Shown one piece after another: positions 1-28,583 of a stretch of 28,583 nt of DNA. Position numbers and translations under genes: made by a program. Location: the IMG/VR virus record IMGVR_UViG_3300009160_000138, positions 1-28,583 of that record; one strand, given 5' to 3'. How positions within the stretch are numbered: the first letter of the stretch is position 1; each line of letters opens with the position of its first letter. The DNA comes from a virus. The notes under the pieces were generated by a model that ran no database searches, was not told the origin of the DNA, and worked only from the letters and a program-made list of their open reading frames with translations.

Positions 1-240
1 CGCGGTAATTGTTTTTATGGCTGTACGCGCCCCAGTACACAAAATAATAGCTTGGCGCGAAGTGTTAGCCGCATCTACTGTAGTGGTCAACGTTACATCA
101 GCGTCGGTACTCAAAGTAGTTGTTCCGGCTACTGCGGAGTCTAAAAGCGAGGTAATGCTGTTGTTGACCGTTGTACCCCAAGTACCCGAAAGGCTACCTG
201 TGACTGGTAAGGCTAAGCCTAAAAGTGGTGTTGATGCCAT
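1..240 (-). CDS. Tail-fibre-type structural protein, N-terminal part (runs off window)
   Basis: The minus-strand reading frame opens with ATG at 240 and stays open for 80 codons to the window edge, so the C-terminus is missing. The N-terminus reads MASTPLLGLALPVTG, followed by a Ser/Thr-rich stretch (SLSGTWGTTVNNSITSLLDS) and a segment rich in alternating Thr and hydrophobics. From memory this start is typical of phage tail-fibre or virion-surface proteins whose C-terminal half is variable; no domain name is claimed. It lies 35 nt after the preceding gene, with a GGAAAAC purine stretch about 6 nt before the ATG, and is co-oriented with the structural operon. A role in the tail is inferred from position and composition. 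Confidence 0.65.
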   Translation of the reverse strand, partial: MASTPLLGLALPVTGSLSGTWGTTVNNSITSLLDSAVAGTTTLSTDADVTLTTTVDAANTSRQAIILCTGARTAIKTITA

Positions 241-275
241 GTGTTTTCCTTACGTTGTAATGGGTGTCCAAACAA

Positions 276-692
276 TCAATTTGAACTCCTAATAAGTGCC
301 GCCGTTGATGTGTTGGCTGGCATGGTGATAAGAAAAGTGGTGGTAGATGTTTTGTCTGAACCAAAGTCCAAAACTGCAATTGACTTATTACCCTGCGTCA
401 CGTTATAAATTAAAGCGCACCGAGCCGTTACTGCCGTTGTCCAGCTTACATTATTCCAGTTTGCGTAGGCAATGTAGCCGTCGCTGTTAATTGAAACTCC
501 AGTCATTATCTGGCCTCCTGCTGTATAGCCAGACGCTACAACCTCATTGGCGCTTGAATACACTGTGGTAGCTTCGTTTAAATCTGCGGCAGCAGTGTAA
601 AGAGCAATCTTGATCGTGTCTGTGGACAAGTCGTGGATGCCTTGATACAGCTCTTTTTTGAAGCTGGTAGTTTGGGTTTGAACAATGCTCAT
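276..692 (-). CDS. Phage structural protein of unknown function, 138 aa
   Basis: A 138-residue protein starting MSIVQTQTTSFKKEL. The first 30 residues hold a short amphipathic segment and the phrase DTIKIALYT, followed by a Ser/Thr/Ala-rich beta-prone body (residues 40-138) with no cysteine pair and no membrane segment. The start overlaps the stop of the upstream adaptor gene by four bases (ATGA), which indicates translational coupling. Its place between the neck/adaptor gene and the fibre-type gene suggests a tail or neck component. I recognise this as a type of small protein seen in podovirus-like genomes but cannot name its function. Confidence 0.75.
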   Translation of the reverse strand: MSIVQTQTTSFKKELYQGIHDLSTDTIKIALYTAAADLNEATTVYSSANEVVASGYTAGGQIMTGVSINSDGYIAYANWNNVSWTTAVTARCALIYNVTQGNKSIAVLDFGSDKTSTTTFLITMPANTSTAALIRSSN

Positions 693-1339
693 ACGACTCT
701 GACCCTAACTTGCCCGTCTCGATAGGCATCAGCCCGCTGTTTGCCATCACCCAAGTTCTTAAGCAGTGATATAGCTTGCACGTATCTTTCTTGGTACAAC
801 GCAACCATATCGGCTTCACCCTTCATGTAGGTGTTTGCTTCGCACAGAGTCCCGTACAGCAAAGCCGAATCAAAAAACTGGCCCAGCCACGTTGTGCCCG
901 CAGTCACAATAGACTCTGGGTAAGCAAAATACTGTAGATTCGTTACAAGCGCCGCACTAGGAGTAGGCCCAAAAATAAACTGCAACTGTTTATTGTCAGA
1001 ACTCTTTGGCCCGTTGATTGCGTAATGCTTGGGTGTGCCTGTTGTGCTTGGATTGGGGTAAGCTTCTTGCATAAAGTTGGGATCTTTATTTAGAAGGTAA
1101 ATATAGTTCCCGCTACCGTCAATAACTGCAAACGAATACACCGACAGCAAATCACTGGGCGTATCCATAAATTGACTGCCGTTTGTTAAAGGCGTTGAAG
1201 AAGCTTTACGTAAGTTGGCAATTTGAACAGTGTTGTATATACGTTGCTCAGCCTGCCGAATGAACGTGTCCATATCTACTGTGGGAAACGTGTTCTCACA
1301 GTAATCACTGACCAAAGTAACCAACTCAGTATAGGTCAT
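689..1339 (-). CDS. Phage adaptor (head-tail connector) protein, SU10-type
   Basis: A 216-residue protein starting MTYTELVTLVSDYCENTF. The N-terminal 40 residues read as helices with the segment TFIRQAEQRIYNTV, followed by a beta-rich middle (YAINGPKSS..LQFIFGPTPS) and a helical C-terminus (YQERYVQAISLLKNL). This order (helix with RxAEQRI, a yPxdxL-like strand, C-terminal helix) is the pattern of phage adaptor proteins that sit under the portal in SU10-like podoviruses. Start overlaps the previous stop by ATGA. It would build the ring joining capsid portal to the tail nozzle. Family assignment is from remembered motifs, not a search. Confidence 0.7.
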   Translation of the reverse strand: MTYTELVTLVSDYCENTFPTVDMDTFIRQAEQRIYNTVQIANLRKASSTPLTNGSQFMDTPSDLLSVYSFAVIDGSGNYIYLLNKDPNFMQEAYPNPSTTGTPKHYAINGPKSSDNKQLQFIFGPTPSAALVTNLQYFAYPESIVTAGTTWLGQFFDSALLYGTLCEANTYMKGEADMVALYQERYVQAISLLKNLGDGKQRADAYRDGQVRVRVV

Positions 1340-1602
1340 GCCATCGGGCCTCTTGACATGAACCCTTTAGTAGCTGCACCTGCGCCGCGCATTTTAATGC
1401 CTGTTGTCTTAATTTTCTCGTCACCAGCAGACTTGCTGATAGCGCCAACACTCACATCAACGGTGTCCAACTTACTGCGGTTTGGTTCCTTGCCGGGGTT
1501 GGTTTGGGCTTTGACAGCTTTACCATCCATTGTGTGCGGCTTAGCGTAAACTTTGGCATCGCCAACTTCTTTGCCCATCATTTTTTTGCTGAATGTAGCC
1601 AT
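1336..1602 (-). CDS. Small basic protein, 88 aa, unknown function
   Basis: An 88-residue lysine- and glycine-rich protein (MATFSKKMMGKEVGDAKVYA at the start, ending TKGFMSRGPMA). It has no predicted membrane segment and no cysteine. A GGGGCT Shine-Dalgarno-like stretch lies about 6 nt upstream of the ATG at 1602. It belongs to a set of eight short basic proteins scattered among the neck and tail genes (1336-1793 and 3110-5064). The C-terminal phrase SRGPMA and the repeated GxGAA pattern suggest low-complexity, probably disordered structure. Function is unknown; a DNA-contacting or ejected virion component is a guess from charge and position. Confidence 0.7.
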   Translation of the reverse strand: MATFSKKMMGKEVGDAKVYAKPHTMDGKAVKAQTNPGKEPNRSKLDTVDVSVGAISKSAGDEKIKTTGIKMRGAGAATKGFMSRGPMA

Positions 1603-1604
1603 GA

Positions 1605-1793
1605 TTAGCCCCGATTTTGTGCTGCAATTTTAGACAAATTACGGCCCATTGCCTTCATGTTGGCATTGGTTTTCCCTTTGCCAGCACCCTTTCCACCCAT
1701 CATTTCTTTTTGGGTGGGGCCGCTATCGCCATAGTTTTTGCCTTCTGTTTTGCCTTTTTTTGCAATGCCATCGGCTGATCGTGTATATGCCAT
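1605..1793 (-). CDS. Small basic protein with DGIAKKGKTEGK motif, 62 aa
   Basis: A 62-residue protein (MAYTRSADGIAKKGKTEGKN at the start) that is about one third Lys, Gly and Asn. Its first 18 residues carry the motif SADGIA-KKGKT-EGK, which also ends the 154-residue protein at 3634-4098 as RADGIA-QRGKT-RGK and appears in shortened form (GIESRGKTKGK) near the end of the protein at 4109-4579. A canonical AAGGAG lies 8 nt before the start. The motif at opposite ends of different proteins suggests a portable tag, for example for packaging or for binding a common partner. That role is inference. Confidence 0.72.
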   Translation of the reverse strand: MAYTRSADGIAKKGKTEGKNYGDSGPTQKEMMGGKGAGKGKTNANMKAMGRNLSKIAAQNRG

Positions 1794-1803
1794 TTTAAGC
1801 TCC

Positions 1804-2187
1804 TTAATTTACCGTTACTGTACCAACAAATGTCGTTGCCACCAAGTAGTTTGGTGTCAGACTTGCATCAAAACTTCTTGAGCCGCCAACAGGCAACCAC
1901 CCCCACTGGATATCCCGAGAGCCACCAGACAAGTTTCCTGCTGCGTTATTTCCTGAAGTTACATACGTTGTATCTCTGCGTGGATTACGTAGTGCTTGAG
2001 GATCATCAACCGGAAACGTTCCAAGCATCAACTGCGGTTGATCGGGATCCCAGCACTCAGGACACACAAGCAACTCGTATTTGCGCTGCTTAATAATCTC
2101 AGTCTTAAGCTTCTTCAGTTTAAATTGCTGCCCGCAGCGATCACACTCCGCAATTGCTATCTTGCCAGAAGCGAAACGGTTACCCAT
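1804..2187 (-). CDS. Zinc-ribbon phage structural protein, 127 aa
   Basis: A 127-residue protein. Residues 15-45 contain CDRCGQQF and, 20-odd residues later, CPECWDPDQP, a CxxC...CxxC arrangement that can bind one zinc ion. The rest is polar and beta-prone and ends in TTFVGTVTVN. The start codon overlaps the stop codon of the upstream neck gene by one base, so the two are probably translated together. Zinc-ribbon proteins of this shape occur in the neck/tail block of podovirus-like phages. It is probably a minor virion protein, but a role in assembly is inferred from context alone. Confidence 0.72.
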   Translation of the reverse strand: MGNRFASGKIAIAECDRCGQQFKLKKLKTEIIKQRKYELLVCPECWDPDQPQLMLGTFPVDDPQALRNPRRDTTYVTSGNNAAGNLSGGSRDIQWGWLPVGGSRSFDASLTPNYLVATTFVGTVTVN

Positions 2188-3113
2188 TATGAACCGCCTA
2201 TGAACATTTGCCGGGGAACAAACCGCACGGCAGCTTTTTCCCTATCTGCGCCCGCCGCTAACTCAAAAGCTTCGTCATACATTTGCTTGAGCATTGGTAC
2301 GCGCTCCATCAACTCAGGCACTTTTACAGCAATGTGATACGCCAAACCAGCAACTACGCAAGGCAAGAACCTAAAGTTCATGTCTGCGGTCTCAGCACCT
2401 GCCCCGGCATCTTGAACCCTGCGCAGTCTCCAATAAACGAATTGGTATGTTGTGCTGTTATCGGGTGTAGGCCAAACAGTTACCGCAGGCAATTGGGGCA
2501 CGTAGACCGCCGTGGAGGCTGTATGTGAGGCTGCGGTTGTATTGTTCTGAGCGCGGAAAACACCACCAAGGACATTGCCTGTGATGTAGGTGTAGTAGAT
2601 GTCTTCCGTGTCTAACCGAATAAATCCTGCCCCGGCTAATCCAACCACCGTGTTAAGCGTGATCGAGGTGGCTGTTGAGGTGATTGTTGACGCGAGAATA
2701 GAGCTTGTAGGATTGACTTCACCAGATAACCGCTGAATCCATACTTGAATCGGTCTCGCCTGTTGTAACTTGTTTGGGATGGTTGCATACGTAGAAACAC
2801 TGATACGTGTGATGGTTAGGTCAGCTTGTGTTGAAGCGGTGTTTGATCCCGTACGGATCACATGCTCTAACAAATCAATGGTGTCTGTTGGCAGTGCATA
2901 CGTGGCTAGACCGGGCGTGAGATTGATGAAGCCTTGCTCCATCGTCCACATGTTAATACCCTTGTTCTGCCACTCAATGGTCATCAGGTTCATTGACCTA
3001 CGGGCTGTACGTAAGTCGTAGCCTGAACGCATCTCCCGGCCAGCACGCTCCCACGCTTCCTCGGCGATCTCCGTGAAATCCATGTTGAAAATAGTGCGGC
3101 CCGTTGTGGTCAT
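2187..3113 (-). CDS. Neck / head-tail joining protein, 308 aa
   Basis: A 308-residue protein beginning MTTTGRTIFNMDFTEIAEEA. The N-terminal 60 residues (FTEIAEEAWERAGREMRSGY, then DLRTARRSMNLMTIEWQNKG) are helical. They are followed by LTPGLATYALPTDTIDLLEH, the strand found in phage adaptor and packaged-DNA stabilisation proteins, then a Ser/Thr-rich insert (residues 130-200) and a C-terminal helical part (residues 245-295). It overlaps the small gene before it by ATGA and the zinc-ribbon gene after it by one base. It most likely forms part of the neck or nozzle; which ring it forms cannot be said from sequence alone. Confidence 0.7.
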   Translation of the reverse strand: MTTTGRTIFNMDFTEIAEEAWERAGREMRSGYDLRTARRSMNLMTIEWQNKGINMWTMEQGFINLTPGLATYALPTDTIDLLEHVIRTGSNTASTQADLTITRISVSTYATIPNKLQQARPIQVWIQRLSGEVNPTSSILASTITSTATSITLNTVVGLAGAGFIRLDTEDIYYTYITGNVLGGVFRAQNNTTAASHTASTAVYVPQLPAVTVWPTPDNSTTYQFVYWRLRRVQDAGAGAETADMNFRFLPCVVAGLAYHIAVKVPELMERVPMLKQMYDEAFELAAGADREKAAVRFVPRQMFIGGS

Positions 3114-3343
3114 CTAAATCCTGCTGTCTTTTTTGCTATTGCTTTGGGTTGAGCTACAAACTGTTTACCAGATGCTTTACCAGCACGTTTGGCTTTGGTT
3201 GTGGCAGCGTACTCAGCAGGGCTAAGACTTTTAATTGCAGCTTTTGGAAGGTATCGCTCACCAGTTTCAGAAGATTTTTTGCCACTTTTAGTTGTCCAAT
3301 CTTGTTTGCCCCAATCGCTTAGGGATTTTTGCGGGGCTTTCAT
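3110..3343 (-). CDS. Small basic phage protein (W..QDWTTKSG type), 77 aa
   Basis: A 77-residue, strongly basic protein with the recognisable phrases DWGKQDWTTKSGKKS, TGERYLPKAAIKSLSP and YAATTKAKRAGKASGKQFV. This sequence type is widespread in phages and large DNA viruses as a domain of unknown function (possibly the one catalogued as DUF5872; the number is from memory). No enzyme motif is visible. It overlaps the following neck gene by ATGA. About a quarter of the residues are Lys or Arg, consistent with nucleic-acid binding or packaging with DNA, but no experimental role is known to me. Confidence 0.75.
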   Translation of the reverse strand: MKAPQKSLSDWGKQDWTTKSGKKSSETGERYLPKAAIKSLSPAEYAATTKAKRAGKASGKQFVAQPKAIAKKTAGFR

Positions 3344-3344
3344 G

Positions 3345-3632
3345 TCAGTCTCTATACCCGCCGCCAGCGGCTTTGTAGCGTTTAGCCATCAACTGCGCCT
3401 TACGGGCTGACCATTGACCTGCGCCTGTGCCCTGTACTGCGGCAGCTTTGACGCTGTTAAAAATCCGTTTGCGAAGACTGGGTTTCGTGTAGTTGCCCGC
3501 TTCGTTTACCTTTGATTTTACCTTGCCGCCTTCAGCATACTGCGTGAAGTCAGTGTCATCCCGACGGGCTTTCTTTTTCCCGCCGGGCATCTTAGATGGG
3601 AGTACGGCCCCCATGCCGCGAGAGGCCATCAT
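3345..3632 (-). CDS. Small basic phage protein (GQWSARKAQ type), 95 aa
   Basis: The protein ends with VNEAGNYTKPSLRKRIF and GQWSARKAQLMAKRYKAAGG, a conserved phage pattern of unknown function. An upstream ATG at 3683 would overlap the preceding gene by 50 nt. The ATG at 3632 follows that gene's TGA by one base and has GGAAAG 10 nt upstream, and the protein then begins MMASRGMGAVLPSKMPGG, so I chose 3632 (3629 is possible). Residues 25-40 carry YAEGGKVK, a Gly-Gly-Lys phrase that recurs in the neighbouring small proteins. Function is unknown; it is one of the basic cassette proteins. Confidence 0.75.
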   Translation of the reverse strand: MMASRGMGAVLPSKMPGGKKKARRDDTDFTQYAEGGKVKSKVNEAGNYTKPSLRKRIFNSVKAAAVQGTGAGQWSARKAQLMAKRYKAAGGGYRD

Positions 3633-3633
3633 A

Positions 3634-4098
3634 TCAACACATCTTTCCGCGAGTTTTGCCACGTTGGGCAATACCATCTGCACGGCTTGAAACAGACCCG
3701 CCCAATTTTAAACCTGTGCTACCCATAAACTTGTTTGTGTCGGCCTTCTTTTTAATGTCAGTCAAAATACGCGACTGGCGGTTTTTGTCGCTGGCGGCAT
3801 TAGCTTCTGCGGAAGCTGCACGTTTAGCAGCCATGACACGTTGGCCTTCATCATACATATCCTTGGCACGCTCGCCATAAGTTTCTTGACGTAGTGCTGG
3901 TTTAGGAGTGGGTTTAGGGGTGGGGGTGGGGGTGGGTTTAGGAATAACCTTTGGTTTAGCTTTAGAAGTAGCCTTGGCTGTTTCAGAATCCCGCATGCCT
4001 TTTAGTATGGCTTCCCCGGCGATTTCTTGCGATTCGTCTGAGTTGTTTGCTGCTTCCAGAGCGTCTACTTCACCGCCATTTTCATAACGTTTTTTCAT
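3634..4098 (-). CDS. Basic Pro/Lys-rich protein ending in RGKTRGKMC, 154 aa
   Basis: The frame is open from 4125, but the ATG at 4098 has AAGGGG six bases upstream and gives MKKRYENGGEVDAL, so 4098 is the likely start. The N-terminal third contains YENGGEV; residues 50-70 are a (Pro-Thr/Lys)n stretch (VIPKPTPTPTPKPTPKPALR); residues 75-130 are a charged helix (YGERAKDMYDEGQRVMAAKR); and the C-terminus is SRADGIAQRGKTRGKMC. The terminal cysteine is shared with two neighbours (4109-4579 and 4810-5064). The Pro/Thr repeat is a flexible spacer between two basic ends. No enzymatic motif is visible and function is unknown. Confidence 0.72.
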   Translation of the reverse strand: MKKRYENGGEVDALEAANNSDESQEIAGEAILKGMRDSETAKATSKAKPKVIPKPTPTPTPKPTPKPALRQETYGERAKDMYDEGQRVMAAKRAASAEANAASDKNRQSRILTDIKKKADTNKFMGSTGLKLGGSVSSRADGIAQRGKTRGKMC

Positions 4099-4108
4099 AA
4101 TATTCCCC

Positions 4109-4579
4109 TTAACAGGCTCTGCCACCGGACTTCATGGTAATCATCTTGCCTTTGGTTTTACCCCGAGACTCAATGCCGCCACCTTTAGCCAACTTCAAAG
4201 ATGTGCCCTTGCCACCTTTGTGCTCTTGCATATCGTGCTGTTTAAAAGCTTTCTTAATCATGGCTTTGTCCTGAGACTTGTCCATTTTCATGTCTTCTTT
4301 CATGTCGCTTTTAGCCATGCCACCTTTAGCCATCTTGCCTTTGCCATCAGCAGCAAAGTTAGGAACCATCTTGCCACCTTTGTTGACCATAGACATGCCG
4401 CCGTCTGCATATCCGCCCATATTCATCTTTTTCATATCGCCACCTTTTGAAAATTTGCCTTTGTCGGCCTCGTTAAAGTCTTTACCCACAGACTGTGGGA
4501 CTCCTACTTTCTTAGCAAACGATGGCGAGTTAGCTATCGCGGCCATGAAATTGTGCTGCTTCTTAGTCGTGCTGGGCAT
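4109..4579 (-). CDS. Gly/Met/Lys-rich protein with C-terminal cysteine, 156 aa
   Basis: A 156-residue protein. Residues 1-45 (KKQHNFMAAIANSPSFAKKV, GKDFNEADKG) resemble the small phage/bacterial domain that begins with a KxQxxFM helix (DUF3008-like, from memory). Residues 45-100 are almost entirely Gly, Met, Lys and Asp, with YADGGMSMVNKGGKM. The tail reads GGGIESRGKTKGKM then MKSGGRAC, giving a last-residue cysteine. AAGGGG precedes the start. The composition predicts a disordered, highly basic molecule. Unusually high methionine content may reflect the short codon pattern ATG-AAA-GGN repeated in the DNA. Function is unknown. Confidence 0.72.
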   Translation of the reverse strand: MPSTTKKQHNFMAAIANSPSFAKKVGVPQSVGKDFNEADKGKFSKGGDMKKMNMGGYADGGMSMVNKGGKMVPNFAADGKGKMAKGGMAKSDMKEDMKMDKSQDKAMIKKAFKQHDMQEHKGGKGTSLKLAKGGGIESRGKTKGKMITMKSGGRAC

Positions 4580-4808
4580 TTAAACCCCTTAGATTGTCAA
4601 TCTTGCGCTCAAGCCTGTCAAACCTATCGAGCAACTGTTGCATGTCAGCCCGAAACTCAGTTCGTGTAATGTGGTCACGCGCAACTTCTTCACGGGTGCG
4701 GTTAAGCAAAATACTCAACCGATCCAGTTCATCAAACTTGCCTTTAAGCATAAAACCCATGATCGCCACAATAGCACTCAAGGCTGCGTTCCATAACATC
4801 ATTTCCAT
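4563..4808 (-). CDS. Small membrane-anchored coiled-coil protein, 81 aa
   Basis: Residues 3-22 (MMLWNAALSAIVAIMGFML) form one hydrophobic membrane segment. It is followed by a long amphipathic helix (KFDELDRLSILLNRTREEVA to the C-terminus) with heptad spacing, which is expected to make a coiled coil. The N-out or N-in orientation cannot be decided; the basic residues KGK after the segment favour the C-terminal part being cytoplasmic. It overlaps the next gene by 17 nt. Small proteins of this plan occur in phage tail/lysis regions; it could be a holin accessory or an i-spanin-like protein, or a membrane anchor for tail ejection. None of these is shown by the sequence. Confidence 0.7.
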   Translation of the reverse strand: MEMMLWNAALSAIVAIMGFMLKGKFDELDRLSILLNRTREEVARDHITRTEFRADMQQLLDRFDRLERKIDNLRGLNAQHD

Positions 4809-4809
4809 G

Positions 4810-5064
4810 TCAGCATTTCCATCTTGCTAATGCAGCCGCCTTACGGGTAGGCTTACCTTTTTCATCTTTCATTGGGCCGGGCATACCTGACATCCGGGCA
4901 CAAAACGAATCTTTCCTTGGGCCACCTTGTGGCTGCGGGGCTTTGAGGTTGCTACCTGTCGCTGCATTGTACTTAGCGCGGCCTTTGGCGGTTAAGCCAG
5001 CGCCTTTGGATACAGGGAGCTTTTCGCCGCGACCGACAGAAAGAGATGGTGTTTTCTTTGCCAT
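4810..5064 (-). CDS. Small basic protein with SFCARMSGM and C-terminal RWKC, 84 aa
   Basis: An 84-residue protein containing GLTAKGRAKYNAATGSNLKA, then KDSFCARMSGMPGPMKD and the C-terminus KAAALARWKC. This pattern (GLTxKGR, SFCARM.GM, final xWKC) is a well-known uncharacterised domain shared by tailed phages and some giant viruses (I believe DUF6321; not checked). The two cysteines, one internal and one at the last position, are the conserved residues and might pair or bind metal. AGGA lies about 7 nt before the start, and the stop is 1 nt from the next gene. Role unknown. Confidence 0.78.
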   Translation of the reverse strand: MAKKTPSLSVGRGEKLPVSKGAGLTAKGRAKYNAATGSNLKAPQPQGGPRKDSFCARMSGMPGPMKDEKGKPTRKAAALARWKC

Positions 5065-5066
5065 GA

Positions 5067-6650
5067 TTAAATCCTAAACCCAAACCCAAAAGTGGGAGAG
5101 TTGCCACTTCCGCCAATTACCGTGCCTTGAAAAGCCCAACCAGCATTATTACCTGCGTTAACGTTTTGATTTGATGTAAAAGCTTGAAATATTGCCCCGC
5201 CAGTAGCATTGCTGTCTTTAATTGTCAGGTAACTGACGGAGTTTGTCCCGCTTGCATCACTGATAGTCGCTTGCGTTCCGTCAGTTGAGCTTTGCAAAAA
5301 CTTTTGGTTAGTACCAGATGTCGCAAACGCGCCAACCGTGCTGGTTGTTCCAGCGGCTAGTTTAAGTGTACCGTTAGTTAGGGTCAGCGTTTGTGTTGAG
5401 CCAAGCGTTAGAGCGTCTTGGCAAGTCCATGTACCGCCAATCCCGTTAAATGTGACATTACCACCAAAAGCTACGCTATTTGATGTAATGGTTTTTGTCC
5501 CAGACGTAGCGGCAAACGTAATAGTTGCTGTTGAGCTATTGGTAGTAACACCACCCCAATTCCAGTTTCCATAACAATAAATAGAGTTAGTTGAGCCGTA
5601 TGTTCCAGTAAACCCCGTGAAATTTACATTTTTAAACGAACCAGTTGTTGTTCCAAAAACAATTGCGTCTGAGCCAGCAGTAATATCTACGCTGATGGCA
5701 TTAGCCTCACCAGCCGCGCCCATAATGATGGTGCGTGTTCCTGTTGTGGCATTGGTTGTAAGCTGAAACAGTGGATTAGTTCCCGTAACCGTCAGGTTGG
5801 TTGCAATTGATGTTGTCCACAAAGTAGCATTAGTGTTAGGCAGTACAAATTTACCCGTTGTACCAAAAGCCAATGTTCTTATGTTGCTGTTGCTTGAACT
5901 AAGCGATCCCGCAGTTAGCGTATAGCCGTTTAAATCTAATGTGCCGTTGGTCAATGTGCAGGCTCGGGTAGAACCAACAGTCAATGCATCTTGAAGTTGG
6001 AAAGTGCCGCCTACACCGTTAAAGGCAAATGGTCGGTCAAACACAACAGCAGCAGTAGTTATTGTCTTTGTACCAGAAGTGGCAGCAAAGGTAATTATGC
6101 CCGTGCCAGCGTTTTGGCTCATGCCTGTAGATGCTTTAAAGTTTCCAAAAACAGCAAAACCAGCAGTGTTAATTGCGCCAGCAAAACCAGTTGGATTTAC
6201 GCCATCTGTAAAATCTAAATCTCTAACGTTATTGCCAGAAGTAATGCTAAAAGAGCCAGTACCGCCAGTAATCCTGAATGAAATGCTGTTAGCCTCGGTA
6301 ACAGCGGTGGCGTTAAGCACTCTTGATGTTGCACTTGAGTTAGTGCAAATAATTAAAGGCGTACCAGTAACCGCCATGGTCGTAGCGCCAGTGAAAATAG
6401 TGCCTGTGCTGTTCAGCGAAATGGTGTTTGTGCCAAAGGCAAGCGTGCCCGTGAAGCCCGTGCAGGTCAGGGTTTGAATTGTTGGGCTAATGTCAAGCGT
6501 AACGCTACCTGAACCAGAGTTGGCATCTATTGCTGCGGTGTCGCCAGAGCCGGGAACAGCTATGCCGCCAACGCCACCGGAAGTTAATGCCCAATTGCTT
6601 GCGCTGTTCCAGTTACCCGTACCGCCCGTTACCCAGAAGTATGCGGCCAT
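5067..6650 (-). CDS. Repetitive beta-rich fibre/adhesin-like protein, 527 aa
   Basis: A 527-residue Gly/Thr/Ser/Asn-rich protein with almost no charged residues. The start MAAYFWVTGGTGNWNSASNW, followed by PGSGDTAAIDA, is the pattern of bacterial autotransporter-like and phage surface beta-helix proteins. Two copies of a roughly 80-residue unit are visible (about residues 185-265 and 370-450): both start TITFAATSGTKTIT, continue through a FNG-GGT strand and QDALT-GST, and reach LTNGTL. They are probably coils of a beta-helix. A GAGGAA ribosome site precedes the ATG. It likely forms an external fibre or decoration that contacts the host surface. No catalytic motif or intramolecular chaperone was recognised. 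Confidence 0.68.
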   Translation of the reverse strand: MAAYFWVTGGTGNWNSASNWALTSGGVGGIAVPGSGDTAAIDANSGSGSVTLDISPTIQTLTCTGFTGTLAFGTNTISLNSTGTIFTGATTMAVTGTPLIICTNSSATSRVLNATAVTEANSISFRITGGTGSFSITSGNNVRDLDFTDGVNPTGFAGAINTAGFAVFGNFKASTGMSQNAGTGIITFAATSGTKTITTAAVVFDRPFAFNGVGGTFQLQDALTVGSTRACTLTNGTLDLNGYTLTAGSLSSSNSNIRTLAFGTTGKFVLPNTNATLWTTSIATNLTVTGTNPLFQLTTNATTGTRTIIMGAAGEANAISVDITAGSDAIVFGTTTGSFKNVNFTGFTGTYGSTNSIYCYGNWNWGGVTTNSSTATITFAATSGTKTITSNSVAFGGNVTFNGIGGTWTCQDALTLGSTQTLTLTNGTLKLAAGTTSTVGAFATSGTNQKFLQSSTDGTQATISDASGTNSVSYLTIKDSNATGGAIFQAFTSNQNVNAGNNAGWAFQGTVIGGSGNSPTFGFGFRI

Positions 6651-6652
6651 GC

Positions 6653-6820
6653 TTATTCCTCTACAGGTGTATCAACCGCAGGCGGGTTAGTGATGTACTC
6701 ATGCCATTTGTCATATCTGGCCTGTTTCATTGCCTCAATCTCAGCATCAGTCAGGCCGTGGTTGTCAGCCAACCACAGCGCATCAGAAAAGCCTTCAATG
6801 GTGAAGTCAATCTTAACCAT
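6653..6820 (-). CDS. Small acidic protein, 55 aa
   Basis: A 55-residue frame starts at ATG 6820, one base after the stop of the spike-base-like gene, and ends two bases before the fibre gene start, filling a gap exactly. The protein (MVKIDFTIEGFSDALWLADN, then helix DAEIEAMKQARYDKWHEYI, then a Pro/Glu-rich tail ending TPVEE) is acidic, predicted to be a strand plus two helices. Its snug fit, and a compact hydrophobic/charged pattern, support coding. The ribosome site (GAGAA) is weak, so translation may depend on coupling with the upstream gene. Function is unknown; a chaperone or assembly factor for the adjacent fibre is possible. Confidence 0.65.
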   Translation of the reverse strand: MVKIDFTIEGFSDALWLADNHGLTDAEIEAMKQARYDKWHEYITNPPAVDTPVEE

Positions 6821-6821
6821 G

Positions 6822-7079
6822 CTAGTAAATTCTCAACAAGTTAGTTGCGGTTGTTCCCGTAGACCAAACGCGGATAACTTGCACTGGAATAACTTGCCCC
6901 GGTTGCAAGCCATTAAATGTCGTGTCGTCACCTTGCGCAGTGGTCACTTTGACATTACCCGCGCCGCCCACATAAATGACAGAAGGGGTGTCTAAGTAGA
7001 CTGTATCACTGTTAGTAAACGTGGTTGCACCGCCCGGATACATTGGAAATGTTGGGCTGTAATTGGTTTGTCGTCCCAT
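6822..7079 (-). CDS. Spike-base-like small structural protein, 85 aa
   Basis: An 85-residue protein whose second half reads PSVIYVGGAGNVKVTTAQGD, then FNGLQPGQVIPVQVIRVWST and GTTATNLLRIY. This YVGGAGnvxVtxxxGD...fxgvxxGxxlPvxvxxVxxTGTTAtxlxxly pattern is that of the small spike-base proteins known from gene transfer agents (RCAP_Rcc01079 type) and many phages. It would be a compact beta-sandwich at the base of a spike or fibre. A strong AAAGGAG lies 8 nt before the start and directly after the U-tract of the terminator at 7092-7114. The neighbouring adhesin-like protein is a reasonable partner. Confidence 0.75.
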   Translation of the reverse strand: MGRQTNYSPTFPMYPGGATTFTNSDTVYLDTPSVIYVGGAGNVKVTTAQGDDTTFNGLQPGQVIPVQVIRVWSTGTTATNLLRIY

Positions 7080-7091
7080 GCAAATTCTCCT

Positions 7092-7114
7092 TTAAAAAAG
7101 GGGCCGAAGCCCCT
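7092..7114 (-). terminator. Rho-independent terminator after the virion gene
   Basis: Read on the minus strand the sequence is GGGGC-TTCG-GCCCC followed by TTTTTTAAA. It begins 5 nt past the stop of the gene at 7119-7583. The five-pair GC stem with an UUCG-type loop is compact and stable. The T run leads straight into the AAAGGAG of the next gene, so readthrough is needed for the downstream genes unless another promoter exists. Confidence 0.85.
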
Positions 7115-7118
7115 GAGA

Positions 7119-7583
7119 TTACTGTTGAGAAGCAGATGGGTTAGCAGCGCCGTCAGAACCACGTACAACATACATGACAAACACGGTTGCAGCGCCAGTA
7201 GTCAAAGCTGTACCCGCCATTGTGTAGGTCACTTGCGCATCTGTTGCGCCAACATTTAACCATCCGCCGGGTGTAGTTGCATTAGCATTTAAGTTAACAC
7301 CACCAACGCTGGTAATTGTTCCTGTGGTTGTAAAATCAGTTCCCCCGATACTCAACTTGAGAGTAGTTGCTGCGCTAAAAACTGTCGTAGTGACAATGGT
7401 TACGTGCGTAACCTGCGCTCCAGCGGGGAGAACAAACGCATTTCCTGTTAGCGTGTCAAATACAACGTTTGTAGCTTGGGACACAACAGTAGCGCCCATG
7501 TTACGAATCGTGCCCGCAGTCGTGCCAGTGGTGTTTTTGACAGTGCCGAGCAGCCAAGGGCCAAGGTGAGTTGCGAATCCCAT
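7119..7583 (-). CDS. Virion-surface or decoration-type protein, 154 aa
   Basis: A 154-residue Gly/Thr/Ala/Val-rich protein with almost no charged residues (MGFATHLGPWLLGTVKNTTG at the start; a middle section TLKLSIGGTDFTTTGTITSV; and TAATVFVMYVVRGSDGAANP near the end). The composition is that of a beta-sandwich virion protein and the N-terminus is of a type I associate with conserved freshwater phage structural proteins. It follows the major capsid gene but is separated from it by a terminator and the GIY-YIG insertion. The ribosome site is GAAGGAA. A capsid decoration or tail-associated role is inferred from position. Confidence 0.72.
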   Translation of the reverse strand: MGFATHLGPWLLGTVKNTTGTTAGTIRNMGATVVSQATNVVFDTLTGNAFVLPAGAQVTHVTIVTTTVFSAATTLKLSIGGTDFTTTGTITSVGGVNLNANATTPGGWLNVGATDAQVTYTMAGTALTTGAATVFVMYVVRGSDGAANPSASQQ

Positions 7584-7606
7584 GATATTTCCTTCATGCA
7601 GTTATA

Positions 7607-7652
7607 GGTGTATCAATCTTGCATGATGTCCGCCGGGACGGTTTGATACACC
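7607..7652 (-). repeat. 10-bp perfect inverted repeat in leader of virion gene
   Basis: GGTGTATCAA at 7607-7616 is matched exactly by TTGATACACC at 7643-7652, with a 26-nt spacer. It lies between the stop of the GIY-YIG gene and the start of the virion gene at 7583, so a minus-strand transcript would carry a hairpin 24 nt upstream of the start codon. There is no T tract, so it is not a standard terminator. It could be an RNA-processing, translation-control or protein-binding site. Confidence 0.7.
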
Positions 7653-7679
7653 GGAAAGCCCGGATGTGTGTTTATAACA

Positions 7680-8420
7680 CTACTCGGGTGAATGTGCAAC
7701 TTTTTTCTTTCTTGCCGCTAACATTTTTGCTTTCCATTCTGGGTCAGCCCATAACGCTTTAGCTGCAGCAGCTTTTGCTGCTTTAACTTCTGCGCGGTTG
7801 GCAATTTCTTGATTATTTGCAGTTTGTTTTGCAGCGTATGCAGGATCACTCCATTGGGCCTTTGCTTGCGCACTTGTCTTGGCCTTTGATACATCTGTGC
7901 TCCGCGCCTTCTTAATGCCTTGCTGACGCTTCTGGCGTGTTTCCGGTTTGGCCCATGCGTCCGTACTTGCAATAGATTTGTGCGCCCTAGCTTCGGGTGT
8001 GCCCTGTACTTTGCGTTGCCCGGAAGCCACTTTTTCTTGGTACACCGGGTCTTTCCAGTTTTTAATAGAGTTGTACTTATCTACCGCTTTATGTGCGTTG
8101 GTTTTAATTGTGCCACTGCCTCCTTCGCCGCCATCGGTCAGATTAAATAACGTTCCTGTTCCGGTATTGCGCCTGCCATACAACGCAATAAGTTCTATTT
8201 CTTTGGCAAAAGCTTCGGCTTCAACTTCTGTTTCAAAAACGCGTTCGCACAGCGCTACCAGTCCGCGCTGCTTAAGGTGGGAAATAAAATCTTGAAATGG
8301 CTTATTGTGTGATCCCTTTGACCAGTGGGACATATCGCGGTCTCCAGTCCCCTTGCCAACATACACAGGTTGATCTTTTTTGAGAGGGCGGGGGTCGCGG
8401 TAAACATAAACGTAAAACAT
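7680..8420 (-). CDS. GIY-YIG endonuclease with WxDP repeats (homing-type), 246 aa
   Basis: The start at 8420 has AGGAG five bases upstream; a longer frame from 8456 would add 12 residues but has no ribosome site. The N-terminus MFYVYVYRDPRPLKK, then PVYVGKGTGDRDMSHW, supplies the GIY-YIG core (YVYVY and YVGKG, with Arg near residue 28) and a helix FAKEIELIALYGRR carries the expected glutamate. After about residue 110 the protein is lysine/alanine-rich with repeats of the W-x-DP-x-Y/W-x-x-K type (NWKDPVYQEK, QWSDPAYAAK, LWADPEWKAK), the DNA-binding modules (NUMOD-like) typical of homing endonucleases. It sits between two structural genes, each with its own boundary signals, like a free-standing homing gene. 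Confidence 0.82.
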   Translation of the reverse strand: MFYVYVYRDPRPLKKDQPVYVGKGTGDRDMSHWSKGSHNKPFQDFISHLKQRGLVALCERVFETEVEAEAFAKEIELIALYGRRNTGTGTLFNLTDGGEGGSGTIKTNAHKAVDKYNSIKNWKDPVYQEKVASGQRKVQGTPEARAHKSIASTDAWAKPETRQKRQQGIKKARSTDVSKAKTSAQAKAQWSDPAYAAKQTANNQEIANRAEVKAAKAAAAKALWADPEWKAKMLAARKKKVAHSPE

Positions 8421-8464
8421 GGTGGCTCCTAAAGTTGAAGCCCTAATGTACATCAATGGTCGAT

Positions 8465-8480
8465 GAATTACAAGTAATTC
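8465..8480. promoter_or_regulatory. 16-bp perfect palindrome upstream of GIY-YIG gene
   Basis: GAATTAC at 8465-8471 and GTAATTC at 8474-8480 are exact reverse complements with a 2-bp AA spacer. It lies 45 bp upstream of the GIY-YIG start codon, in the 180-bp stretch between that gene and the capsid terminator. A dimeric repressor or the endonuclease itself could bind here. No clear -35/-10 pair was identified around it. Confidence 0.5.
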
Positions 8481-8523
8481 GTAAAACTTTTCGAAAATAG
8501 ATAGCTAAGATTACGACACAGGC

Positions 8524-8558
8524 AACGTTATAAGGCTAAGAAGCAAACGTTATAAAGC
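8524..8558. repeat. Direct repeat AACGTTATAARGC, two copies
   Basis: AACGTTATAAGGC at 8524-8536 and AACGTTATAAAGC at 8546-8558 differ at one base and are 22 bp apart start to start, about two turns of the helix. They lie just downstream (in the operon sense) of the capsid terminator and upstream of the GIY-YIG gene. They could be regulator sites or part of a promoter; function is unknown. Confidence 0.5.
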
Positions 8559-8559
8559 C

Positions 8560-8581
8560 AAAAAAAGACCCCGAAGGGTCT
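8560..8581 (-). terminator. Rho-independent terminator after major capsid gene
   Basis: On the minus strand AGACCC-TTCG-GGGTCT is followed by a run of seven T. The six-pair stem with UUCG loop starts 19 nt after the stop of the capsid gene. It would stop transcription of the head genes and fits a need for more capsid than tail transcripts. It separates the capsid gene from the GIY-YIG gene. Confidence 0.88.
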
Positions 8582-8599
8582 CTTTTAGATACAAAAGTA

Positions 8600-9508
8600 T
8601 CAAGCTCCGGGGCTTCCGAAGATGCCGAGCGGATCGCTGACGCCGAAACTGTAACGCTCACGAGCTTTGTATCTCACGTTACCGGTATCGAAATCACCGT
8701 CCATGGAATTAGACAGCGGAGTACGGACAAAGTGCTTCAAGCCATTAGGAACGTCGGTGGTCAAGTACCAGCCGTTAATGTCGGTCAAGAAGTGGTTAAC
8801 GCAGTAGCCTTCAGGAATTGCTCCGTTGTTCTTCAATGCGTTGATGTCGTTGTCGGTTGTGCCAACACGCAATTCGGTCTCAAGGAGACGAGTTGCAACG
8901 AACATCAAGTTTGGAGGAACGATCAATTTCTTGGGCTTAGCGGCGATCAACAGACCACGCTCATCAGTCCAAGCGGCGATCTGAATAACAGCGTTTTCCA
9001 ACGATGTTTCATTCAAGTCAGCGCCGACTGAGGGGCGGTTGCTGTTAGTGCCACCGTTAACCAATGGGTGCGCAGTAGAGAACAAACTTACACCGTCGCC
9101 GTAAGTTACAGCGCCAGAGAAACCATTATTAATTACGGCAGCAGCCTTGACTTGCTTGGTGTAAGCCATACCACGGGCCAGAGCCTTGGTGTAGCGTGAA
9201 GACAAGCTGTCGTACAAGTTATCTTCCACAGCTTCCTCTGTGATGGAAAAGCCCATCGCAATGGTTTCGTGGTTGTAACGAGCAGTCCATGCTTCCTGCG
9301 CATTGTCATAAGCAATGGCAGAGCCTTCGTTCTTAACGGGTGCAGCAGAGAAACCAGACAGTTTGGTCTCTTCTTCAAAGCTACGCTCAGATGTCTCTGT
9401 TTCGTAGATTTCTTTGTGCTCTTCGCCGTAGCGTGCATATTCCAGACCAAACAAAGCGTTTAGACCGGGGAGCAACTCTTTAAGCAGTTGTGCGCGTGAA
9501 ATAGCCAT
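8600..9508 (-). CDS. Major capsid protein, HK97-fold (Mu gpT-like)
   Basis: A 302-residue protein. The N-terminal helix (LLKELLPGLNALFGLEYARY) is followed by the pattern EIYETETSERSFEEE, then AYDNAQEAWTARYNHETIAM and GFSITEEAVEDNLYD, the extended-arm and spine regions of Mu-type head subunits. The core has GAVTYGDGVSLFSTAHPLVN and the loop PKKLIVPPNLMFVATRLLET. The C-terminal part is the conserved FDTGNVRYKARERYSFGVSD. These features and the position after scaffold and portal make this the capsid shell protein. Length is at the short end of the usual range. AAGGAG lies ahead of the ATG at 9508, and a strong terminator follows the stop. Confidence 0.88.
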   Translation of the reverse strand: MAISRAQLLKELLPGLNALFGLEYARYGEEHKEIYETETSERSFEEETKLSGFSAAPVKNEGSAIAYDNAQEAWTARYNHETIAMGFSITEEAVEDNLYDSLSSRYTKALARGMAYTKQVKAAAVINNGFSGAVTYGDGVSLFSTAHPLVNGGTNSNRPSVGADLNETSLENAVIQIAAWTDERGLLIAAKPKKLIVPPNLMFVATRLLETELRVGTTDNDINALKNNGAIPEGYCVNHFLTDINGWYLTTDVPNGLKHFVRTPLSNSMDGDFDTGNVRYKARERYSFGVSDPLGIFGSPGA

Positions 9509-9521
9509 TTTAAATTACTCC

Positions 9522-10346
9522 TTAAGCAATGCTGGTACCAGCATAGTACTGATGCTGACCAAAGTTAATCTTGACCAGAATCTCTGGATACTGCATGAAC
9601 ACAATAGTGCTGTTCAATGTAGCAACAGGTGCTTGGTTAAGAATAAAAGAGGTAGCGCCAGCGGATGCGGCGGTATCAACGAAAGAACCCGCAGAAACGT
9701 AGTTTCCGTTAGAGTCCAGCGAACCAACGTCTGTACCAACAGGCAACGCGAACGGCAAAGCCGAGCAAGTTACGGTAGCGGTAGAGATGCTGGAGTACGT
9801 TGCCGTACCAAGCGAAACAGCCGTATCAGTCACCAAACCGAGCACGCGAACGGGCAAGGAAGATGTAGTTGCGGGAGTGTCGCTAGGCGCAAGGATGGCG
9901 TTACGGGAGTTGCCAGTTGTAGTGAGACCTGTGTTGTTAATCATGGCCAAGTTTTGGCCAATCATGGCGCGAGCGCCAGAAGCAACAGCAGTAGTAGCAG
10001 AACAAACAACACCTTTAAACACCGTGTCAGGATCGTCACAAACAATCGCAACAGCGTCGCCAGCCGCAGTTGATGCGGGCCAGTATTGCTGGAATTGCTT
10101 TTGTTTTGTAACGGGGTTAGTAAACGAGCATCCCAAGAAGATACCTGTTTGATTGCCTGCTGTGCCAGTGGACACAGACAAACGCACGATTTCACCACGA
10201 GACAAACCTACGTAATCGCCGTAGAAAATGTTTGTGGAGTAACCGTTTGTAATCGGATACTCACGAGTAGAACCCGCAAATACCTGACCTCCGATTAAAT
10301 TGATCGGTTTTAGCCCGTAAGGGGCGTCAACGACAGGATAAGCCAT
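9522..10346 (-). CDS. Capsid-associated (decoration or minor head) protein, 274 aa
   Basis: A 274-residue beta-rich protein starting MAYPVVDAPYGLKPINLIGG and containing YPITNGYSTNIFYGDYVGLS, GIFLGCSFTNPVTKQKQFQQYW and a long Ser/Thr/Ala-rich C-terminal half ending in LVKINFGQHQYYAGTSIA. The YGLKPxNLxGGQ...YPIxxGYxTxIFyGDxV pattern recurs in genes next to the capsid gene of several podovirus-like phages, from memory. It lies immediately upstream of the major capsid gene (13-nt gap) with a GGAGA ribosome site. It is likely a head decoration or internal capsid protein; direct evidence is absent. Confidence 0.72.
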   Translation of the reverse strand: MAYPVVDAPYGLKPINLIGGQVFAGSTREYPITNGYSTNIFYGDYVGLSRGEIVRLSVSTGTAGNQTGIFLGCSFTNPVTKQKQFQQYWPASTAAGDAVAIVCDDPDTVFKGVVCSATTAVASGARAMIGQNLAMINNTGLTTTGNSRNAILAPSDTPATTSSLPVRVLGLVTDTAVSLGTATYSSISTATVTCSALPFALPVGTDVGSLDSNGNYVSAGSFVDTAASAGATSFILNQAPVATLNSTIVFMQYPEILVKINFGQHQYYAGTSIA

Positions 10347-10361
10347 TTAAATCTCCAAAAA

Positions 10362-10814
10362 TTAAGTGCCTTTGCCGAAAGTGACCTCAGATCTACGTTC
10401 TTTGAACATAGGCATCCGTGGATCATTCTCGCGCATGAAGGTGTTATCTACTGATTGCATCTGCGCATCCGTCTGTTGACGATAATATGCAGTACGCTGC
10501 TCAACAAATTCCACCGGGGTTTTGCAAAGCAACAAACCACCGACTTCTACACTGTCCGGGAAATTAACATCGCCCGAGCCAAACATGCGGATTTCAGGAT
10601 GGTCAGAAGCCTTAACGGGTTCCCAGCCTTCGCGTAACTTTGATGAAATGTTTTTGGGGTCAGCTTTGTTTAACGCGCTAATCCTAATCCAGCGAAAGGC
10701 ATACCCGGGTTCCGGATGCGGATCGGGCAGAAGTTGCGGGGGCATCCATTGTTTTGGACGCTCCGCAGTTTCGCGGGTCTCAAGTTCACGGCTCATACGA
10801 TTAGACTTTTCCAT
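10362..10814 (-). CDS. Virion morphogenesis protein of unknown role, 150 aa
   Basis: A 150-residue protein containing RPKQWMPPQLLPDPHPEPGY, then FRWIRISALNKADPKNISSK and LREGWEPVKASDHPEIRMFG, a phrase I know from capsid-region genes of podovirus-like phages. Its C-terminal part is a charged helix with YYRQQTDAQMQSVDNTFMRE. The start at 10814 has GAGG 8 nt upstream and overlaps the scaffold gene by 22 nt; a second ATG at 10796 (MSRELETRE) is possible. It is probably a minor head protein or assembly factor, but it carries no enzyme signature. Confidence 0.72.
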   Translation of the reverse strand: MEKSNRMSRELETRETAERPKQWMPPQLLPDPHPEPGYAFRWIRISALNKADPKNISSKLREGWEPVKASDHPEIRMFGSGDVNFPDSVEVGGLLLCKTPVEFVEQRTAYYRQQTDAQMQSVDNTFMRENDPRMPMFKERRSEVTFGKGT

Positions 10815-11752
10815 GTTGATTTCCTCATTTCTTTAGCAACCTCACGCGCATAGCTCTCCAAGGAGACACCAAGCCGTTTGGCGAGATTTACCTGTGTCTG
10901 CGTAAGCACGATCTTTCGAGGCGCGGTGCTACGGGTTGCAGGTGCAACAATATTGGATTTGGTACGTTGAGGTTTCGCATCAACAGACCCCCCGGCTCCA
11001 AGTTCTTCCGGGAATCTTTCCTTTACGTCAGCGTTGATACGTCGGTAGTATTCATCGCTTCCAGCAGGTATACCTTCTTCAAGCAAATCCTCGTGTAATC
11101 CCAGCGCATAAGAGGTCATGCGTCTGTTCTTACCAAACCATTGATTTTCATCCTGCCAAGCAAGCAGTTTGTTGTCAACGGGCGCAGGTTGTGCTTGTTG
11201 TGGTGTAGTTTGTACCGGAGTTTCTTGTACCTGTAAAGGGGTATGACGAAAATTGTTAACTTTATCTGCCCTTATTTTGGCATTAGTTAATGCTTCCTGC
11301 GCTTCCACCAGCTTATCTGAGTCACCAGACTCGTACGCTTCCTTGTACAGACGCTTGGCATCATCAACTTCGCTAACAACCACCCGTTTTGCTTGCTCCA
11401 AAAGAGCAGCTTGATTCTGGTTTACAGACCCTTTTAACTGATTATTTTCAGCCAAAATAGTTTGGGCAAGGCGAATTGCTTCTTCTTTCTCCCGCTGGGC
11501 TGTTTCTTTTGCGCGGCGTTCTTCGTGATAACCCTTAGAAAAGTGTTTAATCCGCTTTTGAACGCTCTCGTCGTATTTTGACAACTCGTCGTCAGTAATT
11601 TCTTTGGGTGGCTCCGCCATTGGCTTGCGGCCACGGTCTTCAGGCGGTGTATCGTCGATAACCTCAAACTCGGTGTCGTCAGCAGAAGCTTTCTCTTCTG
11701 CCTGTTCTTTTTCGTCTGGAAAAGTAAATTCAGTTTTTTCAATTTCAGCCAT
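10793..11752 (-). CDS. Scaffolding-type head assembly protein, 319 aa
   Basis: A 319-residue, highly charged, mostly helical protein. Residues 1-60 are acidic (DDTEFEVIDDTPPEDRGRKP); residues 60-180 form a long coiled-coil (KGYHEERRAKETAQREKEEA); a Gln/Pro-rich linker follows near residues 175-195 (QTTPQQAQPAPVDNK); and the C-terminus is basic (TRSTAPRKIVLTQTQVNLAK). This acidic start, coiled-coil body and basic tail is the plan of phage scaffolding proteins, which line the procapsid and bind the capsid protein by the basic end. AAGGAG precedes the start. No protease motif was seen. The position, between the GroES-like gene and the capsid genes, fits. Confidence 0.75.
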   Translation of the reverse strand: MAEIEKTEFTFPDEKEQAEEKASADDTEFEVIDDTPPEDRGRKPMAEPPKEITDDELSKYDESVQKRIKHFSKGYHEERRAKETAQREKEEAIRLAQTILAENNQLKGSVNQNQAALLEQAKRVVVSEVDDAKRLYKEAYESGDSDKLVEAQEALTNAKIRADKVNNFRHTPLQVQETPVQTTPQQAQPAPVDNKLLAWQDENQWFGKNRRMTSYALGLHEDLLEEGIPAGSDEYYRRINADVKERFPEELGAGGSVDAKPQRTKSNIVAPATRSTAPRKIVLTQTQVNLAKRLGVSLESYAREVAKEMRKSTWKSLIV

Positions 11753-11761
11753 GATTACTCC

Positions 11762-12160
11762 TTAAGGACGTTGGATGCCGCGAGGATCCTGTACAACTGC
11801 TTGTACAGAGTCATCGTTGATGAGCCGCCATTCAGTACCGTGGATTTTCATCCGAGTACCTGTATTTGGACGAACCAACACAAAGTCGCCAACCTTGCAC
11901 GAAGGCCCGGAAGGAAACCGTGTTTTGTCAGCAAACGCATCAGGGCCGATCTTGGCCACAAACAACACGGGGGAGAGAAGCTCCTCGTACTGCATGGTCT
12001 GACTTGCTTTAAGCAACCCGCCTTCATATTCCTCTTTTGCTTCCGGTAGCATGCACAGAAGATGGTAGGTCACGGGGTCGGGTACTTGCTTTGCCTTCTC
12101 TTCAGCGGTGGTGTTAAACACACTGGAAAAATCAATCGCACTTACATCAAATTCAGTCAT
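11762..12160 (-). CDS. GroES-like co-chaperonin-type protein, 132 aa
   Basis: The start at 12160 has AAGGA 8 nt upstream and overlaps the preceding gene by eight bases; an earlier ATG at 12211 would add 17 residues with no ribosome site. From residue 29 the sequence matches the GroES plan: PVTYHLLCMLPEAKEEYEGG, then LLKASQTMQYEELLSPVLFV, then KVGDFVLVRPNTGTRMKIHG and WRLINDDSVQAVVQDP at the end. The EGGLL segment is in the position of the mobile loop, and GDFVLVRP in that of the beta-strand 'VGDxVxf' of GroES. Phage GroES-like proteins (for example T4 gp31) help fold the capsid protein with host GroEL; this gene lies directly upstream of the head genes. Roughly 25 residues at the N-terminus are unlike GroES. 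Confidence 0.7.
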   Translation of the reverse strand: MTEFDVSAIDFSSVFNTTAEEKAKQVPDPVTYHLLCMLPEAKEEYEGGLLKASQTMQYEELLSPVLFVAKIGPDAFADKTRFPSGPSCKVGDFVLVRPNTGTRMKIHGTEWRLINDDSVQAVVQDPRGIQRP

Positions 12161-12353
12161 CGTCAAAATCCTTAATCTTACGCACGAGGTCTCCAAGTTC
12201 GTACTGAGCAAGTTGGAGACCTCGGATAGTCCCGCTCAGTTCTTTGTAGTGATCGTAGGACTTCGCTCCACCATCACACAAAACCGCTTTGAAGCTCTCA
12301 ATTTGGGCTTCAAATTTTTTATTCAACGCGTCAAAAAGTTTCGGGTCCATCAT
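12153..12353 (-). CDS. Small helical protein of head operon, 66 aa
   Basis: A 66-residue protein (MMDPKLFDALNKKFEAQIES, then VLCDGGAKSYDHYKELSG and TIRGLQLAQYELGDLVRKIK) made almost entirely of two amphipathic helices joined by a Gly/Asp-rich turn. The start overlaps the stop of the portal gene by ATGA, and its own stop overlaps the start of the GroES-like gene by eight bases, so the three are translationally linked. I have seen comparable proteins in the same position in other phages and cannot name a function. It could be a portal or scaffold-associated assembly factor. Confidence 0.75.
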   Translation of the reverse strand: MMDPKLFDALNKKFEAQIESFKAVLCDGGAKSYDHYKELSGTIRGLQLAQYELGDLVRKIKDFDDD

Positions 12354-14911
12354 TCACCTTCTGGTCTGTTCTGGGCTTGCATCTCAGCTTGACTCAGTTT
12401 TTGACGATGCAGCATGTCTGCGTGCGCTAACTTTTGGTTATGCACTTGCCCGCCATGTGCCATCTTCTGCTGCTGCATCTGTTGTCCTTGCTGCGCTGCC
12501 ATTTGCTGTTGCTGCTGCGCTGCCATCATCTCCTGAGCGTGGCGCTCTTGCTGCATCTGCATCTCCATGCGGTGCTGCTCAGCCAGCATTACGGGATCAG
12601 GGTTCTGGCTACCTTGGGCTTGTGCCTTGAGTTCAATCTCAGCCTGCTTAAGCAACAAATCGCCGTCAACCTTCTTGGCTTTGGTATCCGCTTCCTGCTT
12701 TTTGATCTGCAACTCAGCCTGCTGCATCTGGATAATCGGGTCTTGCGCTTGTTGTTGCGCTTGGTGTTGCGCAGCTTTGGCCTTGTCCATTTGCAAGAGT
12801 TGAACCGCAGCCTGCGCCACCAGTTTGGAGATTTGAACTTCCATCTCTTTGGGAATTTCTGCGTCGGGTTCTGGCAACGTAGCGCCAAGCTGTTCTTGAA
12901 TCTTAGTGCGATACTGGAACGCAACATGTTCTGCGACGTGGGCCATAATAGCCGCCTGCATTTGCTGCGCCATTGGATTCTGCCCAATCTGACCCATGAC
13001 CACGGGGTCCTGCATCATGCTAACGTGGACAGCAATGTGTGCGTCGTGGTCTTGATAGATAAATGCCTTAGTGGGCTTAGCCGTTAAGAAACTCATATTC
13101 TCACTAACCGGGTCACGCGGTTTCAAGTCATCATCAATCGGGACTAACTTGTCGGCGTTTTTAACCCCCAACACCTCAATCATTTGGCGGTGCAACTCGG
13201 GCAAATTATAAATCTGCGGTGCGCCTTGCGACAATTGGATCACAGCCTGATACTGCATTATCCGTTGCGCCATCGTTGCACTGTTGGGGTCGCTAACCGG
13301 AATAACTGCCACCATGGCGTAATCGGCTTTTTTAGCTCTACGATCGCCTGACGCTGGGTCAAAGGTATATTCCTCTGGGGTGTGATCCCGAATAATGTCG
13401 CGCAGCAGTTTAAATTCCTGCTTCATCGAATAGTGGACACGCGCCTGCACAGCAGACATCGTCTTCAATTGTCTTTCCAGCAGCGCCAACGTTGTGCCCA
13501 CAGGCGCATTAGCGCCCATGTCGCTGATGTTCATATCCGCAACAGAACCCAAACGACGGCCTTCTTCGGTAATCTTCTCCAACAACCCCGCTAAAACTTG
13601 GCTTGGTTCCTTGTACGGTAGCGGCATGATATTGTCCCGCACCGCTCCGCTCGGCACATCCACATCTCTCCACTCGCCGGGCGTGATCGGGGTATCGTCA
13701 CCTTTGATCCGCAAGCCCCGTGCTTTCAGCCCGCCGGGCAAGTTAGCCAACGTGCCCGCGTCAATTAGTTGTCTGATAAGGGACGTACCCGCACGGGCGT
13801 AGCCACCAATCAAATGTATCAACCCTAACCCATACGCGCCAAAGCCCGGCACGTACGTATACTGCACAAAATGCTGTCTTTTTAACTTACGCTTGTCATC
13901 TTCTTCCCAATTACGACGAATAGCTAGTATCTTAGTTGTGCCACGTTCTATCGTAATGACGTACGGACGGGCGATGCCATCCTCGTCCTCATACCCCGCT
14001 AAATCGTAATCAACGTGAATCTCAAGAACCTGAAACCTATCATCGTCTGTTAACGAGTAACCCTGATCTTCAGCTTTCTTCTTTTCTACGTCCGTATGAA
14101 TAGTTACAGGTTCGCCTAGTTCAACATCCCGGTAAAACCCTGCAACCTGCAGCTTCTTAACTTCGTTCTGAGTCTTACGCATAACGTGCGTAAGTCGTTC
14201 TGCCGTGTTAGCACTCGACGCACCATACGGAATCACGATGTCCTCGGCGGGGATAAACATCGCCACCTGACGATCCAACGACGGGTCAAAGTACACCTTC
14301 TTAAACGCGCTGCCCGCTAACCCCAAGTTGTACAGCATCCGTTCATGTTCAGGCCGATACTCTTGCATCACCTCTGTAAGCTGGTAGTTCATGTCATCTC
14401 TAACACGCTCCGCAGCTTCCTCTTTCAACTTATCAATCGCACCAATAATCTCGGTTTTAACCGGGCCAGCAGCCGGGAATGTTTCAATAATTGTCTCGCT
14501 CTGGAATTTAATGGCAGCTTCGGTAAGGACAGTAGAGAAAACGCCGCACGCACCTAACCACGGCTCTGTTCTTTCTTCATACTTCATCCCCAGCACATCA
14601 AGACCCTTGACATACATATCCACCCAGTCCTTGCGGCTGGCGATATCCGCATCCACCATCTCAAGCAAATCACTTGCTACTTTCTGCAGCTCACCGTCAT
14701 CCATCTCTTCGGCTAAGTTAGTATCAAACTCTTCTTCGTCTGCATCTGGCATCAAGTCAATCGCTATGCCATCCATGCCAATCCGCACGCCTTCTGGATT
14801 CTCGATCTCGATCTCAATACCCGGCCCTTCTTCAAAGTCCTCCGGTTGCATCAACGCACTCAAACCCAACGGTGCACCGCCAATTGCGGGGAACATACTA
14901 CTTGTTGCCAT
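12350..14911 (-). CDS. Portal protein, large (853 aa) podovirus-type
   Basis: An 853-residue protein directly after the large terminase. It has an acidic N-terminus (residues 1-70), then helices including VDADIASRKDWVDMYVKGLD and LGMKYEERTEPWLGACGVFS, a signature of the clip/stem of large portals, and PEHERMLYNLGLAGSAFKKV. Residues 380-430 include YVPGFGAYGLGLIHLIGGYA and RAGTSLIRQLIDAGTLANLP, the crown-adjacent segments conserved in large podoviral portals. The last 170 residues are Gln/Met/Ala-rich (MQQERHAQEMMAAQQQQQMA), a coiled-coil barrel-like tail found in Eco32/N4-type portals. The protein forms the dodecameric ring through which DNA is packaged and ejected. AAGGA precedes the start. 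Confidence 0.85.
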   Translation of the reverse strand: MATSSMFPAIGGAPLGLSALMQPEDFEEGPGIEIEIENPEGVRIGMDGIAIDLMPDADEEEFDTNLAEEMDDGELQKVASDLLEMVDADIASRKDWVDMYVKGLDVLGMKYEERTEPWLGACGVFSTVLTEAAIKFQSETIIETFPAAGPVKTEIIGAIDKLKEEAAERVRDDMNYQLTEVMQEYRPEHERMLYNLGLAGSAFKKVYFDPSLDRQVAMFIPAEDIVIPYGASSANTAERLTHVMRKTQNEVKKLQVAGFYRDVELGEPVTIHTDVEKKKAEDQGYSLTDDDRFQVLEIHVDYDLAGYEDEDGIARPYVITIERGTTKILAIRRNWEEDDKRKLKRQHFVQYTYVPGFGAYGLGLIHLIGGYARAGTSLIRQLIDAGTLANLPGGLKARGLRIKGDDTPITPGEWRDVDVPSGAVRDNIMPLPYKEPSQVLAGLLEKITEEGRRLGSVADMNISDMGANAPVGTTLALLERQLKTMSAVQARVHYSMKQEFKLLRDIIRDHTPEEYTFDPASGDRRAKKADYAMVAVIPVSDPNSATMAQRIMQYQAVIQLSQGAPQIYNLPELHRQMIEVLGVKNADKLVPIDDDLKPRDPVSENMSFLTAKPTKAFIYQDHDAHIAVHVSMMQDPVVMGQIGQNPMAQQMQAAIMAHVAEHVAFQYRTKIQEQLGATLPEPDAEIPKEMEVQISKLVAQAAVQLLQMDKAKAAQHQAQQQAQDPIIQMQQAELQIKKQEADTKAKKVDGDLLLKQAEIELKAQAQGSQNPDPVMLAEQHRMEMQMQQERHAQEMMAAQQQQQMAAQQGQQMQQQKMAHGGQVHNQKLAHADMLHRQKLSQAEMQAQNRPEGE

Positions 14912-14919
14912 ACTAATCC

Positions 14920-16449
14920 TTAGTAAAACGCAGCTTTCTTGCTGCGAAAATATGTAATCTCATCTGGCTCATCCGACGGCAATCGGAGAAACCCGCCTTG
15001 ACGGAACCGCATCAGCGCAAGTGTCATGGAGTCAACCAAGTCGTCGTGTTCACCTGATGGGAACGAACCCACTTCGTCAACCAATTCTTCAGCCCACTGT
15101 GTGCGCGGTAGCCATACTTTTCCAGACGCAATTATGTCCGAGACCGAATTTAAACGGGCAATTTTGTCTTGGCCCCTACTGGGCGTGTACTCTTGCACCG
15201 GAATCCCCATCGCCCGTAACTCATAAATCAACGGCGCACCTGTTGCCTTTTTCTCAATCAACACGCTGTCCGGTTCCCACTCGCGGTACTCTGCAAGCAC
15301 ATCCCGCTTAAGCTCAACCCACTCAACCCGTTTCTTGTACGTGTTCAACAATATGATGTTTGGCGTTGAGTTGTCCTCATCATTAATAAACACCCCCCAC
15401 GTCGTGCCCGCCGAATAGTCAGCCCGCTGAGTTTTCTCAAACGCCGTGTCCCAAGCCTGCAAAATGTAATCACATTTCGGCGGATTCTCGGTATCCCACC
15501 ACTTCCACCAATCCCGTTTCACAATCGCCGACTCATTACCCACGGGGTTCTGCTGATACTGCGCCTGCCACTTGGAATTGGGCAACTCCTGCCGAAGCGC
15601 TTCTAACTCCGACAACTCCCAAAACTCTGGCCATAGGGGTTTACCCGAGGGCATGATGGCGGGAAACTCAATCACTTCCCACTGCTCCCCGCCCCGCGCT
15701 GCTGCCGCTTTAAGCACCTGACCCGTTAAATCCCGCTGCGCCCAGCGTGTCATAACGATCACAATTGCCCCGCCCGGCTGCAAACGCTGGCGCGGGCCTG
15801 ACGTATACCACTCCGTCACCTTATCAAACACATCTGGATTCGACGCAGCAAGCGCAGCTTCCTGTTCCGAGTGCGGATCATCAATAATCAGCAGGTTTGC
15901 ACCCTTCCCAGTGACCGTACCGCCCACACCAATCGCAAAATAATCGCCGCCTTTGCTCGTATTCCACCTTCCGGCGGCTTTTGAGTCCTGCTGAAGCTCC
16001 AAATTCGGAAAAATCCCCTTATAAGTCTCTGAATCAACCAAATTTCGCACTTTTCGACCAAAGCCAACGGCCAACTCACCCGTATTTGAGCTTTGAATCA
16101 CCTTCTTGTTGGGGTATTTACCTAAAAACCACGCTGGTAGCAGGTAAGACGCAAACTCCGACTTTGTATGACGGGGTGGCATGTTAATAATCAGCCTTTT
16201 ACACTCCCCGTTTACCACTCGCTCGAACGCATTGGCCATAATCTTGTGGTGACGCCCGCCGATAAACTCCGGCCAACACTTATTTACAAACCCCATGAAC
16301 GTATTTTGAGCAAGTTCCTTTTCTAGCATCTGCTCACGACGCTCTAAGTCCTGCAAAATAATCATTTTCTGCGAATCGGGCAGTTTCCCCAACTGCGCCA
16401 GCAAAGCTTTGAACTCTGGATCTAAAACATCAGACGCTTGCGTTGTCAT
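14920..16449 (-). CDS. terL: Terminase large subunit (packaging ATPase/nuclease)
   Basis: The start at 16449 has GAGGAA close upstream and overlaps the small terminase gene; the ATG at 16461 has no ribosome site. The ATPase domain has a Walker A-type loop INMPPRHTKSEFAS near residue 90-100, a Walker B LLIIDDPHSEQEA near 190, and a coupling segment IVIVMTRWAQRDLTGQVL. The nuclease (RNase H-like) domain carries ILQAWDTAFEKTQRADYSAG near residue 340 and DDLVDSMTLALMRF near 480, with aspartates at the metal-binding positions. At 509 residues the length is typical. It packages the genome into the prohead and cuts the concatemer. This is the most secure call in the window. Confidence 0.95.
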   Translation of the reverse strand: MTTQASDVLDPEFKALLAQLGKLPDSQKMIILQDLERREQMLEKELAQNTFMGFVNKCWPEFIGGRHHKIMANAFERVVNGECKRLIINMPPRHTKSEFASYLLPAWFLGKYPNKKVIQSSNTGELAVGFGRKVRNLVDSETYKGIFPNLELQQDSKAAGRWNTSKGGDYFAIGVGGTVTGKGANLLIIDDPHSEQEAALAASNPDVFDKVTEWYTSGPRQRLQPGGAIVIVMTRWAQRDLTGQVLKAAAARGGEQWEVIEFPAIMPSGKPLWPEFWELSELEALRQELPNSKWQAQYQQNPVGNESAIVKRDWWKWWDTENPPKCDYILQAWDTAFEKTQRADYSAGTTWGVFINDEDNSTPNIILLNTYKKRVEWVELKRDVLAEYREWEPDSVLIEKKATGAPLIYELRAMGIPVQEYTPSRGQDKIARLNSVSDIIASGKVWLPRTQWAEELVDEVGSFPSGEHDDLVDSMTLALMRFRQGGFLRLPSDEPDEITYFRSKKAAFY

Positions 16450-17152
16450 TTGGTTCCTCATCTGGTTCTACTGTTTCTAACCCCTCGTCGGGCTCTAGTA
16501 TCTCTGGCCTACCAAACGCAGCGGTCACATCAATCTCAACCGAAGGAACATCCACGGCATGCAGCCGCATCATCTTTCTGATCTTATCCTTAATTGCTTC
16601 GTCCAAGTCCGACACTTTGTTATAGGTGACCGTAATCTCTGTCTTCTCCGAAAACAAACCCACATCTGAAATCTTACCCAACATCTCTGCGGCCTTAATT
16701 TCAATCCTTGGGTCTCCGCAACTGGCCAAGTCGAGCAGCTTGTTCGTAACCACTAAGCGCATCTGCGCGGCGTCTGCAACAAACTGATTGTTGTACTCAT
16801 TGAGCATTGTGCCAATACGGGCAGCAACAGACGGGCGCTCCAGTGATACTGGATTCTTGTCAATTGTCAAAGAAAACGGGTTGGGTTTTTTTGGCCGACC
16901 ACCCTTATTTTTAGGCGGGGGGTCTTGCATAGCGGCGTTGTACTGCTGCTCCGCTAGAGTTGCAAAGTCCTTAAACACTTTGTCCGCGTCTTGCAGCGCA
17001 ATGTCATCTTCGTCAATTTGTGCACCCAATCCTTTTAGCACAGCGGCGGTGTTAGCCGCGATCTGCATGTTCTCGCGTAGGGTCGTTGCCCCCTCCGGCT
17101 CAAAGCTTTCCGGATAAGGTACAGTTTTTTCAGGTGTGATTCGTAGTGTCAT
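16430..17152 (-). CDS. Small terminase subunit (putative), 240 aa
   Basis: Placed first in the structural operon and overlapping the large terminase start by 20 nt, so a small terminase subunit is the natural reading. The protein has a disordered N-terminal third ending in KNKGGRPKKPNPFSLTID, a helical middle (VAARIGTMLNEYNNQFVADA, then MRLVVTNKLLDLASCGDPRI) and an acidic C-terminus (EPDEGLETVEPDEEPNDNAS). No helix-turn-helix is clear. An ATG at 17194 would add 14 residues but the 17152 start gives a natural N-terminus (MTLRITPEK); its ribosome site is weak (GGAG at 14 nt). Confidence rests on context more than on motif. Confidence 0.65.
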   Translation of the reverse strand: MTLRITPEKTVPYPESFEPEGATTLRENMQIAANTAAVLKGLGAQIDEDDIALQDADKVFKDFATLAEQQYNAAMQDPPPKNKGGRPKKPNPFSLTIDKNPVSLERPSVAARIGTMLNEYNNQFVADAAQMRLVVTNKLLDLASCGDPRIEIKAAEMLGKISDVGLFSEKTEITVTYNKVSDLDEAIKDKIRKMMRLHAVDVPSVEIDVTAAFGRPEILEPDEGLETVEPDEEPNDNASV

Positions 17153-17184
17153 AGAGGAAAAAGGCACTCCATGTGGATGGACGG

Positions 17185-17214
17185 AATGTAACACAAACTT
17201 AAAACCTCAGTCAA
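17185..17214 (-). promoter_or_regulatory. Candidate promoter of structural operon
   Basis: On the minus strand TTGACT (17214-17209) is followed after 18 bp by TACATT (17190-17185); the expected start near 17178 lies 25 nt before the small terminase ATG. The -35 matches five of six consensus bases and the -10 four of six. It is weak, which would fit a late promoter needing an activator. The tandem repeats at 17232-17370 lie 18-156 bp upstream of the -35. Confidence 0.4.
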
Positions 17215-17231
17215 CAACCCGTCTTGTTTGC

Positions 17232-17370
17232 AAAAATATATACCCCACCCGCTTTGCCCGAAAAATATATACCCCACCCGCTTTGCCCGAAAAATATATA
17301 CCCCACCCGCCTTGCCCGAAAAATATCTATGCCCGCCTTGCCCGAAAAATATCTATGCCCGCCTTGCCCG
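17232..17370. repeat. Five tandem AT/GC repeats (3 x 29 bp, 2 x 26 bp)
   Basis: Three 29-bp units at 17232-17260, 17261-17289 and 17290-17318 read AAAAATATATACCCCACCCG followed by CTTTGCCCG (the third has CCTTGCCCG). Two 26-bp units at 17319-17344 and 17345-17370 read AAAAATATCTATGCCCG followed by CCTTGCCCG. There are no spacers, so this is not a CRISPR array. The units alternate an A/T-rich half and a C-rich half with an almost constant period, like iterons or activator sites. They lie in the divergent region between the two transcription arms. All three forward frames are open through the array, which produces misleading short open frames. Confidence 0.9.
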
Positions 17371-17756
17371 CTCGGGTACCTTGACGGGGGGTGTTCCTAT
17401 ATTGAGGGGGGTGGGGTAAACCCTAGCCAAATTTATTTTTATGGGGGCGATTTTAATTTTTGCTAATCGTTTGTGCAGAACACTGTGTATTGTCTGGGGT
17501 TGCTTGCAGACCACAATTTGGGGGGTGCACTACGGGTGGTGTTCGCGGCTTGTCGTTTTTTAAAACCCGCTAGTCTAGGATGAGGCTGAGTGTTTGATGA
17601 ACCACCGATCTACGATGAGGCTTAGGATCGAATTTTTTTAGGGCGTTTTGTCCACTGCGATTAGAATCCATTGTCATTCAACCTCTGTGGAAAATTACCC
17701 TAAAAGATATCACAATGGTATTATACATACATGGGGAAAGCGATCACTGACCCCTG
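17371..17756. other. Gene-free part of divergent control region
   Basis: No gene was found in either strand. It contains G-rich runs (GGGGGGTGGGGT near 17405 and GGGGGGTGCA near 17520), a 17-bp imperfect direct repeat (17574-17590 TCTAGGATGAGGCTGAG and 17619-17635 TCTACGATGAGGCTTAG, two differences, 45 bp apart) and a candidate extended -10 promoter at 17716-17724. The spacing and repeats suggest protein-binding sites, but no known motif is matched. Confidence 0.6.
17716..17724 (+). promoter_or_regulatory. Candidate extended -10 promoter for right arm
   Basis: TGGTATTAT fits the extended -10 pattern (TGnTATAAT with one change) without a clear -35. It lies about 100 nt ahead of the first right-arm gene (ATG at 17826) and ahead of the first dyad (17757-17787). 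The predicted start near 17731 would leave a leader containing the dyad. Evidence is limited to this match. Confidence 0.35.
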
Positions 17757-17787
17757 CGGATACATCGACACGTTGTCGATATGTCCG
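17757..17787. promoter_or_regulatory. Dyad element 1 (YGGACNNATCGACA half-sites)
   Basis: Left arm CGGATACATCGACA, spacer CGT, right arm the reverse complement of CGGACATATCGACA. The two arms agree at 12 of 14 positions. It lies in the leader of the first right-arm gene, 38 nt upstream of its ATG, directly before a CTTTATTGGAG ribosome-site leader. Confidence 0.85.
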
Positions 17788-17825
17788 CGACAATCATGTC
17801 AACCCTCTTTATTGGAGAAAAGATC

Positions 17826-18512
17826 ATGGCTTCTGTTAACACTGTTGCGACATCTGCTGTCGCTGTCGCTGTCGTTTCGATGATTGGCGATCGTCCTGCT
17901 GTCGAGTTGCAGGATACGATCTTCTGCATTGGCGAAGAAACCCTTGCGGCTGAGAAAATGCTCGAACGCGGGGAGGAATTGCTTGATACTCTGGCGGGCA
18001 ATATGTTCGATATTGTCAAAGATTTGCCTTACGATCAATTCATGATTGTTCGGGACTTCTACAAGGCGGGCGTGATCGACAAGGGCCGCACTGATGACGC
18101 GGCGCAGAAAATGTTTGAGCGAACTTGTACTCGCATGGCGAAGCTGTTCACAGTAAAAGACCCTGAGACGGGCGTCGCTGTAGCATGGAAAAAGCCTGTG
18201 TCTGTTAGTCCTGATGCGGTTCGTAAGGCGGCAAAGCGGGCTGATGAAATCGCAAAGCTGGCGACTGTCAGCGATGGCGAATTGGTCGATATGCGTGATG
18301 CGTTGCTTCGCAAGGCTGACTCTAAGTCGATTGCTCAAGCTCAGAAACTGGCGAAAGAGGTCGATCGTCGCAATGCGGATTCGCTGGAAGTCGAAAAGGC
18401 TACGAGAAAAATGATGGTCGACAAGATCATCTCTAGAGTTAAGGAACTCGGCAAAGCGGGCACTGAGGATGCCGACACTCTGCTACTCAACACGCTGGCA
18501 ATGCTCGGCTAA
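17826..18512 (+). CDS. Unknown early protein, helical, 228 aa
   Basis: First gene of the right arm. The ATG at 17826 has GGAG 9 nt upstream in the conserved TTTATTGGAG leader; upstream in-frame ATGs lie in the dyad and leader. The protein starts MASVNTVATSAVAVAVVSMI (an alanine/valine-rich but not membrane-like opening) and is mostly helical afterwards, with PYDQFMIVRDFYKAGVIDKG, VSVSPDAVRKAAKRADEIAK and a C-terminal helix VDKIISRVKELGKAGTEDAD. No cysteine pair or enzyme motif is visible. Its place at the head of the arm, between dyads 1 and 2, suggests an abundant early protein such as a host-takeover or DNA-binding factor; that is inference. Confidence 0.8.
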   Translation: MASVNTVATSAVAVAVVSMIGDRPAVELQDTIFCIGEETLAAEKMLERGEELLDTLAGNMFDIVKDLPYDQFMIVRDFYKAGVIDKGRTDDAAQKMFERTCTRMAKLFTVKDPETGVAVAWKKPVSVSPDAVRKAAKRADEIAKLATVSDGELVDMRDALLRKADSKSIAQAQKLAKEVDRRNADSLEVEKATRKMMVDKIISRVKELGKAGTEDADTLLLNTLAMLG

Positions 18513-18518
18513 ACCCAC

Positions 18519-18550
18519 CGGACACATCGTCAATCCTGTCGATGTGTCCA
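18519..18550. promoter_or_regulatory. Dyad element 2
   Basis: Left arm CGGACACATCGTCA, spacer ATCC, right arm reverse complement of TGGACACATCGACA: 12 of 14 positions agree. It shares the core ATCGTCAATCCTGTCGAT with element 4. It lies 7 nt after the stop of the first gene and 22 nt before the next ATG. Confidence 0.85.
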
Positions 18551-18572
18551 TCTTGTCTTACTGGAGAATACA

Positions 18573-18803
18573 ATGCGAATCGAAATGATCAATAAAGTCT
18601 GGCCCACTGTTACGGCCAAAGTCGTGCATAACCAATACGGGACTCTGATTGTCCTGACGGGCAAGAATTCCAAGGTGGTCGCGAATCACCTTGCCCGAGA
18701 GAATTACTTGAACGGCGATACCGATACCGAATGGCGCGATGTGCGCCACGGGCTTGGCTACGCTGTGCCGCTGTACAACAACCCACTGTCAGAGATTCTC
18801 TGA
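18573..18803 (+). CDS. Unknown small protein, 76 aa
   Basis: A 76-residue protein (MRIEMINKVWPTVTAKVVHN, then YGTLIVLTGKNSKVVANHLA and a C-terminal GLGYAVPLYNNPLSEIL). It is mixed strand and helix, soluble, with no recognisable motif. CTGGAGA lies 7 nt before the ATG in the conserved leader type of this arm. A very strong terminator begins 17 nt after its stop, so this is the end of the first right-arm transcription unit. Function is unknown. Confidence 0.78.
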   Translation: MRIEMINKVWPTVTAKVVHNQYGTLIVLTGKNSKVVANHLARENYLNGDTDTEWRDVRHGLGYAVPLYNNPLSEIL

Positions 18804-18820
18804 TTCGCTTCGCTCGCTTC

Positions 18821-18854
18821 GCCCGCTACGCTTCGGCGTAGCGGGCTTTTTTTT
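18821..18854 (+). terminator. Strong rho-independent terminator ending first early unit
   Basis: GCCCGCTACGC (18821-18831), loop TTCG, then GCGTAGCGGGC (18836-18846): an 11-bp perfect stem, followed by eight T. It follows the 76-residue gene and closes the unit begun at 17826. This is the most stable hairpin of the window and marks the edge of the gene-free region. Confidence 0.95.
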
Positions 18855-18937
18855 GGTCTCGCGGTGGCTCCGCCCGCCGCGCCCGCGCGATAGTAGTTCT
18901 CGTAACGGGGTAGTGTTTGAGCATCTGGGGAGTCTTT

Positions 18938-18953
18938 TGTTTCACGTGGAACA
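18938..18953. promoter_or_regulatory. parS-like site (TGTTTCACGTGGAACA)
   Basis: The 16-mer TGTTTCACGTGGAACA is one base from the widely conserved bacterial parS TGTTTCACGTGAAACA and also one base from the alternative palindrome TGTTCCACGTGGAACA. The central CACGTG and flanking GTT...AAC, the bases ParB reads, are kept. A 16-bp match of this quality is not expected by chance in 28 kb. It lies in non-coding DNA 40 bp before dyad 3. No parA or parB gene occurs in the window, so a host ParB or a protein encoded elsewhere in the genome would be the reader. Confidence 0.8.
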
Positions 18954-18993
18954 TTGTCAGTTTGAGCAACGGAATAGTCCCCGGCGGGCGGCG

Positions 18994-19024
18994 CGGACAA
19001 GTCGACATGGTGACGATGTGTCCG
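18994..19024. promoter_or_regulatory. Dyad element 3
   Basis: Left arm CGGACAAGTCGACA, spacer TGG, right arm reverse complement of CGGACACATCGTCA: 11 of 14 positions agree. Unlike the other copies it is not next to a gene start; it lies within the 766-bp non-coding region, near the parS-like site. Confidence 0.82.
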
Positions 19025-19336
19025 TACGATAGTAGTTCCGGAGTGAGGAGGGCTAGGCCCGCGATGCTCGCCTAGTGTCGTAATAGTCGAGAAATGAGCG
19101 GGATTAGTGACTTTTCATACACTAATCAAAAGCCGCGCTCTTATTAGTGCACTGCAACATTTAACCCCATCTCGCCCGATTCGTAATGTAAGAATCACCA
19201 AAAAAGTGCGTGCGGATTAGGACATATCATTAAGCACCTATTTCTTACATGAACTTCTTACACGGGATTTTTGCAACTCCTTGATTTTATTGGGCTTCTC
19301 TCTCTATCTCTATCTTTTTAAATAAATAATAATGAG

Positions 19337-19458
19337 CAGCTTCACTTTTTTTAGAAACAGGGAGAGAAGTTTTTTTCTTCCTCGGGACTGAGCCGCGAGC
19401 GGGCAACGCGGGCGAAGAAATCCCCTTTCTCTCCCAATTCCTAAAAATCGTGAAGCTG
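19337..19458. repeat. Long imperfect inverted repeat (32-bp arms)
   Basis: Left arm 19337-19368 and right arm 19427-19458 pair at 27 of 32 positions: outer CAGCTTCAC/GTGAAGCTG and inner GGGAGAGAA/TTCTCTCCC are exact, with a T-rich/A-rich middle. The 58-base loop contains GCCGCGAGCGGGCAACGCGG and could fold further. No T-tract follows, so this is not a terminator. It could be a cruciform of a replication origin or a structured RNA; it is upstream of the promoter at 19493, so the transcript from that promoter does not include it. Confidence 0.75.
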
Positions 19459-19492
19459 TTCGTTACATATTACATTTATTTAGCCAAACCCC

Positions 19493-19521
19493 TTGACATC
19501 CCTCTGTACAGCCCATATCAT
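19493..19521 (+). promoter_or_regulatory. Sigma-70 promoter for HNH-like gene
   Basis: TTGACA at 19493-19498, 17-bp spacer, TATCAT at 19516-19521; the start is expected near 19528. The inverted TGTAAGAA pair at 19532-19552 lies just downstream of the start and would act as an operator. The leader to the ATG at 19621 is about 90 nt. Confidence 0.72.
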
Positions 19522-19620
19522 ACCCTTGGACTGTAAGAAGTTCGTGTAAGATAGTCACTCTTAATGAAAGGTTGCTATCCGCACTGAAAATTTAAATGTA
19601 ACATTGCTACCGGAAAAATT

Positions 19621-20343
19621 ATGACCCGCAAACTCAAATTCGGCAACGCCGACGACCTCATCGACAATTGTAAGATAACCGAGGGCTGCTTCGTTTGGAA
19701 GCCAAAACACGGATTTCTTATAGATAACCCATGTCTGTCCCCCCTTTCGCCCCTTGCTGTTGCCCTGCAAACCAACTCCGTTGCACGTCTCCTGTTCATC
19801 ACCTGTCGGTTCCTGCCCGCATCGGGACGGCTCGTGAAGTGGTGCACAACCAAGAGTTGCGTCAACCCCTACCATTTTTCCGAGGGCCGTAAGATTGTCG
19901 ACTACCGCCTAAAAACAGGCGAGCGAGACGGGACAGGTTTTTTCACCGACCTCTTACCCGAGCAAGAATCAATCCGCCACCTGCTTCCACCTGTCAAGGT
20001 AATCCAGCAAGCGGGCCCGACCAACCCCGCAACGGTTAAGCTGTTAATCACCGCCGCCATGCAAGCGGGCTTTGATTGCCAGAAGCTATCGGCCTCCAAA
20101 CTTCAACAGAAAATATCCAACGCGCACCGACTCAAACAACCAGACGGTGAACCCGCTACGCCCGCCCTCATCCTATCCAGTCGCTTAGCACCACGCCGCG
20201 TCGAACGCACTGAGGAAGAGGAAGAAGCCCTTAAGAAAGAATCGCACGACTTCCTCAACCAAGACATCTTTGCCCAGATCGAAGCCCGCAAAAAGGCCAA
20301 GCTCCGCAAGATGGTCGACGATTGGGACACAGATGCTAAATGA
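19621..20343 (+). CDS. Degenerate HNH-like DNA-binding protein, 240 aa
   Basis: Residues 20-90 have the layout of an HNH zinc-binding homing domain: GCFVWKPKHGF near 22-32, a hydrophobic helix VARLLFITCRFL near 54-65, and WCTTKSCVNPYHF at 74-86, which matches the CxxxxCvNPxHL pattern. The first catalytic histidine (the usual H of 'AHRxxY' or 'xHxC') is absent, so nuclease activity is doubtful while zinc binding and DNA binding remain likely. The rest is helical, with an acid run (ERTEEEEEALKKESHDFLNQ) and a basic C-terminus. No clear ribosome site: CCGGAAAAATT precedes the ATG. As the only gene after the non-coding region, it may be the regulator or initiator acting on it. Confidence 0.6.
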   Translation: MTRKLKFGNADDLIDNCKITEGCFVWKPKHGFLIDNPCLSPLSPLAVALQTNSVARLLFITCRFLPASGRLVKWCTTKSCVNPYHFSEGRKIVDYRLKTGERDGTGFFTDLLPEQESIRHLLPPVKVIQQAGPTNPATVKLLITAAMQAGFDCQKLSASKLQQKISNAHRLKQPDGEPATPALILSSRLAPRRVERTEEEEEALKKESHDFLNQDIFAQIEARKKAKLRKMVDDWDTDAK

Positions 20344-20374
20344 CGGACACTGCATCCAAACTGCGGACACCCCC

Positions 20375-20403
20375 TTGACAAAGTCTAATATGTATGCTAT
20401 AAT
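20375..20403 (+). promoter_or_regulatory. Perfect-consensus sigma-70 promoter with overlapping operator
   Basis: TTGACA at 20375-20380, 17-bp spacer, TATAAT at 20398-20403: a full consensus. Directly overlapping the last three bases of the -10, the sequence AATGTAC-TTT-GTACATT (20401-20417) is a perfect 7-bp inverted repeat, centred near the expected start site (about 20410). It is well placed to block open-complex formation when bound by a dimeric repressor. Confidence 0.88.
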
Positions 20404-20417
20404 GTACTTTGTACATT
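20401..20417. promoter_or_regulatory. Operator-like palindrome AATGTAC-TTT-GTACATT
   Basis: A perfect 7-bp inverted repeat with a 3-bp spacer that covers the -10 edge and start of the promoter at 20375. No other exact copy was noticed in the window. The position is that of a classical repressor operator; the protein that reads it is unknown. Confidence 0.6.
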
Positions 20418-20455
20418 AGATAAGTTAGCTTATGTGTACAGCGTCCTTGGTGGCT

Positions 20456-20487
20456 CGGACTTATCGTCAATCCTGTCGATCTGTCCG
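20456..20487. promoter_or_regulatory. Dyad element 4
   Basis: Left arm CGGACTTATCGTCA, spacer ATCC, right arm reverse complement of CGGACAGATCGACA: 11 of 14 positions agree. It lies about 45 nt downstream of the start predicted for the 20375 promoter and 31 nt before the ATG at 20519, within the leader. Confidence 0.85.
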
Positions 20488-20518
20488 ACCACATTGTTCC
20501 TTCTTTATTGGAGTCTCT

Positions 20519-20818
20519 ATGTTCACATCTGACGAACACAACGCCCGTCTCATTGCCAAGTGCAAGCCCATCATTGAGTTGCATCTCAACCACCTCATCA
20601 CCGACTACGAGTTGCTCAACCAACTCGCCCGCATAGCGGGCGAAGCGTTCATCCCGAACGTCAACACCTTTGACGAGAACACGGGCCTGAAGTACACGCC
20701 CGCTATGGTGATGGAATACATCAACAAGAAGCAAGCGGAGTTTCTTTTCGACGCTTCCGCGCTCGTTGTGCCGTTCCGTGCGCCTCGCTCCCTTAGCGTT
20801 GTTAAGGGGCAGGTATGA
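20519..20818 (+). CDS. Unknown protein, 99 aa
   Basis: The ATG at 20519 follows TTCTTTATTGGAGTCTCT with GGAG 6 nt upstream; an earlier in-frame ATG at 20432 lies upstream of the dyad and is unlikely. The protein (MFTSDEHNARLIAKCKPIIE, then LHLNHLITDYELLNQLARIA and a middle FIPNVNTFDENTGLKY) is helical and soluble, with a basic proline-containing C-terminus ending SLSVVKGQV. No motif was recognised. First gene of the operon from the consensus promoter. Confidence 0.78.
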   Translation: MFTSDEHNARLIAKCKPIIELHLNHLITDYELLNQLARIAGEAFIPNVNTFDENTGLKYTPAMVMEYINKKQAEFLFDASALVVPFRAPRSLSVVKGQV

Positions 20819-21030
20819 ACTGGAACTACAGAATCGTAAACTGCAAGTCAGAAAACGGTGGTGATGACTGGTATTGCTTGCAGGAAGTTTTCTACGACAG
20901 CAAGGGTAAACCCACCAGTTACAGCGACCCGTCCACAGGCTCAGAAGATATGGAGTCTTTGAAATGGGTCTTCGAGAAGATAAACATGGCAATGACCAAA
21001 CTGCCACTCCAAGAGGAGGACTTCAAATGA
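20815..21030 (+). CDS. Small phage protein (MNWNYRIV type), 71 aa
   Basis: A 71-residue protein (MNWNYRIVNCKSENGGDDWY at the start, then CLQEVFYDSKGKPTSYSDPS and a C-terminal helix). Its start overlaps the previous stop by ATGA. The N-terminal W/Y-rich strand followed by EVFYDxxGKPTxYS is a pattern I know from small phage and bacterial proteins of unknown function, where it precedes an acidic helix. Translational coupling suggests it works with its neighbour. No enzyme residue is visible. Confidence 0.78.
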   Translation: MNWNYRIVNCKSENGGDDWYCLQEVFYDSKGKPTSYSDPSTGSEDMESLKWVFEKINMAMTKLPLQEEDFK

Positions 21031-21119
21031 AACCCACACCATTCGAGCGCATCGAGCGTGTTGTGTTTCTTCTGGCTCTGATCGTAGTGGCTTGTGATTT
21101 ACTTTATTGGAGACCGTGA
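21027..21119 (+). CDS. Small single-pass membrane protein, 30 aa
   Basis: A 30-residue frame with a strong AAGAGGAGG ribosome site 7 nt before its ATG. It begins inside the last codons of the previous gene and its stop TGA overlaps the next ATG by one base. Residues 12-25 (VVFLLALIVVACDL) form a single hydrophobic helix between charged ends (FERIER, YWRP). It may anchor to the inner membrane. The close packing with an excellent ribosome site supports real expression; a role in lysis, membrane remodelling or exclusion is speculation. Confidence 0.6.
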   Translation: MKPTPFERIERVVFLLALIVVACDLLYWRP

Positions 21120-21325
21120 TGAAGAGCGCAAGAAAAATGAACCTGCGCGAGTACATAGCTTGCGATTGGGTGGAATCCAAGCCTACCGTCAAGCGGGCAG
21201 TGCTGGAGATGGGTTGCATCTTTGCCGCCGCCGAAGCCAAGAACAACGGCATACCCTACACGCCGCTGTACTGGAACAAAGTGGGCGAAGGTAAATGGCT
21301 TTATTCACTTTGGGAAATCGAATGA
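21119..21325 (+). CDS. Unknown small protein, 68 aa
   Basis: Starts at 21119 with TTGGAG six bases upstream; an earlier in-frame ATG at 21107 lies within that leader. The protein (MKSARKMNLREYIACDWVES, then MGCIFAAAEAKNNGIPYTPL and WLYSLWEIE at the end) is short, helical, and rich in Trp/Tyr at its C-terminus. No motif is known. It overlaps the neighbouring gene by four bases, in a tightly packed run of small genes. Confidence 0.7.
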   Translation: MKSARKMNLREYIACDWVESKPTVKRAVLEMGCIFAAAEAKNNGIPYTPLYWNKVGEGKWLYSLWEIE

Positions 21326-21606
21326 GATACATAGCTAAAGAATACGTTGACGTTGGCCCGCCGGTCAACAAAAGCAACGACAAGAATTGGCGTCACTGCA
21401 CACAATGCGGTGACGACATGCACTCAGAGCGGTGGGCATTGGGCTACCGACTCTGTTTGTTTTGCGGCGAAGAAGCCGCTCAGACCGAACGCGCATCTTG
21501 GTGCGTTGTTCAGCCGTATGGCAAAGGGCCCTACATGTTGGTGACCAAGGCGTCTGCACACCAGACCGTCAAAGACACTAACCAGAAGGCAACCCGATCG
21601 GACTGA
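21322..21606 (+). CDS. Zinc-ribbon-type phage protein, 94 aa
   Basis: The start overlaps the previous stop by ATGA (21322-21325). The protein has CTQCGDDMHSERWALG, then CLFCGEEAAQTERASW and CVVQPYGKG: two CxxC pairs 16 residues apart make a zinc ribbon, and a third cysteine follows. Proteins with this ending (GKGxYxxVTxxxAxxTxKxTNQK) recur in phages. Zinc ribbons of this type often bind nucleic acid or partner proteins; no function is established. The last stop codon lies inside dyad 5. Confidence 0.78.
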   Translation: MRYIAKEYVDVGPPVNKSNDKNWRHCTQCGDDMHSERWALGYRLCLFCGEEAAQTERASWCVVQPYGKGPYMLVTKASAHQTVKDTNQKATRSD

Positions 21607-21629
21607 TCGACATTCTGTCGACTTGTCCG
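21599..21629. promoter_or_regulatory. Dyad element 5
   Basis: Left arm CGGACTGATCGACA, spacer TTC, right arm reverse complement of CGGACAAGTCGACA: 11 of 14 positions agree. It contains the TGA stop of the zinc-ribbon gene (21604-21606) and lies 44 nt upstream of the MoxR-type ATPase start, ahead of its CTTTTATTAGGAAAT leader. Confidence 0.85.
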
Positions 21630-21673
21630 CCAACCGCCCCGTATGGGGCACACAACTTTTATTAGGAAATCAA

Positions 21674-22750
21674 ATGTCAGATATCAAATTCACACGCCGC
21701 GTCAACTTCCGAGAGACCGTTGACCTCCTGCTCAACTCAGGGCACAACTCAGTGCACCTCCAAGGCGAGCCGGGCGTAGGCAAAACAGCCATTCAGGATG
21801 TCTTGGTTGAACGTACCGGATATCACAAGGTCTATATCGACGGGCCCAACACCGATGTGGGTCAGGCGGGCATGCCCATCCCCAACCACACCACGCGGAC
21901 ACTGGACTTTTATCCAGCCGCGAACTTCAAGCTCCACCTCAACGAACCGTGCGTAATCATGATCGACGAGTGGACTAAGACCGACGACTACGTGCGTAAC
22001 ACACTGCACCCACTGTTGCATGAGCGCCGCATGGGTTCATTCAACCTGCACCCCGAGACCATCGTGTTCACAACGGGCAACATGGACGGGGACAATGTCG
22101 GCGACAGTGCGAAGGCGCACACCCGTAACAGGCAGACATGGATGACCTACATGAAGCCCACTGCTGAAGAATGGTTGGTATGGGCGGGCAATGCGGGCGT
22201 AGCTCCTGAGATTATGGCGTGGGTCACTGAGTATCCCCATTGCCTAGCATCGTACATGGACGGCGGGCAGAAAGAGAACCCATACATCTTCAGCCCGTCG
22301 GATGCATCCCAAGTTGCGTTTGTCTCGCCTCGCTCGTTGTTCAAGGCATCGCATTGGGTCAACGTACGTGATCGCATCACAACTAACGCGCTCGTTGCGG
22401 CCCTCGATGGTACGGTTGGTATCTCTGCGTCTCGTGATCTGCAAGCATACATCACGCTTGCCGATCAACTCCCGACCAGAGACTCTATCGAGCGTGACCC
22501 CGAGGGTGCGATCATCCCGACCAGCCCTGCCGCGCAGTGCATCTTGATGTTCAAAGCCGTGACCGCCGCCAAGCGGGAAAACTTTGGCGTGTGGATGCGC
22601 TACATCAAGCGTATGCCGAAAGAAGCACAAGCGTTGTTCATCAACAGCTTGCTCGAAGTCAGGTCTCAAAAGGCGTGGGCACTTGCACACCCATCGTTCG
22701 TATCGTGGGCCCGCGAGAACCAGTACATGTTTGCTGGTCTCAAGGGATAA
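21674..22750 (+). CDS. MoxR-type AAA+ ATPase, 358 aa
   Basis: Start chosen at 21674, with AGGAAA upstream and the natural N-terminus MSDIKFTRRVNFR; an earlier ATG at 21623 lies in the dyad. Walker A is GEPGVGKT at residues 31-38 and Walker B CVIMIDE at 93-99, and VFTTGNMDGD at 131-140 holds the sensor-1 asparagine. The hydrophobic strands and TRNRQTWMTYM region fit the MoxR branch, whose members act as ATP-driven chaperones together with VWA proteins. The paired gene at 23306 encodes such a VWA protein, with only small genes between. Probable role is remodelling of a target complex; the substrate is unknown. Confidence 0.88.
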   Translation: MSDIKFTRRVNFRETVDLLLNSGHNSVHLQGEPGVGKTAIQDVLVERTGYHKVYIDGPNTDVGQAGMPIPNHTTRTLDFYPAANFKLHLNEPCVIMIDEWTKTDDYVRNTLHPLLHERRMGSFNLHPETIVFTTGNMDGDNVGDSAKAHTRNRQTWMTYMKPTAEEWLVWAGNAGVAPEIMAWVTEYPHCLASYMDGGQKENPYIFSPSDASQVAFVSPRSLFKASHWVNVRDRITTNALVAALDGTVGISASRDLQAYITLADQLPTRDSIERDPEGAIIPTSPAAQCILMFKAVTAAKRENFGVWMRYIKRMPKEAQALFINSLLEVRSQKAWALAHPSFVSWARENQYMFAGLKG

Positions 22751-22773
22751 ATCGACAACTTGACGAAAAATCT
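22745..22773. promoter_or_regulatory. Degenerate dyad element 6
   Basis: Left arm GGATAAATCGACA is close to the half-site, but the right arm (TGACGAAAAATCT) matches poorly. It contains the TAA stop of the ATPase gene and lies 11 nt before the next ATG. It is likely a decayed copy or a single half-site. Confidence 0.5.
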
Positions 22774-22784
22774 GGAGAAATGAA

Positions 22785-22976
22785 ATGAAGAAATACCAAG
22801 AACCGCAAGCACAGCATTGGGTTGTGTTGCGTCTAGTAAAGCAGTTGTTTAAAGCCCGTGAGGGGCGCGACAGAAACTCAGAGCTGAGTGTGCTTTGGCT
22901 ACTTCGTGAGGTCGGTAGTAAGCAAGTGCTGAACATGATTGACCAACTGCATGCTGAAGAAAGGGCAAAGAAATGA
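22785..22976 (+). CDS. Unknown small helical protein, 63 aa
   Basis: A 63-residue protein (MKKYQEPQAQHWVVLRLVKQ, then REGRDRNSELSVLWLLREVG, then KQVLNMIDQLHAEERAKK), basic and wholly helical, with TCTGGAGAAATGAA in front of the ATG. It is the first of three small genes between the ATPase and the VWA protein, and its own stop overlaps the next gene by ATGA. No motif recognised; it could be an adaptor for the MoxR/VWA pair. Confidence 0.72.
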   Translation: MKKYQEPQAQHWVVLRLVKQLFKAREGRDRNSELSVLWLLREVGSKQVLNMIDQLHAEERAKK

Positions 22977-23185
22977 CCGAGGAAATAACCATACTAGACT
23001 GCCGCACTTGCGGTATCACCATTACAGAGAGCCGAGAGAAATGGGTGGTAACGTGTTTCTTTGACCATGAACCCTCTGAAGTTTACGGCACGTTTGGGTC
23101 TGAGACAGAGGCTATCGATTGGGCCGAGTCGGGCAGGGTCGCATGGGATGCGTGTCATGTGGCAAGTGTTAGGAGTGCGGAATGA
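22973..23185 (+). CDS. Unknown small protein with CxxC motif, 70 aa
   Basis: A 70-residue acidic protein (MTEEITILDCRTCGITITES, then KWVVTCFFDHEPSEVYGTFG, then EAIDWAESGRVAWDACHVAS). It has a CRTCG motif near residues 10-14 plus two further Cys and a His, which might bind zinc. The start overlaps the previous stop by ATGA. It resembles small phage zinc-binding proteins in composition only. No function can be given. Confidence 0.72.
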   Translation: MTEEITILDCRTCGITITESREKWVVTCFFDHEPSEVYGTFGSETEAIDWAESGRVAWDACHVASVRSAE

Positions 23186-23328
23186 ACGTTGATGCTTTTT
23201 ATCAAGCGGGCATGGCGTTTGCGAATCAGCTTAGGCTGATCGGCGAGCATGAATCCGCCCATGAAATTGAAGTTTATACATTGGAAATCAAACAGGAGTT
23301 AGAAAATGAAATCGAAACTGAAAGCTGA
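23182..23328 (+). CDS. Unknown small acidic protein, 48 aa
   Basis: A 48-residue frame with AGGAG 6 nt upstream of ATG 23182, overlapping the preceding gene's stop by ATGA. The protein (MNVDAFYQAGMAFANQLRLI, then EHESAHEIEVYTLEIKQELE) is one long acidic amphipathic helix. It overlaps the start of the VWA gene at 23306 by 23 nt, in a different frame. The good ribosome site and coupling make it a real gene; it may be a short regulator or cofactor. Confidence 0.62.
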   Translation: MNVDAFYQAGMAFANQLRLIGEHESAHEIEVYTLEIKQELENEIETES

Positions 23329-24571
23329 ACAGCGTATTGAATTGGTACACGTGAGCCTCATGCGCTCACCTGAGTTCGCGTTGTTCGCGGGCTTGTTCAT
23401 GGTAGGCAAGACGAGCGTGGTCGACATGCCGATCACTGCCCGTACCAACGGGCGTGACGCACAGTACGGGCGTGGGTTCGTGGACTCGCTGAGCGACAAG
23501 GAGCTTGCCTTTCTTGTCATGCACGAGAACATGCACAAGGCGTACCGCCACCTGACAACGTGGAAGGCGTTGCATGACATCGACCACCATTGCGCGAACG
23601 CTGCGTGTGACTACGTCATCAACATCCAGTTGGTTGACCTCGACCCGAACGAGAAGCTGATCGCCATACCCCGCGTAGACGGTAAGGTGATGGGCTTGCT
23701 CGACCCTGCGTATCGTGGGATGGACACGAAGCAAGTGTTCGACATCTTGCGTAAGAAGAAGGAAGAGGGCGAAGAGGGCGAAGAGGGCGAAGAAGGTGAG
23801 GATGGCGGCGGGGACAAACGCGGCAAGGGGACAGATCGTCAAGATGGCGATGAGTCCGGGCACGGCGGGTTCGACGAGCACGACTGGGAGGAAGCAGTTG
23901 ACGGCATGACTGAGGAGGAGAAGCAAGAACTCGCTGACGATATTGACCAAGCCCTGCGGCAAGGCGGCATCTATGCGGGCAAGGTTGGTGGGAAGATGAG
24001 CCGCGAGGTTGCTGAGATGCTGACACCGAAGGTGAACTGGCGCGAGGTACTGCGCAGGTTCGTCAAGACCAGCCTGAAAGATCGTGATTCTCCGTCATGG
24101 CGCAAGGCCCACAAGAATTACCTGTGGCAAGACATCATCTTGCCTTCTATTCTTGGCAAGCGTATAAAGCACCTCGCTGTGGGCATCGACACATCGGGTT
24201 CCATACAAGGGCCGATACTGACCGCGTTCCTGTCCGAGTTGAACAAGATCATCAAGGATGTAAACCCTGATTGCGTCGACGTTATGTATTGGGATACTAA
24301 CGTGGCAGGTCATGAGACGTACACGGGTACGAAGGCAGACATCGTGAGCCGCACAAACCCCAGAGGTGGTGGTGGCACTAACCCTGACTGCGTACCTGTG
24401 TTTATGAAGGAGCACAAGATAGCACCTGATGCGCTTGTGATTCTGTCGGACGGGTATATGAGCAGTAATCCGGCGATGTGGTCTGGCCCTAAGTATCCCG
24501 TGCTGTGGTGCATCATCGGTAACGATGGGTGGACGCCGCCTCGTGGTCAACTTGTTAATGTGAAGGAGTGA
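23306..24571 (+). CDS. Metallopeptidase-like / VWA fusion protein (DUF2201-type), 421 aa
   Basis: The start at 23306 has AGGAG 7 nt upstream. The N-terminal 145 residues form a zinc-peptidase-like domain with VMHENMHKAYRH at about 71-82, an HExxH motif, and NAACDYVINIQL at 98-109, both diagnostic of DUF2201-type proteins. Residues 150-200 are an acidic Glu/Gly/Asp-rich linker encoded by a 9-bp tandem repeat. From about 285 a VWA domain follows with the MIDAS DTSGSI at 295-300 and an ILSDGY motif near 398. It pairs with the MoxR-type ATPase at 21674. Whether the peptidase is active is not known; HExxH alone does not prove it. Confidence 0.85.
   Translation: MKSKLKAEQRIELVHVSLMRSPEFALFAGLFMVGKTSVVDMPITARTNGRDAQYGRGFVDSLSDKELAFLVMHENMHKAYRHLTTWKALHDIDHHCANAACDYVINIQLVDLDPNEKLIAIPRVDGKVMGLLDPAYRGMDTKQVFDILRKKKEEGEEGEEGEEGEDGGGDKRGKGTDRQDGDESGHGGFDEHDWEEAVDGMTEEEKQELADDIDQALRQGGIYAGKVGGKMSREVAEMLTPKVNWREVLRRFVKTSLKDRDSPSWRKAHKNYLWQDIILPSILGKRIKHLAVGIDTSGSIQGPILTAFLSELNKIIKDVNPDCVDVMYWDTNVAGHETYTGTKADIVSRTNPRGGGGTNPDCVPVFMKEHKIAPDALVILSDGYMSSNPAMWSGPKYPVLWCIIGNDGWTPPRGQLVNVKE
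23762..23797 (+). repeat. Tandem GGCGAAGAG repeat in acidic linker
   Basis: The unit GGCGAAGAG occurs three to four times near 23767-23795, giving Glu-Gly-Glu repeats in the linker of the VWA protein. It is likely to vary in copy number between relatives by slippage. Confidence 0.7.
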
Positions 24572-24575
24572 GTAT

Positions 24576-24824
24576 ATGAACTACGAAGAAGAAGTTATTT
24601 TGAACGTGGAGAGCGGGCGTTACCTGCTCACGATGGACGAGGCAATGAGCGTGGCTAGGATACTCGGCGCGGCGATGACTATTGGCAATGAGTGGCGCTC
24701 CGGTCAGAGTGACTTTGTGGTCTACAAAAAGGTAAACCCCATGGCGGCGTCGGTCACCCCGTTTCATGCGGCCCTGCGCATTGAGGTGGAGACGAACATG
24801 CGTGAGAAGGAGAAGAAGCCATGA
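24576..24824 (+). CDS. Unknown small protein, 82 aa
   Basis: An 82-residue protein (MNYEEEVILNVESGRYLLTM, then EAMSVARILGAAMTIGNEWR, then IEVETNMREKEKKP) with an acidic strand-rich N-terminus and a helical middle. AAGGAGTGAGTAT precedes its ATG. It ends by overlapping the next gene start (ATGA). No motif recognised. It is close downstream of the VWA gene and may be coupled with it. Confidence 0.72.
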   Translation: MNYEEEVILNVESGRYLLTMDEAMSVARILGAAMTIGNEWRSGQSDFVVYKKVNPMAASVTPFHAALRIEVETNMREKEKKP

Positions 24825-24973
24825 AAGAAAGTCTGTACGCAATCAACCTGAACCGCGAGACGTTCGACCTCTTACAGGACGTTCGCGTGGAGTTGACTGC
24901 GTCGCTTGGGTTCCAGCCCACCAACGGTCAGGTGATTCGTCACTTGATCTCTCTTTACTTCAAGTCGGAATGA
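24821..24973 (+). CDS. Small ribbon-helix-helix-like protein, 50 aa
   Basis: A 50-residue frame starting at 24821, overlapping the previous stop by ATGA. The order is a short strand (SLYAINLNRE), a helix (TFDLLQDVRVELTASL), then GFQPTNGQVIRHLISLYFKS, which has the spacing of a ribbon-helix-helix (CopG-like) DNA-binding dimer: strand, helix A, turn G-x-x-P-T-N, helix B. Such proteins bind palindromic operators. Its stop codon falls inside dyad 7 (24971-24973), a suggestive arrangement for self-regulation. The fold is predicted by eye, so treat it as likely, not proven. Confidence 0.62.
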   Translation: MKESLYAINLNRETFDLLQDVRVELTASLGFQPTNGQVIRHLISLYFKSE

Positions 24974-24996
24974 TCGACAACTTGTCGATTAGTCCA
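24966..24996. promoter_or_regulatory. Dyad element 7
   Basis: Left arm CGGAATGATCGACA, spacer ACT, right arm reverse complement of TGGACTAATCGACA: 11 of 14 positions agree. It covers the stop of the ribbon-helix-helix-like gene and ends at the start of the AAGGAG site of the next gene (ATG 25007). Confidence 0.85.
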
Positions 24997-25006
24997 AGGA
25001 GATTAC

Positions 25007-25177
25007 ATGTTACTAGTCATAGGGCGAGGGCGGGTTATTTATTTAAGAGAACCTGTGCCGAGGATTGGGAGTAGATCAGGAGAGAACCTGACGTTACAGC
25101 AGTACAAGAGACTGCACAACTTGGATATGCTTTCTGAAAGCATGTCTCTTATTCAACGAGCTTTATTGGAGAAATGA
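25007..25177 (+). CDS. Unknown small basic protein, 56 aa
   Basis: A 56-residue frame with AAGGAG five bases before its ATG. The protein (MLLVIGRGRVIYLREPVPRI, then SGENLTLQQYKRLHNLDMLS) is basic and ends in a helix. It stops one base before the next ATG, and the conserved leader CTTTATTGGAG of that next gene is contained in its coding end. No domain is recognised. The tight packing and good ribosome site support a real gene. Confidence 0.65.
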   Translation: MLLVIGRGRVIYLREPVPRIGSRSGENLTLQQYKRLHNLDMLSESMSLIQRALLEK

Positions 25178-25178
25178 A

Positions 25179-26201
25179 ATGGGGTACAACACAGCAAATG
25201 TGCGCAGGCTAGACAGCTTTGCGCAGGCGAAGAAACACTACCAAGCTGTCAAGCCGATACGCGGTCGCACGGAAGATCGTCGACCTTTGGGTGAACGCCG
25301 ACATGACGGTATGGCGAGTATTGAAATGCCAAACGACAGCACTGTCGACTTAGTATTCTGCGGTACTACGTTCGTGCGTTGGCACGCGGACGATACGTTT
25401 GAGGTCATGTGCCCTGTGTATTACAGTGCGTATGCACCCGACAACTGTACTCCGTTTCTGCCCGACCTCTTGCGTATGCGGTGGATAGACTGCCGTATGT
25501 TCTTGGTGCACGAGGGTAAAGAGTACCTGATGGGGCGTGGCGATGTGTTCAGGTTCTCAAGGGTGGGCGGGAAGTATTTCTTTCTTAACAAGCCCGTGGC
25601 GTACAACTACCGCAAGGTCAGGGGTGCGTTGGACAACGTGATGCAGAGGTACGTGCCGTTTCTTGACTGGTTGCAGGTCGTGTGTGCTGTGACTAACGAG
25701 ATCGAGAATGCCGAGCGGGAGTACGTCATCCCGTTATTCGACGCCGAAGCGGGCGTGGCTACAGAAACGCAGATCAAGGCAGAGATGGATAAGCGACAAA
25801 AGGAAGAAAACAGGTGCGGCTACGAACTAGCCGCGGCGTGGCACCAAGCGGGCGATGCGCCATACAGCAGCTATCGCGCAAGAGGGTTCAGCACGGAACA
25901 TTGCGCGGCGCTGGACAGGTGGGTGACAAGCGACAACCCCGAGGACTGGGTTATCGCCATGAAGCTGATCGCTCTGCGGTTTGGGGATCATGAGTATCGC
26001 CTTCGGATGTACCGGCTGTCATTCACTACGGCGTTTGATGTGTTGAAGAACATTGCGACACACCTGCACCGTACGAAGGTGTTTGAACGAGTGCGCTTGC
26101 CCGATGGCAAAGCACCGTCCCGCACAAATGAGAACTTCTTTAAGTCGCGCAAGATACCAACCCCTGCGGAATTATCGACATTCGGTCGATCTGTCCGTTA
26201 A
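25179..26201 (+). CDS. Phage protein of unknown function (RPIRGR/RPLG type), 340 aa
   Basis: A 340-residue protein. Its first 50 residues hold HYQAVKPIRGRTEDRRPLGE, a phrase found in a widespread phage protein family of unknown function, followed by a beta-rich region (STVDLVFCGTTFVRWHADDT, then FEVMCPVYYSAYAPD). The middle and C-terminus are helical and charged, with KQKEENRCGYELAAAWHQAG and DHEYRLRMYRLSFTTAFDVL. TTGGAG lies 9 nt upstream of the ATG. The last ten residues (ELSTFGRSVR) are encoded by dyad 8, so the element forms the C-terminus. A role in DNA metabolism is possible but not shown. Confidence 0.75.
   Translation: MGYNTANVRRLDSFAQAKKHYQAVKPIRGRTEDRRPLGERRHDGMASIEMPNDSTVDLVFCGTTFVRWHADDTFEVMCPVYYSAYAPDNCTPFLPDLLRMRWIDCRMFLVHEGKEYLMGRGDVFRFSRVGGKYFFLNKPVAYNYRKVRGALDNVMQRYVPFLDWLQVVCAVTNEIENAEREYVIPLFDAEAGVATETQIKAEMDKRQKEENRCGYELAAAWHQAGDAPYSSYRARGFSTEHCAALDRWVTSDNPEDWVIAMKLIALRFGDHEYRLRMYRLSFTTAFDVLKNIATHLHRTKVFERVRLPDGKAPSRTNENFFKSRKIPTPAELSTFGRSVR
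26167..26197. promoter_or_regulatory. Dyad element 8, coding for a protein C-terminus
   Basis: Left arm CGGAATTATCGACA, spacer TTC, right arm reverse complement of CGGACAGATCGACC: 10 of 14 positions agree. It lies wholly within the last codons of the 340-residue gene, ends four bases before its final base, and precedes the next gene by 40 nt. Both this copy and element 1 are preceded by CCCCTG. Confidence 0.85.
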
Positions 26202-26236
26202 TCAACTTTAATCAACTTTCAACACTGGAGAATATT

Positions 26237-27142
26237 ATGATGCTAGAGAATACAGTTACGACCACACCCGTGGAGACGTACCAACCCCTCCCCATGTCGC
26301 TATCCTCAATGGCGATGCTGGTCGAACTGCGTATCAGTACGTGGACTGCGCGTAAGCGTGACAACGAGACCACGATGGAGATCAACACTTCCAAGGAAGC
26401 TGACCAAGACTCGGGTTCGGTCTACAAGTACCTGATGGCGGGCAGTGACCACCTGAAGAAGATCGAGAAGTATTCGGCCAAGTGTCGGGCGTGGAACGGT
26501 ACGCAGACCCTGCCATGGATGAAGGGCATAGGCTTGCTACCAATGGAGAACTTCTTTAAATACCGTGAGCAGCTTGCAACGATGGAGGCTAATTTCTTCG
26601 CATTGGTTGATGACTTCATCAGGGAGCACCCGCGCCTCAAGAACGACCAAGCCTACAAGCTAGGCAAGTGGTACCAGGCCGATGAGTTTCCAGACATCGA
26701 GACCCTGCCACGGCGGTTCAAGTTCGAGTACAACTTCCTGCCTGTGCCAGAGAGCGGTGACTTCCGTGTCAACTGCGAAGCCCGTATCAAGGCTGACTTG
26801 CAAGAGCAGTACGAGAAGATGTTTGACAACAAGTTGGCAGAGGCGATGCGTGACCCGTGGGACAGGTTGCACAAGGTGCTGACGCACATGACTGACAAAC
26901 TAACTGACGACGAGGACGGAGATCGTAAGATTTTCCGTGACTCAATCATCGACAACGCCGTAGAACTGTGTGACTTGCTGACCCGCTTGAACGTGGTGAA
27001 AGACCCAGAGCTAGAGAAAGCAAGACGCATGCTTGAGCGGGCAGTAACGAACACAGATATCAAAGACTTGCGGGCGCTCGGTAGTGCGCGGCTTGAGTTG
27101 AAGACCGATGTGCAAGATATCCTTAACAAATTTCAATGGTGA
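26237..27142 (+). CDS. DUF3150-like phage protein, partner of MoxR/VWA type, 301 aa
   Basis: A 301-residue protein. Residues 20-45 (SLSSMAMLVELRISTWTARK) and the following EINTSKEADQDSGSVYKYLM, then DHLKKIEKYSAKCRAWNGTQ and TLPWMKGIGLLPMENFFKY, match a widespread phage family, which I believe is catalogued as DUF3150 and often lies near MoxR/CobS-type ATPases and VWA proteins. The C-terminal 130 residues are a charged helical bundle (EARIKADLQEQYEKMFDNKL, RKIFRDSIIDNAVELCDLLT). CACTGGAGAA is in front of the start, ATGATG; the second ATG (26240) is equally possible. Function is unknown; context suggests the third part of the ATPase/VWA system. Confidence 0.72.
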   Translation: MMLENTVTTTPVETYQPLPMSLSSMAMLVELRISTWTARKRDNETTMEINTSKEADQDSGSVYKYLMAGSDHLKKIEKYSAKCRAWNGTQTLPWMKGIGLLPMENFFKYREQLATMEANFFALVDDFIREHPRLKNDQAYKLGKWYQADEFPDIETLPRRFKFEYNFLPVPESGDFRVNCEARIKADLQEQYEKMFDNKLAEAMRDPWDRLHKVLTHMTDKLTDDEDGDRKIFRDSIIDNAVELCDLLTRLNVVKDPELEKARRMLERAVTNTDIKDLRALGSARLELKTDVQDILNKFQW

Positions 27143-27147
27143 ACAAC

Positions 27148-28029
27148 ATGGCAGATTTTGTAAACGTAAGACTCCCTGTGGAGTTTGTTCTTGACCCGAA
27201 ACTCAAAGAGTTGGTGGATAAGTTGGCACTGCGTCATCCGACCTTTACGTTCGGTACGAAAGGTATGAACAGCGACACGTGTAAATCTTGGTCTAACACT
27301 GTTCCTCGCGGGCAGCGTACGCCGCCCCGTGATGACGGTGTTAGATATATCCGCAAGGTCAACGTGCACTGCGGCACTGAGTTACTCGGCTCTGTATCCT
27401 TGGAGACACGATACAGCCGTAGCAATGGTCAGGAGATAGTGTATCAAATCGGGTCGTGGCGTATTCAGAATGAGCGCGGCAATCGGAACACGGCAGTTAC
27501 TGCCAAGTTAGATGTCGCTGTACGCACGGCGAAGAACGTATTCGTTCCACAGGATACCAAGGAGTTGATGGCTAAAGCCGAGAGCAAAATAAATAGCGCA
27601 CTGTATCAAGCGTTAGCTGACTTGCGAAGACCCATCTTACATGGTACGTTGGTAAAAAGTACGTTAGAACTTCAGAAGTATTTGTTCTATCACTTAAAGG
27701 GGGTAGAGGTGCCCGTGCACTTAAAGCATAGCGTGGAGAGCTCCTTTACTTCAGCGAAGTACAAAACCGCCATGGCGGAGTATGAGCTTGCAGAGTACAT
27801 GAGTGCCAAACCGTGTATGTTCATTCACGTACACGGCGGTGGTTACCTGATGTGGCATGACAACGAGCACGGGGAACGTGAGGCTGTGTTCCGAACGCTT
27901 GAGGAGTTACCAGAGCAAACACAGAACCACATCTCAGTGCTCCAACTCATGCAAGATAACGAGCTTGTGTATGACGTAGGATACAGACTCGACAGCGATA
28001 ACTTCGCTGTTCTTGGTATAGCTAAGTAA
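27148..28029 (+). CDS. Unknown protein, 293 aa
   Basis: The gene can start at 27136 (MVNNMADF) or 27148 (MADFVNVRLPVEFVLD); the latter has a GGTG ribosome site and a natural opening, so it is preferred. The first 40 residues are strand- and helix-forming (PVEFVLDPKLKELVDKLALR), the middle has SLETRYSRSNGQEIVYQIGS, and the C-terminal part includes FIHVHGGGYLMWHDNEHGER. No known motif. It overlaps or closely follows the DUF3150-like gene and is closed by a strong terminator, so it ends this transcription unit. Function is unknown. Confidence 0.75.
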   Translation: MADFVNVRLPVEFVLDPKLKELVDKLALRHPTFTFGTKGMNSDTCKSWSNTVPRGQRTPPRDDGVRYIRKVNVHCGTELLGSVSLETRYSRSNGQEIVYQIGSWRIQNERGNRNTAVTAKLDVAVRTAKNVFVPQDTKELMAKAESKINSALYQALADLRRPILHGTLVKSTLELQKYLFYHLKGVEVPVHLKHSVESSFTSAKYKTAMAEYELAEYMSAKPCMFIHVHGGGYLMWHDNEHGEREAVFRTLEELPEQTQNHISVLQLMQDNELVYDVGYRLDSDNFAVLGIAK

Positions 28030-28035
28030 CCAACT

Positions 28036-28060
28036 GACCCGCCTAGTGCGGGTCTTTTTT
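28036..28060 (+). terminator. Rho-independent terminator
   Basis: GACCCGC (28036-28042), loop CTAGT, GCGGGTC (28048-28054), then six T. It is a perfect 7-bp stem right after the stop of the 293-residue gene and ends the long middle unit. Dyad 9 follows directly. Confidence 0.92.
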
Positions 28061-28064
28061 CGTC

Positions 28065-28095
28065 TGGACATATCGACAAGTTGGCGATTAGTCCG
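28065..28095. promoter_or_regulatory. Dyad element 9
   Basis: Left arm TGGACATATCGACA, spacer AGT, right arm reverse complement of CGGACTAATCGCCA: 10 of 14 positions agree. It lies after the terminator and 46 bp upstream of the -35 of the next promoter (28142), so here the dyad is upstream of a promoter, not in a leader. Confidence 0.82.
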
Positions 28096-28141
28096 CGACC
28101 CTATTAGTGTTTACACCTACTAAATATTTTTCTAAAAGACC

Positions 28142-28170
28142 TTGACACAGTCTAGCTTTGCCACTATATT
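28142..28170 (+). promoter_or_regulatory. Sigma-70 promoter, predicted leaderless transcript
   Basis: TTGACA at 28142-28147, 17-bp spacer, TATATT at 28165-28170. A start seven bases after the -10 would be position 28177, which is the A of the ATG of the VRR-NUC gene. It shares CTTGACANAGTCTA with the promoter at 20375. No ribosome site fits between the -10 and the ATG (only AAGG one base upstream). Confidence 0.78.
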
Positions 28171-28176
28171 TAAGGC

Positions 28177-28533
28177 ATGGCACAAACACCCGAAAAGAAA
28201 GTCAAGGACAAAGTAACAGCGGTACTTAAAGAGTACGGCGCATATTACTTTTTCCCCCCAAGCAACGGCTTCGGTCGTGCTGGCATACCAGATATTGTAG
28301 CTTGCTTGCACGGACGCTTCATAGCGATCGAGTGCAAAGCGGGCGATGGGAAACCCACAGCCCTACAACTGCGGGAACTTCAACGTATATACCTAGCGGG
28401 CGCGACTGCGTTGCTCATCCGCGAGAACAACATACACGAAGTAGAACAACACCTCCAACACATTAAGGAACAACACCATGCTGACCAAGCTTCTGCGCTT
28501 CCCCGTCCCCGATCAAATCAAAGCTTTACTTGA
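28177..28533 (+). CDS. VRR-NUC domain nuclease, 118 aa
   Basis: A compact nuclease. The N-terminal helix (KKVKDKVTAVLKEYGAYYFF) leads to GFGRAGIPDIVACLHGRFIA (residues 31-50) and IECKAGDGKPTALQLRELQR (51-70), giving the PD-(D/E)xK set D39, E52, K54 plus the Gln64 expected of VRR-NUC. The C-terminal 40 residues are charged and likely flexible. Phage VRR-NUC proteins are Holliday-junction or flap-type nucleases that act in replication or recombination. The predicted promoter places the transcript start at the ATG, so translation may be leaderless. It overlaps the next gene by 56 nt. Confidence 0.88.
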   Translation: MAQTPEKKVKDKVTAVLKEYGAYYFFPPSNGFGRAGIPDIVACLHGRFIAIECKAGDGKPTALQLRELQRIYLAGATALLIRENNIHEVEQHLQHIKEQHHADQASALPRPRSNQSFT

Positions 28534-28583
28534 GAAGATTGACAGCGAGGGCGCGGCCCTCGATAGTAGATCGGGAGAGGACA
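28478..28583 (+). CDS. Unknown gene, N-terminal 35 residues (runs off window)
   Basis: ATG at 28478 is preceded by TAAGGAA seven bases upstream and the frame stays open to the window end. It overlaps the 3' part of the VRR-NUC gene by 56 nt in another frame. The start reads MLTKLLRFPVPDQIKALLEK, an amphipathic helix followed by an acidic stretch. The overlap is long for this phage, so it may be that translation begins later. The window ends in GAGGACA, close to the start of a dyad half-site, but this cannot be checked. Confidence 0.45.
   Translation, partial: MLTKLLRFPVPDQIKALLEKIDSEGAALDSRSGED

Follow-up and report, generated by a model that had tools for sequence, protein, structure and literature searches.

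The freshwater phage analysed here carries a MoxR motor, a metallopeptidase-VWA protein and a DUF3150 protein in one plus-strand run of its DNA (the whole 28,583-nucleotide stretch, IMG/VR record IMGVR_UViG_3300009160_000138, is called the window below). The pairing of MoxR with a metallopeptidase-VWA protein is already known; DUF3150 as a third partner is new, and we propose it as the third subunit of the machine. The first-pass annotation had placed these three families in the run, and all are found there, at the coordinates it gave, with family matches over cut-off. We judge as evenly balanced the proposition that the run specifies a machine of three subunits, driven by ATP, which remodels and probably also cleaves proteins, acting in the replication phase with DUF3150 as its adaptor. 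Because the trio is common to phages and to widespread resistance plasmids (IncC), it offers a named, testable complex for hundreds of ‘hypothetical’ genes.

The three proteins and their families

The first of the three genes (21674..22750, plus strand) encodes a 358-aa MoxR-type AAA+ ATPase with the Walker A motif GEPGVGKT and the Walker B motif IMIDE. It has an AAA_5-type P-loop (Pfam AAA_5, E 5.8e-7, over the Pfam cut-off), matches the phrog_1297 ATPase (E 7.9e-41) and is partnered by a VWA-domain gene, which lies downstream in relatives. In the family alignment the Walker A/B and sensor residues (GxGK, DE, N, R) are invariant, and the best profile matches fall in the MoxR clade, with midasin at E 2.7e-26 and NorQ at E 8e-6.

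The second gene (23306..24571, plus strand) encodes a 421-aa DUF2201 protein with a predicted zincin N-terminus, an acidic linker and a C-terminal VWA domain (DUF2201_N, E 8.8e-30; DUF2201, E 6.1e-19). The HENMH and DTSGS motifs picked out by the first-pass annotation are present at residues 73-77 and 295-299. An HExxHxxxxH motif spans residues 73-82 of the predicted metallopeptidase domain, and the MIDAS of the VWA domain is complete (D295xS297xS299, T358, D382). The annotation’s proposal hinged on conservation of the HExxH residues; these, together with the rest of the HExxHxxxxH motif and the MIDAS residues, are invariant among the phage relatives. The modelled VWA part resembles integrin I domains (Z 13), and matches to PDB structures cover the VWA domain, with the N-terminal domain outside them. 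Assignment as a VWA protein of the NorQ/NorD or RavA/ViaA type, which has no peptidase motif and a helical N-terminus, was rejected since the window protein has DUF2201_N with HExxH. PHROGs labels the phage VWA protein ‘HNH endonuclease’ (phrog_1314), a label copied in many phage records.

The third gene (26237..27142, plus strand) encodes a 301-aa protein with a predicted alpha/beta N-terminal part and a C-terminal helical bundle. Its match to DUF3150 (PF11348) is weak but lies above the curated cut-off (E 2.3e-6, 27.5 bits against 24.9), and it is confirmed by the profile-profile match between phage and plasmid DUF3150 (hhalign probability 94.5%, E 7.7e-8). A Foldseek search of the model against solved structures gave no match at E<0.001, and the sequence profile searched against structures returned nothing beyond 1nt2_B (E 0.02). 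VIA-align structure matches were set aside as generic helical bundles with Z under 10. In a viral fold library the model found other DUF3150 proteins, unnamed phage proteins and a protein of Mycobacterium phage Dylan (E 4e-4). The 275-aa Dylan target fits gp94, an assignment made by length only, beside the AAA-ATPase gp95; gp94 is matched by none of the DUF3150 sequence profiles. DUF3150-like proteins also occur in Tunturi_3 without a detected MoxR/VWA pair. None of the papers searched mentions DUF3150.

The trio is conserved as a unit among related phages

All three genes are kept in 43/43 VWA-seeded and 66/66 DUF3150-seeded phage loci, counting only loci with enough sequence and with the two sets overlapping. 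The first-pass annotation had taken the three large proteins for one unit and had proposed co-occurrence in related phages as its test; the complete co-occurrence in informative relatives bears this out, and the linkage is therefore more than chance. It spans three gene orders: MoxR-VWA-DUF3150, DUF3150-MoxR-VWA (loci L039-L044, L046, L055 and L056) and MoxR-DUF3150-VWA (L050). In phages the trio has PolA (74/77) and a PD-(D/E)XK exonuclease (65/77) as neighbours. A mirror-tree test was discarded as evidence for the trio: it is not specific, as pairwise distance correlations within the trio (0.91-0.94; with PolA 0.87-0.89) are no higher than those with the exonuclease (0.91-0.95).

In the window, a perfect sigma-70-like promoter at 20375..20403 (plus strand; TTGACA, 17 nt, TATAAT, extended -10), identified by consensus match only, is the likely start of the transcription unit, and an intrinsic terminator at 28036..28054 (plus strand; 7-bp stem, T6) ends it. 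A second sigma-70-like promoter lies at 28142..28170 (plus strand) ahead of the next unit, and a promoter matching at least 10/12 positions is found there in 28/72 related loci, against 4.5% of shuffles. That unit opens with the replication module’s first gene, an Hjc/VRR-NUC-like nuclease by family matches (28177..28533, plus strand), downstream of which relatives carry PolA and the PD-(D/E)XK exonuclease. The annotation had suggested that the run is regulated as a whole and divided into blocks by dyads. The promoter at 20375 and the terminator at 28036 make regulation as one unit plausible, and they are clearer boundaries than the dyads (24967-24995, 25124-25146 and 25207-25255; several lie inside genes), which are not strong evidence for a division into blocks. 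Rfam and tRNA searches of the window gave no match, and no similarity to sequenced phages was found at the DNA level.

Related pairs and trios in phages, chromosomes and plasmids

The VWA protein occurs in 704 phage records (about 700 sequenced phages). A MoxR AAA+ protein paired with a VWA protein that has an N-terminal metallopeptidase domain, as in the window, was described in 2021 in group 2.2 jumbo phages (PMC7824862), and a role in virion assembly or processing was proposed for it there. The first-pass view that the reason for a phage to carry such a pair is not known thus stands only in part, the pair being common and a role having been proposed. The passage on the jumbo-phage pair mentions no DUF3150 partner, whereas one is present in this phage, and it proposes virion assembly, whereas the trio lies beside replication genes here. 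The pair is also found in phage N4 and other Schitoviridae, where gp24 of N4 matches the MoxR profile and gp25 is a DUF2201 protein encoded next to it on the same strand, but no DUF3150 was detected there; on the function of gp24 and gp25 the literature yielded nothing beyond core/middle-gene status. Most phages carrying the pair, N4 and its relatives, have no recognisable DUF3150, and therefore the pair works either without DUF3150 or with an undetected stand-in. MoxR likewise abuts the DUF2201 gene in 9/9 MoxR-DUF2201 loci, mostly bacterial chromosomal (one of the nine, L175, is on the same phage-like contig as L056), but unlike in the window no DUF3150 was detected in the flanks as fetched.

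In conjugative plasmids DUF3150 is accompanied by a VWA protein resembling CobT and by an ATPase of the MoxR/CobS-like kind; all three genes occur in 10/12 plasmid/ICE loci, and DUF3150 is present in 1,168 plasmid records. The IncC/MOBH set (pCAR1 ORF100-103, PMC2642839, with SXT/Rts1 relatives) resembles the phage trio in its near-consecutive genes, in its homologous ATPase and DUF3150 and in a VWA protein with HExxH and MIDAS. It differs in that the plasmid VWA protein is CobT-like rather than DUF2201, the phage and plasmid VWA profiles having no significant likeness (17.6%), and in that its genes adjoin SSB/Bet/RecT/YqaJ recombination genes. The presence of a homologous trio in drug-resistance plasmids points to a common job for mobile DNA.

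CobS/CobT, too, combines a MoxR-class AAA+ protein with a VWA protein, but the window VWA protein matches DUF2201 and not CobT, and keeps the HExxH that CobT lacks. HExxH is present in 7/7 plasmid VWA proteins against 0/20 chromosomal CobT proteins. The N-terminal region of CobT is alignable with the plasmid VWA protein. Recognition of the trio suggests that CobT carries the remains of a protease domain. We know of no DUF3150 associated with CobS/CobT.

Proposed function and competing explanations

By analogy with NorQ/NorD and RavA/ViaA, the MoxR hexamer would grip the VWA protein, and ATP hydrolysis would move the VWA protein’s linker so that the metallopeptidase domain is exposed or activated. 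DUF3150 may act as an adaptor, either recruiting substrates or regulating the predicted protease. Gene position suggests action in the replication phase and not in virion assembly. Putative targets are proteins bound to the element’s DNA or interfering with it, whether they come from the host, from a defence system or from the element’s own complexes. Several observations weigh against the proposed machine: most phages with the pair show no recognisable DUF3150, DUF3150-like proteins stand apart from a detected MoxR/VWA pair in Tunturi_3 and, by fold, beside another AAA+ protein in phage Dylan, the phage and plasmid VWA profiles are not significantly alike, the tree-distance correlations are not specific to the trio, and deletions in the SXT bet/exo region have little effect on transfer (PMC2791158). 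Adjoining replication genes are no proof of a DNA-related role. We consider improbable a more specific version, in which phages and conjugative plasmids would use a family of such machines, with DUF3150 as substrate adaptor, to remove or cleave proteins sitting on their DNA while it replicates and recombines, as a prokaryotic counterpart of AAA+-assisted DNA-protein-crosslink proteases, and in which CobT descended from such a machine by loss of the protease site.

Following the jumbo-phage proposal, the trio could instead be a chaperone for virion assembly that includes a processing protease, but this seems unlikely. That proposal draws on the MoxR-vWA proteins of Acidianus two-tailed virus (PMC7824862); our viral fold search does return a VWFA protein of that virus (E 3.7e-5), and virion proteins of roseophage RPP1 map near the N4 gp24/25 homologues (PMC4193335). 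However, the structural genes identified in the window lie on the strand opposite to the trio, relatives keep the trio beside replication genes, and conjugative plasmids, which form no virions, keep a homologous trio. We give a similarly low weight to counter-defence or inter-element conflict, in which DUF3150 would detect a protein of the host or of a competitor, or bring it in, for destruction by the protease. The occurrence of the trio in both phages and conjugative elements would suit it, and counter-invader systems share the three-part logic of MoxR, vWA-peptidase and third sensor (PMC12839542, PMC7159879), although they have other peptidases, VMAP or iSTAND as third components and a place in cellular defence rather than among phage genes. 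In SXT, deletion of bet/exo-region core genes changed transfer at most 10-fold (PMC2791158; s067, s068 and s070 are not equated with DUF3150/VWA); in laboratory strains, transfer hardly depends on genes of the corresponding region. Against this, no PADLOC defence model matches the three window proteins, the only match being a weak one of the IncC plasmid ATPase to mad8 (E 2.7e-4), and DUF3150 has no fold match to iSTAND proteins. Anti-defence genes usually diverge fast, whereas conservation is good in the three trio genes, with a mean identity of 51-54%.

A chelatase-like chaperone of the NorQ/NorD or CobS/CobT style, maturing a phage metalloenzyme, is quite improbable. The MoxR/VWA pair NorQD, from which the MoxR/VWA mechanism is taken, inserts metal (PMC13036017) and the plasmid partner is CobT-like, but neither CobN nor an evident metalloenzyme client was identified beside the trio, and the HExxH that is invariant here is absent from real CobT. 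The genes could also be mere neighbours, passed on together by vertical descent but not working together, which would suit distance correlations resembling those with PolA and the exonuclease. We regard this as very improbable, as the linkage persists through changes of gene order and, in unrelated plasmids too, a VWA protein accompanies homologous ATPase and DUF3150 genes.

Other genes of the run

The first-pass annotation correctly counted six small coupled genes in the run, joined through 4-bp overlaps or short gaps, and suggested that they might be phage-specific adaptors. Three overlapping, poorly conserved ORFs of 63, 70 and 48 aa lie between MoxR and VWA (22785..23328, plus strand) and are present in 0, 1 and 15 of 51 related loci. 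Because they are so rarely kept, they are unsupported as general adaptors, a role that their distribution makes unlikely. The three downstream of VWA (82, 50 and 56 aa; 24576..25177, plus strand) are kept in the nearer clade only, in 27, 25 and 13 of 51 loci.

Two larger ORFs, omitted from the first-pass annotation, travel with the trio. One of 340 aa (25179..26201, plus strand; 32 loci) has no Pfam or PHROG match and stands after VWA here and before MoxR in another clade. The other, of 297 aa (27136..28029, plus strand), follows DUF3150, has no family match over cut-off and occurs in 34 loci.

Gene layout of the window

This virus record is a 28.6-kb fragment. The structural genes identified, among them terminase, portal, head protein and tail-related genes, lie on the minus strand, and a second gene set occupies the plus strand, beginning at about 17.8 kb. 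Within the latter, we confirmed the three large genes that the first-pass annotation had proposed as one phage unit: a MoxR ATPase (21674-22750), a DUF2201 metallopeptidase-VWA protein (VWA protein; 23306-24571) and a DUF3150 protein (PF11348; 26237-27142). The six small coupled ORFs described with them are true reading frames that overlap by 4 bp or are separated by short gaps; a gene of 340 aa among them (25179-26201) had, however, gone unnamed. Its product and that of 27136-28029, both of unknown family, accompany the trio. A small zinc-ribbon-like protein directly upstream of MoxR (21295-21606) is kept in 31 loci, a strong plus-strand terminator (11-bp stem, T8; 18821-18846) lies ahead of the MoxR gene run, and a homing-endonuclease-like ORF (7680-8456) sits amid the structural genes.

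The trio is persistently linked in phages

The MoxR/metallopeptidase-VWA pair is already known in phages and bacteria. Direct tblastn located the VWA protein in 704 phage records and the ATPase in 234; gp24/gp25 of E. coli phage N4 are the same pair, and bacterial genomes also have MoxR-DUF2201 pairs (9/9 loci, one being a phage-like contig). Viral contigs were scanned for the VWA protein, giving 48 loci, and partners were scored with profiles built from the window proteins. MoxR was present in 48/48 and DUF3150 in 43/48, the other five loci stopping at a contig edge before its expected position. A DUF3150 scan returned 80 viral and 7 genome loci, 66 of these 87 carrying MoxR and VWA; in the remaining 21 the DUF3150 or VWA gene is at a contig end. 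As the two sets overlap in contigs and come from related phages, these counts are non-independent events. The neighbours do co-occur, as the proposal of a unit had supposed.

Gene order varies, with DUF3150 after VWA in some loci, before MoxR in others (L039-L044, L046, L055 and the phage-like contig L056) and between the two in Synechococcus phage MinM2. The 340-aa gene shifts from behind VWA to before MoxR between loci, changing MoxR side between clades. Descent accounts less readily for linkage that persists despite changing gene order. Most other loci lack the small genes located between MoxR and VWA (present in 0, 1 and 15 of 51); the small genes behind VWA are retained in the nearer clade (27, 25 and 13 of 51). 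Unlike the window phage, N4-type phages are without detectable DUF3150, and phage Tunturi_3 has DUF3150 without detected MoxR or VWA; both cases count against a strict rule of three partners.

In the unrelated phages Tunturi_3 (L052; 4150-5742 and 7845-8801) and Dylan (L203; gp94/gp95), a DUF3150-like protein is found close to a different kind of AAA+ ATPase (531-567 aa). CobS-like and CobT-like neighbours are annotated as cobalamin genes in Roseobacter phage CRP-810 (L204) and Escherichia phage Cyrano (L205), with no DUF3150 detected near them. PHROGs (phrog_1314) labels the VWA protein 'HNH endonuclease', a label widespread in phage records (e.g. NC_027381.1, Pollock; PP885686.1 gp96) and likewise given to the Tunturi_3 DUF3150-like protein. 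Proteins so labelled here gave no match to an HNH domain, and no result here supports the label for the VWA protein.

Conserved sites and predicted structures

Across 51 sequences, N4 gp25 and MinM2 included, H73, E74, H77 and H82 (HExxHxxxxH), A100, C101 and D102, and the MIDAS residues D295, S297, S299, T358 and D382 of the VWA protein are invariant, as are the MoxR Walker residues. Because these residues are invariant, the proposed unit holds on this count too. The predicted VWA structure matches integrin I domains (Z about 13), the matches covering the VWA part only, and the DUF3150 model (pLDDT 78) had no significant structural match in the PDB.

A homologous trio in plasmids

PF11348 was found in 8 of 398 genomes searched, within one phylum. 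A MoxR/CobS-like ATPase and a CobT-like VWA protein lie beside it in 6 of the 7 neighbourhoods examined, the seventh having the VWA protein only. Of 72,556 plasmid records, 1,168 contain DUF3150, and 978 of these 1,168 are typed as conjugative. Among five plasmids examined gene by gene, ATPase, DUF3150 and VWA are consecutive in three; in an IncC plasmid DUF3150-VWA is separated from the ATPase by SSB, Bet and a YqaJ exonuclease, and the fifth plasmid carries ATPase and DUF3150 in a stretch bearing insertion sequences, where no VWA gene was found. A Bet/RecT or lambda/YqaJ-type exonuclease gene adjoins the set in 4/5, and a helicase and 3'-5' exonuclease in the fifth. Part of this set was already recorded as conserved in pCAR1, R478, Rts1, SXT and R391 (PMC2642839). 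Phage and plasmid profiles align for DUF3150 (probability 94.5%, E 7.7e-8) and for the ATPase (97.4%); whole-length alignment of the VWA proteins is not significant (17.6%), and the short alignment obtained at that level puts HENMH on HEAAH.

Genomic position and possible role

Of the 77 phage loci offering 5.5 kb of sequence or more, 74 encode PolA on the DUF3150 strand and downstream of that gene, and 65 a PD-(D/E)XK exonuclease. In the window, a terminator (28036-28054) closes the trio's unit and a promoter match (28142-28170) opens the replication unit; good promoter matches occur at the equivalent place in 28/72 loci, versus 4.5% of shuffles. Since these elements divide the two, the trio is its own unit, adjoining the replication module, with the structural genes on the other strand. 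A 2021 comparative study describing the pair in jumbo phages proposed virion assembly and processing (PMC7824862). Virion assembly as the trio's common function is, however, spoken against by this position and by the homologous trio in plasmids, which have no virions; for both reasons the trio would more probably serve the DNA phase or the takeover of the host, as the position suggests.

In NorQ/NorD, a VWA-domain finger inserts into the pore of the hexamer, and a linker in the partner is remodelled through ATP use (PMC13036017). By analogy, the MoxR ring may act on the VWA domain, which would move the acidic linker that leads to the metallopeptidase domain, with DUF3150 as putative adaptor of the machine. 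Cellular counter-invader systems, built of MoxR, a vWA-peptidase and a third sensor component (PMC12839542), have the same three-part logic as that proposed for the phage trio.

The plasmid-type VWA proteins are CobT-like yet carry HExxH in 7/7, in one aligned column, and N85, E88, D89 and E93 are also invariant in them. HExxH is present in 0/20 chromosomal CobT proteins (L183-L202) aligned with the plasmid-type proteins (alignment A4), the corresponding place reading, for example, ADSMALRLGCHD. On the simplest reading of these alignments, the CobT N-terminal region may be a metallopeptidase domain after loss of its site; the change may instead have run in the reverse direction.
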